64,000 nucleotides of DNA, from contig NZ_CP097384.1 of NCBI RefSeq assembly GCF_024584705.1, positions 1,178,001 through 1,242,000 of the forward strand. Direction: 5' to 3'. Source of the stretch: Blastopirellula sp. J2-11. GTDB taxonomy: Bacteria > Planctomycetota > Planctomycetia > Pirellulales > Pirellulaceae. Made by a program: the position numbers and the translations under genes. Shown here piece after piece: positions 1-64,000 of the stretch. Under the pieces are notes generated by a model. The model did no database searches and was not told the origin of the DNA. It was given only the letters and a program-made list of their open reading frames with translations. Position 1 is the stretch's first letter, and every line of letters starts with the position of its first letter.

Positions 1-1
1 C

Positions 2-361
2 GAGCTGACGGAAGTGTTTGAAACGCGCGGAGAGCTGCACCCGGTGAACGCCGATATTTTGCGGAATAGCTACTTCGCCCAAGGCGCCGCCTATTTTGAT
101 CTGCAGCAATTTCCGGAAGCGATCGAAGCCTATTCGACCGCTTCCAACCGTTATCAAAACGATCCGATCGCGCTGGAGGCGTTTTCACAAATCGCCAATT
201 GCTATCGCTTGATGAATCAGCCGATTGAAGCGAAAGGGACGCTCGAACAAGCCAAGATCGTACTCGATCGATTGCCGGAGGATGCGGACTACGGCGAAAC
301 GTCGCATGATTCGGCCGATGACTGGCGCAACTTTATTGATTGGCTCATTTCCACCCTTTAA
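2..361 (+). CDS. TPR-repeat protein, C-terminal part (5' end outside window)
   Basis: The reading frame is open from the first complete codon, so the gene begins upstream of the window; a GTG at 14 is internal. About 119 residues are visible. They contain helix pairs of tetratricopeptide type, with a pattern of Y-F-A-Q-G-A-A-Y-F-D, then F-P-E-A-I-E-A-Y, then A-x-x-Q-I-A-N-C-Y-R. TPR proteins act as protein-binding scaffolds. The tail ends in F-I-D-W-L-I-S-T-L with no membrane segment. It lies 16 bases upstream of a FlgN-like gene at the head of the flagellar block, so a flagellar role is possible but only inferred. Confidence 0.6.
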   Translation, partial: ELTEVFETRGELHPVNADILRNSYFAQGAAYFDLQQFPEAIEAYSTASNRYQNDPIALEAFSQIANCYRLMNQPIEAKGTLEQAKIVLDRLPEDADYGETSHDSADDWRNFIDWLISTL

Positions 362-377
362 GAGAATCGTCACCGCT

Positions 378-833
378 ATGCATGCTTACGCCGAAACCGA
401 CCAACTTGCGCAACTGATCGGGCACAAGCACGATCTGTTGTCAAAGTTGCAGTTGTTGTCGCGACGCCAGTTGCAGTTGTCGGGACATAGCGACCATATC
501 TCGGATTTGATGCGCGTGGTCGCCGCGAAGCAGACGCTGATTGAGATGTTGTTGGACGTCGATCGACGTCTTGATCCACATCGCCAATGCGATCCCGAGC
601 AACGCCAATGGCGATCGCCGTTAGAACGGCATCGCTGCAGCCAGGCGACGCGTGAGTGTCAAGCGATGCTTGACGAGCTGAAGCAGATGGAGACCGAGGC
701 GGAAGGGCGTGTTCGCGCCAATCGAGATGAGATCTCGCGTAGTTTGCAAACGACCCAAGGTTCGACCGCAGCGCTTGACGGATACGCGTCAACGTCTGGG
801 TCGGTTCACCGCATTGACTTAACGGCAGGTTAA
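378..833 (+). CDS. FlgN-like flagellar chaperone candidate
   Basis: A 151-residue soluble, almost wholly helical protein. Residues 7-62 and 90-135 are rich in Leu, Gln and charged residues with heptad spacing, the usual look of FlgN, the export chaperone for the hook-associated proteins FlgK and FlgL. I chose the ATG at 378 because the frame upstream overlaps the preceding TPR gene and is Arg-rich out-of-frame sequence. It ends two bases before the kinase start, which suggests an operon. FlgN is poorly conserved in sequence; the call rests on size, helical pattern and position, so another flagellar coiled-coil protein is possible. Confidence 0.45.
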   Translation: MHAYAETDQLAQLIGHKHDLLSKLQLLSRRQLQLSGHSDHISDLMRVVAAKQTLIEMLLDVDRRLDPHRQCDPEQRQWRSPLERHRCSQATRECQAMLDELKQMETEAEGRVRANRDEISRSLQTTQGSTAALDGYASTSGSVHRIDLTAG

Positions 834-835
834 AT

Positions 836-1729
836 ATGTCATTGCCCGCACGCAATCATCGATTGCCCGAAAATGAAGTCGCCGATCAGGTGATCGCCGA
901 TGCGTTCGCTTCTGACGGTGCGATTGACGTCGACCGTCTGCTTTCGGCATGGGATACCGCAACGACGCGTTTGCAGGAAACGCACGAGGCGCTCCGCCGA
1001 GAAGTGGCTCGTCTCTCCGACGAATTGGAAATCAAAAATCGCGAGTTGGCGCGCAAGAATCGCCTGGCCGATCTCGGCCAGATGGCGTCGCACGTCGCGC
1101 ATGAAGTTCGCAACAGCCTGATGCCGCTAACGATGTACGTCAGCATGCTGAAGCGTCAGTCTGACTTTGGTCCCAGCAGTGCGGCGATCGGCAAGAAGAT
1201 CGAAAACGGTCTGACAGCGCTCGATTCCACCGTCAACGACCTGCTTCATTTCACGTCGGATCGGCAACCGCAGTGGAGTCGCTTCCCGTTGGCGCCCTTG
1301 TTGGAGGAAGTTTGCGAAACGCTGGCTCCGCAGTGCGAGGCGCAAAAAGTGAAGTTCGCGATCGATGTCGATCCGCTGTTAACGGTACGTGCCGATCGCG
1401 GAATGGTTCGTCGCGCCGTGTTGAATTTGGCGCTCAACTCGCTGGATGTCATGAATGACGGCGGACGCTTGTTGCTGACCGCTTGTTTCGGACGATCAGG
1501 CGTCGAGATCGAATGCGCCGACTCGGGACCCGGCTTCAAGCCGGAAATCGCCATCCGTGCTTTCGATCCCTTCTTCACCACCAAAAACACCGGCACCGGA
1601 CTTGGCTTGGCGATTGTCCAGCGAGTCGCGGAAGCCCACGGCGGTCAAGCGATCGCGATGAATTGTCCTGAAGGAGGCGCCGCCGTAACGCTGGTGCTTC
1701 CGCAACCCCGTAAGGAGGTCGCCGCGTGA
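836..1729 (+). CDS. Soluble sensor histidine kinase of the flagellar cluster
   Basis: A 297-residue kinase. Residues 40-75 form a coiled coil, followed by a HisKA dimerisation helix with the H-E-V-R-N box (phosphorylated His near 89), an N-box around 201, the G1 box D-S-G-P-G near 227 and the G2 box G-T-G-L-G-L-A near 253. It has no membrane segment and no clear PAS domain, so it senses through the coiled coil or a partner, as flagellar kinases of the FlgS/FleS kind do. Its stop overlaps the start of the sigma-54 regulator by four bases (GTGA), so the two form a pair. The likely role is timing of flagellar gene expression. Confidence 0.85.
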   Translation: MSLPARNHRLPENEVADQVIADAFASDGAIDVDRLLSAWDTATTRLQETHEALRREVARLSDELEIKNRELARKNRLADLGQMASHVAHEVRNSLMPLTMYVSMLKRQSDFGPSSAAIGKKIENGLTALDSTVNDLLHFTSDRQPQWSRFPLAPLLEEVCETLAPQCEAQKVKFAIDVDPLLTVRADRGMVRRAVLNLALNSLDVMNDGGRLLLTACFGRSGVEIECADSGPGFKPEIAIRAFDPFFTTKNTGTGLGLAIVQRVAEAHGGQAIAMNCPEGGAAVTLVLPQPRKEVAA

Positions 1730-3126
1730 GCATCGTCGAATCCCCGATTGCAACCGGAAACGTGCTGGTCGTTGATGACAACGCCCGCGCTCGCCAGTCG
1801 ATTGTTGACGTCTTGGAGATGTTGGGTCATCGTGGCGCCGCTTGCTCCAGCGCTCATGAAGCGCTCAAGCGGATGGAGACGATCGATTATGACGCCGTCG
1901 TCACCGATCTGCAGATGCCGGGTATGGACGGCTTAGAACTGGTTCAGCAAATTCGTCGTCGTGACGCACATATCCCGATTGTCATGGTCACGGCGCACGG
2001 CAGCGTGTCGACGGCGGTCGAAGCGATGCGATTTGGCGCCGCCGACTATTTGGAAAAGCCGCTCAACGCCGATCGTTTGGAAGCGGTCATCAATCGCGTC
2101 CTGGAGAGCGCCGCCAGCGGTGATCGCGCCACAGTTGCGACTCCCGGCGAAACGAATCAGGTTGCAATGATCGGCGAGAGCCGTCTGATGCAACAAGTGC
2201 GACAACAGATCGCTCAAGTGGCTCCGACCGACGAAACCGTGTTGATCATCGGCGAAAGCGGCGTCGGCAAAGAGCTGGTCGCACGTACGATTCACCAGTG
2301 GAGCCGTCGCGCCGACCGAGCTTTGATCAGCTTGAACTGCCCGGTTTTGTCGGCTCATTTGATGGAAAGTGAATTGTTCGGGCACACGCGCGGCGCCTTT
2401 ACCAGCGCTGACTCGGCCCGCGTCGGACGATTTGAACTGGCCGAACAAGGAACGATTTTGCTGGACGAAATCAGCGAGATCGACTTATCACTGCAAGCCA
2501 AGTTGCTGCGAGTGCTGCAGGAACGTTGCTACGAACGGGTCGGTTCGAGCGAAACCTTGGAGACCGATGTTCGCGTTTTGGCGACTTCCAACCGTGACCT
2601 GCCGGGCGAAGTAACCGCAGGGCGTTTTCGCCGCGACCTTTATTATCGCTTGGCGGTCGTGCCGATCGAGCTACCGCCGTTGCGGCAGCGCCGCGACGAC
2701 ATTCCGTTGCTGGTCGAATACTTTTTGCATCAGACGGCGGCGCGATTGGAGAAGCCGGTTTTTGACATGCAAGCGGAAGCGCTCGATTTGCTCGTGCGTC
2801 ATGATTGGCCTGGCAACGTTCGCGAACTCGAAAATATCGTGACTCGCGCCTGCGTGCTGGCGATCGATGGTCAGATTTCGGCCGACGCCTTTAGCAGCTG
2901 GCTCAATTGCGAATCGAGGGAAGAGGCCTGCGATTCACAAGAATCGCAGGTCGGCGTCAAGCTGGACGAAATGGAACGCCGCTTGATCTCGGCGACGCTG
3001 GAACACTACGACGGTCATCGCGAGAAGACCGCGGCGGCGCTCGGCATTAGCCCGCGGACGCTATCGAACAAACTACGCAGCTATGGGCTGGCCCCGCGTG
3101 CGAAAACGTTCGCACGGGCAATTTAA
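1726..3126 (+). CDS. Sigma-54-dependent response regulator (FlbD/FlgR/FleR type)
   Basis: A 466-residue NtrC-class activator. The receiver domain has acidic D-D near 17-18 and the phospho-acceptor Asp at 61 (V-T-D-L-Q-M-P-G). The AAA+ domain has Walker A G-E-S-G-V-G-K-E at 176-183 and Walker B I-L-L-D-E. The loop that touches sigma-54 reads G-A-F-T-S-A near 223 rather than the usual G-A-F-T-G-A. A Fis-type helix-turn-helix closes the protein. It starts at GTG 1726, overlapping the kinase. The sigma-54 promoter at 3265 lies just downstream, before flgB, which makes it the obvious target. A binding site was not identified. Confidence 0.9.
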   Translation: MSIVESPIATGNVLVVDDNARARQSIVDVLEMLGHRGAACSSAHEALKRMETIDYDAVVTDLQMPGMDGLELVQQIRRRDAHIPIVMVTAHGSVSTAVEAMRFGAADYLEKPLNADRLEAVINRVLESAASGDRATVATPGETNQVAMIGESRLMQQVRQQIAQVAPTDETVLIIGESGVGKELVARTIHQWSRRADRALISLNCPVLSAHLMESELFGHTRGAFTSADSARVGRFELAEQGTILLDEISEIDLSLQAKLLRVLQERCYERVGSSETLETDVRVLATSNRDLPGEVTAGRFRRDLYYRLAVVPIELPPLRQRRDDIPLLVEYFLHQTAARLEKPVFDMQAEALDLLVRHDWPGNVRELENIVTRACVLAIDGQISADAFSSWLNCESREEACDSQESQVGVKLDEMERRLISATLEHYDGHREKTAAALGISPRTLSNKLRSYGLAPRAKTFARAI

Positions 3127-3264
3127 GGAATCCAGACCATGAGTAAGCCGATCGGCAAAAATTTCCGAATGCCAGCAGCACGATTTTCTGCTGCCGCGAA
3201 GCGGAATGCGATGCGTCTCGCGCGACATCGCATGCAATTTGCCGAGCTTACCGTAGCGAACTTA

Positions 3265-3280
3265 AGGTACGCCTTTTGCA
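3265..3280 (+). promoter_or_regulatory. Sigma-54 promoter for the flgB operon
   Basis: The sequence aGGTACGccttTTGCa has GG at 3266-3267 and GC at 3278-3279. The first bases of the two pairs are 12 apart, the spacing of the -24/-12 elements. It matches TGGCACG-N4-TTGC at nearly every position. The start of transcription would fall near 3291, just upstream of the strong Shine-Dalgarno GGAAGGAG (3297-3304) and the flgB ATG at 3312. The preceding gene encodes a sigma-54 activator. Confidence 0.8.
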
Positions 3281-3311
3281 TGATTCCCCTTCGCCTGGAA
3301 GGAGCCGAGCG

Positions 3312-3725
3312 ATGAGCGGTTCGATTTTCAACGCCAGCACGATTCCGATGCTCGAGCAAGTTTTGAACTTCTCGCAGTCTCGCCACAATCTGCTAGCGGG
3401 GAACATCGCGAACCTCGATACGCCTGGATATAAAGTGCGCGATCTGAATGTGGACAAGTTCCAGATGAAGTTGCGTGAAGCGATCGAGGAGAAGAACAAA
3501 CCGAACGAGCCGCTCTCGCCGGGACTGGTTTCGACGCGCGAGTCGGATCCCATGCGAAGCGTGAAAGATTCATTGCCTGGCATTTTGTTTCATGACGAAA
3601 GCAATGTCGGCATCGAACAACAAGTGATGGAAATCTCGAAAAACCAAATCATGCACAACATGGCGATCTCGTTGATGGAACAGCAGATGCGGTTGTTACA
3701 GACTGCAATTAGCGAACGCGTCTAA
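3312..3725 (+). CDS. flgB: Flagellar basal-body rod protein FlgB
   Basis: A 137-residue rod protein. The N-terminal region has L-N-F-S-Q-S-R-H-N-L-L-A-G-N-I-A-N-L-D-T-P-G-Y, the FlgB form of the rod/hook signature. The C-terminal helix (S-L-M-E-Q-Q-M-R-L-L-Q-T-A-I-S-E-R-V) is the matching half of the D0 coiled coil. FlgB forms the proximal rod with FlgC and FliE. The start is ATG 3312, supported by GGAAGGAG eight bases upstream; an upstream TTG at 3276 would lie inside the sigma-54 promoter. It is the first gene of the operon, 14 bases before flgC. Confidence 0.95.
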   Translation: MSGSIFNASTIPMLEQVLNFSQSRHNLLAGNIANLDTPGYKVRDLNVDKFQMKLREAIEEKNKPNEPLSPGLVSTRESDPMRSVKDSLPGILFHDESNVGIEQQVMEISKNQIMHNMAISLMEQQMRLLQTAISERV

Positions 3726-3739
3726 CCAGGAGAGTCAAA

Positions 3740-4162
3740 ATGAACGGCGCTCTCGATATTAGCTCTAGTGCGATGGTCGCGCAGCGTGTCCGCTTGAATG
3801 CGGTCACCAGCAACATCGCGAATATGTCGTCACTACGGGATGAAAACGGGGACATCGCTCCCTACAAGGCTCGACACGTGATTTTTCAGACCGACAACGC
3901 GATCCGCGCCCAAGGGGGCGCCGCCGGCGTGAAGGTCTCGTCGATTGAAGAGTCGCAGGTCGAACCGATTTATCGGTATCAACCGACGCATCCGTTGGCG
4001 ATCACGGAAGGAAAATACAAAGGCTACGTGGCTCACCCCCGGGTCAACATGGTCGAACAGATGGTCGACGCGATGGAAGCCTCTCGCGCGTACGAGGCGA
4101 ACATCGGCGTCGTCGAGATCTCGAAGAATCTCGCCGCCCAGTCGCTCCGGATTTTGGCGTAA
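3740..4162 (+). CDS. flgC: Flagellar basal-body rod protein FlgC
   Basis: A 140-residue rod protein of typical FlgC size. It begins with G-A-L-D-I-S-S-S-A-M-V-A-Q-R-V-R-L-N, followed by the rod signature N-A-V-T-S-N-I-A-N-M. The C-terminal part holds V-N-M-V-E-Q-M-V-D-A-M-E-A-S-R-A-Y-E-A-N, diagnostic for FlgC. It assembles on FlgB in the proximal rod. Its Shine-Dalgarno sequence CAGGAGAG lies just before the ATG. Confidence 0.95.
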   Translation: MNGALDISSSAMVAQRVRLNAVTSNIANMSSLRDENGDIAPYKARHVIFQTDNAIRAQGGAAGVKVSSIEESQVEPIYRYQPTHPLAITEGKYKGYVAHPRVNMVEQMVDAMEASRAYEANIGVVEISKNLAAQSLRILA

Positions 4163-4182
4163 AGCGGAGGAGATAACAGCCC

Positions 4183-4482
4183 ATGAAACCGATTCACAAC
4201 ATCTCGCCGCAGACGATCTTGCCGAGTCATTTGACTCGACCGGCCGGAACGTCTCAGTCGCACGAGTCGTTCACCAACTTGTTTATGGAAGGCTTCTCAC
4301 GCGTCAACGAGATGCAGCAGCAAGCCAACCGCGCCGTTGAGCAGCTGCAAACCGGCGGCGAAGTCAATCCGTCCGAAGTGCTGATCGCCGTCCAAAAAGC
4401 GGACGTCGAATTCAAGCTGATGATGCAGGTTCGCAACAAGATGTTGCAAGCCTACCAAGAGATCAAAGACATTCGCATTTAG
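4183..4482 (+). CDS. fliE: Flagellar hook-basal body complex protein FliE
   Basis: A 99-residue protein of normal FliE size. The C-terminal half has the conserved pattern E-V-L-I-A-V-Q-K-A-D-V-E-F-K-L-M-M-Q-V-R-N-K and ends with A-Y-Q-E-I. FliE joins the MS ring to the rod. The first 30 residues are variable and probably unstructured. Position between flgC and fliF is the standard gene order. Confidence 0.93.
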   Translation: MKPIHNISPQTILPSHLTRPAGTSQSHESFTNLFMEGFSRVNEMQQQANRAVEQLQTGGEVNPSEVLIAVQKADVEFKLMMQVRNKMLQAYQEIKDIRI

Positions 4483-4522
4483 CGCCAAGACGTTCCTACA
4501 CCAGAGTGAATGAGGTCCATGG

Positions 4523-6163
4523 ATGGACTTTTTGAATAAAGCTTTCGAGCAAATCAAAGACCTGTTTTTCTCGATGACGCCGGGCTCGCGCATCATCGCG
4601 GGTCTGTTGATTGTCGTGATCATCGCCAGCTTCGCGTTCCTGTTTCAGGGAGGGATGTTTGAGCATGACGCTGCGCTGTTGGCAGGTGCAGCGGTCGATC
4701 CCGCCGATCAAAAAGCGGTGTTGGCGGCGTTCGCTGGGGAAGGGCTGGACGACTACAAAATCGAAGGTAGCCAGATCTACATTCCCCGCGCCAAGCGAGC
4801 CGAATACGTCGCCGCGATGGTAAAGCACAACGCGATACCGCCCGAGTTTCATGAAAGCATGGAGGACGCGGTCGACAACGCGAATCCGTTTGAGTCTGAA
4901 CAACATCGCTCGGATCGTCAGAAAGTCGCGAAAGAAAAAGACTTGGCCCTGGTTCTACGAAAGATGCGCGGGATCGAGTTCGCTTCGGTGCACTACGACA
5001 TCGAAGACAAAGGGGGCTTTCCCCGTCGCAAAGTTTACACGGCGTCGGTCGTCGTTCGCCCGCTCGGTTCGGAAGAAATCGATCAGTCGCTCGTGCGCAG
5101 CATTCGGAACTACGTCGCTTACTCGATCGCTGGGCTTTCGCCCGAACATGTATCGGTCACCGACTTGAACTCGCGCCGCACTTATTCGGGTGATACCGAA
5201 AACCCGGCCGAAGACGCCTATGCGGCCCGCAAGCAGTTCTTTGAAAACTCTTGGCAAGACAAGATCGCGGCGGCGCTCAACTATATCGACGGCGTCAACG
5301 TCACGGTCAATGTCGAACTTGATCCAAAGATGAATCAGCGGGAAGAACGTCTAGAGCATGGAGCCCGCCCGATCGCTCTGCTAACTTCGGCCCAGAAGCG
5401 AACTGAATCGAGCAAGGTTCCCAAAGAAGGGGGCCGTCCCGGTTTGGCGGCTCAAGCGCCCAACCAACAAGCGGAGCTGACCACGGCGCCGGCTCGCGAG
5501 TCTTCGATGGAAGAAAGCAGCGAAGAGACCGCTTCGGTCACCGACAAGACGCTGATGCTGAGCGAAACCGCGTCGCTGACGCCGCAACAGGTACGCGTAG
5601 TCGTGACGGTTCCGCAAGATTACTACGCCGGCATTTGGAACAAGCAAAACCCGCCGGCGCTTGGCGCCCAACCAACGCAACCTGACGCCGGCGTCTTGAA
5701 GAAGATTGAAGAAGAAGTCAAGAAGTCGATCGAATCGCAAGTGGTGACGCTGCTTCCTCCCCAACCGCCGGGAGACGATCCCTATCCGCAAGTGCATGTG
5801 ACCTCGGTCACGCGCACCGACGTGCCGACAATGGCCGAACCGGCGCTGGCTGATACGGCGATCCTGTGGTTGGGCTCCAATTGGCAAACGGTGGCGATGA
5901 TCGGCGTCGGCTTGTTCGCCTTGTTGATGCTTCGCAGCATGGTTCGCAGTCAGCCGGAGGAGCCGAAAGTTGATCACAGCATCCGCCTGGCGACTCCTCC
6001 CCAAGAGGAGGAAGACGACGACGAGCATGACGTGTCAGGCATGCTGAAGAAACGCTTCACCAAAAATAGCCCGAATCTCAAAGATGAACTGATCGAGATG
6101 GTCCGAGAAGACCCAGATACGGCCGCCGGGATTTTGAAAAACTGGATCGGCGCCGCAAGTTAA
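4523..6163 (+). CDS. fliF: Flagellar MS-ring protein FliF
   Basis: A 546-residue inner-membrane protein. A membrane helix at about residues 22-42 is followed by periplasmic ring-building domains and an acidic, low-complexity periplasmic stretch near 290-350. A second membrane helix lies at about 455-475. The cytoplasmic tail is charged (E-E-E-D-D-D-E) and its last 30 residues (L-I-E-M-V-R-E-D-P-D-T-A-A-G-I-L-K-N-W-I) are the FliG-binding helix. FliF forms the ring on which switch and export gate assemble. fliG follows after 20 bases. Confidence 0.95.
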   Translation: MDFLNKAFEQIKDLFFSMTPGSRIIAGLLIVVIIASFAFLFQGGMFEHDAALLAGAAVDPADQKAVLAAFAGEGLDDYKIEGSQIYIPRAKRAEYVAAMVKHNAIPPEFHESMEDAVDNANPFESEQHRSDRQKVAKEKDLALVLRKMRGIEFASVHYDIEDKGGFPRRKVYTASVVVRPLGSEEIDQSLVRSIRNYVAYSIAGLSPEHVSVTDLNSRRTYSGDTENPAEDAYAARKQFFENSWQDKIAAALNYIDGVNVTVNVELDPKMNQREERLEHGARPIALLTSAQKRTESSKVPKEGGRPGLAAQAPNQQAELTTAPARESSMEESSEETASVTDKTLMLSETASLTPQQVRVVVTVPQDYYAGIWNKQNPPALGAQPTQPDAGVLKKIEEEVKKSIESQVVTLLPPQPPGDDPYPQVHVTSVTRTDVPTMAEPALADTAILWLGSNWQTVAMIGVGLFALLMLRSMVRSQPEEPKVDHSIRLATPPQEEEDDDEHDVSGMLKKRFTKNSPNLKDELIEMVREDPDTAAGILKNWIGAAS

Positions 6164-6183
6164 GCGACTAAGGGGGAAACGAC

Positions 6184-7362
6184 ATGACGAACAAAATTGA
6201 TCAGCAGATGATTCGCAAAGCGGCGATCGTCGTCGCGGAATTGGATCCCGACGCCGCCGACGCGTTGCTGGACGGCTTTCCGGAAGAAATCGCCCAGCAG
6301 GTTCGTTACGAATCGATGATGGTCGACGACGTTCCGGTCGAAGAGCGGCGCGCCGTCCTGGCCGAGTTCATGCAGCGTCGTAACGGTTCCGCCGCCAAAA
6401 CGCAAACGCACGACGAACTCATGCTTAGTTCGACGGTTCGCCATCCTGCGTCGCGAACAAAATCCCCTGCGTACGAAGCGAAGCCAACCGCTCCGGTGCC
6501 GCCGCCGTTTCATTTTTTGAACGAAGCGCCGCCAGAAATGTTGGCGCCGTTCTTTGAACAAGAGAGTCCGCAAGTAATCGCCGTCGTCCTCTCACATCTC
6601 GAGCCGGTGCGGGCCTCTGCGATCTTACGCGAGTTGCCGATCGACCTGCAAGCGACCGTGATTCAACGTCTGGTGGATCTCGGACATACCGATGCGGAAG
6701 TGCTGCATGATATCGAAACGCGTCTGCAATCGATTGTGCAAGATCAACTGCAAGCGATGACGCATCGCCGCATTGGCCTGTCAGCCGCCAAAGCGATCTT
6801 GGCAGCTTCGGACGAAGCCAGTTCGGCCGAAGTGCTGAAAGCGCTGAAGACGCGCAGTGCGGCGATGGCCATCCGATTGGGCGCTGAGGAGCGCCCCGCC
6901 GCTCCTGAAAAAGCAGAGCCTTCGGAACATTCGGACGCGGTGTATGGAGATCATTCGCCGATCCAGCCGCAGCGAGTTTCGACCGACATTGCGGCTGCGG
7001 ATGGAGTCGTCAAAAAGTCGACGCCCAAACCGGCTGTCGCCAAGGTCGAACCGCCGGTCGAGGCGTGTCTGCCTTTGGCCGACTTTGTCAAGTTTGATGA
7101 CATGTTGTTAGGTCGCGTGCTGTCCGAAGCCGAACCGCAGACCGTGCTGTTGGCGTTGGCTGGCGCATCCAACGCAGTGGCGCAACGCTTCAATCGTGGT
7201 CTGTCGAAACGAGAGATTCATGACTTACAGCGTCGCATTCGTGATTTGCAGCCGGTGTTGATCCGCGATATTGACGCCGCGCAAAAACGATTGGGAACAA
7301 TCGCCGCGCGGGTGATCGCACAGGTTCAACAGGGTGGTTCTCGTTTGTCAGCATCGGCGTAA
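6184..7362 (+). CDS. fliG: Flagellar motor switch protein FliG
   Basis: At 392 residues this is longer than the usual 330-340. The N domain (R-K-A-A-I-V-V-A-E-L-D) and a middle domain with E-S-P-Q-V-I-A-V-V-L-S-H-L (family motif EHPQ) are followed by a disordered linker at about 235-300. The C-terminal torque domain begins L-A-D-F-V-K-F-D-D. Aligned without gaps to the E. coli torque helix, Lys264 becomes Ala326, Arg281 stays Arg343, Asp288-Asp289 become Arg350-Arg351, and Arg297 becomes Leu359. FliG binds FliF and takes force from MotA, encoded here at 16209. Identity is secure; the altered charge pattern is unusual. Confidence 0.93.
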   Translation: MTNKIDQQMIRKAAIVVAELDPDAADALLDGFPEEIAQQVRYESMMVDDVPVEERRAVLAEFMQRRNGSAAKTQTHDELMLSSTVRHPASRTKSPAYEAKPTAPVPPPFHFLNEAPPEMLAPFFEQESPQVIAVVLSHLEPVRASAILRELPIDLQATVIQRLVDLGHTDAEVLHDIETRLQSIVQDQLQAMTHRRIGLSAAKAILAASDEASSAEVLKALKTRSAAMAIRLGAEERPAAPEKAEPSEHSDAVYGDHSPIQPQRVSTDIAAADGVVKKSTPKPAVAKVEPPVEACLPLADFVKFDDMLLGRVLSEAEPQTVLLALAGASNAVAQRFNRGLSKREIHDLQRRIRDLQPVLIRDIDAAQKRLGTIAARVIAQVQQGGSRLSASA

Positions 7363-7373
7363 GAAAGAGGACC

Positions 7374-8033
7374 ATGAGCGTTATCAAAGCGGAACAACTG
7401 CTACGCGAAGACCACGATTTTTCGGCGGTCGCCTTCAATTTTGAAGATGTCACCGATCGCGCGCAAGGCGAACTGGCCAAGATCAAACAATACGCGGCCA
7501 AACTGATTCAAGACGCACAGCAAGAAGCGACAAAAATTCGCCAACAAGCGGCGATCGCCGGACAAGGGGACGCGACGCAAAAGGCGCAGCAAACGCTGAA
7601 AACCCAAGTTGACCAACAAGCGGCGACCGTCGTGCCGGCGCTGCAGCAAATTGTAAAAGAGCTGTCGGAAGCGAAGCAGCTGTTTTTGAAGGAATGGGAA
7701 GACGCCGCTTTGCATGTCGCCTGCTCGATCGCAGAAAAAATCATCCGTCGCGAAGTCGCGGCGCGGCCGGAGATCGGCGTTGAGATGATTCGCGAAACCA
7801 TCAAGCTGGCGAGCGGCTGCGGCGAAATTGTCGTGCACATGAACCCCGCCGATATTGATGCGATGGATCAAGGAGCTTCCAACTCGGCCAACGTATTACG
7901 TCGGCTCTCTCCCTCGCAGATTGTGCCGGATCCGGCCCTTTCGCGGGGAAGTTGCCGTGTAGAAACGCAATTTGGCGAGATCGACGGCCAGATTGAAACG
8001 CAGTTGCAACGGATCGAGGAGCAGCTGAAGTAA
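7374..8033 (+). CDS. fliH: Flagellar export apparatus protein FliH
   Basis: A 219-residue protein in the standard fliG-fliH-fliI position. A long helical N-terminal half is rich in Gln and Ala (about residues 30-95). The C-terminal half has W-E-D-A-A-L-H-V-A-C-S-I-A-E-K-I-I-R-R-E, typical of FliH and V-ATPase subunit E-like stator proteins. FliH dimers bind and regulate the export ATPase FliI. The next gene starts three bases after its stop. Confidence 0.88.
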   Translation: MSVIKAEQLLREDHDFSAVAFNFEDVTDRAQGELAKIKQYAAKLIQDAQQEATKIRQQAAIAGQGDATQKAQQTLKTQVDQQAATVVPALQQIVKELSEAKQLFLKEWEDAALHVACSIAEKIIRREVAARPEIGVEMIRETIKLASGCGEIVVHMNPADIDAMDQGASNSANVLRRLSPSQIVPDPALSRGSCRVETQFGEIDGQIETQLQRIEEQLK

Positions 8034-8036
8034 GTC

Positions 8037-9407
8037 ATGGAACGCATTTGCAGTCAACTTGATCAGCTGATGTCGCACGACTTGGTCGGCGGCGTGGTGG
8101 AGACGATCGGCACCACGATCGCCGTCGGCGGTTTTCCGGCGCCGGTTGGATCGGTTGTCGAGATCCAACGTCAGTCGGGCAAGCCGCTGGCAGGAGAAGT
8201 AGTCGGGTTTCGAGGGGAGCTGACGTTGGTCTTTCCTTTGGAGCAACTGAGCGGCGTCCGGCAAGGGAGTCGTGTGCGGTTGATTCGCACGCTCCGTTCG
8301 ATTCCGGTCGGCGACTCGCTGTTGGGACGAATCGTCGACGCGCATGGCAATTGTATTGACGGCTTGCCACATCCGGCGCTGACGATGCGAGCTCCGATGG
8401 ATCAAGATCCGCCGCTGGCGACCAGTCGGCCGCGAATTCATGAAACATTTTCGACCGGCGTGCGCGCCATCGACGGCATGTTGACGTGCGGCGATGGGCA
8501 ACGCATCGGCATCTTCGCCGGTTCCGGCGTCGGCAAGAGCGTGACGCTGGGCATGATGGCGAAGTACGCGTCGTCGGAAGTCAACGTCATCGCACTGATC
8601 GGTGAACGCGGCCGCGAAGTCAATGACTTTATTGAACGGGACCTGGGCCCCGAGGGAATGGCGCGGAGCGTGGTTGTGGTGGCGACCAGCGATCAGCCTG
8701 CCATCATGCGCGTGCAGGCGGCGATGGCCGCGACCAGCATCGCTGAATATTTTCGTGAATCAGGGCGGCGCGTGCTGTTCATGATGGACTCGGTGACTCG
8801 TTTCGCGATGGCGCAGCGAGAGATTGGTCTCGCTGCAGGCGAACCGCCGACGACCAAAGGATACACGCCATCGGTATTTGCGATGCTGCCCAAGTTGGTC
8901 GAACGAACCGGTCGCAGCGCCCAAGGAAGCATCACCGCTTTCTATACCGTGTTGGTCGAAGGGGACGATACGAACGAACCGGTCAGCGACGCCGTGCGAG
9001 GCTTGCTGGATGGTCACGTCATCCTGTCACGAGCGATCGCGGCGAAAGGACATTATCCGGCGATTGATATCTTGGCCAGCATCAGCCGCCTGATGAACGA
9101 TCTGGTAAGCGAAGAAATGCGTCGCGCGGCGCAAACAATTCGAGAGTTGATGTCGACCTACCGCGAGAACGAAGATCTGATCAATATCGGCGCCTATCGC
9201 CAAGGAACGAATCCTCAGATTGATCTAGCGATCCGCATGCGAAGTGAGGTCGACACGTTTTTGCGTCAAGCGATGGAGGAGAAATCATCGGTCGCCGCCG
9301 CTCAGCAGCAGTTGTTGCAGCTCGCTGCGAAGTGCGGAGCCCGACCGGTTCCGAATGCAGCCGCATTGGCGAAAGCGAAGCGACAGACCCAGCAAGCCGG
9401 CGCCTAA
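8037..9407 (+). CDS. fliI: Flagellum-specific ATPase FliI
   Basis: A 456-residue ATPase of the F1-beta-like family. It has Walker A G-S-G-V-G-K-S at about 162-168, the export-ATPase pattern I-A-L-I-G-E-R-G-R-E-V-N-D-F-I, Walker B R-V-L-F-M-M-D-S-V-T-R-F-A-M-A, and the signature G-Y-T-P-S-V-F-A-M-L-P-K-L-V-E-R. FliI energises delivery of flagellar export substrates to the gate. Start ATG 8037; the gene is tightly packed between fliH and fliJ. Confidence 0.96.
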   Translation: MERICSQLDQLMSHDLVGGVVETIGTTIAVGGFPAPVGSVVEIQRQSGKPLAGEVVGFRGELTLVFPLEQLSGVRQGSRVRLIRTLRSIPVGDSLLGRIVDAHGNCIDGLPHPALTMRAPMDQDPPLATSRPRIHETFSTGVRAIDGMLTCGDGQRIGIFAGSGVGKSVTLGMMAKYASSEVNVIALIGERGREVNDFIERDLGPEGMARSVVVVATSDQPAIMRVQAAMAATSIAEYFRESGRRVLFMMDSVTRFAMAQREIGLAAGEPPTTKGYTPSVFAMLPKLVERTGRSAQGSITAFYTVLVEGDDTNEPVSDAVRGLLDGHVILSRAIAAKGHYPAIDILASISRLMNDLVSEEMRRAAQTIRELMSTYRENEDLINIGAYRQGTNPQIDLAIRMRSEVDTFLRQAMEEKSSVAAAQQQLLQLAAKCGARPVPNAAALAKAKRQTQQAGA

Positions 9408-9427
9408 GAATGGATGAGAGATAACCC

Positions 9428-9877
9428 ATGGCAAGTTTTCATTTCCGACTAGCGACTTACCTGAAGCTGAAAATCGCTGCGCGCGACCAGCGTCAGGCCG
9501 AGTTGATGGAAGTGTTGTCAATTCAAGAGCAATTGACCCGTGAAATGCAGGAAACGGCCGAGTTATTAGAGACGACGATCACCGAAGCGCGTGACGGTTG
9601 CTCGGTCGGTCGCATGAATGTCGACAGCTTGATTGTCGCTCAGCGAGAATTGAATCATCTCCGTTCACTAATTGCCCACAAACAAAGTTTGCAGCGGAAG
9701 CTGAATCCCCATATCGAACAGCGTCGCAACGCGTTGTTGGAAGCGGAAAAAGAGGTTCGTTCGCTCGAAAAACTGCGAGAGCGCCAAGAGAAGCGTTTTC
9801 AAACCGAGCAAGAGCGACTGGATAGTTTGGAATTAGACGAAATCGGGCTGATCGCCTTCGCCAGGAAGGAACGGTAA
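9428..9877 (+). CDS. fliJ: Flagellar export protein FliJ
   Basis: A 149-residue, almost wholly coiled-coil protein with the FliJ opening F-H-F-R-L-A-T-Y-L-K-L-K. Two long charged helices run through the rest, with a turn near residues 90-95. FliJ is the stalk of the export ATPase and recycles chaperones. It follows fliI as usual. Three bases separate its stop from the next start. Confidence 0.85.
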   Translation: MASFHFRLATYLKLKIAARDQRQAELMEVLSIQEQLTREMQETAELLETTITEARDGCSVGRMNVDSLIVAQRELNHLRSLIAHKQSLQRKLNPHIEQRRNALLEAEKEVRSLEKLRERQEKRFQTEQERLDSLELDEIGLIAFARKER

Positions 9878-9880
9878 CCG

Positions 9881-10579
9881 ATGGCCGCATTGAAACTGGC
9901 TGCTAGTTCGTTCGCTTATCTTTGCGTCGCTACGGTATTGGCCGCAGCGATCGGGGCCGGCGTATTGATCGCCACCAATCGTGTCGACAGCAGCAAAGCG
10001 TATTCGATTCTAGCGATTGTTTACGGTATTGATGAAGACAAAATCCGCGAGCAACTGGATGAATCGGCGAAACCAGAAGCGGATAACGAAGAACCTGATA
10101 TGCAGGCGGTGATCGATGCTCGCGCACGTCGCCATTTGGCGCTCGATTTTCGGATTCAAGCGCTCGATACCGGAATTGAAAATATTCGCGGCATGCAAGC
10201 CAATCTGGCGGAAGAACGCCGGCGCTACGATCAATTGAAAACCTCGTTCGACGATCGTTTGAAAAAGCTGGAAGAGGGCGTCCGCGATGATGCGATCGTC
10301 GAATTGCAGCGCACGATGGAGGCGATCGACGCACGCCAAGCGAAAGAACAGATGATGATCATGCTGGAGCGGGACGATAATTCGATGCAGGATGTCGTGA
10401 CCATTCTGAAGGGGATGCCGAACGACAAGCGAAAGAAGATTATCGCCGAGTTTCGCTCGGAGGAAGAAAAGCAGAAGTTGGCCGACATCTTGAATCAGAT
10501 TCGCTTGGGCGTGCCAGAGGCGTCGCTCATCAAGGGGGCGCGGGATCAACTAGACCAGTTTCAGCCAGAAACAACGTAG
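9881..10579 (+). CDS. MotE-like membrane-anchored coiled-coil protein
   Basis: A 232-residue protein. It has one N-terminal membrane helix (about residues 12-30, Y-L-C-V-A-T-V-L-A-A-A-I-G-A-G), a periplasmic coiled coil (about 75-135), and a C-terminal helical region with the MgtE-N/MotE-like pattern D-V-V-T-I-L-K-G-M-P-N-D-K-R-K-K-I. In other bacteria MotE chaperones the stator protein MotC and often sits between fliJ and fliK, as here. No motC is in the window, so the partner is unknown. Membership in this family is inferred from layout and the C-terminal motif. Confidence 0.6.
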   Translation: MAALKLAASSFAYLCVATVLAAAIGAGVLIATNRVDSSKAYSILAIVYGIDEDKIREQLDESAKPEADNEEPDMQAVIDARARRHLALDFRIQALDTGIENIRGMQANLAEERRRYDQLKTSFDDRLKKLEEGVRDDAIVELQRTMEAIDARQAKEQMMIMLERDDNSMQDVVTILKGMPNDKRKKIIAEFRSEEEKQKLADILNQIRLGVPEASLIKGARDQLDQFQPETT

Positions 10580-10591
10580 GGAGACAGGGCC

Positions 10592-12241
10592 ATGGAAACG
10601 CGAGATGCTCAGAGCGTGCAAGCGCCGACGCTGTCATTGCCGCCGCGGACGATCGGTGTCGCTGGAAGTGCGCCTGTCGATGCGTTGGCGTTCATTAACC
10701 TGATTCAGCAAAACACCGCGGCGATCACCAAGTCGCCGGGCGCACAAGCGTCGACGCCGACCGGGTCTTCGGCGACGGATCGCCCTGCTTCGCAAGATCG
10801 AGACGATTCATCCAGCGAAAGCGATGATTCGTCCGCAGTTCGTTCGTCGGATGATGCAGCGCAGGCGGTCGAGGAGTCGTCCGATTCCAACGACGACTTT
10901 GCGCAACAAGCGATCCTCGACGCTTCCGACAGCGAATCGATTGACGATGGCTCTGAGGAAGAAGATTTGATCATTGGCGAAGCGAAAGTGACCGCTCCGA
11001 TCGAAGACGCCGCCGACAAAAAGTTGGAAGAAGGTGAAAGAGTAGCGGAAGCCGAAGCTTCGGAACTTTCGGCCAGCGAATCGTTGACTGAAGTGGCCGG
11101 CGACAGATCGCAGGAGGAAGCGTCCGCGGTTGATGTCAATGAGGAGCAAGAAGAGGCGCTTGCCGACTTCGACCAACAACTTGCCGATGCTGCCGCTGAG
11201 GGATCTTCAACCGCTGCCGATTCGGATGCGATCGAAGATGCGGTGGCGGCGAAGGATAAACAGGAAACCGACGCCGAGTCGGAACTGACCGAATCAGAGG
11301 CGGGGACCAAGTTGGTCCAAGAGATCATTGCCGAGGAGCAGCAACAAGACGAAAGCCCCGCCGATTCGGACGAGGGCGAGCAGATTCGCCAAGCACAAGA
11401 AGCTGCGGCCGCCGCCTTAGAGCAAGAGCCTGACGCAGACGGACCGTCGGCGGCGGAGCAGTTTGCCGAGGATCGCCGTGAGGCGAGCGAGCGTCTTAGC
11501 AAAGAGACCGAAGTTCAGCAGGAAGCCGCTGCCGATGCTGGAGTCGATCCGTCGGCCGAAGGGGAGACAACATCCGCTCCGCAACGGATAGCGGCGCCGA
11601 CGCCTGGTACGAATGCGGCGAGCGCCGCAGCCGAGATCGCCGCGCCTCCCACTGCAAGTACGGCCCCGCAAGCGGCTGCGACAAGCGGTGGAGAGTCGTC
11701 GAGCGTCTCAGAACCTGGTTTGGGGACGGCGATTCAACGCGGATTACAGCGGGGATTGCTGCACAGCGCAAAGTCATCCGGCGATGCTCCGGTAATCGAT
11801 ACGGCGAAACAAATCCAGCTAATCCAACGGGTCTCCCAAGCGGTTCGCAACGCGCAAACGCATGGCGGCCCCATCAAATTGCGTCTGAGCCCGCCAGAGC
11901 TGGGATCGCTCCGCGTCGAATTGCAGGTCGACGAAGGGGGAATGAAAGCGAAATTGGAAGCGGAAAGCGAAGCGGTGCGTAAAGTGCTGCTCGACAACCT
12001 GCCGCAGTTGCGCGATCGATTGGCGGAATTGAACCTGCGCGTCGATTCGTTCGATGTTTCGGTCGGTCAAAACGGAAACCCGCAAGACGCCGGCGGAGCG
12101 CCGGCCGATCAGCAACAGAATTCATCCAATCAGCAATCGTCGAGCGGCAAACGAGATTCGGCCAGAGCGGAAAATTCCAGCGTGGAAGCGACTTCGACGT
12201 CCGTCATGACAAGCGATGGACAGCTTAACGTGATGGCCTAA
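10592..12241 (+). CDS. fliK: Flagellar hook-length control protein FliK
   Basis: A 549-residue protein. Residues about 60-340 are an extremely acidic Ser/Glu/Asp/Ala-rich region that should be unfolded. The C-terminal Flg_hook domain (about 415-500) carries I-K-L-R-L-S-P-P-E-L-G-S-L-R-V-E-L, the FliK signature. FliK acts as a ruler: the disordered N-terminal part is exported through the growing hook and the C domain triggers the FlhB specificity switch. The long ruler region may go with the oversized hook protein encoded downstream. A Ser/Gln-rich tail ends the protein. Confidence 0.85.
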   Translation: METRDAQSVQAPTLSLPPRTIGVAGSAPVDALAFINLIQQNTAAITKSPGAQASTPTGSSATDRPASQDRDDSSSESDDSSAVRSSDDAAQAVEESSDSNDDFAQQAILDASDSESIDDGSEEEDLIIGEAKVTAPIEDAADKKLEEGERVAEAEASELSASESLTEVAGDRSQEEASAVDVNEEQEEALADFDQQLADAAAEGSSTAADSDAIEDAVAAKDKQETDAESELTESEAGTKLVQEIIAEEQQQDESPADSDEGEQIRQAQEAAAAALEQEPDADGPSAAEQFAEDRREASERLSKETEVQQEAAADAGVDPSAEGETTSAPQRIAAPTPGTNAASAAAEIAAPPTASTAPQAAATSGGESSSVSEPGLGTAIQRGLQRGLLHSAKSSGDAPVIDTAKQIQLIQRVSQAVRNAQTHGGPIKLRLSPPELGSLRVELQVDEGGMKAKLEAESEAVRKVLLDNLPQLRDRLAELNLRVDSFDVSVGQNGNPQDAGGAPADQQQNSSNQQSSSGKRDSARAENSSVEATSTSVMTSDGQLNVMA

Positions 12242-12346
12242 CGGACCAAGAAAACTTGAAAATCGCATGCGTCGTGCGGCGCTGCGCAATACGTATCGAA
12301 CTGCGATCACGGTCGACAAAACAGACTCATTTATTTGGAGCGTTCT

Positions 12347-12949
12347 ATGTCAAGTGTAGGCGGCACAGGGTCGACAAACAGTAGTAGCGGCGCTGGGGCG
12401 AAGCAAGGGAACAGCTTGCAAGATCTTGACATGGATCAGTTCCTGAAACTCATGATCGCCGAGTTACAGAATCAGGATCCGATGGAGCCGATGAAGAACT
12501 CAGAGATGCTGGAGCAGATCGGACAGATCCGTAACATCACCGCGACAGAACAATTGTCGACCACGCTGACGAACGTTTTGGACGGCCAAAACATTTTGTC
12601 CGCCACCACGTTGATCGGCGGACAAGTTCAAGCGCTCACCGACCAAGGGGATGTGGTGTTTGGCGTGGTGACCGGCGCCCAGATCACTCCGAATGATGAT
12701 GGCGTGCGAGAGGTGTTTTTGAAAGTCATGACCGACGACGGAATCGCGACGGTCAAACTGGACGACATCTTCACCGTGCTTCCCGCTTCCGCCGGACAGG
12801 CTCCGCCGGAAGAAGGTGAGGAAACGGACGAGACGGATGGAACCGACGGAACGGACACGAACACTGGCGGCGCAAGCGGATCGGACGATACTAGCGGCTC
12901 GGATGAGTCCGACGGCGCCGGTGAAGACGATACAAGCGTCGCTGCGTAG
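12347..12949 (+). CDS. flgD: Flagellar hook cap protein FlgD
   Basis: A 200-residue hook-assembly scaffold. The conserved FlgD region M-D-Q-F-L-K-L-M-I-A-E-L-Q-N-Q-D-P-M-E-P-M lies at about residues 27-47, followed by N-S-E-M-L-E-Q-I-G-Q-I. Normally about 220 residues with an Ig-like C domain; here the C terminus ends in a low-complexity stretch of Gly, Asp, Ser, Thr and Glu. I use ATG 12347 because GGAG at 12337-12340 gives a good ribosome site; a TTG at 12335 also lies in frame. Confidence 0.9.
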   Translation: MSSVGGTGSTNSSSGAGAKQGNSLQDLDMDQFLKLMIAELQNQDPMEPMKNSEMLEQIGQIRNITATEQLSTTLTNVLDGQNILSATTLIGGQVQALTDQGDVVFGVVTGAQITPNDDGVREVFLKVMTDDGIATVKLDDIFTVLPASAGQAPPEEGEETDETDGTDGTDTNTGGASGSDDTSGSDESDGAGEDDTSVAA

Positions 12950-13044
12950 CAAATGGAACGGATGATTTTTGAGACCTGTGCGACGAGCGCGCGGCCGCCG
13001 CAAGAATAGACATAGATAGAATCCACTTACGGAGAAGTTGAGCA

Positions 13045-15873
13045 ATGGGTCTAGCATCGGCCATGACGACTGCGTTAACAGGCATGACGGCCGCCGAAAC
13101 GCAGATTGACGTGCTGGGCAATAACCTGGCGAACTCGCAAACGGTCGGCTTTAAAGCTTCCGATGCGTTGTTCGCCAATCAGTTTTTGCAAACGCGCGGA
13201 CTAGGTTCTAAACCAAGTGAAACGGACGGCGGAACCAATCCGCGGCAAGTCGGTCTCGGCGTGATGGTTGCTGAGATTACCCCTAATTTCACCCAGGGAA
13301 CGATCGAGGTGAGTTCGAATCCCTCGGATCTGGCGATTCAAGGGGACGGCTTCTTTATCGTCCAGGGGAACAACGGCGAACGGCTTTACACCCGCAACGG
13401 CATTTTCAAAACCAACTCGAACAATGAGCTGGTGACGATCGGCGGCGAACGGGTTCTCGGCTTTGGTATTGATGAAAACTTCAATATTCAAGAGACGCAG
13501 CTAGTGCCGTTGACGATTCCGCTGGGCGCCGCAGCTGTCGCCAAAGCGACTGAAAACGTCTATCTCGAAGGTACGCTGCCGGCGACCGGCGATCTGGCGA
13601 CGGTCGCACAGGTGATCGAAAGTTCGATTCTCGGTAACAGCGCTATCCCTCGTCCCGATGTCAGCGGAGCTTCGGCGATTGTGGCGGAGACGCCGGATGA
13701 CAGTTCGTCAACGACCGACAGCGTCTCGACGCCGGGGATTGGTTCGGTCGTTCAAGGGCAAACCGAAGGCGCCGGTTCGGTTCCGGATGGAACGTTCGAC
13801 TATCGCTTTACGTTTTCTGACGCCGCTTTGGCGAATGAAACGCAGGCTTCGGCCAATATCACGGTCAACGTGGCCGATTTGGGGGACGCGATTGCGGACA
13901 ACAATACGGTTACCTTTCCCGGCGCGCCGCAAAGCTCGAGTTACTCGCAAGTCAACATGTACCGCAGCAACGACGGCGGTGCGACCTACTTTTTGGTCAG
14001 CTCGACCGCGATGGGCGCGGCCGTTGAGGATGTTGCGGCGGCGCCGACGGCGACGCAATTGCCGGCGGCCAACATTAACGGAACAGGCTCTGGCGGCTTG
14101 CTGGGAGGGGGCGACGTGTATGAATATCGGTTCGCTTTTGTCGATGCGGATGGAAATGAGACGGTCGCGTCGGATGGTCAACAGATCACCGTCGATGGCG
14201 CTCCGGCCGATGGGAACGGGTACTCGGTCGTCCTCGATAATATTCCGACCAGCGCCGACTATACCGATGTTCGTATCTATCGTACGGCCGCCGGCGGCAG
14301 CGATTTTTATGAGCTCGATACGATCAGTATGGCGGCGGCCGCCGGTCCGTATATTGATGACGGCACGGTGCCGCTGACGGCCAATGAGCTGAACGAAGAT
14401 ACGATCAACGGCAACTACTCTTATCTGGTGACCTTCGGTCGCGCCGGACAGCAAGAGAGTCGACCTTCGTTGGTTCTCGGACCGCAAAACGTTATCAATG
14501 GTCGAATCGATCTAACCAATCTGCCGCTGCCGGCGGGGGGAACGCCTCCTTATGACACGGTGAACGTTTATCGCAATTTGTCCACCGATTCGGCGTCGTA
14601 TTATCTTGTGACCGAACTAGGCGCAGGCGAGAGTTTTGTCGACGATCGATCGGACGCGGCGATTTCGGACCTCACAAATTCGGCCAATCGTCGGATTGAC
14701 TTGGACGGACCAAAAGTCGACTCCAATACGTTATTGGTCGACGTTGTCAAACGGGACGGTTTGAACTTTGAGAGTATGTTCTCGGAAGGGGTGCTGACCT
14801 TCAAAGGTTCCAAAGGGGATCGTACGCTGAATGAAAAATCGTTTACCGTCACCGATACGACGATCGTTCAGGACCTGATCGAATTTCTCGAAGCGTCGCT
14901 TGGCATTCAGCCCTCGGTCAACGGCAACTCGAACCCGATTCCTGGTTCGGAAAATAACATTGCCGATGAGACCGGTGATTTGTCGCAAGGGATTTACATC
15001 ACGACAGAAGGTCGGATTCGCGTCGTTTCTAACAACGGCGTTGACAATGGTATCGACATTGGGCTGTCGTCCTTCCAGTTGGACAACGGTTCAGGCGTGG
15101 TTCAGAATCCGAATCTGAACTTTGGCGTGATTCAAGAAGCTGTCGGTGAAAGCGCCGTGGCCGACGTGATTGTGTACGACTCATTAGGCGTGCCGATGAA
15201 CGTTCGCGTGACGACGGTGCTGGAAAGCCGCAACGGCACGAATACCGTCTACCGTTGGTTCGCCGATTCGCCCGATAATGACGGCGATACGATCGGCGAC
15301 GAGTCGGAAGCGGCGAGAATTGCAGTCGGCACCGGGCTGATTTATTTTGACGGCGACGGCAATTTTATCGGCTCTGACAACAACACGGTGACGATCAACC
15401 GACGCAACATTCCGTCGGAATCGCCGCTTGAGTTCGATCTCAACTTTGACCAGCTGTCGGGCCTGGCGGCTGATAAGGCGACTTTGAACGCATCGCGACA
15501 AGATGGTTCCGGCACCGGTAAGCTGAACAGTTTTATCATTAGCGAAGACGGGATTATCCGCGGCGTCTTTTCCAGCGGCGTCGATCGCGATCTGGGGATG
15601 ATTCAGCTGGCTCGTTTCGCCAATCCCAGCGGTTTGGAGCAACGTGGTAACAATCTGTTCGCCTCCGGCGTGAACTCTGGTCTGCCTGTCCAAGGGGACG
15701 CCGGTGAAGAGGGGATCGGCAGTATCATTGCTGGCGCCGTCGAATTGTCGAATACCGATATCGGCGGAAACCTGATCGACTTGATTCTGGCTTCGACCCA
15801 GTACCGCGGCAGCTCACGAATCATTACAACCGCGCAGCAATTGTTCGACGAATTGCTGAATATCCGCCGATAG
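13045..15873 (+). CDS. flgE: Flagellar hook protein FlgE with three extra tandem domains
   Basis: A 942-residue hook subunit, about twice the usual size. The N terminus has G-M-T-A-A-E-T-Q-I-D-V-L-G-N-N-L-A-N and Q-G-D-G-F-F-I-V-Q-G; the C terminus has I-L-A-S-T-Q-Y-R-G-S-S-R-I-I-T-T-A-Q-Q. These are the paired D0/D1 parts of FlgE. Between them, residues about 250-545 contain three tandem repeats of roughly 90-100 residues. Each has a Y-x-Y/F-x-x-x-F opening, an E-T/E-S turn, a V-x-M/I/V-Y-R strand and a closing D-D or D-V, like Ig/fibronectin-III sandwiches. They would sit on the outside of the hook. Start ATG 13045 follows CGGAGAAG. Confidence 0.92.
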   Translation: MGLASAMTTALTGMTAAETQIDVLGNNLANSQTVGFKASDALFANQFLQTRGLGSKPSETDGGTNPRQVGLGVMVAEITPNFTQGTIEVSSNPSDLAIQGDGFFIVQGNNGERLYTRNGIFKTNSNNELVTIGGERVLGFGIDENFNIQETQLVPLTIPLGAAAVAKATENVYLEGTLPATGDLATVAQVIESSILGNSAIPRPDVSGASAIVAETPDDSSSTTDSVSTPGIGSVVQGQTEGAGSVPDGTFDYRFTFSDAALANETQASANITVNVADLGDAIADNNTVTFPGAPQSSSYSQVNMYRSNDGGATYFLVSSTAMGAAVEDVAAAPTATQLPAANINGTGSGGLLGGGDVYEYRFAFVDADGNETVASDGQQITVDGAPADGNGYSVVLDNIPTSADYTDVRIYRTAAGGSDFYELDTISMAAAAGPYIDDGTVPLTANELNEDTINGNYSYLVTFGRAGQQESRPSLVLGPQNVINGRIDLTNLPLPAGGTPPYDTVNVYRNLSTDSASYYLVTELGAGESFVDDRSDAAISDLTNSANRRIDLDGPKVDSNTLLVDVVKRDGLNFESMFSEGVLTFKGSKGDRTLNEKSFTVTDTTIVQDLIEFLEASLGIQPSVNGNSNPIPGSENNIADETGDLSQGIYITTEGRIRVVSNNGVDNGIDIGLSSFQLDNGSGVVQNPNLNFGVIQEAVGESAVADVIVYDSLGVPMNVRVTTVLESRNGTNTVYRWFADSPDNDGDTIGDESEAARIAVGTGLIYFDGDGNFIGSDNNTVTINRRNIPSESPLEFDLNFDQLSGLAADKATLNASRQDGSGTGKLNSFIISEDGIIRGVFSSGVDRDLGMIQLARFANPSGLEQRGNNLFASGVNSGLPVQGDAGEEGIGSIIAGAVELSNTDIGGNLIDLILASTQYRGSSRIITTAQQLFDELLNIRR

Positions 15874-15916
15874 TCGGGATATTCCGATTGTGCCGATAGG
15901 CGACCTTCGATATTTT

Positions 15917-15960
15917 TAGGCCCCCGCCCGTATCTTTGCGAGCGTGGGCCTATTTTATTA
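15917..15960 (+). terminator. Rho-independent terminator after flgE
   Basis: Arms 15917-15927 and 15942-15952 pair over 11 bases with one mismatch, around a 14-base loop, and are followed by TTTTATTA. It closes the flgB-flgE transcript. flbD begins only 11 bases later, so some read-through or a separate promoter is needed for the stator genes. Confidence 0.75.
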
Positions 15961-15970
15961 GGTGCCTTGA

Positions 15971-16180
15971 ATGATCAAGCTAACGCGATTGGGAGGGCAT
16001 CCATTCGTACTGAATGCGGAATTGATTCAGTATGTGGAAGCTAATCCAGACACATTTATCACATTAACTACCGGCGATCGTATGGTTGTCGCAGAGTCGC
16101 TGGATGATGTGCTAGCACGCGCGATCCGGTACCAACAAGCGAAATTTCTGGCTCCTGCGGGACCAGTGACACCTGCCTAA
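15971..16180 (+). CDS. flbD: FlbD/SwrD-family small flagellar protein
   Basis: A 69-residue protein with the family opening M-I-K-L-T-R-L-G-G-H-P-F-V-L-N-A-E-L-I-Q-Y-V-E, followed by P-D-T-F-I-T-L-T-T-G-D-R. In Bacillus the homologue SwrD supports motor power, and the gene usually lies before motA or fliL, as here. It is unrelated to the Caulobacter activator that shares the name FlbD. The C-terminal extension after about residue 60 is variable. Confidence 0.85.
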   Translation: MIKLTRLGGHPFVLNAELIQYVEANPDTFITLTTGDRMVVAESLDDVLARAIRYQQAKFLAPAGPVTPA

Positions 16181-16208
16181 ACGGCATAACGTGGGCAAAG
16201 CGTAGTTT

Positions 16209-16985
16209 ATGGACATCGCGTCGGTAATAGGGCTGATCGCCGCATTTGGGTTGATTCTCACCGCGATTCTGATTGCGCCCGGGTCCTCGTTGGCGGCGTT
16301 CATTGACGCGCCCTCGATTCTGGTCGTCTGCGGCGGCGCGGTCGCGGCCTGCATGATGGCGTTTCCGCTGAAATCGATCGTCAGTTCGCCGATGGCGCTG
16401 AAGGTCTGCTTTCTGAACAAACCGACCGACGTCGTCGCGTTGATCAAAGAAATCGTCAGTCTGGCCGAAACCGCGCGGCGCGACGGTCTATTGGCGCTGG
16501 AAGGCCGCATCGCCGAAATCAGCAATCCCTTTATTATTGTGGGGATTCAAATGGCGGTCGACGGCGCGCGCCCTGACGTCATTGAGGATCTCTTACGAAC
16601 CGAAATCGACGCCGTCGCGACGCGGCATCGCGACACGAAAGCAATATACGACCAGATGGGGCGTTTCGCACCGGCTTACGGCATGATCGGCACGCTGCTT
16701 GGCCTGATTATCATGTTGGGCAATATGAGCGATCCGTCCTCGATCGGTTCTGGGATGGCGGTCGCTTTGTTGACCACGCTCTATGGGGCGATCGTCTCGA
16801 ACTGCGTCTTTCTGCCGTTTGCCGAAAAGCTCTCGTTTTTGAACAAGCAAGAGTTGCTGACGATGGAAATCATCGTCCGCGGCATTATGGCGATTCAGTC
16901 AGGCGAGAACCCGCGGGTGATCGAACAAAAACTGCGCACCTTCCTGCCGCCGGCCGCACGTAAGAAATCGGAAGAGGCCAAATAA
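16209..16985 (+). CDS. motA: Flagellar motor stator protein MotA
   Basis: A 258-residue proton-channel subunit with four membrane helices (about 4-22, 34-51, 155-175, 185-205). The cytoplasmic loop holds A-R-R-D-G-L-L-A-L-E, in which Arg90 and Glu98 fall at the same numbers as the E. coli residues that contact FliG. The conserved channel proline is in F-A-P-A-Y-G-M-I-G-T. MotA with MotB forms the stator that turns the FliG ring. Its stop overlaps the motB start by one base (TAATG), so the two are translationally coupled. Confidence 0.93.
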   Translation: MDIASVIGLIAAFGLILTAILIAPGSSLAAFIDAPSILVVCGGAVAACMMAFPLKSIVSSPMALKVCFLNKPTDVVALIKEIVSLAETARRDGLLALEGRIAEISNPFIIVGIQMAVDGARPDVIEDLLRTEIDAVATRHRDTKAIYDQMGRFAPAYGMIGTLLGLIIMLGNMSDPSSIGSGMAVALLTTLYGAIVSNCVFLPFAEKLSFLNKQELLTMEIIVRGIMAIQSGENPRVIEQKLRTFLPPAARKKSEEAK

Positions 16986-17758
16986 TGGGCGATGACGATG
17001 ACGCAGTAGGTATCCCTGAATGGGTTGTGACCTTTGGCGATATGATGTCGCTGCTGTTGACCTTCTTCATCATGTTGGTCTCGATGAGCGAGATCAAAAA
17101 AGAAGAACACTTCCAAGCTTTGGTCGAATCCTTTCGCCGCCAGTTTGGCCATGACGACTCGATGAATAGTGTCGTCGCCGGCACCGCGCAGCCGCGCAAC
17201 TCTCACTTGTCGAACCTGGCGACCATGGGACGCGCCAAGCGTTTTAGCACGCAGGAGGGGGGCGACAAAGTAAAAGCCCCCGTCGGCGACAGCCCGCAAG
17301 TGCGGATCATACGCCCTGGCTCGAGCACGGCAGTCGGCACGGTGATTTACTTCAGCGGCGAGTCGGCCAAGCTGACCGACGAAATGAAGCGTGATTTGCA
17401 GGCCCAAGCGCAAGAGTTCGGCGGCAAGCCGCAGAAGATCGAGATTCGCGGACATGCGGCGCCCAAGCCGTTGGCGCCGGGCGCTCCGTTTGTGGATCAC
17501 TATGACCTGGGATACGAACGTTGTCGGGCGGTGATGGATTTTTTGGTGTCGCTGGGGATAGATCCACGGCGAATACGGATTTCAACGGCTGGAAAGAACG
17601 AACCGATTCATATAGGCACCGATCCGTTAAAATCGAAACAAAACCCCCGCGTCGAGGTGTTTTTGCTCGACGAAGTCGTTGATGACCTGGTTGGATCAGG
17701 AGCCGAACAGTCGCAGCGTATCACCAACGGCGGACCGACTGGGGATACAAAGCCATAG
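16985..17758 (+). CDS. motB: Flagellar motor stator protein MotB
   Basis: A 257-residue protein with one membrane helix preceded by P-E-W-V-V-T-F-G-D-M-M-S-L-L-L-T-F-F. The Asp at 19 is the ion-carrying residue. Residues about 110-235 are an OmpA-like peptidoglycan-binding domain (K-I-E-I-R-G-H-A-A-P, then Y-E-R-C-R-A-V-M-D-F-L, then I-R-I-S-T-A-G-K-N). MotB anchors the stator to the wall. The N-terminal cytoplasmic part is only ten residues and strongly acidic, where many MotB proteins are basic. Confidence 0.93.
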   Translation: MGDDDDAVGIPEWVVTFGDMMSLLLTFFIMLVSMSEIKKEEHFQALVESFRRQFGHDDSMNSVVAGTAQPRNSHLSNLATMGRAKRFSTQEGGDKVKAPVGDSPQVRIIRPGSSTAVGTVIYFSGESAKLTDEMKRDLQAQAQEFGGKPQKIEIRGHAAPKPLAPGAPFVDHYDLGYERCRAVMDFLVSLGIDPRRIRISTAGKNEPIHIGTDPLKSKQNPRVEVFLLDEVVDDLVGSGAEQSQRITNGGPTGDTKP

Positions 17759-17779
17759 CGCAAAACGCATGCTAGGCTT

Positions 17780-17806
17780 GGGTTGAAGAGAGAGTTTTTT
17801 CAACCC
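17780..17806. other. Hairpin between motB and fliL
   Basis: GGGTTGAA (17780-17787) and TTCAACCC (17799-17806) pair perfectly over eight bases with an 11-base loop. No T-run follows, so it is probably not a terminator; an mRNA processing or stability element between motB and fliL is possible. Confidence 0.35.
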
Positions 17807-17829
17807 CTTAGTCACAGAGTTCGGCGGTT

Positions 17830-18366
17830 ATGGCTGAATCAACGCCCAATAGCTCCGGTGGGCCTTCGCTGATGACCAAGCTCAAGATATTGGGCGCGGT
17901 GTTGGCGCTTGTTGGCCTGGAATGCATGCTTGCTTACTTCGTCATTCCCTCGCCGGAAGATGTGATTGAAGCGGCGGAAATGCGAGCGCGACAGCACACA
18001 GCCACCGAGCCGGATGTGGAAGATCTAACGGCGGTTTCCGATAAAGCGACCGTTGAAGTGGATCTGAAAAACTTTGGAATCACCGCCTATCAGCCGTTGG
18101 CCAATACGACGCTCCGGATCGACTTTCATCTGTATGCGATGGTGAACGCCGAGAATCAAGGAGAATTTGAGACGCTGATTGAGCAGAACGAACATCGCTT
18201 TCGCGAGCAGGTGCTCGTCACGCTTCGAAGTTCCGAAGTCAGCGACCTGACCGATCCAGGTTTGGGCTTGCTTAAGCGCAAGATTTTAGAGAAAACAAAT
18301 CGCATTCTGGGGAAACCCCTCGTTAAATCAGTCATTTTCAGCGACTACTCCTTTATCGAGCAGTAG
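17830..18366 (+). CDS. fliL: FliL-like flagellar basal-body-associated protein
   Basis: A 178-residue protein with one N-terminal membrane helix (about residues 18-39, L-G-A-V-L-A-L-V-G-L-E-C-M-L-A-Y-F-V-I-P) and a periplasmic domain. The C-terminal part resembles FliL (F-R-E-Q-V-L-V-T-L-R-S-S, ending in a strand with F-S-D-Y-S-F-I-E-Q). FliL surrounds the stator and supports torque. Similarity to FliL is modest, but position after motAB and topology agree. Confidence 0.7.
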   Translation: MAESTPNSSGGPSLMTKLKILGAVLALVGLECMLAYFVIPSPEDVIEAAEMRARQHTATEPDVEDLTAVSDKATVEVDLKNFGITAYQPLANTTLRIDFHLYAMVNAENQGEFETLIEQNEHRFREQVLVTLRSSEVSDLTDPGLGLLKRKILEKTNRILGKPLVKSVIFSDYSFIEQ

Positions 18367-18396
18367 CGAACTGAAAGCATTTCGGAACGGATTCCG

Positions 18397-19035
18397 ATGA
18401 GCGACGATCAAATTGGGCAGGACGAAATCGAAGAGCTGTTGCGCCAAGCGTCAACCGGAAAGCTCGAAGCGTCCAGCGAAGCGAAACCTGCAGCGGCTGA
18501 TATCGAGTCGCTGGGTCAGAACGAAATCGAAGCGCTGCTGGCAGGCGCCGGAGGAGGCGGATCCGCCGCTTCTAGTTCGGCCGCCAAGCCTGCACATGCC
18601 GCAGCGACGGCCGCTCCGGCAATGCCGCGCGGTACGAGCGATGATGGCATGGACCCGAATGATATCGAATTTCTGCTGAATCAAGCCCAAGCGGCGCTCG
18701 CTTCGCTTGATTCGCCTGCCGAGATGGCGACTGACGCCCAGTTGTTTCAACTCCGCGATTTCGGCGGCGCTCCGGCTAGCACTAGCAAAACCACGATCGA
18801 TCTGGTTCGCGACGTTGAGCTGGACGTCAAGATTGAGCTGGGGCGGACCAACATGTATCTGGAAGACGTCCTCAAGATGAACAAGGGCTCGGTCGTTTCG
18901 CTCGACAAGCTGGCCGGGGATCCTGTCGATATCTACGTGAATGGGCGGATGATCGCTCGCGGCGAAGTGCTGGTCCTCAACGACAACTTCTGCGTTCGCA
19001 TCGCCGAATTGATTGTCGGGGATGGAATCGAATAA
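18397..19035 (+). CDS. fliN: Flagellar motor switch protein FliN with triple FliM-like N-terminal motif
   Basis: A 212-residue switch protein. Residues about 132-210 are the FliN/SpoA domain, with L-D-V-K-I-E-L-G-R-T, L-K-M-N-K-G-S-V-V-S-L-D-K and V-N-G-R-M-I-A-R-G-E-V. The N-terminal 130 residues are unusual: I-G-Q-D-E-I-E-E-L-L at 6-15, L-G-Q-N-E-I-E-A-L-L at 39-48 and M-D-P-N-D-I-E-F-L-L at 85-94 repeat the L-S-Q-x-E-I-D-x-L-L motif that opens FliM and binds CheY-P. Ala/Gly/Ser-rich linkers separate them. fliM, usually just upstream, is absent here. The domain call is secure; the tail's role is inference. Confidence 0.88.
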   Translation: MSDDQIGQDEIEELLRQASTGKLEASSEAKPAAADIESLGQNEIEALLAGAGGGGSAASSSAAKPAHAAATAAPAMPRGTSDDGMDPNDIEFLLNQAQAALASLDSPAEMATDAQLFQLRDFGGAPASTSKTTIDLVRDVELDVKIELGRTNMYLEDVLKMNKGSVVSLDKLAGDPVDIYVNGRMIARGEVLVLNDNFCVRIAELIVGDGIE

Positions 19036-19182
19036 ACGCAGCGGTCGAGTCGAGCGAAAGATGCTGCGACCGAGATGCGAACGCTAGCAGGTGAAAACGA
19101 GCTGGCGATTCGCCTTGTAATGCGGGCCCCCCGCTTCTATGATCTGCGGGCCGATTGAGCTGGGAGCGGACTTCCCTACTTC

Positions 19183-19199
19183 TTGGATCGGCGAAAGCA
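19183..19199 (+). promoter_or_regulatory. Possible sigma-54 promoter before fliO
   Basis: The sequence ttGGatCGgcgaaaGCa has GG at 19185-19186 and GC at 19197-19198 with correct spacing, but only a partial match in the -12 element. It lies in the 205-base gap between fliN and fliO, the largest gap in the export-gene part of the cluster. It is weaker than the site before flgB. Confidence 0.3.
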
Positions 19200-19240
19200 T
19201 GCGAACGGCTTGAGCCTTTTTTCAAAAAGCGAGTGCAAGG

Positions 19241-19879
19241 ATGCACGCGATTACCTTGTTTCTAGCGCTGGCGACCGTCGCAGCGGATGGATCGTCCGGC
19301 CAGATGGTCAACGGTCACGCCGCCGTTACGGCCAATCAACCATTTTCAGCGCGCGTTGTTGAAGATGCGCCGATGTCGCAACCGCCCAGCCGACAGGCTT
19401 CGCCGGCGGCAGTCGCGTTAGCGCCTCCTGGCGAAGCGATCCCACTGCCGAAGCGGACCGAGAAAGCGAGTTCGCCTGCCAGTTCGATGTTGCCTTCCAC
19501 CGAATCGAAACAACGCACGGCGACGATTGTCGCGAGTCTGATGCTGGTCGTCGGATTGTTTTTAATCTTCGCGTGGGCGGGCAAAAAGAAAATGCCGACC
19601 GCCAACTCTCGTCTGCCGCAAGAAGTAGTCCAGGTGCTCGGCCGCACGCAATTGCAAGGTCGCCAACAATTGCAGTTAGTGCGTGTTGGCAATCGCTTGT
19701 TGTTGTTGTCGGTAACGCCGCATGGCGCCGAAACGTTGACCGAAATCTCGGATCCGCTGGAAGTCGAATCGCTGTTGGTTCATCTGCGGCAAAAGGGAGG
19801 AGGCAACATGTCTGCGTCTTTCCAGGACGTACTGCAAAAAATGGGCGGCGAACCGGCCCGTGGATTTTTGGAGGCGTAG
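19241..19879 (+). CDS. fliO: Flagellar biosynthetic protein FliO
   Basis: A 212-residue protein with a probable signal segment (residues 1-15), a Pro/Ala-rich periplasmic region and a central membrane helix at about 90-108 ([16 protein letters not shown]). The cytoplasmic FliO domain contains [12 protein letters not shown] and [13 protein letters not shown]. FliO helps assemble the FliP ring of the export gate. Only two bases separate it from fliP. Confidence 0.82.
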
Positions 19880-19881
19880 TC

Positions 19882-20835
19882 ATGACCGGATCATGCAAGT
19901 TGAATTGGATCTGCTTCGCGCTGCTGTGGCTGGCGATATCGGCGTCTCCTGTCTGGGCGCAAATGTCGGCGACGCAAGTCTCGACGCTCGGCGAACCAAC
20001 GCTCGATATCTCGGCCGAGTCGTCGCTCGATGCGCCGGTCTCAGAAGAAGCCTCCGATCTGGCCGACTTCGTTAAAGGGGGCCCCGACCAATGGACGAGC
20101 CCCGGCGGATTGGTCAGCACCATTCAGATTATGGTGCTGCTGACGGTGCTCAGTCTGGCGCCAGCGATCTTGTTGATGACGACCGGCTTCATTCGCATCA
20201 TCATTGTGCTTGGTCTGTTGCGCCAAGCGCTGGGAACGCAGCAGCTGCCCCCGAGTCAGGTTGTCACCGCAATCGCGTTGTTCATGACGATCCTGCTGAT
20301 GTACCCGACCTGGCAAGAGGTGTACGAAGAGAGCGTAGGACCTTACACCCGCGAAGAGGTAAACCCCGATACCGGTCAGCAGTACAAGCTGTTCGCGGTG
20401 GAAGATCCGGCCACCGGCGAGATGGGACCTGACGAAGCATGGGAAAAAGGGACGAAACCGATTCGATATTTCATGAGCAAGCAGATTGATATCGCCGGCA
20501 ACAGCGACGACGTCTGGATGTTCTTCGAGTTCCTACCTCAAGGGACGAAAGATGAAATCGGCGAACCGCAGTCGTACGACGATGTGCCGCTGCAGGCGCT
20601 GATTCCGGCGTTTATCCTCAGTGAACTGAAGACCGCGTTTCTGATCGGTTTTCAAATCTATCTGCCGTTTTTGATTCTCGATATTGTCGTCGCCAGTATC
20701 ACGATTTCGATGGGGATGATGATGTTGCCGCCGGTGATGATTTCGCTGCCGTTCAAGCTGTTGTTGTTCGTGCTGGTCGACGGTTGGACGTTGGTCGTCG
20801 GCATGTTGTTGCAAAGTTTCGCCACCACGATTTAA
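19882..20835 (+). CDS. fliP: Flagellar export gate protein FliP
   Basis: A 317-residue protein, longer than the usual 245. It has a cleavable signal ([12 protein letters not shown]) and the FliP membrane core, with [22 protein letters not shown] and [18 protein letters not shown]. About 20 extra residues with N-P-D-T-G-Q-Q-Y are inserted in the periplasmic loop before E-A-W-E-K-G-T-K-P. Start ATG 19882 is chosen because it begins the signal peptide; upstream sequence overlaps fliO. Confidence 0.93.
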
Positions 20836-20854
20836 CGAAAAACGGAAATCCGTC

Positions 20855-21130
20855 ATGGATGTAACAACGACAGTTGACCTGACCCGCGAAGCGATGATGG
20901 TCGCGCTTTGGATCGCGGCGCCTGCTTTGGTGACCGGCATGCTTGTCGGTCTGGCAATCGGTTTGCTACAGGCGCTGACGCAAATTCAAGATCAGACGGT
21001 CGCTTTCGTCCCCAAATTGTTGGCCATGGCGACCGCGATGTTGTTCGCACTGCCGTGGGTGCTGGAGCGATTGATGGTCTATACCGAAACCTTAGTGACG
21101 CATATTCCCGATCGTTTGATGGGAGGTTAG
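20855..21130 (+). CDS. fliQ: Flagellar export gate protein FliQ
   Basis: A 91-residue protein of exact family size with two membrane helices. The FliQ signature is present: A-P-A-L-V-T-G-M-L-V-G-L-A-I-G-L-L-Q-A, then T-Q-I-Q-D-Q-T-V-A-F-V-P-K. Four copies with FliP and FliR build the gate. Confidence 0.94.
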   Translation: MDVTTTVDLTREAMMVALWIAAPALVTGMLVGLAIGLLQALTQIQDQTVAFVPKLLAMATAMLFALPWVLERLMVYTETLVTHIPDRLMGG

Positions 21131-21159
21131 TTGCGTGAACCGAGTGGGTCCGGGTTAAC

Positions 21160-21963
21160 GTGGATAGCTTGCCCCTTTTAGAACCGACGCTCCATCAGCT
21201 GTTTATCTTCGTCACGGTGTTGACGCGGGTAAGCGGCATGTTAGCGACTGCGCCGATGTTCGGCTCAAACTATGCTCCGGCCAAGGTCAAAGCCTTTCTG
21301 GCGGTCACGATCTCGATGATGATCACCGGGCTCTTCTGGGGAGAGAAATTTCCCCAGCCGGATCACTGGATGAGTTATCTGGTCATCTTGGGAGGCGAGT
21401 TGTTTATCGGCATCTCGTTTGGTCTTGGCGTTCGCATCTTATTCGCCGGCGTCCAAATCACCGGGCAAATGCTCGGTCAGATCGGCGGATTGTCGGTCGC
21501 CGACGCGTTCAATCCGGCGTTTGACGAAAGCGTGCCGATGTTGGCGGTGCTGTTTGACATGGTCGTGGTCGCGATGTTCTTTTGTCTGGGTGGACACCGC
21601 TTCATGATCGGCGCGTTGCTCTCTACGTTTGCAGACGTGCCGCCTGGAGTGGGGCTCGCTTCGCCGGAAGTCGTGCACGTTTTGGTGTCGACGCTGTCGA
21701 TCAGTTTTATGTTGGGAGTTCAAGCGGCGGCGCCAGGCACCGTGGCGCTGTTGATCGGCGTCTTGGTGATGGGCTTGATCAGCCGCACGCTGCCGCAGTT
21801 GAATCTGATCGCCGTCGGGTTCAGTTTGAACACGATGTTGCTGATGATTTTTGTCTTTCTGTCGGTCGGCTCGATGGGCTGGTTGTTTCAGGATCAATTG
21901 GAGCCGACGGTCAATTCGATCCGCGACCTGGTTATCAATCGTACGGTAGCGTTTCCGAAATAA
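21160..21963 (+). CDS. fliR: Flagellar export gate protein FliR
   Basis: A 267-residue protein with about six membrane helices. FliR features include R-V-S-G-M-L-A-T-A-P-M-F-G-S and G-Q-M-L-G-Q-I-G-G-L-S-V-A-D-A-F-N-P, and P-Q-L-N-L-I-A-V-G-F-S-L-N near the C terminus. It starts at GTG 21160. flhB follows after nine bases. Confidence 0.93.
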   Translation: MDSLPLLEPTLHQLFIFVTVLTRVSGMLATAPMFGSNYAPAKVKAFLAVTISMMITGLFWGEKFPQPDHWMSYLVILGGELFIGISFGLGVRILFAGVQITGQMLGQIGGLSVADAFNPAFDESVPMLAVLFDMVVVAMFFCLGGHRFMIGALLSTFADVPPGVGLASPEVVHVLVSTLSISFMLGVQAAAPGTVALLIGVLVMGLISRTLPQLNLIAVGFSLNTMLLMIFVFLSVGSMGWLFQDQLEPTVNSIRDLVINRTVAFPK

Positions 21964-21972
21964 AAGTGAAAC

Positions 21973-23082
21973 ATGGCCGAGCAGGATGATGACAAATCAG
22001 AAGATCCGACCCAGCACCGCCGCGACGAGGCGCGCAAGCAAGGTCAGATCACCAAAAGCCAAGATCTGATTTCGGCCGGCATGCTGGTGATCGCGCTGGG
22101 CGTGATCATGTATTTCTCCCAGTCGCTCTTTCACTTCTTTGGCGACTTTACTCGCGATAAGTTGAGCGTCCCGCCGCCGCTGGAGATTAGTTTCGGCTGG
22201 GCGATGAACGAGAACGCAACTGCGGTCTGGCGATTGGCGGCCGTGATGACGCCGATCTTGCTGCTGATGTTTGTCGCGGCGATTGCGCTCAACTTGATGC
22301 AGACCGGTTTTTTGTTTCTGCCAGACAAGTTGTCATTCGATATCAAGCGGATCAACCCAATGTCAGGCTTTGGGCGGTTGTTTGCGTTGGCCAACTTTGT
22401 GAAATTCGGTTTCGGCATCATCAAAGTGCTGATCGTTTCGACGGTCGCTGCGGTCAGCTTGTATTACGACATGCCGACCATCCTGGGACTCTCCGAACTC
22501 TCGGCTGGAGAGATTGCCAGCTTTCTGCTCTCCACGGCGTTTTGGACATCGATGAAGATCGCCGCTGCGCTGTTGATTTTGGCGCTGATGGACTATGCCT
22601 TTCAGTGGTGGAAGCATGAGCAAGATCTGAAGATGACCAAGCAGGAAGTTCGCGAAGAAATGAAGTCGCTGCAAGGCGACCCGGCGCTGATCGCGCGACG
22701 TCGCCAGGTAGCGCGGCAGTTGGCGATGAACCGGATGTCGACCGACGTTCCCAAAGCCGACTTTGTAGTGACCAACCCGACCGAGTTGGCAATCGCGCTG
22801 AAGTACGATCCCTACAAGATGGCGGCCCCCATCGTCGTCGCCAAAGGCGCCGGATTGGTCGCTCAGCGAATTCGCCGGCTCGCGCTGGAAAGCAACATTC
22901 CGATCGTCGAACGAAAAGAACTTGCCCGGGCACTCTATCGCGACGCCGAAATCGACCAGGCGATCCCCGCCGAACAGTACGCGGCGGTCGCCGAAGTGCT
23001 CCGCTACGTCTACGATCTACAAGGCAAACACCTGCCGACGATGGACGATTTGAAAGAACACGATACGAAGAAGGCGGCGTAA
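21973..23082 (+). CDS. flhB: Flagellar export switch protein FlhB, NPTE variant
   Basis: A 369-residue protein with the FlhB opening E-D-P-T-Q-H-R-R-D-E-A-R-K-Q-G-Q, four membrane helices (about 30-50, 85-110, 140-165, 185-210), and a cytoplasmic domain. The autocleavage site reads V-V-T-N-P-T-E, with Asn268-Pro269; the family motif is NPTH, so the His is replaced by Glu. FlhB controls the switch from rod/hook to filament export together with FliK. It is the last flagellar gene of the block; flhA does not follow. Confidence 0.93.
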   Translation: MAEQDDDKSEDPTQHRRDEARKQGQITKSQDLISAGMLVIALGVIMYFSQSLFHFFGDFTRDKLSVPPPLEISFGWAMNENATAVWRLAAVMTPILLLMFVAAIALNLMQTGFLFLPDKLSFDIKRINPMSGFGRLFALANFVKFGFGIIKVLIVSTVAAVSLYYDMPTILGLSELSAGEIASFLLSTAFWTSMKIAAALLILALMDYAFQWWKHEQDLKMTKQEVREEMKSLQGDPALIARRRQVARQLAMNRMSTDVPKADFVVTNPTELAIALKYDPYKMAAPIVVAKGAGLVAQRIRRLALESNIPIVERKELARALYRDAEIDQAIPAEQYAAVAEVLRYVYDLQGKHLPTMDDLKEHDTKKAA

Positions 23083-23381
23083 CGGGACCAGGAATCGCTC
23101 CCCGATAAAACGTGCTCACAACGTATGCCCCGCAATGGCGGCTTAGGCTTCCTTACGGCCACGCCAATGTTGGGAGGAGGTTACATCCTGCACGTCAGTC
23201 GAGTCAGCCAAAAATCGCTCCCATTTCCACCAAATCGGAATAAGATTCGCATGGTAGGCTATTCCGAATCGCCGACGCGGTCGCATGTCGAAATAGACAC
23301 GTTGACACGCATGGTTTATGCGCATGTTTCGCAACTTTTGTAGGCAGCCAAGACTGACTTACGGAGCAGGACAGAGGATTT
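23083..23381. other. Intergenic region after flhB
   Basis: 299 bases between flhB and the glycosidase gene. A 72-codon frame at 23125-23343 has no ribosome site and no recognisable family, so I do not call it. No clear terminator hairpin or promoter stands out. Confidence 0.5.
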
Positions 23382-26123
23382 ATGCCGGAAGCGGAATGGG
23401 AGCGGCTTGCCGCTGAGTCTCGTCATCAAAAGGGAGCGAATTGGAAACGCTGGGGACCCTATCTCTCGGAGCGACAATGGGGAACCGTCCGTGAGAGCGC
23501 CGCGGAGCAAGATCCCTGGCTGAATTTCACCCACGAAGAAGCGTTGTGGCGGACCTATCGGTGGGGGGAAGATGGGCTCATGGGGATCTGCGATCGCCAA
23601 TGTCGCCTATGCTTTGGCTTGGCCCTCTGGAATGAGAAAGATCCCTTCCTCAAAGAGCGACTGTTTGGCCTGACCGGCCCCGAAGGGAACCATGGAGAGG
23701 ATGTCAAAGAGGCGTACTACTATCTCGACTCGACGCCGACCCACTCTTACCTGAAGGGGCTCTACAAGTATCCTCAGGCTGAATATCCGTACGCACATTT
23801 GCGCAACGAAAATGCAAATCGGAATCGCCAGCAGCCCGAGTTTGAGCTGACCGATACCAAAATCTTTGACGAAGGCCGCTATTTCGACGTGCAGGTCGAG
23901 TACGCCAAAGCTTCGCCGGAAGATATTCTGATCAAGGTCACCATCAGTAATCGCGGCCCCGATGCGGCGCCGCTCCATTTCCTGCCGACCTGGTGGTACC
24001 GCAATACTTGGGCATGGGGACCGACGCTGGAGAAGCCGGAACAGAAGCCTGTTTTGACCAAGGTCGCCGCCGATGAACTGCTCGCCCAGCATGAGTCGCT
24101 GGGGGACTTTCAGATTTACGTCGATACCGGGCCTGACGGCGAACTCCCTGAGTGGCTCTTTACCGAAAACGAAACCAACTCTTGGCGATTTGAAGATCCC
24201 CAAAGCCGCCGACCATCCTGCAAAGATGCGTTTCATCTGGCGGTGGTCGATGGAATCGAAGGGGTTGTCAATCCCGATCCCACAGGCACCAAAGCGGCGG
24301 CCCATTTTAAGTGCGTGATTCCTGGCGGCGAGTCGGTTCAATTCCGCATGCGGATGTCCTCCCAAGAGGAACTGCCGGTCGCGCCGTTTGGCGCTGGGTT
24401 CGACGATGCGTTTGAAGAACGCGTGGAAGAGGCTGATCGCTACGCTAAATCGCTCGTCGCTCCGGGTCTGTCGCACGACGAAGAGATGGTCTTGCGCCAA
24501 GCCAACGCCGGATTGCTGTGGACCAAGCAGTTTTATCACTACGTGATTCCGCGCTGGCTAGAGAACAAGGGGAAAACGCCTGCGGAGCATGCCGATACGT
24601 CGCCAGGCAAACCAAGCAAACGGAACAGTGATTGGGGGCATCTCTACAATCGCAACATTATCTCGATGCCTGACAAGTGGGAATATCCGTGGTACGCCGC
24701 GTGGGATTCGGCGTTCCATTTGATTCCGTTCGCCAAGATTGATCCGACGTTCGCCAAAGATCAGGCAATCCTGTTCCTCCGCGAATGGTACATGCATCCC
24801 AATGGGCAGTTGCCGGCGTACGAATGGAACTTTAGCGACGTGAACCCGCCGGTTCACGCGTGGGCATGTTGGCGCGTGTATCAAATGACTGCCGCCAACG
24901 GCGATCGCGACCGCGTCTTCTTGGAGCGGGTCTTCCAAAAGCTGTTGCTCAATTTCACCTGGTGGGTCAATCGCAAAGATATCCGGGGCAAGCATGTCTT
25001 TAGCGGCGGATTTTTGGGGCTCGACAACGTCGGTATTTTCGATCGTTCCAAGCCGTTGCCGACCGGCGGGCACTTGGAGCAAGCGGACGGCACTGCGTGG
25101 ATGGCCTATTTCTGTTCGAGCATGTTGTCGATCGCGTTTGAACTGGCCGACGGCAATCCCGCCTACGAAGATATGGCGTCGAAATTTTTCGAGCACTACG
25201 TTTCGATCGCTGAAGCGATGAACTCGCTGGACGGGACCGGACTGTGGGACGAGACCGACGGCTTCTATTACGATCATTTGCACATTGATGGTCGCAGCAT
25301 TCCGCTCCGCATCCGTTCGATCGTCGGATTGATTCCGCTGCTGACGGTGGATGTGGTGTATGACCGGACGATGGAAAAGTTGCCTGCTTTCCGCAAACGC
25401 ATGGATTGGTTCCTGAACTTTCGGCCTGACCTTGCCAAGTTCATGACCTACATGGAGTGCGATACTCAAGAGGACGGCGACGGGCGACGACTTTTGGCGA
25501 TTCCAACCAAAGAACGCTTGCTGCGCATGTTGCGTTACTTGTTGGACGAGGATGAGTTCCTTTCCAACTACGGCATCCGCTCGCTCTCGAAGTATCACGA
25601 AGAGCATCCGTTTGAATATGAACTGAACGGCGAGCGTCTGTGCGTTCAGTATTTGCCTGCCGAATCGGACAGCGGCTTGTTTGGCGGCAATTCCAACTGG
25701 CGTGGCCCGATCTGGTTTCCGCTGAACTATCTGCTCATCGAAGCGCTCGAGCGTTACTACAAGTTCTACGGCAAGTCGCTGCGCGTCGAATGTCCAGCGC
25801 GCTCCGGCGTTTATATGGATCTGCAAGAAGTCGCCGATGAGATTCGCCGGCGATTGTCGAAGCTGTTCCTGGCCAATGCCGAAGGAGATCGCCCCAGCTA
25901 TGCTCGCAGCGACATGCTGCTGAACGATCCCCACTGGCGCGACTTGGTGCTGTTTTACGAATATTTTGACGCCGAAACCGGCAAAGGTCTGGGCGCGAGT
26001 CATCAAACCGGCTGGACCGCGTTGATCTCGCCCATTTTGGGAACCTTGGCGGCGCGGCAAAGTGCGGCGTCTGATACGGATGCGGAGCAGGAAGAGCCTG
26101 CTTCGACTTCGAATCCAGCTTAG
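23382..26123 (+). CDS. GH63-like glucosidase (mannosyl-oligosaccharide glucosidase family)
   Basis: A 913-residue cytoplasmic-looking enzyme without signal peptide. The C-terminal half is an (alpha/alpha)6 barrel with W-Y-A-A-W-D-S-A-F-H-L-I-P-F, then Y-E-W-N-F-S-D-V-N-P-P-V-H-A-W-A, and G-G-N-S-N-W-R-G-P-I-W-F-P. These match the MGH1/GH63 fold of mannosyl-oligosaccharide glucosidases and mannosylglycerate hydrolases. The N-terminal half is the beta-sandwich found in that group. The Asp in A-W-D-S-A-F and an acid in the later barrel are the expected catalytic pair. Substrate cannot be told; an alpha-glucoside or a compatible solute are candidates. It stands alone between flagellar genes and a convergent lipoprotein. 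Confidence 0.75.
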   Translation: MPEAEWERLAAESRHQKGANWKRWGPYLSERQWGTVRESAAEQDPWLNFTHEEALWRTYRWGEDGLMGICDRQCRLCFGLALWNEKDPFLKERLFGLTGPEGNHGEDVKEAYYYLDSTPTHSYLKGLYKYPQAEYPYAHLRNENANRNRQQPEFELTDTKIFDEGRYFDVQVEYAKASPEDILIKVTISNRGPDAAPLHFLPTWWYRNTWAWGPTLEKPEQKPVLTKVAADELLAQHESLGDFQIYVDTGPDGELPEWLFTENETNSWRFEDPQSRRPSCKDAFHLAVVDGIEGVVNPDPTGTKAAAHFKCVIPGGESVQFRMRMSSQEELPVAPFGAGFDDAFEERVEEADRYAKSLVAPGLSHDEEMVLRQANAGLLWTKQFYHYVIPRWLENKGKTPAEHADTSPGKPSKRNSDWGHLYNRNIISMPDKWEYPWYAAWDSAFHLIPFAKIDPTFAKDQAILFLREWYMHPNGQLPAYEWNFSDVNPPVHAWACWRVYQMTAANGDRDRVFLERVFQKLLLNFTWWVNRKDIRGKHVFSGGFLGLDNVGIFDRSKPLPTGGHLEQADGTAWMAYFCSSMLSIAFELADGNPAYEDMASKFFEHYVSIAEAMNSLDGTGLWDETDGFYYDHLHIDGRSIPLRIRSIVGLIPLLTVDVVYDRTMEKLPAFRKRMDWFLNFRPDLAKFMTYMECDTQEDGDGRRLLAIPTKERLLRMLRYLLDEDEFLSNYGIRSLSKYHEEHPFEYELNGERLCVQYLPAESDSGLFGGNSNWRGPIWFPLNYLLIEALERYYKFYGKSLRVECPARSGVYMDLQEVADEIRRRLSKLFLANAEGDRPSYARSDMLLNDPHWRDLVLFYEYFDAETGKGLGASHQTGWTALISPILGTLAARQSAASDTDAEQEEPASTSNPA

Positions 26124-26215
26124 TGGTGCAGGCGGGGGAAGCAAACGCTGTTGAGTTGACGATTCTCGATCAACATCAATCGTTTGCGCAACCCGCCAGA
26201 CGCACCATTGACCAT

Positions 26216-26686
26216 TTATTTGCCGCTATTCAACTGCAGCGTCACTTCGTTTTCGACATCCGCTTCAACGATCGTACTCAGACCTGAGGTGGACGTGCTG
26301 ATGTACTTTTTGGGCACCAGGTAAAGTTGCTTCGCATAGACAGGGCGTCCGCGGCCCGTATATTCGTGCTGATCTTCTTCGGCCGGGGGCGGCGTACTCG
26401 GATCGTCGATCGATTTAACGATGACGATCTGGTACTCGCCGGGGAAGACGCCATCGCCGACGCGCGCCGTTCCCATCTGGGCGACGCCGCTGACGTCGGT
26501 TCGGCCGGATGCGGAACGGCCTCCTTCGACCGGAGTAAAGACGACGGCGGCGTCTTCGACCGGAGCATCATCCAGAGTGACCGTCACCGTTGTTTTCGCG
26601 GCGCCGTCGAGAAGGACTTGGTTCGAGCAACCAACCACCAGGAAGGTCGTCAGGCACAGCCCGAAAATTCGTAGTGTGCTTGCCAT
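26216..26686 (-). CDS. Small planctomycete lipoprotein with carboxypeptidase-regulatory-like fold
   Basis: A 156-residue lipoprotein. The signal ends in a lipobox-like F-L-V-V-G-C with the lipidated Cys at 20. The rest is a beta-sandwich with T-V-T-V-T-L-D-D-A-P-V-E-D-A-A-V-V-F-T-P and a G-R-T-D-V-S-G-V-A turn, the pattern of small DUF-type lipoproteins that accompany DUF1559 genes. It lies 109 bases downstream of such a gene in the same direction. It may be a surface or periplasmic partner; molecular function unknown. Confidence 0.7.
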   Translation of the reverse strand: MASTLRIFGLCLTTFLVVGCSNQVLLDGAAKTTVTVTLDDAPVEDAAVVFTPVEGGRSASGRTDVSGVAQMGTARVGDGVFPGEYQIVIVKSIDDPSTPPPAEEDQHEYTGRGRPVYAKQLYLVPKKYISTSTSGLSTIVEADVENEVTLQLNSGK

Positions 26687-26795
26687 GATATCTGCTCTTG
26701 TGAATGCCAAGATGGAGTGGATACGGTTCACTAGCAAGCGTCTGCCGGACGACGCATGTCTGACAGAACGCAAGGTTGACTGGGCGAAGCCTGGT

Positions 26796-27833
26796 TTACA
26801 AACCCGCTGCCGATTCTTGACCTGACTTGGATCCCATCGCGCCCCACACGCCATACGGCGAAGGGCCCGATTGCGGCGCCATTTTCGAGAGGTCGCCGGT
26901 GTCGATCGTTTCTGGAATGAACGATACCGAACCATCGCAGAAGACGGCGTTGGCGCCGCCGGGATGATAGCTGGATGCGGTAGTGATCGACTCTGACCAG
27001 TCGTTCGTTTTGCGGCTGCAACTCGGGGAGTTCGGCGCTAAGATAGTACAAAACCCTTGCAGGTTCACGGCGCCATCCGACCAACGACGCCCGTTGAAGT
27101 TGGCGGTCTCGGTGCTGGTGGGATACCTTTTTCCCAACGGACGCATCGCTTGGCAGATACCAGGATTGATGCCGTCTTGATCGTTGACGACCCAGGGAGA
27201 GCCGGTGACAACAATGCCGCCGATCAGGTTCTTTTCGTCGGTTCCCAGTCCCTTTTCGCCTAGCATCACCGTATTGCTGAGACCATCCGTGATCTTCTTG
27301 AAATTGCAATAGTTGTAGAACGAGAAGACGCCGCGCGACTCGTAGGCCTGATGGTCCAGCGAATAACGGCAGCAGTCGCCAATCGAGAAGGCGTAATTGG
27401 CGCTTCCCTTGCCGTCATATTTGTCCGGGTTGATCGCTTCTTCCGTTTCCGAAGGGCAAATTAGCTTCTGAACCTGAGTTTCAAAGGGTGCGAAATCTCT
27501 CCAGGGTCGCGGGCCGAACGAAGGCTCGACGCCGTCGCCGCTGGCGATGCGATCGTAGAGCGCTTTCTCTTCGATGAACGGCAAAATACCGATCCATCCG
27601 CTCAAGCGTTTTAGTTGATAGTCCGTTCCGCCGACGCGGGCCGGCAAAGCTCGATACGTATCGTGATAGTTGTGCATCGCCAACCCCAACTGTTTCAGTT
27701 GGTTCGAGCATGACATCCGGCGTGCCGCTTCCCGCGCTTGTTGCACCGCCGGCAGCAGCAACGCGATCAAGACGCCGATGATGGCGATCACTACCAACAA
27801 TTCAACGAGCGTAAAAGCGTGTCGCTTTTTCAT
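26796..27833 (-). CDS. DUF1559 prepilin-like secreted protein
   Basis: A 345-residue protein with a type IV prepilin N-terminus: K-K-R-H-A-F-T-L-V-E-L-L-V-V-I-A-I-I-G, the cleavage site falling before F-T-L-V-E. The helix continues into L-L-P-A-V-Q-Q-A-R-E-A-A-R-R-M-S-C, then N-Y-H-D-T-Y, and near the end H-P-G-G-A-N-A-V-F-C-D-G-S-V, all hallmarks of DUF1559. These are massively expanded in planctomycetes and probably form pseudopilin-like surface structures; function unproven. Start ATG 27833 follows CAGGAG. Paired with the lipoprotein downstream. Confidence 0.92.
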   Translation of the reverse strand: MKKRHAFTLVELLVVIAIIGVLIALLLPAVQQAREAARRMSCSNQLKQLGLAMHNYHDTYRALPARVGGTDYQLKRLSGWIGILPFIEEKALYDRIASGDGVEPSFGPRPWRDFAPFETQVQKLICPSETEEAINPDKYDGKGSANYAFSIGDCCRYSLDHQAYESRGVFSFYNYCNFKKITDGLSNTVMLGEKGLGTDEKNLIGGIVVTGSPWVVNDQDGINPGICQAMRPLGKRYPTSTETANFNGRRWSDGAVNLQGFCTILAPNSPSCSRKTNDWSESITTASSYHPGGANAVFCDGSVSFIPETIDTGDLSKMAPQSGPSPYGVWGAMGSKSGQESAAGL

Positions 27834-28323
27834 AGAGAACTCCTGAGGTGGGATTGCATGCAAGGGAGGAAATCGTTGAGGCGCCGATCGCACTCACTCT
27901 AGAGGCCGATGAAAAGTCTCACAACATTCGGGTTCCCGAATCATCTCGTCTAATGGGTTTTGAGGCGATTTTGGAAATGTTTTTCTAGGCCCCTAACGCG
28001 CGAAAGAGATCCGATATTCGTTGTCTAATTCCCCCGAATCTTCCTTGGCAACTGGGGGATGAGTCGTTACCGATGCGTGCGTAGAGACTCGAGTCCGTTG
28101 GTCAGCTGATTACAAACGCAATCTTCACAAATTCTTCATTTGAATGGCGAAAAAACGGAGCGCCCAATTGAGATTTCGCTAATCACAAGACACGCCTCGC
28201 ATCGCGTGGGATTGTTCGATAATATCCAGAAAATAACAGCGGCGAACCAACTTGAATTGTCGCGGCCAAAGCTCGACGCCGCCGAGTGATGGCCCACTCC
28301 TGATCATTCACTTCAACAGTCCC
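27834..28323. other. Divergent intergenic region
   Basis: 490 bases separate the DUF1559 gene (leftward) from the DUF5713-like gene (rightward), so promoters for both must lie here. A C-C-C-C-C / G-G-G-G-G hairpin is possible near 28030-28062. I see no RNA gene, riboswitch or clear sigma-70 box, and no coding frame worth calling. Confidence 0.4.
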
Positions 28324-28662
28324 ATGGCGATCATCAACAAGGCGTTAATCGACTATCCATTTCTAGCGGACATGTATCTCGACGCGTACTTTCCTGAACA
28401 TCTGGTCGACAAAGGGAAGGCGATCTTAGAAGACCTGTGCGAAACGATTGAGCGAAAGAAGCCCCAGTCGTTGGATGATCTCTACGAGTTAACGCATGCC
28501 GCGACCGAAGAGTTCAACGAACTGGCCGGCGAATTCGAAGAGGAAGATAGCGAAATCGAAACCGCCGCCAGAGACGCGATCGGCGCCGACTTCGCCACGA
28601 TCGCGGAAGCGTACGGCTTTGACGCCGATCCAGAAGAATTGATCGCGCCGCGCGATTGGTAG
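28324..28662 (+). CDS. DUF5713-like small acidic protein
   Basis: A 112-residue acidic soluble protein. It contains I-N-K-A-L-I-D-Y-P-F-L-A-D-M-Y, then Y-F-P-E-H-L-V-D-K-G-K-A-I-L, then L-T-H-A-A-T-E-E-F-N-E-L, and ends with E-E-L-I-A-P-R-D-W. From memory these match the DUF5713 family, whose function is unknown. I chose ATG 28324 because the family begins there; the upstream in-frame codons look non-coding. No operon partner is evident. Confidence 0.6.
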   Translation: MAIINKALIDYPFLADMYLDAYFPEHLVDKGKAILEDLCETIERKKPQSLDDLYELTHAATEEFNELAGEFEEEDSEIETAARDAIGADFATIAEAYGFDADPEELIAPRDW

Positions 28663-28714
28663 GATTGGCCGACGAATTGGCGCCCGAACTTTCGACGCCA
28701 ATTCGTCATGCCTC

Positions 28715-29167
28715 TTATTCGCTCAATGTTGCGACCAGTCGATTGAGATTCTGCTCTAGTCCGTCCCCGGAATAACTGCAGACATCCGCTCGCGTCTTGG
28801 CGTCTTCAAAGACCATGCACCAATCGATCCGACAACCTTCCTCCACTGGCGCCAGCGCCAGAATCGTTTGAAATTTTGGCGCCGCCAAGTGGTCAAACAC
28901 GATCCGCGTCGGCTCGATGATTTCGACGAAACGGCTTTCGTTCGGATAGTCTGTCCCGTCGGGACCATGCATTAGAAACTTCCAATCCCCACCGGGTCGG
29001 AAGTCAAATTCATGAAACGTGTTGGTGAAACCGTCTGGTCCCCACCACCGCTCAAGTGATGATGGGGCGCGAAATGCTTGAAAGACTTCCGTAGGTGCGA
29101 AAGGGACCAGCCGAGTCGCTTCGATTTTTCGGTCGGCTGGGATGCTGTCTACGTCGTGTTGGTTCAT
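28715..29167 (-). CDS. SRPBCC (AHSA1-type) domain protein
   Basis: A 150-residue START-like protein. It has E-A-T-R-L-V-P-F-A-P-T-E-V-F-Q-A-F, then L-E-R-W-W-G-P-D-G-F-T-N-T-F, then F-R-P-G-G-D-W-K-F-L-M-H-G-P-D-G, the standard AHSA1 pattern of a ligand-binding cavity protein. It lies 24 bases downstream of a DGPF gene and an ECF42-type sigma factor, a common arrangement. An in-frame GTG at 29182 is a second possible start. Ligand unknown. Confidence 0.8.
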   Translation of the reverse strand: MNQHDVDSIPADRKIEATRLVPFAPTEVFQAFRAPSSLERWWGPDGFTNTFHEFDFRPGGDWKFLMHGPDGTDYPNESRFVEIIEPTRIVFDHLAAPKFQTILALAPVEEGCRIDWCMVFEDAKTRADVCSYSGDGLEQNLNRLVATLSE

Positions 29168-29191
29168 AGTTAGAAGCTTCACCTTAAAAAC

Positions 29192-29584
29192 TTAGTCATT
29201 CTTAACCGCAGCGTCCCGTTCAGCGATCAGCGCATTGACCGTTTCATCCGCCGGCCGAATCTCCCAAGGGCCGACTTTTGTGCCGGGGTGCTTAGACATC
29301 AGCGCGATCGCGTGGTTCATATCGCGGGCCTCTAACAGCAGAATGCCGCCTAGCGTTTCCTTGGTTTCTGCAAAGGGGCCATCGGTCACGTCGACCTTCC
29401 CTTCTTTCATCCGCAGGGTGACTGCGTTGCGAGCGGTATCGAGCGCTTCTCCGCCGAGAAAGTGACCGCCGCGGCGCAATTCGTCATCGTAGGCAAAGCA
29501 CTCCTCCATCATCTTCTGCCAATGTTCTGGCGGGAAATCGGCAAATTTTGATTCGTCGATGTAACCTAAACAGACATATTTCAC
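29192..29584 (-). CDS. YCII-related DGPF-domain protein
   Basis: A 130-residue protein with [22 protein letters not shown] and [16 protein letters not shown], the DGPF signature. The family is a ferredoxin-like fold that accompanies ECF42 sigma factors. It lies 127 bases downstream of such a sigma gene here. The biochemical role of DGPF proteins is not settled. Confidence 0.88.
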
Positions 29585-29711
29585 GGGGCGATCCTCCTGG
29601 ATAGGACGTTTACGTTGTGGGCGGCTTGCACCTTTGCCGAACTCTTATCCAATAGTCGAATGGCTTCGGACAGAATCGACACGCAGGGCAAATTTTTTTC
29701 CGCTTCCTTGG

Positions 29712-30968
29712 TCAGTTCCCCAATTCTCCGATACGTGCCGTCAGTAGGCGACGCTCCGCCTCCTGTTGAGTGGTCTTCAGGGCTCGCTCGAAAGCCGCAG
29801 CAGCGTCGGCTGTTTTGCCTAAGCGCCGCAGCAACTCGCCCCGCGCGGCATGAGCCAGATGATAGTCGCCCAGTTCTCCCCGGAGGAGGATGTCGTCGAT
29901 CAGCTCTAGGCCTGCTTGGGGGCCGTCGCGCATCGCCACCGCGACGGCTCGGTTTAATTCGATTACCGGCGAGGGATCGATTTTCAGCAGCATCGAATAG
30001 AGAACCACAATCTGGTTCCAGTCGGTCTGGTCGGCGGTTGCGGCCTCAGCATGAATCGCCGAAATGGCCGCTTGCAGCGTGTAGGCCCCAAAACGCCGCG
30101 TGCGCAGCGCGTTCTCGACGAGCGTCGTCCCCTCGGCGATCATTCCCTGGTCCCAAACAGAGCGATCCTGGTCTTCCATCAGAATGATTTCACCCTCTGA
30201 AGAAACTCGCGCTGCGCGTCGTGATTCGTGCAGCAGCATCAGCGCCAACAATCCTTGTACTTCCGGATCGGGCAACAACTCCAGCAATAGGCGGCCGAGT
30301 CGAATCGCCTCGGCGGTCAGATCGACGCGGATCGGCGAATCTCCTTGAGACGCGGAATATCCTTCGTTGAAGACCAAATAAATCGCCGACAGCACCGCGT
30401 CGAGTCGTCCCGGCAACTCACTCAACGACGGAACGACAAACGGAATCCCAGCGTCCCGGATTTTGGCTTTCCCGCGGACAATTCGTTGGGCCATCGTCCC
30501 CTTGGAAGTCAAAAAAGCCCGTGCGATCTCTTCGGTAGTCAATCCGCAAACTTCGCGCAGCGTCAAAGGAACTCGGAGTCGCGGATCGATATCGGGATGA
30601 CAGCAGGTAAAGATCAAACGCAAGCGATCGTCCTCGATCTCGCCAGAGGCACGAGCCGCGTTCTCCAAAGCGACTTCTTCCATCCGCGCCGCGATCTCTG
30701 GCTGCAACTCCTGCAATCGTCCTTGCCGCCGGAGCAAATCTATCGCCTTAAATCGCCCGGCCGAAACGAGCCAAGCCGTCGGATTGGCCGGCATGCCATC
30801 TCGAACCCAATCTTCGACCGCCGCGGCGAACGCCTCATGCATCGCATCATCGGCCAGCTCAAAGTCTTTCAGAATGCGCACCAAGGAGGCGAACACGCGA
30901 CGAGAGTCAGAGCGGTAAAGCTGATCGATGCGATCGCAGATGGTTGCGTTGCTGGGGGCGTCATTCAT
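29712..30968 (-). CDS. ECF42-type RNA polymerase sigma factor
   Basis: A 418-residue ECF sigma factor with long C-terminal extension. Region 2 lies in the first 80 residues (Y-R-S-D-S-R-R-V-F-A-S-L-V-R-I). Region 4 contains T-L-R-E-V-C-G-L-T-T-E-E-I-A-R-A-F-L. After it comes a DUF6596-like and TPR-like extension (Y-L-V-F-N-E-G-Y-S-A-S, then N-R-A-V-A-V-A-M). This, with the DGPF and SRPBCC genes downstream, is the ECF42 arrangement. The extension is thought to replace an anti-sigma factor; no anti-sigma gene is seen. ATG 30968 is preferred to an upstream GTG. Confidence 0.88.
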   Translation of the reverse strand: MNDAPSNATICDRIDQLYRSDSRRVFASLVRILKDFELADDAMHEAFAAAVEDWVRDGMPANPTAWLVSAGRFKAIDLLRRQGRLQELQPEIAARMEEVALENAARASGEIEDDRLRLIFTCCHPDIDPRLRVPLTLREVCGLTTEEIARAFLTSKGTMAQRIVRGKAKIRDAGIPFVVPSLSELPGRLDAVLSAIYLVFNEGYSASQGDSPIRVDLTAEAIRLGRLLLELLPDPEVQGLLALMLLHESRRAARVSSEGEIILMEDQDRSVWDQGMIAEGTTLVENALRTRRFGAYTLQAAISAIHAEAATADQTDWNQIVVLYSMLLKIDPSPVIELNRAVAVAMRDGPQAGLELIDDILLRGELGDYHLAHAARGELLRRLGKTADAAAAFERALKTTQQEAERRLLTARIGELGN

Positions 30969-31067
30969 GCTCGTTATTATAAACGTGACGCGAGCCAAGA
31001 ACGAACGGTGGTGGACGTCGCTTTACAAACAACAACAGCCAGCTTCCCCGGCGTCAATATCGTTGCG

Positions 31068-32228
31068 TCACCGCCGTCGTTTCCGTGGTTTGGGTACGAC
31101 AGACGCATTCCAACTGATCGACAAGCCAGCGGCTTGAAGTCCAGATTTGGTGGTGACAAACGCCAACTCGAACGAGATATAGACCCACTGCCCACGATGG
31201 CTTGTGTCGCTGAGCGATGCGACTTGAACGCCTCGGTACGGTTGGCGGCGAAGCGTCAGCGGGTGAGTCACCGACTGGGGATCATCGTAGAGCGTGTCCC
31301 AAGCGGCCTGTTTGCGTCGTGAGTCTCCTCGACGGATCCGACTCGGGATCGCCATTTTTTGAGAAATAAGTGCGTGCTGTTGGGCCAGAAACTCAGCGAC
31401 TTCGGTTCGGATGGGTTCTACGAAAACCTGACTCGCTGCCGCAAAATCTTTTCGTTGAAAGGCTTGGGCGACCAACTTTGCGTGCGAATAAGCTCCCCGC
31501 AGGCCGACCGCGACGGTGGTCGAAACTGGTTCTGGGAAGGCCTCTGGTTGTCGCTTTTCCCATTTTGGCCCGCCCGAGCCGGCGATCTCCGTCTGTTCAC
31601 CTGGCTCAGCAACCGGCTGGATCTGGATCAGTACGTCGAGAAACGCATCTTCCGCTTCGGTGTCGATGTCGTCCTCCTTGAGTTGTTCGATTTGCTCCTC
31701 TTCAAACTCGTTGTCACGATTTTCCGCCAGATCGACGAGCCACTCGGGCAGCATTCGAGTCGCGTCCGATTGGCGGTACCAATCGACATACGAGAGCTTT
31801 CGTCGGCGCAGTAAATCGGTCGCAATGTCGGAAGTGATAAATACATGCGTGGTAATCTGATACAAGCCGGGCGGAATCTCGACGAGGAGGAAGTCGGGAC
31901 CTGCTGTCGTCTCTGGCGGAATCGGTTTGCCAAAGAATCCCCCCGCATCGACGACAAGCTTTCCTGTTTCAAATTCAACGGTTCGCATCGCGCTGGCGAT
32001 CGAGCCTGCCGATTCTTCCTCGGTCAGTTCGCCGAGCACGAGTCGCCCGACGATGCCGCCATCTTCTGGCAACGGAATGAGCAGCGCGTTCCCTTGTTTC
32101 GCCGCCGCGACTCGATCCTGTAATGTGGCGAAATCCGCTTGCCGCTCGGCGTCCGCGATCGTGATCACGCTCGCGTCTTCACCGACAGCGAAATCAAAAC
32201 GAGGTTGGTCAAAGTTCAACAACGCCAT
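31068..32228 (-). CDS. Hypothetical protein, unknown family
   Basis: A 386-residue soluble protein that I do not recognise. The N-terminal 180 residues are mixed alpha/beta (F-D-F-A-V-G-E-D-A-S-V-I-T-I-A-D-A, then G-P-D-F-L-L-V-E-I-P-P-G-L-Y-Q-I-T-T). The middle (about 170-200) is strongly acidic with E-E-E-Q-I-E-Q-L-K-E-D-D-I-D. The C-terminal part is basic and ends K-P-R-K-R-R-R. There is no signal peptide or membrane segment. It starts at ATG 32228 and stands about 100 bases upstream of the sigma-factor gene in the same direction, perhaps unlinked. Confidence 0.6.
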   Translation of the reverse strand: MALLNFDQPRFDFAVGEDASVITIADAERQADFATLQDRVAAAKQGNALLIPLPEDGGIVGRLVLGELTEEESAGSIASAMRTVEFETGKLVVDAGGFFGKPIPPETTAGPDFLLVEIPPGLYQITTHVFITSDIATDLLRRRKLSYVDWYRQSDATRMLPEWLVDLAENRDNEFEEEQIEQLKEDDIDTEAEDAFLDVLIQIQPVAEPGEQTEIAGSGGPKWEKRQPEAFPEPVSTTVAVGLRGAYSHAKLVAQAFQRKDFAAASQVFVEPIRTEVAEFLAQQHALISQKMAIPSRIRRGDSRRKQAAWDTLYDDPQSVTHPLTLRRQPYRGVQVASLSDTSHRGQWVYISFELAFVTTKSGLQAAGLSISWNASVVPKPRKRRR

Positions 32229-32480
32229 CTCAAGCGACTCCCGGTGATGCGTGCTCTATGATTGTGGTCGGAACAGGAAAAAGCGGCAGCGCAAACTGCG
32301 ATCGCTGTTCCCCACCATACGCAACTTTTGCGACCGATTAAACCAGATTTTGAAGCTTCTCGTTGCGAGGGAGCTTGGTCGGCTGGGAGAGCAATCCGCC
32401 GTTAATTTGACCCGACTTGGGCGATCAGCGACAATCAAAAGCTCTTACCTACCAAATCGCCCCCGCTTTGGACTTACCTC

Positions 32481-33917
32481 ATGCTTGTTCCGCTTTCACG
32501 TTTACTGGCGCTGTTGCTCGTCGTCGGCTGGTTCGTTTCTTCCAGTTGCGCCCAAGAGGCGTCCACCAAGCCGAATTTTGTCATTATCAATATCGATGAC
32601 CTGGGTTACGCCGATATTGAGCCGTTTGGATCCGAGATCAATCGAACTCCGAATCTGAACGCGATGGCGGACGAAGGGATGAAGCTGACTTGTTTTTATG
32701 CGGCGCCTGTTTGTTCGCCGTCGCGGGCAGCGCTGATGACCGGGTGTTATCCGAAACGGGCGCTGACGATTCCGCATGTGCTGTTTCCCGGTAACGCCGA
32801 AGGGATGAGTCCCGACGAAGTGACGATTGCCGAGCTGATGAAAGAGCAGGGGTACGCGACCGCGATCATCGGCAAATGGCACTTGGGGGATCAGCCTGAC
32901 TTCTTGCCGACGCGGCAAGGGTTTGACTATTACTATGGCTTGCCTTACTCGAATGATATGGGCCCCGCCGCTGACGGCGTGAAGAGCAACTATGGAGCGC
33001 CGATTCCGCAGCGAAAAGGAAAAGGTCAGCCGCCGTTGCCGCTGTTGCGAAACGAGACCGTGCTGCAGCGCGTGTTGGCGAAGGATCAAACTGAACTGGT
33101 GACCCACTACACCGAAGAAGCGATCCAGTTTATCCGCGATCATCAAGAGAAACCGTTCTTCTTGTACTTGCCCCACTCAGCGGTTCATTTTCCGATGTAT
33201 CCCGGCGATGCGTTTCGCGGCAAGAATTCGCACGGACTGTACAACGACTGGGTCGAAGAAGTCGATTGGAGCGTCGGCCAGGTGCTGCAAGCGCTGAAGG
33301 ATCTGGGCTTGGACCAGCGGACGTTGGTGATCTTTACTTCGGACAACGGCGGGCAGACCCGGTTTGGCGCGATCAACAAGCCGCTGCGAGCCGGCAAAGC
33401 GACAACCTATGAAGGAGGGATGCGAGTCCCGACGATCGTGCGCTGGCCTGGCAAAGTCCCGGCCGGTTCCAGCAGTGATGAAGTGGTCGGCATGATCGAC
33501 GTGCTGCCGACGTTGGTCAAGTTGGCCGGCGGAACGACGCCGACTGATCGCAAGATTGACGGCGCCGACATTGGACCGATCCTGGCAGGCGTCAAAGAGG
33601 CGAAGTCGCCGCATGACGTCTTCTATTTCTATCGCGGTTACGATCTGGAAGCGGTCCGCAGCGGTCCGTGGAAGCTGCGTTTGAACGAGGGGGCTCTCTA
33701 CAACTTGCAGGAAGATATCAGCGAATCAAAAAATGTCGCCGCCGACAACGCCGATGTGGTTGAGCGACTTCGCAAAGTGGCCGCCGAGATGGATAGCGAC
33801 TTGGGCGTGAAGAAGATTGGCCCCGGTTGCCGCAAGTTGGGAATGGAGAAGAATCCGCAGCCGTTGATTGGATTTGATGGAGTGGTGCGCGAGGGATTTT
33901 TGCCTAAGAAGCAATAA
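32481..33917 (+). CDS. Secreted sulfatase (arylsulfatase family)
   Basis: A 478-residue sulfatase. The signal peptide covers about residues 1-24 (L-L-A-L-L-L-V-V-G-W-F-V-S-S-S-C-A). Metal ligands D-D lie at 39-40. The active-site motif C-S-P-S-R at 78-82 would be matured to formylglycine by FGE. Other family signs are G-K-W-H-L-G, F-F-L-Y-L-P-H-S-A-V-H and F-T-S-D-N-G-G-Q. It removes sulfate esters, probably from marine sulfated polysaccharides, in the periplasm or outside. Planctomycetes carry many such genes. No adjacent maturase or glycosidase is seen. Confidence 0.92.
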   Translation: MLVPLSRLLALLLVVGWFVSSSCAQEASTKPNFVIINIDDLGYADIEPFGSEINRTPNLNAMADEGMKLTCFYAAPVCSPSRAALMTGCYPKRALTIPHVLFPGNAEGMSPDEVTIAELMKEQGYATAIIGKWHLGDQPDFLPTRQGFDYYYGLPYSNDMGPAADGVKSNYGAPIPQRKGKGQPPLPLLRNETVLQRVLAKDQTELVTHYTEEAIQFIRDHQEKPFFLYLPHSAVHFPMYPGDAFRGKNSHGLYNDWVEEVDWSVGQVLQALKDLGLDQRTLVIFTSDNGGQTRFGAINKPLRAGKATTYEGGMRVPTIVRWPGKVPAGSSSDEVVGMIDVLPTLVKLAGGTTPTDRKIDGADIGPILAGVKEAKSPHDVFYFYRGYDLEAVRSGPWKLRLNEGALYNLQEDISESKNVAADNADVVERLRKVAAEMDSDLGVKKIGPGCRKLGMEKNPQPLIGFDGVVREGFLPKKQ

Positions 33918-33918
33918 G

Positions 33919-33996
33919 AAAAGCGGAAAGCGGAAACGGGAAAGCGGAGAAGAGGGGGGCGGTCGTGCGAGTCACTTTGACACCGCTTTCCGCTTT
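33919..33996. terminator. Hairpin between convergent sulfatase and hydrolase genes
   Basis: AAAGCGGAAAGCGG (33920-33933) and CCGCTTTCCGCTTT (33983-33996) are perfect inverted arms of 14 bases around a 49-base G-rich loop. They sit just after one stop codon and overlap the other, as a bidirectional transcription stop might. The long loop makes a simple Rho-independent signal less certain. Confidence 0.45.
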
Positions 33997-36337
33997 ATTT
34001 GTCCGACGTATCCACTTTCGCCCAGAACGGATGTTGGCGGTCGGCTCTTGTGCGAACGTCTTCGAGCATAACTTCGGCGGTTGGTTTTAGTTCGCGATCG
34101 AAGCTGCGGCGATCGATGTTGATCGTCGCGCGTTTGCTGAAATCGACCATCTCAGGCGTAAAATAAACGGTGGCGCCCCCCGACTTGGATTGGACCGAGA
34201 CGCCGTTGGTGGCCAAGATTTTCGCTTCGATATCGGTGGTCGTCGCGCGGGGCTGCGGCCATTCGGCAGGCAAGACTTGCCCGCGCTGCGGAAGGTCACG
34301 AACTTCGACCCAATAGAAAAAGTTGTCCCAGGGTCGCATCGTCGAGAGTTCGAACTCTTTTGGCGTGAAGTTTCGCTGGTGGATCCCCATCCAGGTGAAC
34401 ATTTCCTGGATCTCTTCTTGGAAGTGCTCATGACCGCGACCGAGATACTCGACCACGGTGACGTCCATATTGTTTTTTTGCAGGTAGCGATCCCAGTCGC
34501 GAGCGTTCTTCTCCAGCTTGTTGCCGTCAAACTGACCATGGACAAAGTACATCGGCACGTAGCGCGCGTTTTCCCAATAGCGAGAGACGTATTTATCGGC
34601 GGTAGCGACAAGCGGCAGCACGCCAGCCCACAGATCAGGATGAGCCAAGCCGATATCCCACGCAGCGTCTCCCCCCATCGAATGTCCCGTGAGGAAGACG
34701 CGGTCGGTATCGATTGAGAAGCGGCGCATGGCGCTGCGTAATGACTTCAGAACGGCGGCATGCTCTTGAGCCGAGTACTGATAGTTGAACTGATGCTCTT
34801 CGCGCCAGACGGGGGCGATCACGATATAGCCGTGACGAGTCGCCTGGCCGAGCCGCATGCCGAGCTCTTTGTTGTATGCGCCGGCCCACCAGTCGATCTG
34901 CTGTTCGGGCGTCGTGCCGCCGTTTAACGTGACGATGGTCGGATAGCGTCGATAGGGATCGTAGTCAGGCGGAAGCTGTACGTAGTATTGAAAGTCGTCG
35001 TGCCCCGTGATGCCGGGAGCGGTCATCAGCGTGTAGCCAGGTATCTCGGACTCGCTGAGCGCTTCGTCTTCGCTCCGCGGGGGCTTCATATTCAGGATGA
35101 TCTTGGCCAGATAATCCGGGGTACCGGCTTCCATCGACTCTAGTTGTTTCAAGATGCCGGCTTTGTCGACTTCGACTCGGTTCGAGAGATACTGCTGGGC
35201 GAGTCCGCGAACTTCATAAGCGCTCAGCGCGACGGCCAGATTTTGCGTGCCGTTGTTGGCGCCCAGGATCCAGCCGCTGATTGCGAGCGAAAGTTTTTCT
35301 TCGGCGGAGAGCGCGGCGTCGTCGGCCAATCGCATGAAGTCGGTCAGACGATTGATCGTGTTGATCGAACAGTCGGTTTTGATCTCGTTGACCGCGATAT
35401 CCACTTGCGGTTTTTTCGCCGGATCGGCGAACTCAGCCGCGTATTTTTCGAGCAGTTCGACGGCGCGAACACGGCGCTGCGAGACAGAGTCGTACTCCGA
35501 GAGCATTTGCCGCACTTTCAATAGCGTTTCGCCTGCGACTCCTTCATCCGGAAACCTGGATAGCATCTGGTAGGAGAGCGTGTGTTGTCCCGACGATTGT
35601 CGCAGTTCAATCTCGCGAATCAAGTTTTGCGAAGCAAGTTGTCGTAAACCGCTGATTTGCTTTTTCAAATCGGAAAGTTCCGGGAAGTCGCGAATTACTT
35701 CCGCCAGCTCCAGAGCGGCGTCTTGATAACGCTCTCCTTGCAGGTAGAGACGGACGATTTTCAGCCGTTGATCGGCGTCCGACGAGTCCAACTGCTGCCG
35801 CAAGATCTTGCTGAGAGTTTCGCGCGGAATGCTGCTGGTGCGCATCCGCATGTCCCAAACGTAAGAATGCGAGGCTTGCAACCCTTCGACCTTGGTCCAG
35901 CGGGGCGTGATTTCGGTAATCCCTTGAATCACGTCAATCTTGCCGCGGGCGGTATCCATCGAATAGATGCGACGTCCCCATTGGTCAAAAGGGGTGATCC
36001 GAATGCTGGCGCCGATGATCGCGACGCGCTCCCCCTTTGGCGGAACCCGCTGCTCGATATAGATATGCTCTTCGAGCGCCGGCGGCGACGGTTGGACGTT
36101 TTTAACCAGATAGCTGGGGACATAGACCCGGCGGAGGTCATCGTCGGCGATGACGATCAACTGCAACGCGACGGCGCCTGCGGCGCTGTTGTCAAAGACT
36201 CCTTCGCCGATCGAAGCGATCTTGCCGAGCTTGCCTTCGATGGTCATCCCGTTCTTCAACTGCAAAATATCGGCCGTCGCCGACGAGAGGAGCAGTGCGG
36301 AAAACAGGAGAGCGGCAAGCGGTAGGCGGATAGTCAT
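33995..36337 (-). CDS. Large secreted alpha/beta hydrolase
   Basis: A 780-residue protein. A signal peptide (L-P-L-A-A-L-L-F-S-A-L-L-L-S-S-A-T-A) leads into D-I-L-Q-L-K-N-G-M-T-I-E-G-K-L, a small beta domain common at the N terminus of planctomycete secreted proteins. A helical, TPR-like middle follows. The alpha/beta-hydrolase domain (about 460-680) has the nucleophile elbow G-H-S-M-G-G, an oxyanion stretch and G-R-G-H-E-H-F, the likely catalytic His. An esterase or peptidase of the polyhydroxybutyrate-depolymerase kind is likely. ATG 36352 is a second possible start. Confidence 0.72.
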   Translation of the reverse strand: MTIRLPLAALLFSALLLSSATADILQLKNGMTIEGKLGKIASIGEGVFDNSAAGAVALQLIVIADDDLRRVYVPSYLVKNVQPSPPALEEHIYIEQRVPPKGERVAIIGASIRITPFDQWGRRIYSMDTARGKIDVIQGITEITPRWTKVEGLQASHSYVWDMRMRTSSIPRETLSKILRQQLDSSDADQRLKIVRLYLQGERYQDAALELAEVIRDFPELSDLKKQISGLRQLASQNLIREIELRQSSGQHTLSYQMLSRFPDEGVAGETLLKVRQMLSEYDSVSQRRVRAVELLEKYAAEFADPAKKPQVDIAVNEIKTDCSINTINRLTDFMRLADDAALSAEEKLSLAISGWILGANNGTQNLAVALSAYEVRGLAQQYLSNRVEVDKAGILKQLESMEAGTPDYLAKIILNMKPPRSEDEALSESEIPGYTLMTAPGITGHDDFQYYVQLPPDYDPYRRYPTIVTLNGGTTPEQQIDWWAGAYNKELGMRLGQATRHGYIVIAPVWREEHQFNYQYSAQEHAAVLKSLRSAMRRFSIDTDRVFLTGHSMGGDAAWDIGLAHPDLWAGVLPLVATADKYVSRYWENARYVPMYFVHGQFDGNKLEKNARDWDRYLQKNNMDVTVVEYLGRGHEHFQEEIQEMFTWMGIHQRNFTPKEFELSTMRPWDNFFYWVEVRDLPQRGQVLPAEWPQPRATTTDIEAKILATNGVSVQSKSGGATVYFTPEMVDFSKRATINIDRRSFDRELKPTAEVMLEDVRTRADRQHPFWAKVDTSDK

Positions 36338-36487
36338 GCAATCAGTCGACATTGGAAGAGGCGAAGAGAAGACGGGGAATTGTATCTCTCTAGACCGCAA
36401 AAGAAGGGCGGTCCTCTCACTTCATTGTCAACGAGTTGACCGGTGGGTCAACAAAATCGCTAGAATCGGCCGAAATAGAACGCATTT

Positions 36488-36889
36488 CTTCGTATCCGAA
36501 GCGCGAGTTTTGAGGTTGCGCTATTTCGAATCAATCGAACACTAGCCCGCCAGCGCCAGCGAGGGAATACGGCTCGCCACTTCAATCCGTGTTAGGATCG
36601 CCAACTCTATTCCCTCCCTCGCGCTTTTTGAAGTTGCGCTCTTTGGCCGAACGGATTCCGGTTGGCCCGGATAGCTCCGCTATCGGGGCCGACGAAGTCT
36701 CGGTAGGAGGCGTCGAGCCGCGGTCGGACTTACTTCGGTGGTCGCTATACCGTTTGGAAATGGCGAAAAGCCCCCGAACTGCTTACCAGGAACCAATGCC
36801 TCTTACGGCTGCGCCGCTGCGGATAGCGGAGCTATCGCGGCCAACCAGGGAAAGAGCGCAACCTCAAAACTCACGCTTCGGCTATGAAG
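36488..36889. repeat. 402-bp palindromic element with 35-bp terminal inverted repeats
   Basis: The ends 36488-36522 and 36855-36889 are inverted copies of each other with 32 of 35 bases matching; the shared core is GTTTTGAGGTTGCGCT. Inside lie two smaller inverted repeats: 36545-36567 with a degenerate partner near 36608-36625, and 36660-36684 with 36822-36846 (two mismatches in 25). The same end sequence and the same first inner hairpin recur near 42.8, 52.3-52.9 and 60.3-60.6 kb. No coding frame is evident. It fills most of the 596-base gap between the hydrolase and the next gene. Confidence 0.75.
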
Positions 36890-36933
36890 AAGGAGGAGCG
36901 ACGAATTGAAGTAGGCGGAACAACCGTGCAAAA

Positions 36934-37245
36934 CTAGTTGGCGCTAAACGAGATGGAAGCGCTGACGTCGCGCGAGATCGGATCGGCCATGAACCGCTGA
37001 TAGCAATCGCGGCACATTTGGAAGTTGCGTTCCAGGTGTTCTTCGTGCAACGTCGGATCATCCAGGCTTTGAATCTTTTCGAGCGCGTCGGAGATCGCGG
37101 ACAGATGATCGTGGTCGGTGTCGTGAAGATCGTACTCGTCAAGTTGCGGTTCGATCTCAAGGAAGGCAGTCAAGCGAACGATAAAACAGGGATCGGTCGC
37201 TTTGTCAAAAACTTGCTGACAGCAATGGCAAGCATATTGACTCAT
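36934..37245 (-). CDS. Small Cys-rich protein, unknown family
   Basis: A 103-residue soluble protein. The N terminus has A-C-H-C-C-Q-Q-V-F-D and the C-terminal half C-R-D-C-Y-Q-R-F, two C-x-x-C-like pairs that could bind zinc. The middle is acidic (D-E-Y-D-L-H-D-T-D-H-D-H). I do not recognise the family. A good reading frame with ATG start; no close operon partner. Confidence 0.55.
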   Translation of the reverse strand: MSQYACHCCQQVFDKATDPCFIVRLTAFLEIEPQLDEYDLHDTDHDHLSAISDALEKIQSLDDPTLHEEHLERNFQMCRDCYQRFMADPISRDVSASISFSAN

Positions 37246-37376
37246 ACAGCGTTCCCTTCGTGAGGCGAGGAGGAGAGCGATTCAGCGACTTCATGTCAGC
37301 AGCAGACTCCATCCTAACGTCGCTCGAACGCGAGGAGCAATACGAATTGAGCGAAAAAGAATGCGGCATATCGCGC

Positions 37377-37410
37377 AAAAAAAAGCCACGACGCGATAGC
37401 GTCACGGCTT
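37377..37410 (-). terminator. Rho-independent terminator of the ferredoxin gene
   Basis: On the minus strand, 37410-37399 pairs with 37394-37383 over 12 bases including two G-U pairs, with a four-base loop, and is followed by a run of eight T (37384-37377). It lies about 50 bases after the ferredoxin stop. Confidence 0.75.
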
Positions 37411-37458
37411 GGTGATTGATTGGATAGCTGCAATGCAAGCGACGATCGCAACGCGACT

Positions 37459-37740
37459 TTAGTTGTCGTCGACGAGCGGTTCTTTTTTCTCGGTGATTAC
37501 TTCGCACTGCGGCGCCATCTCGGCGTTCAGTTCGACAAAGCCCTGCCATTCTTCAGGCACGTTGTCTTCGTGGAAGATCGCTTCGACCGGGCACTCCGGT
37601 ACGCACGCTTCGCAGTCGATGCACTCTTCCGGGTGAATGTAGAGGATCTTGTCCCCTTCATAGAAACATTCCACCGGGCAAACGACCACACAATCGGTGT
37701 ACTTGCACCCAAAGCAGGGTTGGCAAACTACGTGAGTCAT
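37459..37740 (-). CDS. Ferredoxin, two-cluster (FdxA-like)
   Basis: A 93-residue ferredoxin. It opens [24 protein letters not shown] with the Cys spacing of a 7Fe/8Fe ferredoxin first cluster. The second cluster site is [12 protein letters not shown]. The tail (residues 60-93) resembles that of the FdxA 7Fe ferredoxins. It carries electrons in the cytoplasm; a siroheme sulfite reductase is encoded at 50270, but a partner cannot be assigned. ATG 37740 is the family start. It faces away from an ECF sigma gene. Confidence 0.9.
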
Positions 37741-37890
37741 CGCTTTTCCTATTCTCCTCGCGAATGCGTCGCTAAATGACGGCGGCCCCGCTCGCAAGTC
37801 GGAGCAAAAATAAAATCTTTGCAGATTATTCCGCGAGCGGCAATTTCGCCGAAAGTCTTAATCCAGAACAGCTTTACCGTAAGTTATCCC

Positions 37891-37899
37891 TGCTATAAT
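37891..37899 (+). promoter_or_regulatory. Extended -10 promoter for the ECF sigma gene
   Basis: TGCTATAAT is a perfect extended -10 box. It is 30 bases upstream of the first start codon at 37929. No good -35 box stands 17 bases upstream, which fits an extended -10 promoter. Confidence 0.5.
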
Positions 37900-37928
37900 A
37901 GGCTGTCAAGATAGACTGCCGGGATCAA

Positions 37929-38612
37929 ATGCTCAGCGCAATCTTGCCTCAGGAGGGGGCTCCAAATAGAATCCCGCCAGGGTGGAGTTTCTTCCATCCG
38001 GCTGAATTTTCACTCCCTTGCGAGGCCGATGTGGCCCTAACTGATACGGATCGCAAATTGCTCGAGAGCTGTCTGGACGGGGAGCCGTGCGCTTGGGAAG
38101 CGCTCGTCGATCGGTTCATTGGGCTAGTCGTGCACGTCGTGGATCACACGGCGCGGGCCAAGGGAGTCGAAATTACGGTCGAAGATCGGGAAGATTTGGC
38201 GGCCGACGTGTTCGCTCGACTCGTACGCAAAGATTTTCGCGCTCTGCGAAATTTTCGCCGTAAATGCTCGCTTGCAACCTATCTGACGGTGATCGCTCGA
38301 CGTGTGACCATTCGGCAGTTGCATCGCCGAATTCGTGAACGATCGCTGCAATTCGCTCTCAACGGCGAGACAAAAACGCCGGTGACCTGGACGGTAGAGA
38401 AACGGATCGAAGATCGCGACCAGATCGAAGCCTGGTTAGAGTCGCTCTCCGGACTCGAAGCTGAAGTGGTTCGCCGATTTCATCTCGAAGGGCTCTCTTA
38501 CGAAGAAATTAGTCGACAATTGGGGATCCCGGTCAATTCGATTGGCCCGACTCTCTCGCGAGCACGCTTGAAGATCCGCCGCAACAATTCGGCCGATTCC
38601 GTTTTCCAATAG
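37929..38612 (+). CDS. ECF-family RNA polymerase sigma factor
   Basis: A 227-residue sigma factor. Region 2 spans about residues 45-125 (W-E-A-L-V-D-R-F-I-G-L-V-V-H-V-V, then D-L-A-A-D-V-F-A-R-L-V, then S-L-A-T-Y-L-T-V-I-A-R-R). Region 4 has G-L-E-A-E-V-V-R-R-F-H-L-E-G-L-S-Y-E-E-I-S. It has no regions 1 or 3. No anti-sigma gene is adjacent; the divergent neighbour is a ferredoxin. An internal GTG at 38031, close to where homology begins, is another possible start. Confidence 0.82.
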   Translation: MLSAILPQEGAPNRIPPGWSFFHPAEFSLPCEADVALTDTDRKLLESCLDGEPCAWEALVDRFIGLVVHVVDHTARAKGVEITVEDREDLAADVFARLVRKDFRALRNFRRKCSLATYLTVIARRVTIRQLHRRIRERSLQFALNGETKTPVTWTVEKRIEDRDQIEAWLESLSGLEAEVVRRFHLEGLSYEEISRQLGIPVNSIGPTLSRARLKIRRNNSADSVFQ

Positions 38613-38683
38613 AACCGGTTTTCTGGAAGAGCCGCGTCGGCAGAGTGCTAGCCCAATTGTCCTGCCCGCGCGACCGGACCTAA

Positions 38684-40141
38684 CTATTGTTTTGGCTTTT
38701 CTGGAGGGAGTCGCACCATGATCGCCGGCGGCGTCCAGATTTGCTCGACAATTTCGGCGTCAGGATTGTAGGTGCGCAAAATCAGATAGAAACTCCCTTG
38801 GGGAGCTGGCAGCCAATTTTTCGCCGCGGCGCCCGAGAGCGCCTCGTGCTGGATTAAGATCTTCACCCCTTCGTTCTTATCAGACTTTGCGCTAATCATG
38901 CGACTGGTGATTGAATAGCGTTCCAGGGGATTCTCGACCAAGTTCGCATCGCCACTGTACATCGTGATCGACCAGAAGGCCTTGGCCGGCGGGAGTTTTC
39001 CGGGGGGAAAAGAAAGCTCGTATTTTTTCGCGCCGGTCAGTTTCTTTCCCTCGGCGTCGACGTGAGCGACCAAAAAGACCGATTCGGCCGGATCGCTGGC
39101 GACGATGCCCCCAAGCGATTGCTGCGCTGCGCGAACCAGATATTCACCTTTGTCGCCTGCTCGTCCGAGCGCAGGAGGCGGATATTTCCAGCCATTGATG
39201 ACCACCGCGTCGGGGTCGTCGAGCAATGCCTTCTCTAAGATTTTCTGCCCATCGACCGCGGCGCGAGCGAGTCCAGCTTGATAGGCGGGATCGAGTTTGG
39301 CGACGTTTTGTCCCGGACCAATCTTAAGCGTCGCAAATAGATCGATCAGCCCTTGCTGCGTCTTGGGCGGGGGATTTTCGGAGAGCGCTCGATTGATCGT
39401 CTTCCAGACGGCCAGCGGATCATTGGCCGGATCGAGCGGTTGCCAGACGTCGCGGGTTTCGGGCAATGAAACGTTGTTTTTCCCCCAGTACGACAGCGGC
39501 GTCAGCTTGTACTGGGCTTGGAGTTCTCGGACGTACATCACGTCTTGCGGACTGTAAACGAGCGTTCGCCCCATCACCAAAACCCAGGGAGTGGGCGATT
39601 TGGCCAATGCGATCACGCCGCTTGGCAACGCGTCGGCGAAGTCTGGTCCGACAATGGCAAAATTGCCAGGCCCACTGCCGTTCGTCCGTTGTCCAACCGA
39701 GGCGAAATTGTCGGAATTAAACGCCGCAAATTCAAACGAGTAGTAGCGATCGGCCATGTCGGGGATCGACAAAATCACCGGCTCGCGGGAAACGTCGACC
39801 CAGGCGATCGAATAGAGCGTGTCGTTGTTGGGACTGCCGCCGTCCCGGTACTTGGCGGTGGTCAGACGTTTGGCGTGAAAAAAATGATTGACCGCCGCGT
39901 AGGCGCTCTTCCCCTTTTCGCTCGGTTCGGCGACCCACTTCCAGCGGAGCTGGGCGTTGTAGTAATACGGAAACGCATAGGTGTAAGCGGTGATGCCGAC
40001 GCTGCGCGCATACTCTTCTTTCCAAGCCGATGTCGCGACCGGCGCAGCGGTTTTGGGCTGCGGCGCATTTTGAGCGCGAACCCAAACGCCGCCGGAGGTG
40101 ACGAGAAGGGCGAAGATCAGCAGTGATTCGTTACGCAGCAT
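38684..40141 (-). CDS. DUF1254/DUF1214 secreted protein
   Basis: A 485-residue secreted protein with signal peptide (L-L-I-F-A-L-L-V-T-S-G-G-V-W-V-R-A-Q). It contains Y-A-F-P-Y-Y-Y-N-A-Q-L, then N-N-D-T-L-Y-S-I-A-W-V-D, and Y-Y-S-F-E-F-A-A-F-N-S-D-N-F, the DUF1254 pattern, followed by a C-terminal DUF1214 part with F-W-S-I-T-M-Y-S. These proteins are widespread but of unknown activity. It converges with the ECF sigma gene and stands divergent from ilvD. Confidence 0.85.
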   Translation of the reverse strand: MLRNESLLIFALLVTSGGVWVRAQNAPQPKTAAPVATSAWKEEYARSVGITAYTYAFPYYYNAQLRWKWVAEPSEKGKSAYAAVNHFFHAKRLTTAKYRDGGSPNNDTLYSIAWVDVSREPVILSIPDMADRYYSFEFAAFNSDNFASVGQRTNGSGPGNFAIVGPDFADALPSGVIALAKSPTPWVLVMGRTLVYSPQDVMYVRELQAQYKLTPLSYWGKNNVSLPETRDVWQPLDPANDPLAVWKTINRALSENPPPKTQQGLIDLFATLKIGPGQNVAKLDPAYQAGLARAAVDGQKILEKALLDDPDAVVINGWKYPPPALGRAGDKGEYLVRAAQQSLGGIVASDPAESVFLVAHVDAEGKKLTGAKKYELSFPPGKLPPAKAFWSITMYSGDANLVENPLERYSITSRMISAKSDKNEGVKILIQHEALSGAAAKNWLPAPQGSFYLILRTYNPDAEIVEQIWTPPAIMVRLPPEKPKQ

Positions 40142-40387
40142 CAGTGGCTTACAAGTCTGGTATTGGGAAAATCCGTTTATTATTCCCTCGATACGGCAAT
40201 AGGGAATTATAGGTCGTGGAAATTCGCGGCAATCGTTGAGAAATCGTTATAACCAGACATTCGGTTGGATTTTTCGCGCCTGAAGTGGGGCTTTCCCCGC
40301 TTTCTAGTCAGCCGGACAAAAGCCAGCTAAAATGCGTAATTCTTTCTACCCCCCATTCCTCTCGCAAGTGAACTGAAGGAGCGTTTG

Positions 40388-42070
<1,683 letters not shown>

Positions 42071-42097
42071 GTTTGGAGGACGAAACTATTCCTTTTC

Positions 42098-42224
42098 GTA
42101 GCCCGCTGGGAAATGCGGACGGATAAAATGCCTAATGTCTAATGAAGATTGAAGGATCAAGTCGTTTCTTCCTTCAATTAGACATTCGTCATTCCAATGG
42201 AGGCCGCATTTCCCCGCGGGCTAC
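42098..42224. repeat. Nested hairpin after ilvD
   Basis: Outer arms 42098-42118 and 42204-42224 are inverted repeats with 20 of 21 bases matching (GTAGCCCGC...AAATGCGG). Inner arms around 42134-42155 and 42167-42190 share AATGTCTAAT and TTGAAGGA in inverted order. The unit may end ilvD transcription, but the size and sequence resemble the mobile palindromes elsewhere in the window. Confidence 0.6.
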
Positions 42225-42276
42225 AAAGAGAGATGCGTGACGCACCTTGTCGCTACTAATCACAATCCAACCGAGG

Positions 42277-42303
42277 CGACGCTCTAGCGAGCGTCGTTTT
42301 TTT
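42277..42303 (+). terminator. Terminator-like hairpin abutting a start codon
   Basis: CGACGCTC (42277-42284), a TAGC loop and GAGCGTCG (42289-42296) form a perfect eight-base stem, followed by seven T (42297-42303). The next base begins the ATG of the DUF486 gene. The signal could end ilvD transcription or act as an attenuator for the gene behind it. Confidence 0.7.
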
Positions 42304-42705
42304 ATGGCCACCATCGTGCTGCTGATCCTCTCGAACATCTTCATGACGTTCGCCTGGTATGGACATTTGAAATTCAAGAGCAGCGCTCTATGGGTCGTGA
42401 TCTTGGCGAGTTGGGGAATTGCGTTTTTTGAGTATTGTCTGCAAGTGCCAGCCAATCGTTGGGGGCACGAGCGATACAGCGCCGCGCAGCTGAAGATCAT
42501 GCAAGAGGTGATCACGCTGGTCGTCTTTTGCGTCTTCGCGGTGACGTTCCTCCGTGAACCGCTCAAATGGAACTACATCGTCGGGTTCGTGATGATCATC
42601 CTCGCGGTCGTCTTTGTCTTTGGGTTTGATACGCCGAGTAAGGCCGATCATGAAGAGACGCCCAGTGTGATTCAGCGCGAAGATTCTCCGCCGCACTCGG
42701 AGTAA
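42304..42705 (+). CDS. DUF486 family membrane protein
   Basis: A 133-residue inner-membrane protein with four hydrophobic helices (about 3-20, 30-47, 65-85, 90-110). The family opening is clear: I-V-L-L-I-L-S-N-I-F-M-T-F-A-W-Y-G-H-L-K. These proteins resemble short drug/metabolite transporters; substrate unknown. The ATG directly follows a T-run of a terminator-like hairpin, leaving no room for a normal ribosome site. An in-frame TTG at 42247 is the other option. Confidence 0.82.
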   Translation: MATIVLLILSNIFMTFAWYGHLKFKSSALWVVILASWGIAFFEYCLQVPANRWGHERYSAAQLKIMQEVITLVVFCVFAVTFLREPLKWNYIVGFVMIILAVVFVFGFDTPSKADHEETPSVIQREDSPPHSE

Positions 42706-42742
42706 CCATCGTTCCTAGTCTCGTAGCGAGTCCGAGAGACGA

Positions 42743-42876
42743 AACACTAGCAGCCGATGGAATGTGGTCAGCGATACCAACTTGGATTGGAGTGGCCAGC
42801 CGCATTCCATCGGCTGCTAGTGTTCGCTTGGTTCGAGAAAACGCAACCTCAAAACTTGCGCTTCGGGCTACGAAGA
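42743..42876. repeat. Palindrome plus TIR-like end
   Basis: Arms 42743-42767 and 42800-42824 are inverted, 24 of 25 bases matching (AACACTAGCAGCCGATGGAATG). They are followed by CGCAACCTCAAAACTTGCG...GGGCTACGAAG (42842-42875), the same end sequence found inverted in the elements at 36.5, 52.8 and 60.5 kb. It fills the gap between the DUF486 gene and the vWA gene terminator. Confidence 0.65.
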
Positions 42877-42893
42877 GTTTCTCCAGCGGCGCA

Positions 42894-42929
42894 CAAAAAA
42901 AGAGGATGACCAAGCTGGTCATCCTCTTC
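42894..42929 (-). terminator. Rho-independent terminator of the VIT/vWA gene
   Basis: Arms 42928-42916 and 42912-42900 pair perfectly over 13 bases with a three-base loop. On the minus strand a T-run follows (42901-42895). It lies about 70 bases after the stop codon. A second eight-base hairpin (TCGCTCGG/CCGAGCGA) lies between, near 42947-42971. Confidence 0.85.
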
Positions 42930-42997
42930 GGAGGTGTTGTCGATCGCTCGGCGATGCGACCGAGCGACGACGAGGCTAGCCTCTTTGGTTCCGGCCC

Positions 42998-45364
42998 CTA
43001 TTTGATCAGGTAGTACTGACCTCGCAGGTTACAGAGCAGCTGTTCGCCTGGTTTCTGTTGCGCCAACAGCGAGTTCTGTTGCTTATTGTTCGCAGCGACC
43101 AGCGCGAAATATTCCTTGCTATAGCGGTCGACCGTCTTAATCTTCTTTTGATCTTTCTCTGGATCGATATCTCCGGCGCTTTCCGCGATCCAAATTTTGT
43201 CTCGCAAAAAGAGAGTTTCGTTGCCGATGTTACGAATGTTGGAAGCGACCACTGTCCGGTCGTTCTCAACATCCTGGTAGACGGCGCCTCCGGCATAAGC
43301 GTTGGCGGCCGCGGTCTTCGGAGAGAACCCCGGCGAGGTGACAATGGGAGGCAAATTTATACCTTTAACTTTGCTGATGCCGCCAAAGCCTCCGCCGCTG
43401 GCGCGATCGGCTTGTTGATAGGCGCCTTTCTGGGCTCGCTGTGAGAAGCCCAATCGTCCGCCTGCTGCGCTCAGTTTGCGCGTCTCCGCTTCGGCTAATC
43501 CAAAGCTGTGAGTTCCGCCGCGGCGAGCGTCGGCCAAATCGCGGGCGCTCGAATTTTCGTCGGCCAGGAACGACGTGTACGGCGTGATGATCCCATGTTT
43601 GGTCGAGAGGGAGACGAGCTCTTTGACTAGTTCATCGTTCTTGCCGTTCAGATCGATGTCGTCAATGATCTCGCCGATGCGGCGCATCGCCCACAGCTTT
43701 TCGACAAACGCGTACGTTTGATCGTCGCTTTCTTTGACAAATTCGGCCGGGAAATCGACCTTCTGCTTTTTGTCGCCGACCGTGCCGACGATCGTGATTT
43801 TGGCGTCCCCATGTTTGCGATACCGCCCGGCGATGATCAATTGTTCGCCGGCGAATAGATCATGCGACTGTTTCGGCTGCAAGCGATTTACAAAGTTGTC
43901 GCCCCCTTTTTCCAGGTCGTACTTGATCGCTACGTTGGTCATGACCGGCGCGCTGATCTTGTTGTACAGCTTGGCGACATGCGTCTCGATGTCTTCGTTG
44001 GGACGGACATATTCGCTTTGTCCAAAGCATTCGCGCGATAGACGATCGAGCAGGCGACTGTTGACGTCATAACCGACGCCGAAGCTGATCACCCGGGCTC
44101 GCACGTCATTCTTCTTTTTGGCGTTGTCGACGATCTTCGCTTCGTTCTGTTCGCCATGCGTCGGCAAACCGTCGGTCAAAAACAGCATATAGCTGGGACG
44201 CTTGTCATCTTTCAGCATGCCCATCGCTTTGGCGAGCGCCCCGTCGATGTTGGTGCTGCCGCCGGCATAGAGGTTGTCGACAAAGTCGAGCGCCTTTTCC
44301 CGCGTTTTGTCATCCAGTTTTTGCAATTCCGGCTCAAACGATTCGACGTCGCTATCGTAGGCGATGATGTTGAACAGATCCCCTGCGTTCAAGTTGTTCA
44401 GCACAAACTTGGCCGCTTCTTTCGCTTGTTCGATTTTCTCGCCGCTCATGCTGCCGGAACGATCGACGACAAAGATCACGGTCTTCTTGGTCTTGACGTC
44501 TCCTTCTTCTTCGACCGGCGGACTAGCGAGCAATAAGAAGTAGCCATCTTCGCTCTTGTCAGGTCGATAGGTCAGCACGCTGGCGCTGAGATCGGTTTTG
44601 GCCGTATCAAAGAACAAGCGGAAGTCATTGGTCGGCACGCAATCGGTTTGCTCGATCGTGACGACGGCGCGATTCTTCCCTTTTCGCTTGACCTCCACTT
44701 CGTGCGTGGGGCTATAGACGCTTTTTAATTTATCTTGGGTTTCGACGCTGACGCGCAGGCGAAGTTTTTCGAGCGGCTTGTCGGTGAAGCGCGCCGTCGA
44801 CAGCGGAAAGAGGAAATCGGTCAGGCGATTGTCTTTACGCAACAGTTGGCTGTAAGTGATCGTCACCGTGCGACTGGCGCCGGCCGGGACTGGAAAGACG
44901 CTGGTCTGAAACATGCCGGTTCCCACCCATTCCAACAGCGCCGGATCTTGATTCTTGCGGACGATCTCCTCGTAGATCTTGCGGGCTTTTTCTTTCGGAA
45001 GCAATTTGGCCGCGTACTCTTTGCCGTCGACCAATAGCGTCAGACTATCGATCGCGCCGTCGTACGGCAGCGGAAAGAGAAACGAAACTTGCAGTTGGCG
45101 GCTGCAAGTATTCTCAAAGGTTTGGGAGACCTGGACCTTGGCGATCTGGTCTTCGATGTCAGCATCGACTTCCAGGCTTTTGATTTTGTAGGACTCGGTC
45201 ACCGGCTGCGGCGCAGGACGCGGAATGGGACGCGGCAGTGGGATTGGCCGAATCGGATCGTGGATGATCACCACGGTTTGGGCTGAAACGCCCAGCGCCC
45301 CGCTAAACAGGGCGAAAAAGAGAGCCAGCGGCCCCCAAAGGGAAAGACGGACATAGCGAGACAT
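42998..45364 (-). CDS. VIT and von Willebrand A domain protein
   Basis: A 788-residue secreted protein, like the bacterial relatives of inter-alpha-trypsin inhibitor heavy chains. A signal peptide (L-A-L-F-F-A-L-F-S-G-A-L-G-V-S-A) is followed by a Pro/Arg-rich stretch and the VIT domain (Y-K-I-K-S-L-E-V-D-A-D-I-E-D-Q-I, then F-L-F-P-L-P-Y-D-G-A-I-D). The vWA domain has the metal site F-V-V-D-R-S-G-S-M-S and later F-L-T-D-G-L-P-T-H-G. The C-terminal part is low in similarity. Such proteins probably bind partners on the surface. Start ATG 45364 follows TAGGAGC. Confidence 0.88.
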   Translation of the reverse strand: MSRYVRLSLWGPLALFFALFSGALGVSAQTVVIIHDPIRPIPLPRPIPRPAPQPVTESYKIKSLEVDADIEDQIAKVQVSQTFENTCSRQLQVSFLFPLPYDGAIDSLTLLVDGKEYAAKLLPKEKARKIYEEIVRKNQDPALLEWVGTGMFQTSVFPVPAGASRTVTITYSQLLRKDNRLTDFLFPLSTARFTDKPLEKLRLRVSVETQDKLKSVYSPTHEVEVKRKGKNRAVVTIEQTDCVPTNDFRLFFDTAKTDLSASVLTYRPDKSEDGYFLLLASPPVEEEGDVKTKKTVIFVVDRSGSMSGEKIEQAKEAAKFVLNNLNAGDLFNIIAYDSDVESFEPELQKLDDKTREKALDFVDNLYAGGSTNIDGALAKAMGMLKDDKRPSYMLFLTDGLPTHGEQNEAKIVDNAKKKNDVRARVISFGVGYDVNSRLLDRLSRECFGQSEYVRPNEDIETHVAKLYNKISAPVMTNVAIKYDLEKGGDNFVNRLQPKQSHDLFAGEQLIIAGRYRKHGDAKITIVGTVGDKKQKVDFPAEFVKESDDQTYAFVEKLWAMRRIGEIIDDIDLNGKNDELVKELVSLSTKHGIITPYTSFLADENSSARDLADARRGGTHSFGLAEAETRKLSAAGGRLGFSQRAQKGAYQQADRASGGGFGGISKVKGINLPPIVTSPGFSPKTAAANAYAGGAVYQDVENDRTVVASNIRNIGNETLFLRDKIWIAESAGDIDPEKDQKKIKTVDRYSKEYFALVAANNKQQNSLLAQQKPGEQLLCNLRGQYYLIK

Positions 45365-45718
45365 GGTGGTGCTCCTAGCGACAGGACATCGGGCTTTGTA
45401 GCGTAGACGAGCTTGAGGGAGCAATCGTTTTGTCAAGAATCGAAAAGATTTCATCACGCAATTGAACTGGATCGCGGTTGTTATGGTTCGGAAGCGGCCC
45501 TTAGCTGACCCGGGCAGGCGAAGATACTGGCGTCTCGCTGCGCTTGACCTATAATCCCGCATACGCCGGTGGTCCTTGTTTTGCACTCCTTGTTCGCCGG
45601 TTGAGCTTGATTGTACGCGGCGACGTTTTCTTCTCCGCGGCGTCGCGAGCATCAGTTCCCCCCCTCCTTGTAAAGCTTCATCGATCATCCTCCACCCCTT
45701 TTCTGGGAGTCTTTCCGA
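45365..45718. other. Divergent promoter region
   Basis: 354 bases between two divergent genes. A perfect TATAAT lies at 45550-45555 on the + strand, about 165 bases before the heme-protein gene; no convincing -35 box stands 17 bases upstream. No hairpin repeats or small genes seen. Confidence 0.35.
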
Positions 45719-48661
45719 ATGCGTCGATTTGGGTCATGGTTTGTCTTGTTGTGCTTCGCATCGGCCGCTGTTGCGGAAACGCCGATGTGGATCTGGAACT
45801 CAAAAAATGCGACCGACAATCAGACGGTCTACGCACGAAAAGAGTTTGAACTTGCGGGACCGGTCAAAACGGCGACGCTGTATGCGACCGCCGATAACAG
45901 CATTACGGTCAGCTTGAACGGCAAGCCGGTAATTCAGCATCGCGACTGGGGCTCTTGGGGAAAAGCGAATGTTACTAGTTTGATTCGAGACGATCGCGCT
46001 CTGATCGCGGCTGTCGGAAAGAACGAAGGAGGCTCGGCCGCGCTGTTGGTCAAGCTGGAAGTTGAATACAAAGACGGCAAGAAGACGACGTACGTCAGTG
46101 ACGGAACGTGGAGCGTTGCGACCGAAGCGTCTCCAGGTTGGGATCACGCTGATTTTGCCGCCGATTGGAAACAAGCGACGGTCCTCGGCAAACTCGGCAT
46201 GCAGCCGTGGGGCAATGTCGGCAAAGCGACTATCGCCGCCGCTCCCGGCGAAGCGACCCCGATCGAAAACATTCAGACCCTCGACGGATTCAAAGTCGAG
46301 CGACTTTACTCGGTTCCGCTGGGTCAACAGGGTTCGTGGGTCAGCATGACCGCCGATCCGCAAGGACGCTTGATCTGCTCTGATCAATACGGCGGACTGT
46401 TTCGTATTACTCCCGGCGCCGACGCCGATACGACCAAGATTGAAAAACTGGATGTTGCAATCGGCGACGCCCAAGGCTTGCTGTGCGCCTTCGACGCGCT
46501 CTATGTGTCGGTCAACGGAAACGCGGCGCAAGGATCCGGATTCTATCGCGTTACCGACACCAACGGCGACGATCAATACGACAAAGTCGAATTGCTGAAA
46601 AAGTTCAAAGGGGGCGGCGAGCATGGTCCGCATGCGATTCGTCTGGGCCCCGATGGCATGCTCTACGTGATCGCAGGCAACCACACCGACATCCCTGAAG
46701 GAAGCGAAGTTGGCGCGCCGCACAAAAACTGGGCGGAAGATTTGTTCCTTCCTCGCAACCCTGACGGCAACGGCCATGCGACCGGCCGCATGGCGCCGGC
46801 CGGTTGGATTGCGCGCACCGACAAAGATGGCGAACAGTGGCAACTGCTCTGCGCCGGCTTCCGTAACCCGTACGATATCGCTTTTAACGCTGATGGCGAA
46901 CTGTTTACCTATGACGCCGACATGGAATGGGATACGGGCGCACCCTGGTATCGCCCGACCCGCGTCAATCACGCCGTCTCGGCCGCTGAGTTTGGTTGGC
47001 GCTACGGCACCGGCAAATGGCCCGATTATTATGTCGACAGCGTCGGCTCGGTGGTCGACATCGGACTGGGGTCGCCGACTGGGATCGAAATGGGACTTGG
47101 CGCCAAATTTCCGGCCAAGTATCAAAGCGCTCTCTATATCAACGACTGGACCTACGGCGTGATCTATGCGGTGCACATGCAACCGCAAGGAGCGACTTAC
47201 ACGGCCACCTTTGAGAAGTTCATCACCGGTCGGCCGTTGCCGGTTACCGACATCTGCGTCAATCCAAAAGATGGCGCGCTCTACTTCGCGATCGGTGGAC
47301 GCAAAACGCAATCGGGCCTTTATCGCGTCACCTATGATGGAAATGAGTCGACCGCTCCGATTGCGACGACCGAAGCGAAAGAAGGTCGCGAAGCTCGCGC
47401 GTTACGCCGAGAGTTGGAAATGTTGCATACGACGACGGCCGATGACGCGCTCGCCAAAATTTGGTCGAGTCTGGGAAGCAATGATCGATCGATTCGTTAC
47501 GCCGCTCGCGTTGCGCTCGAAAATCAACCGATCGCCGCTTGGAAAGAAAAGGCCCTCGCAGAGTCGAACACGAACGCTACGATCCAAGCGCTGACCGCAC
47601 TCTGCCGCGTCGGCGACAAGGCCGATCAGGCGGCGGTGCTCACGAAATTAAATTCGCTGCCGTACGACCGGATGAGCGAAGAGCAGACGCTCGACGCGTT
47701 GCGCGTTTATGAACTCGCCTACATCCGTCTCGGCGGAAAGCAAGACGACACGATCAACGAAGCGGTCGTTGCGCAGCTCAATCCTCGCTTTCCCGGCGAC
47801 AGCGAAGAAGTCAACCACGCGTTGTTCAACGTGTTGGTTTATCTGGATGCGCCCGGCATTGTGGATCGCGGCATGCAGCAGTTGTTCGCCGGTCAAACGC
47901 AGCAAGAGCAGATGTTCTACGCATTCGCTCTGCGGAACGCGGCGAGCGGCTGGACCATGGACCAGCGCAAAGCTTACTTCAGCTGGATGAATCTGGCCCA
48001 GGCGAAATATCGCGGCGGCAACAGTTTCAAGAAATTCGTTATGCAGATTCGTAACGACGCTGCGGAGAAGCTGGCCAAGGCCGACCTCGCCGAGTTGAAA
48101 GAGATCATGGAAGGCGCCCAGACCGAAGAAGTCGCCAATCTCGAAACAACGCGCCAGTTTGTGCATAACTGGCAAGTCGACGACCTGATCGCCATGCTGC
48201 CGGAAGTCGAATCGGGCCGTAACTTCGAGAAAGGTCGGCTTGTTTTTGAAGCGGCCCAGTGCGCCAAGTGTCATCGCTATGCAGGGCAGGGGGGCGGCAC
48301 CGGTCCTGACCTGACCGGCGTCGGCAATCGCTTTGCTCCGCTCTATGTGCTGGAAGCGATGATCGTACCGTCGAAGGTGGTGTCAGACCAATACGTCAAC
48401 ACGATCTTCCAGACCGATACCGGTGACATCCTGGTCGGCCGCATCATTAACGAAACCGACGACGCCTATCAAATTCGGAGCGGCCCGTTCGCCAAAGAAC
48501 TGACCACCGTCAAGAAAGACGAAGTCGAAGGGATGAAGCACTCGCCGCAGTCCGAAATGCCGGACGGCTTGATGAACACGCTGACCAAGGAAGAGATCCT
48601 GGACCTGATCGCCTATCTCCGCTCAGGCGGAAATCCAAACGATGCGGCGTTTAGCAAATAG
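45719..48661 (+). CDS. PVC-type CxxCH heme protein with beta-propeller
   Basis: A 980-residue secreted protein with signal peptide (residues 1-19, F-V-L-L-C-F-A-S-A-A-V-A). Residues about 22-150 look like a galactose-binding sandwich (M-W-I-W-N-S-K-N). A sorbosone-dehydrogenase-like propeller (about 180-540) has F-K-G-G-G-E-H-G-P-H-A-I-R-L-G-P-D-G. HEAT-like helices (about 560-800) follow. The C-terminal cytochrome c domain holds C-A-K-C-H near 850 with T-G-P-D-L-T-G-V-G and a likely axial Met in S-E-M-P-D-G. This is the planctomycete heme-domain family that probably oxidises sugars in the periplasm; substrate unknown. Terminator at 48711. Confidence 0.9.
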   Translation: MRRFGSWFVLLCFASAAVAETPMWIWNSKNATDNQTVYARKEFELAGPVKTATLYATADNSITVSLNGKPVIQHRDWGSWGKANVTSLIRDDRALIAAVGKNEGGSAALLVKLEVEYKDGKKTTYVSDGTWSVATEASPGWDHADFAADWKQATVLGKLGMQPWGNVGKATIAAAPGEATPIENIQTLDGFKVERLYSVPLGQQGSWVSMTADPQGRLICSDQYGGLFRITPGADADTTKIEKLDVAIGDAQGLLCAFDALYVSVNGNAAQGSGFYRVTDTNGDDQYDKVELLKKFKGGGEHGPHAIRLGPDGMLYVIAGNHTDIPEGSEVGAPHKNWAEDLFLPRNPDGNGHATGRMAPAGWIARTDKDGEQWQLLCAGFRNPYDIAFNADGELFTYDADMEWDTGAPWYRPTRVNHAVSAAEFGWRYGTGKWPDYYVDSVGSVVDIGLGSPTGIEMGLGAKFPAKYQSALYINDWTYGVIYAVHMQPQGATYTATFEKFITGRPLPVTDICVNPKDGALYFAIGGRKTQSGLYRVTYDGNESTAPIATTEAKEGREARALRRELEMLHTTTADDALAKIWSSLGSNDRSIRYAARVALENQPIAAWKEKALAESNTNATIQALTALCRVGDKADQAAVLTKLNSLPYDRMSEEQTLDALRVYELAYIRLGGKQDDTINEAVVAQLNPRFPGDSEEVNHALFNVLVYLDAPGIVDRGMQQLFAGQTQQEQMFYAFALRNAASGWTMDQRKAYFSWMNLAQAKYRGGNSFKKFVMQIRNDAAEKLAKADLAELKEIMEGAQTEEVANLETTRQFVHNWQVDDLIAMLPEVESGRNFEKGRLVFEAAQCAKCHRYAGQGGGTGPDLTGVGNRFAPLYVLEAMIVPSKVVSDQYVNTIFQTDTGDILVGRIINETDDAYQIRSGPFAKELTTVKKDEVEGMKHSPQSEMPDGLMNTLTKEEILDLIAYLRSGGNPNDAAFSK

Positions 48662-48710
48662 CATCTTTGTCGGTCAGGCTTTTGGTCTGACGATTACGGT
48701 CAACCAACTG

Positions 48711-48742
48711 AAAAGGGCTGCTGATCCGAGCAGCCCTTTTTT
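48711..48742 (+). terminator. Rho-independent terminator after the heme protein gene
   Basis: AAAAGGGCTGCT (48711-48722) and AGCAGCCCTTTT (48729-48740) pair perfectly over 12 bases with a six-base loop and run into T's. Confidence 0.9.
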
Positions 48743-48785
48743 ATGCGATACGGATTTGCCGCTTTCCACCACAAGGAAATTTGGA

Positions 48786-49199
48786 ATGGAAGACAAAGAG
48801 ATTTTTCTGCAGTTTTTGGCGCATGATTACTCAGCAGGTTATTGGTCTGATGTCGCCATTTTGGAAGCCGGCAAGTTGGCCAAACCGCTTCCTGCGGCCG
48901 ACTGGATTATTCTGTGCGACGCCTGGAGAAGCTATGAGCCGCTCGTGCAGGCCCGCATCGCCGAAGTCGCAGGGGACGTTACTCCCTGGCGCGACGAGAT
49001 CGGTGCGATGCTGATTTCGATGCTCGCGAGCGACGACCCCGACGTTGTCGAAGCAAGCGTCGATTCGCTGCACCAACAATACCAGGCCGTGCCGCAGCGC
49101 TTCAATCGTGAGCATTTGGCCGAATCGCTCAAGTCGGTGTCGGCGCGTAGCGGCGTCGCCGGGATCGCGCTCGGCGAACTGCGGAAGAAATTGAAGTAA
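48786..49199 (+). CDS. Hypothetical HEAT-like helical protein
   Basis: A 137-residue soluble helical protein. Repeated helix pairs (W-I-I-L-C-D-A-W-R-S-Y-E, then E-I-G-A-M-L-I-S-M-L-A-S-D-D-P-D-V-V-E-A-S) resemble HEAT/Armadillo-type units. I use ATG 48786 because upstream codons run through the preceding terminator. No family recognised. Convergent with the LysR gene. Confidence 0.6.
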   Translation: MEDKEIFLQFLAHDYSAGYWSDVAILEAGKLAKPLPAADWIILCDAWRSYEPLVQARIAEVAGDVTPWRDEIGAMLISMLASDDPDVVEASVDSLHQQYQAVPQRFNREHLAESLKSVSARSGVAGIALGELRKKLK

Positions 49200-49202
49200 C
49201 CG

Positions 49203-49268
49203 CGTAGGGCAGGCCGTGCCTGCCGAAATTACGAGCGAATCCATTCGGCAGGCACGGCCTGCCCTACG
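49203..49268. repeat. Perfect 25-bp inverted repeat between convergent genes
   Basis: 49203-49227 and 49244-49268 are exact inverted copies (CGTAGGGCAGGCCGTGCCTG...), with a 16-base loop. It fills nearly the whole gap between two convergent stop codons. It may stop transcription in both directions, or be a palindromic repeat of the dispersed kind; no T-run follows. Confidence 0.8.
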
Positions 49269-49269
49269 T

Positions 49270-50151
49270 TTACTTGCGTGCACACAACACTTCGCGAAAT
49301 GCCCGAGCCGCCGGACTGGCGAAACGGTCTTGCGCTTGCACCATGTGCAGCGGGCGAGGAATCTTTAAATCGGCCAGGCGAATTGCACAAAGCTCGCCTG
49401 ACGCCAGCTCTGCTTCGACGGAGAGACGAGAGACGATCGCCAGGCCGACTCCGGCGGCGACTACATGCTTGATCGCTTCAGTGCTGCTTAAGGTCATTAC
49501 TTCGCGGACCTCGACCCCGCACATCGAGATCGCTTGCTCTTGCACCGCTCGGGTGCCGGACCCTGATTCGCGCAGCACAAAGCTTTGCCCGCTCAGATCG
49601 TCCGCTTTCACCCGACGTTTCTTCACCAGCGGGTGCGTCGCCGCTGCGACGACCACCAGCTCATCTTCGGCAAAGCTGGTCGCTGTCAGCCCCGGTTCAT
49701 TCACAAAGCCCTCCGTCAGTCCCAGATCGACCCGATAGTCCAGCACCTGGCGATGAACAAAGTCGGTATTGCCGACGGAGACGTGCACCCGAATCTCGGG
49801 GTGTTGCAGATGAAACCGAGCCAGCACTTGCGGCAACAGGTATCCCGCAATCGTCGTGCTGGCCCCCAAAAACAACTCGCCGCGGCGCACATCACGAACC
49901 AAAGCGACAACGCGTTCCGCTTCGGCTTCGAGCGTAAAAATCTTACGAGCATACTCGTTCAAAAGCTTGCCGACCGTCGTCAGTCGCAATCCGCGACCGG
50001 TTCGATCGAACAGCTTTTCGCCGAGCGCCGTTTCAAACTCACGCAACTGTTTGGATGCTGCCGGCTGACTGATCAGCAGCTGTTCCGCCCCCAGACTCAC
50101 GCTGCCGGTCTCGGCGACTTCGTGAAAGATGGCCAGATGGTGTAAATTCAT
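49270..50151 (-). CDS. LysR-family transcriptional regulator (CysB/CbbR-like)
   Basis: A 293-residue regulator. The N-terminal helix-turn-helix is A-I-F-H-E-V-A-E-T-G-S-V-S-L-G-A-E-Q-L with S-Q-P-A-A-S-K-Q-L-R-E-F-E. The effector domain begins near residue 90 (L-F-L-G-A-S-T-T-I-A-G-Y-L-L-P). It is divergent from a sulfite reductase gene, 118 bases apart, a typical LysR target arrangement; control of sulfur assimilation is a good guess. The effector cannot be read from sequence. Confidence 0.9.
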   Translation of the reverse strand: MNLHHLAIFHEVAETGSVSLGAEQLLISQPAASKQLREFETALGEKLFDRTGRGLRLTTVGKLLNEYARKIFTLEAEAERVVALVRDVRRGELFLGASTTIAGYLLPQVLARFHLQHPEIRVHVSVGNTDFVHRQVLDYRVDLGLTEGFVNEPGLTATSFAEDELVVVAAATHPLVKKRRVKADDLSGQSFVLRESGSGTRAVQEQAISMCGVEVREVMTLSSTEAIKHVVAAGVGLAIVSRLSVEAELASGELCAIRLADLKIPRPLHMVQAQDRFASPAARAFREVLCARK

Positions 50152-50269
50152 AGTATAGACTCAGGTTATGAAGTGCATGAATTTTATGTCTTTGCTTTAT
50201 GGCGGGCAAGTCGGTTTACTTAGAGACGTGGAAAGTAATTCCGGCGACCAAAGGACGGAGCAAGACGCA

Positions 50270-51991
50270 ATGAGTCAACCGACGCTCAGCAAAATCGAAA
50301 ATCTGAAACTCGACAGCTGTCAGCTGCGCGGCACGCTAGCAGACGAACTGCAAAACGATCGCCCTGATTTTTCGGCTGACGCGATTCAGCTGTTGAAGTA
50401 CCACGGCAGCTATCAGCAGGATGATCGTGACGTCCGGAAGCAAAAGAACGCCGACGGCACGAAAAAGGAGAAAGCCTATTCGTGCTTGATTCGGACCGCG
50501 GTCCCCGGCGGCCGAGTTTCGGCCGAGCAGTTTCTAGCCGAACTCGATCTTTGCGATCGACTGGGCAACGGTTCGCTGCGGATCACTACGCGACAAGGTT
50601 TCCAGTTGCACGGCGTTTTGAAAAGCAATTTGAAAGAGACGATTCGCACGATCAACCAAATTAAGTTGTCGACCTTCGCTGCGTGCGGCGATGTCAGCCG
50701 CAACGTGATGTGCTGCCCGGCGCCTTACAAAAACAATCGCGTTCGTGAACAGATGCAGACGCTGGCGCAGGAGATCGCGGTCCACTTCCGTCCGCGGTCG
50801 ACTTCGTACTACGAGTTGTGGCTGACGGACGACGAAGGGAATAAACAAAACGTCGCCGACTTCCAGCCGGTCGCTGAGCCGATCTATGGCGAGTGTTATT
50901 TGCCGCGGAAGTTCAAGTTTGGCGTCGCTGAGCCCGCCGACAATTGCATCGACGTTTACACGCAAGATGTCGGCCTGTTGGCGATCGTCGAAGAGAGCGA
51001 AGTGATCGGCTACAACGTGATCGTCGGGGGCGGAATGGGAAACACGCCGTCGGCCGACAAAACGTTTCCGCGACTCGGCGACGAGGTGACCTTCGCAACT
51101 CCAGAACAGGTGATCGCCGTTTGCGAAGCGATCGTCAAAGTCCAACGCGACTTTGGCAATCGTGAAGATCGCAAGCGAGCCCGGCTGAAGTATCTGCTGC
51201 ATGACTGGGGCGTCGCCAAGTTCAAAGCGAAATTCGAAGCGTACTACGGCGCTCCACTGCCTGCGCCGCGACATGCCCCGGTGATCGGCGTTGACGATCA
51301 TCTCGGCTGGCACGTCCAGGGAGACGGCAAATTGTTTCTCGGCGTCAATATCGAGAACGGCCGGATCGCCGACGCCGGCGACGTGCGGATCAAAAGCGGA
51401 TTGCGCGCGATCTTGCAGCGGTATGGGATGCAAACTCGGCTGACTCCGCTGCAGTCGGTGATCTTGTGCGATATCGATCCGGCCGATCGGCGCGGGATTG
51501 AAACGCTGTTGGGCGAATACGGCATGAAGTCCGCGGATGAGCTTTCGCTGGCTCGACGGTTTGCGGTCGCTTGTCCGGCGCTGCCGACCTGCGGGCTGGC
51601 GATCACCGAATCCGAGCGAGTCATGCCGCAACTGATTGATCAGATCGAACCGGTGCTGGCCGAACATGGTCTGGATCAGAGCCAGATCTCGATCCGGATG
51701 ACCGGTTGTCCCAACGGCTGCGCGCGACCTTATGTGGCCGATATCGGCTTGGTCGGCAAATCGATCGGCAAGTACACCATTTATTTAGGGGGCAATCCGC
51801 AGGGGACGCGAATCGGTTTCGTCTATCAAGACGCGACGCCGCTCACAGAGATTCCTGCCCAACTGTCGCCGCTGCTCGCCGGTTATAAGGCGGAAAAATT
51901 GGGTGATGAAGCATTTGGCGATTATTGCGCCCGACTGGGACGCGAAACGTTGTTGGCCAAGGTGGGCCGCACGGAAGCTGCTATAATCTAA
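50270..51991 (+). CDS. Siroheme sulfite reductase, ferredoxin/NADPH type
   Basis: A 573-residue siroheme-Fe4S4 enzyme of the nitrite/sulfite reductase family. It reduces sulfite to sulfide in cysteine biosynthesis. It has two-fold repeat domains; the cluster Cys lie in C-P-A-L-P-T-C and T-G-C-P-N-G-C-A-R-P, the form seen in CysI/Sir. The substrate-binding stretch G-S-L-R-I-T-T-R-Q-G-F-Q is present. ATG 50270 is favoured by GGACGGAG just upstream; earlier in-frame starts (50168) lack such a site. A nitrite reductase is less likely but not excluded. Confidence 0.85.
   Translation: MSQPTLSKIENLKLDSCQLRGTLADELQNDRPDFSADAIQLLKYHGSYQQDDRDVRKQKNADGTKKEKAYSCLIRTAVPGGRVSAEQFLAELDLCDRLGNGSLRITTRQGFQLHGVLKSNLKETIRTINQIKLSTFAACGDVSRNVMCCPAPYKNNRVREQMQTLAQEIAVHFRPRSTSYYELWLTDDEGNKQNVADFQPVAEPIYGECYLPRKFKFGVAEPADNCIDVYTQDVGLLAIVEESEVIGYNVIVGGGMGNTPSADKTFPRLGDEVTFATPEQVIAVCEAIVKVQRDFGNREDRKRARLKYLLHDWGVAKFKAKFEAYYGAPLPAPRHAPVIGVDDHLGWHVQGDGKLFLGVNIENGRIADAGDVRIKSGLRAILQRYGMQTRLTPLQSVILCDIDPADRRGIETLLGEYGMKSADELSLARRFAVACPALPTCGLAITESERVMPQLIDQIEPVLAEHGLDQSQISIRMTGCPNGCARPYVADIGLVGKSIGKYTIYLGGNPQGTRIGFVYQDATPLTEIPAQLSPLLAGYKAEKLGDEAFGDYCARLGRETLLAKVGRTEAAII
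51979..51987 (+). promoter_or_regulatory. Extended -10 box inside the sulfite reductase end
   Basis: TGCTATAAT overlaps the last codons of the sulfite reductase gene and lies 30 bases before the ATG of the small membrane gene at 52017. It could give that gene its own transcript. No -35 box is clear. Confidence 0.4.
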
Positions 51992-52016
51992 AAACTAAAA
52001 TCAGGGATTCGATCCA

Positions 52017-52214
52017 ATGAAACGCTATTACTCGCTCTGGAAGTCGACTTGGTGGTTGTGGACGCTGATCATCGGCGGCGCCCTCTTTCTGTCGACGCTC
52101 AACGATATTCTGTTTTACGTCAGCCTGGTCTATCTGCCGATCTGTCTGATCGTCTTCTTGTGGTTCGGTCTAGTTCGCTATGACGAACAAGGGAACGAAG
52201 TCGATATGACGTAG
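52017..52214 (+). CDS. Small two-helix membrane protein
   Basis: A 65-residue protein with a short basic N terminus and two hydrophobic helices (about 10-26 and 31-51), ending in an acidic tail (Y-D-E-Q-G-N-E-V-D-M-T). No family recognised. It starts 25 bases after sulfite reductase and may be co-transcribed, or use the -10 box at 51979. Confidence 0.55.
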   Translation: MKRYYSLWKSTWWLWTLIIGGALFLSTLNDILFYVSLVYLPICLIVFLWFGLVRYDEQGNEVDMT

Positions 52215-52319
52215 TGGAACGGCGATTTCGTTCGGTGCGATTTCAAACAGCCGATCTCCCTTGTCGATCCGCGTCACAATGATTGAAGACGCTATTGGAA
52301 TTCGCTGACGCCGATCCCT

Positions 52320-52866
52320 CTTCATAGCCCGAAGCGCAAGTGAGGGAAATGCGGTCTGCTACTTCGATGCACCTTTGAATCGCCGAGCGACTTTCCCTCG
52401 CTTGCGCTCTTTGAAGTTGCGCTATTTCGAATCAATCGAACACTAGAGCGGTTTCCTGCTAGCTGACCCATTTTGATTTTCCAACGATTGAAAGTGAAGA
52501 GGGTGCTGCGCGGCACGTATCGACATCAGCCGCACGGCGTTAGCCGCGGTTTTTGTCTCCAATTTTCCGTCGACAAAGAGTTCCTGTCAGAAACCGCGGC
52601 TAACGCCGTGCGGCTGATTTTGGGGAAGCCGAAAATAGCGGTTTGACAGAACACTAGCCCGCAGCGCAAGCAAGGGAATACGGTTCGCCACTTCAATCCG
52701 CGTTAGGATCGCCAACTCTATTCCCTCGCTGGCGCTGGCGGGCTAGTGCGACGATTTTCGGTTGATTCGGCCCCTGTTTGATCGTGCTTCACCCGTGTTC
52801 AACACTTCCTGAATTGCTAAATAGCGCAACCTCAAAACCTCAAAACTTGCGTTTGGGGCTACGAAG
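52320..52866. repeat. Composite palindromic element cluster
   Basis: This fills a 724-base gap. It holds a hairpin at 52326-52349/52392-52408 (GCCCGAAGCGCAAG... family), the GAAGTTGCGCTATTTCGAATCAATCGAACACTAG end (52413-52445), a MITE-like core, a second hairpin at 52665-52745 that shares its sequence with those at 36.5 and 60.4 kb, and the inverted end AAATAGCGCAACCTCAAAAC...GGGCTACGAAGAG (52819-52868). Nothing coding is seen. Confidence 0.7.
52444..52626 (-). repeat. MITE-like core, inverted copy of the element at 60734
   Basis: From TAGAGCGGTTTCCTGCTAGC to the GATTTTGGGG end, about 180 bases are nearly identical (only a few mismatches by eye) to the reverse complement of 60967-60786. A perfect 26-base inverted repeat lies inside at 52527-52552 and 52591-52616 (CAGCCGCACGGCGTTAGCC...). 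The far end differs from the 60 kb copy, as if truncated or recombined. Confidence 0.8.
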
Positions 52867-52938
52867 AGGGATGTGAGCCAGATTTTCCAGATGCGCAACT
52901 TCAAAGGGCGCAAGTTTGGGAGAAGCTGGGAGTCGGCT

Positions 52939-53163
52939 TTATTTTTTTCGCGTGCATTCTTTGCGAACGCGCAGCGCCCAGAAGATCCAGACAATGCTGA
53001 CCGGGATCCATGTCAGCAAGCCCATCCCTCGACCAACCATGTGAGCCTGTTCCAAATCGCGACTGTTGCTGGGATCAAGCAGCAACAGGACCCCGCCGCA
53101 GCCCAACAAGTGAACGACGGCGACGATCGCGATCGTCAGGATGATCGCAAGTTTGGTAGTCAT
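52939..53163 (-). CDS. Small two-helix membrane protein
   Basis: A 74-residue protein. Two hydrophobic helices (about 4-27 and 50-66) flank a polar loop (D-P-S-N-S-R-D-L-E-Q-A-H). The tail is basic (R-V-R-K-E-C-T-R-K-K). ATG 53163 is chosen since it begins the first helix. No family recognised. Same direction as the PEGA lipoprotein gene, 160 bases away. Confidence 0.5.
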   Translation of the reverse strand: MTTKLAIILTIAIVAVVHLLGCGGVLLLLDPSNSRDLEQAHMVGRGMGLLTWIPVSIVWIFWALRVRKECTRKK

Positions 53164-53324
53164 TGCTGAGATACCTGGCGTGCGAAGGAAGAGGTGGAGT
53201 CTCAGAGGAGACGCGCATTTTAGGCGAACAAGACTCGATTCGCTGCAAGAAAACGAACGATACGCAAAGATTGAATTTGCCAGATCGGCAAGGCGCAAAG
53301 CGTGATTTGCCGCGTCGCGGTTGC

Positions 53325-53888
53325 TTACTGACCCAATACCGGCGGCGGCAACGCATAGCCCCCTTCGGGCAAAGTCTCGGGGCGCATCACCGGCGGCGCG
53401 AGTTGCGGCTGCGCTTGATACTGAGGCGCGACGTTGACGGATGGATTGGGGGGCGTGTTCATCGGCGTGATGTAGCCGGCCTGAGCGTTGGTTCGCAACT
53501 GTTCGGCGCGAGCGCGCAGTTCTTCGGGCGGCACAATCCGTCGCGGCGTCATCTGGAAGTCAAGATCGCGCGTGTCGCGAATCTCCCAAGGCCAGACGTT
53601 CTCGCTGAAGAACTCGAGCACTGGGTACTCGTACCAGGGCGCTTTGAAGGTGTGCAGTTTCGAGACCGATTCGTAGCCATCTTTTTCGAGACGAATCTCG
53701 CGCGTTCCATAATGAACGTAACTGGCCGACACCGGCGTTACCCCCACTTCCTGGTCGTCGACATAGACCACGGCGCCTGGTGGGTTCGTGCGAATATTCA
53801 TCCGGCGACGAACGCATCCCATGCTGGCGCATGCCAATAGCAGGGACAGCAAGAGAAAGTTACGAAAATGGAAAGTCCGGCGGTTCAT
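53325..53888 (-). CDS. PEGA-domain lipoprotein
   Basis: A 187-residue lipoprotein. The signal peptide L-L-L-S-L-L-L-A-C-A-S-M-G-C offers two Cys (20 and 25) for lipidation. The PEGA domain follows at about 28-75: I-R-T-N-P-P-G-A-V-V-Y-V-D-D-Q-E-V-G-V-T-P, then G-T-R-E-I-R-L-E-K-D-G-Y. The C-terminal 50 residues are Pro/Gln-rich, likely unstructured. Function unknown, perhaps surface or outer-membrane associated. Confidence 0.82.
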   Translation of the reverse strand: MNRRTFHFRNFLLLSLLLACASMGCVRRRMNIRTNPPGAVVYVDDQEVGVTPVSASYVHYGTREIRLEKDGYESVSKLHTFKAPWYEYPVLEFFSENVWPWEIRDTRDLDFQMTPRRIVPPEELRARAEQLRTNAQAGYITPMNTPPNPSVNVAPQYQAQPQLAPPVMRPETLPEGGYALPPPVLGQ

Positions 53889-54099
53889 GCCGATGGGCCT
53901 GGTCCGATTATTAGGGGAAGTGGGGGCGAAGTTTAGCAATCTGTCGTCCTAACGACTAGACGAAAACGGCGATCGTGGTTAAATCTTTTCGCAGTAAGTA
54001 CTTGTTGCTGTCAAAAATCCGCTTTAACATCGCAAGTTTCCGTAAATAATAGGTAGGGCCGCCGAGACGGCGAATTATTGGACCGGAGAAGAGCGACGC

Positions 54100-55455
54100 A
54101 TGTCGGTTGAGTCCCATACGTGGCATAACACGATTCAGATCGCTGCGCTAAGCGATGTGGGGATGCGCCGTAGCAACAACCAAGACCACTATGGGGTCGT
54201 CCTTTCCGCCAATTGGGACGAATGGCGAAAGCGGGGGCACCTGTTTGTTGTTGCTGACGGCATGGGCGCGCATGCAGCTGGCGAACTTGCCAGCGAAATA
54301 GCGGTCGACCGCGTCGGCCATCTGTACCGTAAGTATGTCGAAAAAACGCCGCCTGATGCGTTGGTCGCCGCCGTCGAAGAGGCGAACGCCGTCATTAACC
54401 GTAAAGGGGAAGAGAACTCGGCGTTCCATAAGATGGGGACGACCTGCAGTTCGCTGTTGATCTTGCCGCAAGGCGCGATCGTCGCACAAGTCGGTGACAG
54501 TCGCGTCTATCGCTTACGCGGGGACAAGCTCGAACAACTCTCCTTCGACCACTCGATGGCGTGGGAAATTCGGGCCGCGACACAGGGACTCGACGCAGCC
54601 GATGTCTATGACGCGATTCCCAAAAATGTCATTACCCGCTCTTTGGGGCCAGGGCCGTCAGTCGAAGTCGATCTGGAAGGACCGTTTCCGCTCCAAGTGG
54701 GGGATACCTTCTTTGTCTGCAGTGACGGAGCTACTGGACCGCTGCGGAACGACGAAATCGCGATCATTCTAAAAACGCTCGATCCGTCGCATGCGGTGCA
54801 GTTGATGGTGGATCTCGCAAATCTACGCGGGGGGCCTGACAACATTACCGTCATCGTGGCCAAGATCACCGGCGAGGCGATCACCCAAGATCCGACGCGC
54901 ACCGAACCGCTGATTATGGAAGAATCTCGCCCGGCCAATCCGCCGCCGCGACAAAAGCTGCGCAATCCTCCTTGGACCATCTGGGCGCTCCTCTTGTTGT
55001 TTGGCTTTGCGACCGCCGCGTTGGTCTACCTCCACCGGCCATTCGAGGCGGTGATCTCAGGGCTCGCGGCGTTCGCGGCCTTCGTGTTTGGGGCGGTCTA
55101 TATGTACTCGGCGCCGGCGCCCGAAGAAGAAGAGCCGATCAAAGCGACGCCCAAACGTCGACTCGGCCGCGGACCGTACGAAGAAACAATCTGCAACACC
55201 ACCGAAAATGTCGCTCGTAACCTGGCCGCGACGGTGGTCGAACTGCGAGAAGCGTCCGAAACGAACCACTGGAAACTCGACTGGGAACGAGTCAACCAAC
55301 TGCGCAGTCAGGCCCAGCTAGAGCTAGCCGCCGGCGACTACTTCAACGCAACGCGACTCTTTTTGATCTGCATCGGCGCGATGATGGCCCAGATCCGGAT
55401 GCAAAGCAAGAAAAAGAATCCGCTTGAGGATGAGTCGAAAGTCGACCTCATCTAG
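54100..55455 (+). CDS. PP2C-family protein phosphatase with membrane tail
   Basis: A 451-residue protein. Residues 10-265 are a PP2C domain with metal ligands in R-R-S-N-N-Q-D-H-Y-G, F-V-V-A-D-G-M-G-A-H-A-A-G, V-G-D-S-R-V-Y-R-L-R and G-G-P-D-N-I-T-V-I. Two membrane helices (about 290-307 and 312-340) follow, then a 100-residue helical cytoplasmic domain of unknown type. It should dephosphorylate Ser/Thr proteins opposite the Hanks kinases common in planctomycetes; none is adjacent. Confidence 0.88.
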   Translation: MSVESHTWHNTIQIAALSDVGMRRSNNQDHYGVVLSANWDEWRKRGHLFVVADGMGAHAAGELASEIAVDRVGHLYRKYVEKTPPDALVAAVEEANAVINRKGEENSAFHKMGTTCSSLLILPQGAIVAQVGDSRVYRLRGDKLEQLSFDHSMAWEIRAATQGLDAADVYDAIPKNVITRSLGPGPSVEVDLEGPFPLQVGDTFFVCSDGATGPLRNDEIAIILKTLDPSHAVQLMVDLANLRGGPDNITVIVAKITGEAITQDPTRTEPLIMEESRPANPPPRQKLRNPPWTIWALLLLFGFATAALVYLHRPFEAVISGLAAFAAFVFGAVYMYSAPAPEEEEPIKATPKRRLGRGPYEETICNTTENVARNLAATVVELREASETNHWKLDWERVNQLRSQAQLELAAGDYFNATRLFLICIGAMMAQIRMQSKKKNPLEDESKVDLI

Positions 55456-55569
55456 CCCCCGCCTTCGGTTGACCTGGCCTAGCGAAACCGGAGACGAAAC
55501 TGTCGTTCCTTCGGCCGGGGGAACTTGCTAGAGTTCCATTCGCTTTCGCCGCATTCTTCGCGACCCCTG

Positions 55570-56739
55570 ATGCGAATTATTACCCGCTACATCCTGTGGG
55601 AGATCCTCAAGATCTTCTTTCTTGCGCTCGGCGCACTAACGCTGCTGATCGTTCTGGTCGGCGTCGTCCAGCAAGCGCTGCGCGAAGGTTTGGGACCAGG
55701 GCCGATTGCGCGCATTATCCCTTACATGATTCCGGACGCGCTGCGGTTTTCGATTCCCGGCACGATCCTGTTCGCCTCTTGCAGCGTTTACGGACGTCTC
55801 GCTTCCGGCAACGAACTTGCCGCGCTCAAAGCTGCTGGCGTCTCTCCGCTAGCAGCTCTGTGGCCCGGTTACGCGATCGCGCTGGTGCTATCGATCGCCT
55901 GCGTGTGGCTCAACGATATCGGCGTCTCGTGGGGAAGTCAGGGAGTGCGCCGCGTGCTGGTGCAATCGTTCGAGGAAATCGCCTACGGAATGCTGCGGAC
56001 CCACAAATCATTCAGTAGCGACAAGCTCTCGATCCTGGTGCGTGAAGTCGACGGACGCCGTCTGATGCGTCCGCAAATTGTCGCCGCCGCGACTCCCACT
56101 TCGCCCCAACTGTTGATCAGCGCTGCGGAAGCCGAACTGCACAGTGACGAAAACCATCAGCTGATCATCTCGCTGATTGATAGCCGCATCGAGAGCGACG
56201 GCTCGCGACAAGGGGTCTTTGAGCATCCTGGCCGCATGGATCATGTCGTCTCGCTGAGCGACGAATTATCGATCGAACATCGCAGCCCTTCCAAGATCTC
56301 GTCGGCCCGAATTCCCCAAGTACTGCGTGAAGAACGCCAGATCGTGCAGGTTCAAGAAGAAGCCGATTTGGCCTGGAGCGCGTTCTCGCAAGTCGCGACG
56401 CTCGACGCTGCGCAGCGCAGCCCGCCGATTGACATTTCCTACATTAACTCGCAGATCAATCGTCTGCGGACCGAACCTTGGCGGCGTTGGGCGAATGGAT
56501 TCAGCTGTCTGTTTTTCGTATTGCTGGGAGTGCCGCTGGCGATCAAGCAGCGAAATCCTGATTTTGTGACCAGTTTTTTCATGGCCTTTTTGCCGGTGCT
56601 GCTCGTCTTTTATCCGCTGCTAGCATTCGCGGTCGATCGGGCGAAAGATGGCGCATTGCCGCCGCAAGCCGTCTGGATTGGGAACGTGGCGCTGCTCTTG
56701 GTCAGTCTTTACTATCTGCGCATGGTTTGGCGTTATTAG
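55570..56739 (+). CDS. LptF/LptG family permease
   Basis: A 389-residue inner-membrane protein. The N-terminal helix motif I-I-T-R-Y-I-L-W-E-I-L-K-I-F and the second helix region P-D-A-L-R-F-S-I-P-G-T-I-L-F-A-S, then G-R-L-A-S-G-N-E-L-A-A-L-K-A-A-G-V-S are typical of the YjgP/YjgQ family. Six helices flank a periplasmic beta domain. It is part of the LPS export ABC system; LptB and partner permease are not in the window. ATG 55570 is the family start. Confidence 0.88.
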   Translation: MRIITRYILWEILKIFFLALGALTLLIVLVGVVQQALREGLGPGPIARIIPYMIPDALRFSIPGTILFASCSVYGRLASGNELAALKAAGVSPLAALWPGYAIALVLSIACVWLNDIGVSWGSQGVRRVLVQSFEEIAYGMLRTHKSFSSDKLSILVREVDGRRLMRPQIVAAATPTSPQLLISAAEAELHSDENHQLIISLIDSRIESDGSRQGVFEHPGRMDHVVSLSDELSIEHRSPSKISSARIPQVLREERQIVQVQEEADLAWSAFSQVATLDAAQRSPPIDISYINSQINRLRTEPWRRWANGFSCLFFVLLGVPLAIKQRNPDFVTSFFMAFLPVLLVFYPLLAFAVDRAKDGALPPQAVWIGNVALLLVSLYYLRMVWRY

Positions 56740-56883
56740 CGAAAGTTTGGCGAATGTCTTGTTGGGTTCGCCTTGAATCGGCAAGGCGAAGCTTGCTACA
56801 CTCTCCAGGCGATTGCCCGCCCAAGGCGAGACAAAGGATGTCTTGTCGCCGCCAGGCGATCCATTGCGACAAGGAGGTCGCTT

Positions 56884-58494
56884 GTGCTTACCCGACGCCC
56901 GATTCGGGAAAAGATGCTGGTTGGAGCCATATTGTTGAGCACGATCGTGTTCGGCATGGCGGCGACCGCCGTATGGTGCAGCTACAGCTATCGCGGCTTG
57001 GCTCGCAGCGTCAGCGTGCGCGCCAACGAGCTTCCCTTGGCGATCGACTTCAGCTTAGCAGTGACCGATCTGCGGCACACGCTGGGGCAATCGCGCGAAA
57101 CCGACCACGACGCTTTTCCGCAAACCTTTGATCCGACGTTGCAGCGCGAAGAATTCGCCGCTCGTATCATGAACGTCGAACGATCGTTGCAAGGCTACAA
57201 GCAGCAATTGGAATCAAACGACGCGCTCGCCAACGACATGAGCGACTATTCTTACGAACGAGAGACGATTCGTAAGATCGACGAGCTGATCGCCAAAATT
57301 CAAGCCAACAATACCGACGAAGATTGGCTGCTTGGCCTGGTCAATAAAAGCGAATTAAAGCGGGATCTCGACGGCCTGCACACGCTGGCGATGGAATTGC
57401 CCAGCTATCTCATCCAACGTATGCAGCGCCTGAAGGATGAAGCCCAGACGCAGTATCGCACTTGGATTGTCATCTCACTGTGCGCCGCCGGCGCCGGGGG
57501 AACGTTTCTGGCGATTTTTATGTGGCTCTGTTGGGTTTGGATTTTTCAACCGCTACGCGTCTTGATGCAAGGTTCGCGATTGGTCGCAGGCGGCAATTTT
57601 TCGCATCGGATTCATCTCAACACGCATGACGAGATGAGCGTTTTGGCCGATGCGATGAACGCGATGACGCAGCGATTTGAAGAGATCCGCCGTAACCTGG
57701 ATGGACAAGTTCAAGAGCGAACCAAGCAAGTCGTGCGGAGCGAACAGCTCGCCAGCGTCGGTTTTTTGGCGGCCGGCGTTGCGCATGAGATCAACAACCC
57801 GCTCGCGTCGATCGCTTTTTGCGCCGAGTCGCTGCAAAGTCGGTTGGCCGAGTCGCTGCCGGTCGATGGCGGCGACGAAGGGGTCTGCAATGTCACCGAC
57901 GTCGAACTGCTCCGCAATTATCTGGGCATGATCCAGGACGAAGCGTTCCGCTGCAAAGAAATCACCGAACGGTTGCTCGACTATTCGCGTCTGGGGGATG
58001 TCGAAAAAGTAGACACCGATCTGAGCGAGCTTGTGCGCAACGTCATCGACATGGTCAGCCATCTCGGCAAATATCGCGAGAAGAAGGTTCACTTCCACGC
58101 ACGCGACGCCGCGATCGCGCCGGTCAATCCGCAAGAGATGAAACAAGTCATGTTGAACTTGATCACCAATTCGCTGGATAGTTTGGACCTCGGCGGAGAG
58201 GTGATCGTTGAACTGGTCGCCCTCGACGACGATCAAATTACGGTGGTCGTCCGCGACAACGGTTGCGGCATGACCGAAGAAGTCAAGAAACACTTGTTTG
58301 AACCCTTCTTCACCCGCCGCCGTAACGGACAGGGGACAGGGCTCGGCTTATCCATCACGTATCGCATCATTGCAGATCACGGCGGGCAGATCGACGCGCA
58401 CAGCGAAGGACCGGGGTGCGGGTCGGAATTTCGGATTACATTGCCCGCTAGCACTCCAGGGAAGGAGCAGCATCATCGTTACCAAGCCGCCTAG
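56884..58494 (+). CDS. Membrane sensor histidine kinase with HAMP domain
   Basis: A 536-residue kinase. Two membrane helices (about 12-33 and 195-219) flank a periplasmic helical sensor; HAMP at about 215-270. The HisKA box G-V-A-H-E-I-N-N-P-L gives phospho-His301, followed by N-box (L-N-L-I-T-N-S-L-D), G1 (D-N-G-C-G) and G2 (G-T-G-L-G-L-S). It starts at GTG 56884, seven bases after AAGGAGG. It pairs with the sigma-54 regulator behind it. The signal is unknown. Confidence 0.9.
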   Translation: MLTRRPIREKMLVGAILLSTIVFGMAATAVWCSYSYRGLARSVSVRANELPLAIDFSLAVTDLRHTLGQSRETDHDAFPQTFDPTLQREEFAARIMNVERSLQGYKQQLESNDALANDMSDYSYERETIRKIDELIAKIQANNTDEDWLLGLVNKSELKRDLDGLHTLAMELPSYLIQRMQRLKDEAQTQYRTWIVISLCAAGAGGTFLAIFMWLCWVWIFQPLRVLMQGSRLVAGGNFSHRIHLNTHDEMSVLADAMNAMTQRFEEIRRNLDGQVQERTKQVVRSEQLASVGFLAAGVAHEINNPLASIAFCAESLQSRLAESLPVDGGDEGVCNVTDVELLRNYLGMIQDEAFRCKEITERLLDYSRLGDVEKVDTDLSELVRNVIDMVSHLGKYREKKVHFHARDAAIAPVNPQEMKQVMLNLITNSLDSLDLGGEVIVELVALDDDQITVVVRDNGCGMTEEVKKHLFEPFFTRRRNGQGTGLGLSITYRIIADHGGQIDAHSEGPGCGSEFRITLPASTPGKEQHHRYQAA

Positions 58495-58498
58495 TCGG

Positions 58499-59881
58499 TT
58501 GAAGATCCTCTTCGCCGACGACGAAAAGTCGTTGCAAAAACTAATGAGTCTCGAGCTGCCCCGTTTGGGACACGAGGTGACGGTTTGCCCCGATGGACTG
58601 ACTGCAGTCGCTGCGCTCGAACGCAACACCTATGACTGCATCTTGGTCGACCTCGACATGCCGGGCCTCAACGGAATTCAGGTGATCGGCAAAGCGAAAG
58701 AGTTTTCGCCGGAGACCGAAGCGATCGTGTTGACCGGCAAATCATCGACCGAGTCAGCGATCTCAGCGCTCCGTTACGGCGCGTTTGACTATCTGACCAA
58801 ACCGTGTCGCCTGGTCGAACTGCAAGCTTTGCTCGATCGCGTCGCCGAAAAACGAGAGCTGACCCGCAAGTATCGCGCGGTGAAAAGCCGACTCGAAAAG
58901 CTGGAGGGGAAGTCCAACCTGATCGGCGATTCTCCCAGCATGAAGCAGGTTGGCCGCTTGATCTCGAAAGTAGCGCCATCCAATTCGACCGTGCTGATCC
59001 GCGGCGAAACAGGAACCGGTAAAGAACTGGTCGCCCGAGCGCTGCACGACCAAAGCCATCGCATCGAGATGCCGTTTGTCGCCGTCAACTGCGGCGCATT
59101 GCCAGAAAACTTGATCGAAAGCGAACTGTTCGGCCATCGTAAAGGCTCGTTCACCGGCGCCGAAGATACGCGCATCGGCCTGTTTGAAGTCGCCAACGGC
59201 GGCACGTTGTTCTTGGACGAAATCGGCGAACTGCCGAAGTCGCTGCAAGCGAAACTGTTGCGAGTGCTGGAGACCGGCGAGATTCGCCGCGTCGGCGATA
59301 ACGACTCGATGAAAGTCGATGTTCGGATCGTTTGCGCAACCCATCGCGACGTCGAACTGATGGTCGCGGAAGGAGATTTTCGCGAAGACTTGATGTTCCG
59401 CATCAATACATTCGAGATTCATCTGCCGCCGCTCCGTCAGCGGACCGAAGATATTCCAGAATTGGCCGAACATCTGTGTCGCCGTTTCTGGCCCAACGTA
59501 CCGCTAACGCAAACCATTTTTTCGTCCGATGCGATTCGTTCGCTCAAGTCGCATGACTGGCCCGGCAATGTTCGCGAACTGGCGAACGTCGTTGAGCACG
59601 CGACGATTTTGTGTGAAGAACCGCCGATTGAGCCCGATCATTTGCCGCGCCGTTTTGGCCTGATGAGCACCGAATCGACCGCGAACAACAATATCGGCGG
59701 AAAGCCGATCCTCAAAGCGATCGGCCCGTTGTCGCTTCGCGAACTAGAAATGCAGGCAATCTACGAGGCGCTCGAACGGCACGAAGGCAACAAACCGCAA
59801 GCCGCCGAAGAACTGGGCGTGAGTCTGAAGACGCTCTACAACAAACTAAATCAGGCGTCGAGCATGGACAAATCGGCCTGA
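58499..59881 (+). CDS. NtrC-type sigma-54 response regulator
   Basis: A 460-residue regulator if started at TTG 58499. Receiver domain with D51 (V-D-L-D-M-P-G), AAA+ domain with Walker A G-E-T-G-T-G-K-E at 169-176, the sigma-54 loop as G-S-F-T-G-A, and a Fis-type helix-turn-helix. No ATG or GTG begins the receiver. The best ribosome site, GAAGGAG (58461-58467), sits five bases before an in-frame ATC at 58472, so a rare ATC start within the kinase gene is possible. No sigma-54 promoter was seen next to it. Confidence 0.85.
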   Translation: MKILFADDEKSLQKLMSLELPRLGHEVTVCPDGLTAVAALERNTYDCILVDLDMPGLNGIQVIGKAKEFSPETEAIVLTGKSSTESAISALRYGAFDYLTKPCRLVELQALLDRVAEKRELTRKYRAVKSRLEKLEGKSNLIGDSPSMKQVGRLISKVAPSNSTVLIRGETGTGKELVARALHDQSHRIEMPFVAVNCGALPENLIESELFGHRKGSFTGAEDTRIGLFEVANGGTLFLDEIGELPKSLQAKLLRVLETGEIRRVGDNDSMKVDVRIVCATHRDVELMVAEGDFREDLMFRINTFEIHLPPLRQRTEDIPELAEHLCRRFWPNVPLTQTIFSSDAIRSLKSHDWPGNVRELANVVEHATILCEEPPIEPDHLPRRFGLMSTESTANNNIGGKPILKAIGPLSLRELEMQAIYEALERHEGNKPQAAEELGVSLKTLYNKLNQASSMDKSA

Positions 59882-60036
59882 AGAGATTGATGCAGTTCGT
59901 TAAGAAATGAAGCCGCATGCGATGCTAGTCGCGTGCGGTTTTTAGGTTTTCAGCCCTGGAAGGGCGTCCCAACCTAGCCCAGGGCGAAGCCCTGGGAAAA
60001 TACGTACGAATAGTCGAAAAGCCCCAGCGGGGCGAC

Positions 60037-60637
60037 CTAATCCCACGCGTGCTGTTCGTCCAATTCAATCCCATGGCGTTGGCAAAGCAGACGAAACTCG
60101 GACTTGAAATCCAACCGCTGGTGGTGCTCTGCCTGGTTCTGAATGTAGGCGGTGACGTCCGGAACTTTCGATTCGCTGACAGAAAACATGCCGTAGCCGG
60201 TCTGCCAAAAGAACGTTTGAGATGGTTCGTCTTGCGTCTTTAGCCAAGTCGACGTCGCCCACAATGAGCGGCTCGGATTGGGCGTTTTTTTAGGCACGTC
60301 GCCAAATACGCATGAAGCCTAGCGCGAACGTTTTGAAGTTGCGCTTTTTCGAACCGATTGAACACTAGCCCGCCAGCGCCAGCGAGGGAATGCGGCTCGC
60401 CACTTCAAACCGTGTTAGGATCGCCAACCCTATTCCCTCGCTGGCGCTGGCGGGCTGGTGTGACGATTTTCGGTTGATTCTGACCCTGTCTTACCGTTCT
60501 GCTTCCGGGTTCAACACTTTCTGAATTGCCAAATAGCGCAACCTCAAAACGCGAACCTCGGGATCACGAAGCAATGGTTCACGTCGTTTGGTGAAGAAAA
60601 CCAAATGACACCAGAGGCGGGCGTAAGATTGCGGCAG
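60037..60637 (-). pseudogene. REP-associated tyrosine transposase (RAYT) remnant
   Basis: Minus-strand sequence. The start region (60637-60554) codes L-P-Q-S-Y-A-R-L-W-C-H-L-V-F-F-T-K-R-R-E-P-L-L, the usual RAYT opening but with CTG where ATG is expected. The C-terminal end (about 60297-60037) codes F-F-W-Q-T-G-Y-G-M-F-S-V-S-E-S-K-V, then Q-N-Q-A-E-H-H-Q-R-L-D-F, ending H-A-W-D, typical of IS200-like transposases. The middle with the H-x-H metal pair is missing, replaced by a palindromic repeat. The gene is dead. Confidence 0.75.
60311..60571. repeat. Palindromic element inside the transposase remnant
   Basis: Ends: GCGCGAACGTTTTGAAGTTGCGCT (near 60321-60344) and inverted AGCGCAACCTCAAAACGCGAACC (from 60535). 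The inner hairpin 60367-60391 with 60432-60456 is a perfect 25-base inverted repeat, close to those at 36545 and 52665. Its right end blends into transposase codons, suggesting replacement through shared sequence rather than a clean insertion. Confidence 0.7.
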
Positions 60638-60733
60638 GGTGGCCCTCAATCCAAGTGAGCAAGCATTTTTAGTTCGCCCCTCCGGGGCTTTCCAATTCTT
60701 TGTTCGCTTGAAACCCAGGGCTTCGCCCTGGGC

Positions 60734-60967
60734 TAGAGCGCTTTTCAGCAAGCTGAACAAAGAGTCCCCTGTCGTCTAGCTTCTCCCCCAAAATCAGCCG
60801 CACGGCGTTAGCCGCGGTTTCTGATAGGAACTCTTTGTCGACGGAAAATTGGAGACAAAAACCGCGGCTAACGCCGTGCGGTTGATGTCGATACGTGCCG
60901 CGCAGCACCGTCTACACTTTCAATCGTTGGAAAATCAAAATGGGTCAGCTAGCAGGAAACCGCTCTA
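60734..60967 (+). mobile_element. 234-bp MITE-like element
   Basis: Ends TAGAGCGCTTTTCAGCAAGC and inverted TAGAGCGGTTTCCTGCTAGC form terminal inverted repeats with few mismatches. A 26-base inner inverted repeat lies at 60795-60820 and 60859-60884 (one mismatch). The element splits the sequence GGGCTAGGTTGGG that is whole in the mirror copy at 59968-59980, so it is an insertion, with CTA or TA doubled at the ends. It has no coding capacity. It shares about 180 bases with 52444-52626 in opposite orientation. Confidence 0.8.
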
Positions 60968-61006
60968 GGTTGGGTCGCCCTTCCAGGGCAGAAGAAAAAA
61001 GGCGAG

Positions 61007-61627
61007 TTACGCCATCTTTCTAACCACGCCGACCACCACGCCGCGGACCTTGGCGTTTTTCACGTAGATCGGTTCCATCGACGAATTGGCCGGTTGGAGG
61101 CGAATCCGGTTTTTCTCGGGAAACCAATATTTGAGGGTCGCTTCGCCGTCGTCGGTTTCGGCGACGACAATCTGACCCATCGAGGCGCTCTCCTGTTTTC
61201 GGACGACGACGTAGTCGCCATCTTCGATGTGCGCTTCGATCATCGAATCTCCTTTGACGGCCAGCACAAATTGATCGTGCCGGGCGAACATATCGCGGAA
61301 ATCGATCAGCTCTTTTTGCTCAATCGCTTCGTGCAAGACGCCGGCGGCGATCTGACCGACCAGCGGCAAGCCAACTTCGTCCGCTTCGTCGCAAGTCAAT
61401 TGAATCGCCCGCGACATATTGGGCTCGCGCGAGATCAGCCCCTTCTTCTCGAGCGCCTTCAGATGGCACATCACCCCGTTGGGCGAACTGATTTCAAACT
61501 GTTCGCCGATTTCGCGAACGGTTGGACCGTACCCTCGAGAGACGATTTTCTCGCGGATGAATCCGAATACGTCACGCTGGCGTTGGGTAAGTTGATCAAG
61601 TGCGCTGACGGCGGTAGAGGAGGCCAT
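61007..61627 (-). CDS. lexA: LexA repressor
   Basis: A 206-residue repressor. N-terminal winged helix (L-T-Q-R-Q-R-D-V-F-G-F-I-R-E-K, then S-P-N-G-V-M-C-H-L-K-A-L-E-K-K-G). Self-cleavage occurs between Ala95 and Gly96 (Q-I-A-A-G); catalytic Ser128 (K-G-D-S-M-I) and Lys166 (A-T-L-K-Y). It represses SOS genes and is cleaved when RecA is activated. Start ATG 61627 is the family start; earlier in-frame codons lie in the promoter region. Two TGTACA boxes upstream may be its own operator. Confidence 0.94.
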   Translation of the reverse strand: MASSTAVSALDQLTQRQRDVFGFIREKIVSRGYGPTVREIGEQFEISSPNGVMCHLKALEKKGLISREPNMSRAIQLTCDEADEVGLPLVGQIAAGVLHEAIEQKELIDFRDMFARHDQFVLAVKGDSMIEAHIEDGDYVVVRKQESASMGQIVVAETDDGEATLKYWFPEKNRIRLQPANSSMEPIYVKNAKVRGVVVGVVRKMA

Positions 61628-61685
61628 AAAGCCGATCTCCGGTGGGGGTGACTTCGCTTTTCCTATTTTCAGCTTAATATACGGC

Positions 61686-61712
61686 TGTACATACCGCAAT
61701 AGCATTTGTACA
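61686..61712. promoter_or_regulatory. Candidate LexA operator (two TGTACA boxes)
   Basis: TGTACA occurs at 61686-61691 and 61707-61712, 21 bases start to start, about two helical turns. They lie 60-85 bases upstream of the lexA start codon. LexA genes are usually self-regulated, but I do not know the planctomycete box, so this is a spacing-based guess. Confidence 0.35.
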
Positions 61713-61873
61713 CCGAGTGCTGTCCAGGGGGGTAACTGAATTCCCCTCTATTTTTTGCCAGCCAAGAGATCATGAGCTACGTTTCCAATACAACCAACCT
61801 TTTTTCATTGAAAGATCCTGGTGGTTCCTGGGACACGTCCAATTCAGGATCCTACTTATCCGGGAACCGAGTC

Positions 61874-62065
61874 ATGACTCACTTGATTCACTTTTTGTTG
61901 TCCGAGGATGGGCCAACCGCGGTGGAATACGCGGTGATGCTCGCGGTCATCTTGGTCGTTTGCCTGACGGCGATCGGCTATATGGGAACGCAAGTCGGAG
62001 CCGGCTATCAGCACGCGACCGATGAGTTCACGCGAACTTTTCCCTCTTCGATCACCACTCCATAA
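61874..62065 (+). CDS. Flp-family type IVb pilin
   Basis: A 63-residue pilin precursor. It has a short leader and the processing region S-E-D-G-P-T-A-V-E-Y-A-V-M-L-A-V-I-L-V-V, with Glu and Tyr at the expected places after the Gly and a hydrophobic helix. Flp pilins form the Tad adhesion fibre; no tad genes are adjacent. ATG 61874 is chosen over the in-frame 61772 because leaders are short in this family. Confidence 0.88.
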   Translation: MTHLIHFLLSEDGPTAVEYAVMLAVILVVCLTAIGYMGTQVGAGYQHATDEFTRTFPSSITTP

Positions 62066-62100
62066 ATCACTTGCTCGCTTACCACCACTGCGATGAACCT

Positions 62101-62130
62101 ACCGCGGTCCCTGGGGACGGCGGTTTTTTT
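62101..62130 (+). terminator. Rho-independent terminator of the pilin gene
   Basis: ACCGCGGTCC (62101-62110) and GGACGGCGGT (62115-62124) pair with one mismatch around a CTGG loop and run into TTTTTTT. Confidence 0.85.
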
Positions 62131-62154
62131 GTGGGGTTTTATCGATTGTGCGAC

Positions 62155-62163
62155 TGGTAAAAT
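62155..62163 (+). promoter_or_regulatory. Possible extended -10 box for the small secreted protein gene
   Basis: TGGTAAAAT fits an extended -10 element. Its transcript would start near 62170, about 110 bases before the ATG at 62281. The -35 region is weak. Confidence 0.3.
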
Positions 62164-62280
62164 CAAGGTGAAACGGGCGCCATTCGCAGGATCGTCCTTC
62201 CCCCGTGCTACATTTCTGGAATGTCGGCGCTCGCGGCGGTCCGCCATTTGACCTCACCCACCATCGATTGGAGTTTCGCC

Positions 62281-62661
62281 ATGTTAAAGTCCCTGCTTTC
62301 CGCACTTGTCTTGGTCAGTCTTCTAAGCGGCGTCGCGGTTGCGCAAAATAGCAAAGAGCGCTACGTTGTTGTTCCGGCTGATGACAAGCCGTTCTCCGTC
62401 AGCGAAACCGACTATGTGCGGCTGACCGGCGAAGGGATTTCCGGATCGCGGATCAAGATAGAAGTCAAAGGCCCGGCCGAAGTTGACATGATCTACTTCG
62501 TGAAAAAAGTCTCTGGTGACAATCCGCTGTTGGGAATGCAAATCAAGCAATACGACCTGAAGCCGACCGGCAAGGGAAAAGTCACCGCAACCATCACGGC
62601 AGTTTTTCCTAACAATCAATCCGAGCCGAAGACGACCAAGTTTGAGTTTGAAGTGAAGTAG
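62281..62661 (+). CDS. Small secreted protein, unknown family
   Basis: A 126-residue secreted protein. Signal peptide L-L-S-A-L-V-L-V-S-L-L-S-G-V-A-V-A-Q, then an all-beta domain with E-R-Y-V-V-V-P-A-D-D-K-P-F-S-V, R-L-T-G-E-G-I-S-G-S-R-I-K-I-E-V and K-F-E-F-E-V-K at the end. It may be a single Ig-like domain. I do not recognise the family. Start ATG 62281 follows the terminator of the pilin gene. Confidence 0.65.
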   Translation: MLKSLLSALVLVSLLSGVAVAQNSKERYVVVPADDKPFSVSETDYVRLTGEGISGSRIKIEVKGPAEVDMIYFVKKVSGDNPLLGMQIKQYDLKPTGKGKVTATITAVFPNNQSEPKTTKFEFEVK

Positions 62662-62716
62662 GTTTCGTGGATTTGTTTGAGACGACGCTACGTTCTATAG
62701 CGGGTTTCCTCAAGCA

Positions 62717-62755
62717 CAAAAAAAGCCGCAGTCAACCGACCGCGGCTTTTTATTT
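62717..62755. terminator. Bidirectional terminator
   Basis: AAAAGCCGCAGTC (62721-62733) and GACCGCGGCTTTT (62738-62750) pair with one mismatch around a four-base loop, with T-runs on both strands. It serves the secreted-protein gene and the convergent NagB/PIG-L gene. Confidence 0.85.
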
Positions 62756-62803
62756 TGGGTTATTGGCGGAGCGGTAATTTTCTTCTTCCGCTCTCCGCTT
62801 TTC

Positions 62804-64000
62804 TTACAACGGCACCCCATTCCACCGCACAAACGCTTCGATCGCGTAATACTCCGGCAGGCCGATTTGGTTGTAGTTGTCAGCGGTTCCTTTGTTGCGA
62901 TCTTCGGCGCGTTGCCAAAATTCGCGGGGGTCGCTGCCGGGGAAGAGCGCGCGGTCTTTTTGGCTTTCGTGCATGAAGATCGCTTGACGCTTTAGCGTGA
63001 TGTCGCCGGGGCTCAGCGGCACCGCGATTTCGATCTCGTGCAGCGGGTACTCTTGCCAGGCGCCGCGATACAGCAGCGCGTCAGGTCGTGAGCCGGTCTC
63101 GGCTTCGATCCGCTTCATCGCGCGGAAGATCGCCATCGCGCAAACGCGGTGCGTTCCATGCGGATCCGACAGGTCGCCGGCGATGTAAACCTGGTCAGGC
63201 TGTTCTTTCATCAACAGGTCGTAAATGATGTCGATGTCGATTTGCCCCAGCGGGTTCTTCGAGACCGTGCCGGTTTGATAGAACGGCAGGTCGAGGAAGT
63301 GCAGGTTCTCTTCCTGACAGCCAACCTTCAAGGCGCCGGCCTTCGCTTCGCTGCGGCGGATGAGTCCCTTGATGTTCATCACCGCTTCGATGTCAGGCTC
63401 GCCTGGCTTTTTGGAGGTGAGCGAACCGGCGACTTCCTGCTCGACTTGCAGCGAACGCTCGCCGTCGACGCCGAACATGCGGTTGTATTCGCTGACAAAA
63501 TCGGCGTAACGCTGCGCGTCATGATCGAAGACGGCGATGTTGCCGCTGGTCATGTAGGCGATATGGACTTCGTGACCATCTTGGATCAAACGAATCAGCG
63601 TGCCGCCCATGCTGATGACGTCATCGTCGGGATGGGGGCTGAAGCAGATCGTCTTTTTGCGTTCTTTGCCGGCAGGGTGATATTCGATCGTCTCTTGCAT
63701 CCACTTGAAGACGCGATGCGCAAGCGGACCGGCTGGGCCATGATGCCGCAGCAACTGATGCAGATTGAATTTGCGAAAGTCATCGTCGTCCAGCTTCAGC
63801 AGCGCCTTGCCGGTTTGTTGGCAGAGCCAGATGACCGCTTTCTTGATCAGCGATTCATCCCACTCCACGCTCCCCAGCGCCCAGGGAGTTTGGATGTCGG
63901 TCAGCTTGCTGGCGGCCGCTTCGTCAATCAAAACCTGCGCGTCAGGATGATCTTGCAAAAAGCTGGCCGGAATCCGGTCTGACGGAGTCGCTTCGACCGT
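62804..64000 (-). CDS. NagB/PIG-L fusion protein, C-terminal part (5' end outside window)
   Basis: About 399 residues visible on the minus strand; the frame stays open to the window edge. The first visible residues (T-P-S-D-R-I-P-A-S-F-L-Q-D-H) and D-E-A-A-A-S-K-L-T are the end of a glucosamine-6-phosphate deaminase domain. After a linker, residues about 125-330 are a PIG-L/LmbE deacetylase domain with I-C-F-S-P-H-P-D-D-D-V-I-S-M-G-G and G-D-L-S-D-P-H-G-T-H-R, the zinc ligands. The two activities together suggest amino-sugar breakdown: deacetylation, then deamination. Similar fusions exist in Bacteroidetes. Confidence 0.8.
   Translation of the reverse strand, partial: TVEATPSDRIPASFLQDHPDAQVLIDEAAASKLTDIQTPWALGSVEWDESLIKKAVIWLCQQTGKALLKLDDDDFRKFNLHQLLRHHGPAGPLAHRVFKWMQETIEYHPAGKERKKTICFSPHPDDDVISMGGTLIRLIQDGHEVHIAYMTSGNIAVFDHDAQRYADFVSEYNRMFGVDGERSLQVEQEVAGSLTSKKPGEPDIEAVMNIKGLIRRSEAKAGALKVGCQEENLHFLDLPFYQTGTVSKNPLGQIDIDIIYDLLMKEQPDQVYIAGDLSDPHGTHRVCAMAIFRAMKRIEAETGSRPDALLYRGAWQEYPLHEIEIAVPLSPGDITLKRQAIFMHESQKDRALFPGSDPREFWQRAEDRNKGTADNYNQIGLPEYYAIEAFVRWNGVPL

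Follow-up and report, generated by a model that had tools for sequence, protein, structure and literature searches.

The FliM-type docking helix usually occurs once per bacterium, on the rotor protein FliM. In the window analysed here (the whole stretch of 64,000 nucleotides from Blastopirellula sp. J2-11), a flagellar gene cluster encodes a FliN whose N-terminal tail appears to hold three such helices. The question raised by this locus is whether these helices stand in for those of FliM, add to them, or only resemble them by chance. The genes and the domain that matter most to this question are:

6184..7362, + strand: probable fliG, for the C-ring partner, within this cluster; identified by gene order and sequence
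17830..18366, + strand: fliL, directly upstream of fliN, named from order and sequence
18397..19035, + strand: fliN, 212 amino acids, an N-terminal tail with three EIDALL-type helices followed by the FliMN_C (SpoA) domain
18793..19032, + strand: core domain of FliN (FliMN_C/SpoA), residues 133-212

The open reading frame at 18397-19035 encodes FliN: it matches FliMN_C of Pfam (1.5e-23, 82.9 bits, residues 136-206) and passes the curated cut-off of the fliN model TIGR02480 (105.2 bits; cut-off 84.05). The FliM middle domain, PF02154, has no match in the protein, and the CheC-like phosphatase domain that marks FliY is not found either, as Pfam gives FliMN_C only; the FliY model PRK08119 reaches 108.9 bits, below its cut-off of 218, and covers residues 103-206 only. 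The gene lies after fliL and before fliO and fliP, the place of fliN in a cluster whose other members were assigned solely by their order and sequence: flgB, flgC, fliF, fliG, fliH, fliI, fliJ, a possible fliK, flgD, flgE, motA, motB and fliL, with fliO, fliP, fliQ, fliR and flhB downstream of fliN. Within the cluster, the flgE-like hook protein (13045-15873) looks long, at 942 amino acids, and just upstream of the flagellar genes (836-3126) there are a sensor histidine kinase and an NtrC-type regulator, both named by eye. A plasmid search with FliN returned 106 records, every one of them below 60% identity and with less than 80% of the query covered.

The earlier note had read three copies of LSQxEIxxLL in FliN, at residues 6-15, 39-48 and 85-94. 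All are present at these positions and none is letter-perfect: they read IGQDEIEELL, LGQNEIEALL and MDPNDIEFLL, the S being replaced by G, G and D in copies 1, 2 and 3, respectively, and the Q by P in copy 3. In wider frames of 15 residues, the copies are:

18406..18450, + strand: motif copy 1, residues 4-18, DQIGQDEIEELLRQA; matrix score 13.2; predicted helix 8-19
18505..18549, + strand: motif copy 2, residues 37-51, ESLGQNEIEALLAGA; score 22.3; predicted helix 41-50
18643..18711, + strand: motif copy 3, residues 83-97, DGMDPNDIEFLLNQA, within a longer conserved helix, 87-104; score 10.3, the weakest

The scores come from a matrix of 15 columns, trained on 40 distinct N-terminal motifs of planctomycete FliM from across the phylum. 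Six of the 61 FliM loci above 200 bits were left out of its training, having no motif by the collecting regular expression, and four of these six (L065, L074, L193, L198) show an EIDALL-like stretch by eye. An earlier matrix, drawn from 24 distinct FliM motifs within the window's order, proved too narrow (copy 3 scored -2.1, and several clear copies were missed), and it was therefore replaced. FliM of E. coli K-12, which is outside the training set, scores 22.2 on the phylum matrix, a value matched by copy 2 of FliN, and the best score in E. coli FliN is 2.1. A copy is called strong at a score of at least 8, a threshold reached by about 1% of composition-shuffled FliN tails. Among 20,000 shuffles of FliN residues 1-130, there was at least one match of 8 or more in 236, at least two in 2, and three in none. 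In 22 other chosen proteins of the window (7,135 amino acids), there were two matches of 8 or more, with scores of 13.4 and 13.9, above those of copies 1 and 3. Thus, a single match is weak evidence, whereas three within 94 residues are not. As read from the sequence, all three copies match the FliM N-terminal motif above chance, two of them clearly and the third more weakly. In the AlphaFold2 model (mean pLDDT 62.3, pTM 0.32), the helices are predicted at 8-19, 41-50 and 87-104, the linkers have low confidence, and most of the tail is of low confidence and predicted to be flexible.

It had been proposed that FliN took over signal reception in the absence of FliM. The fliM gene is indeed missing between fliL and fliN, and PF02154 has no match within the whole window. 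However, a profile search of the whole genome, which is a single contig, found a normal fliM: the only PF02154 match lies at 5,097,277-5,097,849 on the minus strand (3e-63), in a full-length FliM of 377 amino acids that has both FliM domains, starts MGNDNVLSQAEVESLLNAM and carries one canonical N-terminal motif, NVLSQAEVESLLNAM. The inference that there is no FliM therefore fails. By coordinates, fliM and fliN are 3.9 Mb apart, and the two genes are more than 1 Mb apart, even if the contig is circular, in all five single-contig genomes that have both, i.e., this genome and four relatives (G000, G009, G014, G021, G030). A FliM match was found in 36 of 40 relatives. Across the phylum, TIGR02480 matched in 157 of 244 genomes and PF02154 in 125 of 244; exactly one motif was present in 59 of the 61 FliM loci above 200 bits, and none at threshold in the other two. 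The genome also holds a third FliMN_C protein (G000:C1:5987103-5987312; L004 856-1764), of 302 amino acids with about 200 N-terminal residues that have no Pfam assignment, and several relatives show a weak match in a frame of about 300 amino acids.

The earlier note held that a normal fliM elsewhere, together with an absence of the repeats from relatives, would make the motif a chance feature. The former exists, as described above, but the repeats are kept in many relatives, in a survey of FliN tails that covered Planctomycetota. Among 30 FliN loci of relatives, three matches of 8 or more were found in 4, two in 12, one in 8 and none in 6 (the FliN frame of one locus, L034, is partial); within the genus of the window, this genome has three strong copies and the other three genomes have two each. 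The 80 best of 523 confirmed relatives, the closest of which is FliN of Blastopirellula marina DSM 3645 (94% identity), have four matches in 4, three in 25, two in 31, one in 16 and none in 4, so that 60 of the 80 have at least two, in a sample biased by being named loci picked as nearest to the query. As far as sequence can tell, FliN of many Planctomycetes carries several copies of the docking helix.

The wider phylum sample comprised 110 FliN loci (30 + 80) from the 157 genomes with a TIGR02480 match, the rest being near-duplicates by genus or the tail of the list. The 59 FliN without FliM in the fetched stretch had three matches in 4, two in 10, one in 15 and none in 30, and a few of these are from genomes in which no FliM was found; the 51 FliN with FliM in the stretch had no match in 50, and the sole match, in the remaining one, sits in a receiver domain. 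A tail motif is thereby seen in 0 of 51 FliN with fliM nearby (the receiver-domain match aside) and in 29 of 59 without, a pattern of which phylogeny may be the cause. As the fetched stretches spanned only 1.4-2.3 kb, they would miss a fliM located a few kb off; in one genome (G099), fliM is about 9 kb from fliN on the same contig. Family f18, another of the same class, has a motif type of its own, e.g., DLLDPSEIEKLLN, with at least one strong copy in all nine of its FliN without FliM in the stretch and at least two in four of the nine (L105, and L136, L138 and L140, which are from one genus). Just one N-terminal copy, such as EELSQEDIDALLAGG, is present in families f42 and f39 (L118, L130 and L137; L134). 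Two loci of family f50, L168 (G080:C1:3151800-3154000) and L174 (G120:C190:31400-33600), have FliN in frame behind a receiver domain (PF00072, 4e-27 and 6e-29), apparently a natural receiver-FliN fusion. One contig titled Candidatus Nealsonbacteria (L218) encodes FliN of the Pirellulales kind, with two strong copies and a weak one; the taxon label is probably a binning error.

The copies are also under purifying selection. Across four congeneric genomes, copies 1 and 2 have pN/pS values of 0.146 and 0, respectively, and copy 3 with its helix has 0.171; the linkers have 0.528, the 20 residues preceding the core 0.261 and the core domain 0.018. In codons 37-49 (copy 2), there are no amino-acid changes against 27 synonymous differences, which, like all these counts, are sums over genome pairs rather than independent events. 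In a second genus (three genomes), the values are 0.066, 0.219 and 0.193 for copies 1, 2 and 3, that of copy 2 resting on two synonymous and two nonsynonymous differences, with 0.394 for the linker, 0.076 for the 20 residues before the core and 0.060 for the core. Being conserved and under purifying selection, the repeats are not low-complexity noise.

We propose that the FliN tail acts as a multivalent docking array beside a normal FliM, with CheY-P as the likeliest putative ligand, a reading to which we give about an even chance. The tail would consist of tandem FliM_N-type (EIDALL) docking helices on flexible linkers, and the array would supply the C-ring base with binding sites beyond the one that the separately encoded FliM provides. 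These sites would tether CheY-P and keep it at high local concentration beside the FliM and FliN surfaces on which it acts. With the FliM1:FliN3 stoichiometry that is reported for Salmonella (PMC6700473, PMC11302681), FliM would contribute about 34 sites to a ring of 34 subunits, and FliN about 306 if all three copies count, or 204 with the two strong ones. It may fairly be inferred that this rotor has more EIDALL-type sites than usual.

As a ligand of the FliN copies, CheY-P is plausible from the proteins that the genome encodes. There are two matches to CheA and eight to CheW, and the CheY of this organism (120 amino acids, 47% identical to that of E. coli) has an E. coli-like face: among 15 E. 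coli CheY positions chosen for comparison, it keeps 12 (D13, D57, T87, A90, K92, Y106, V108, K109, F111, T112, L116, K119), with I95 and A99 changed and K122 opposite a gap. In other bacteria, CheY-P is reported to bind the EIDALL motif of FliM and FliY (PMC9126983) and also FliN, in E. coli (PMC6700473), and FliY of T. maritima is described as having no preference for activated CheY (PMC7355467). The occurrence of a strong copy did not differ significantly with that of chemotaxis proteins, either in the relatives (21 of 24 with CheW and 3 of 5 without; Fisher P=0.19; 29 of the 30 loci, L035 being left out) or in the phylum sample (18 of 33 with CheA and 7 of 22 without; P=0.17; 55 of the 59 FliN without FliM in the stretch, L079-L081 and L089 being removed as their genomes are also in the set of relatives).

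The MinD-like ATPase FlhG controls flagellar number and C-ring assembly. Possibly, though we consider it rather unlikely, the array docks FlhG instead of, or as well as, CheY-P, and the additional sites would tune the delivery of FliM and FliN or the counting of flagella. In monotrichous bacteria, the FliM N-terminus is the reported route of FlhG action, and in B. subtilis an interaction of FlhG with FliY is reported (PMC12826062); this genome has, at 802.7-804.8 kb, flhF (228.1 bits, over the cut-off) adjacent to a MinD-like candidate for flhG. Three relatives (G019, G023, G035; multi-contig drafts, 89, 99 and 95% complete) have one or two strong copies and neither CheA nor CheW was found in them; all five FliN-bearing relatives without CheW, of 29 (these three plus G004 and G028), have FlhF over the cut-off with an FlhG-like neighbour. 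Since the three keep strong copies and also have this pair of genes, FlhG is a serious rival. However, there was no FlhG-like match beside FlhF in 8 of the 29 genomes (G009, G013, G014, G016, G020, G027, G030, G038), in a search with this organism's own FlhG that may miss divergent forms, and six of these eight retain one to three strong copies, whereas FlhF over the cut-off also occurs where FliN has no strong copy (G004, G009). Moreover, the FlhG candidate matches generic MinD/ParA-type models only, below their cut-offs, and is unnamed by NCBIfam; in monotrichous bacteria FlhG is said to bind FliM, not FliN (PMC12826062); and for C. jejuni it is reported that no stable interaction of FlhG with C-ring proteins was detected (PMC6946799). 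On the ligand evidence overall, CheY-P is ranked first and FlhG second, and the two may share the same motif.

A less likely reading, to which we give little weight for the tail as a whole, is that the helices are structural glue, FliN tails packing on FliN dimers or on FliM in the C ring, with the likeness to EIDALL being secondary. The N-terminus of Salmonella FliN is reported to bind a FliN dimer and partly wrap a FliM helix (PMC11302681). Such a role would most likely apply to copy 3, the most conserved element, which continues as an LLxQAExALASxD helix and persists where copies 1 and 2 are lost. In 30 aligned FliN, including those without copies 1 and 2, residues D89, L93, L94, A97 and A100 are almost invariant, and most lack the Q of the motif in copy 3; in the other three congeneric genomes, copy 3 is below the threshold of 8 (5.6-6.3 where values are given). 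Copy 3 may have a different role from copies 1 and 2. Against packing in general, the number of strong copies ranges from none to four by species and the linkers vary in length and sequence, which would not be expected of a fixed packing element, and copies 1 and 2 match the CheY motif of FliM in register.

Chance or low-complexity likeness, which the richness of the tail in A, E, G and S and the two matches elsewhere in the window that outscore copies 1 and 3 might suggest, is very improbable given the shuffles, and is ruled out for copies 1 and 2 by their conservation, copy 3 being less secure. Equally improbable is that FliN replaced FliM as sole receiver of the signal, as the cluster without fliM had suggested, since the FliM gene with its own motif in the same genome rules this out here; it is possible in G060, a 90% complete draft from another family, in which FliN (L134) has one N-terminal motif (score 20.7) and PF02154 has no match.

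The multivalent docking array that we favour can be compared with several known systems. Its copies resemble the N-terminal EIDALL motif of FliM in being a helix of the same 10-15 residues, in the same register, on the N-terminal tail of a C-ring protein, but they are on FliN and there are several, while FliM of this organism keeps one. FliN and FliY with a single EIDAL motif (PMC6946799; PMC12826062, for B. subtilis FliY) are likewise SpoA-type proteins with this motif; full or degenerate EIDAL motifs are described as sporadic in FliN and FliY of 12 bacteria from the spirochetes, Firmicutes, Epsilonproteobacteria and Gammaproteobacteria (PMC6946799), and neither a tandem array nor repeats are mentioned in the accessible text of these sources, whereas FliN here has an array and, by Pfam, no CheC domain. 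In E. coli and Salmonella, FliN is likewise a second contact for CheY-P (here a candidate one), but through its core domain, and the tail of E. coli FliN is without an EIDALL match. In the FlhG-FliM/FliY system, the N-terminus of FliM likewise serves a second partner, although the accessible text makes no mention of docking on a FliN array (PMC12826062). No report of tandem EIDALL motifs in FliN, or study of planctomycete FliN, was found in the open literature, subscription papers being mostly outside the scope of the search. Single EIDAL motifs in FliN are already known; the tandem array appears, tentatively, to be new as far as the open literature shows.

With several copies of the docking helix on FliN, the motor may have more hooks than usual for recruiting its signal or assembly factors. 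It is conceivable, though we hold this only tentatively, that in many Planctomycetia the C ring is a multivalent antenna, on which CheY-P (perhaps in competition with FlhG) is caught by avidity and buffered at the rotor. Each rotor subunit would then offer about 10 EIDALL-type sites rather than one, a single site coming from FliM and the others from three FliN with three copies apiece. If this were true, the copy number of the motif, evolving as repeats are gained and lost, would set the input gain of the switch. Debate continues over how CheY-P is read by the switch and how, once tethered, it acts on FliM and FliN. With a number of FliN sites that ranges naturally from none to four, this lineage would allow a direct test of site number against switching sensitivity, and would let one ask whether one motif serves both chemotaxis and the control of flagellar assembly.
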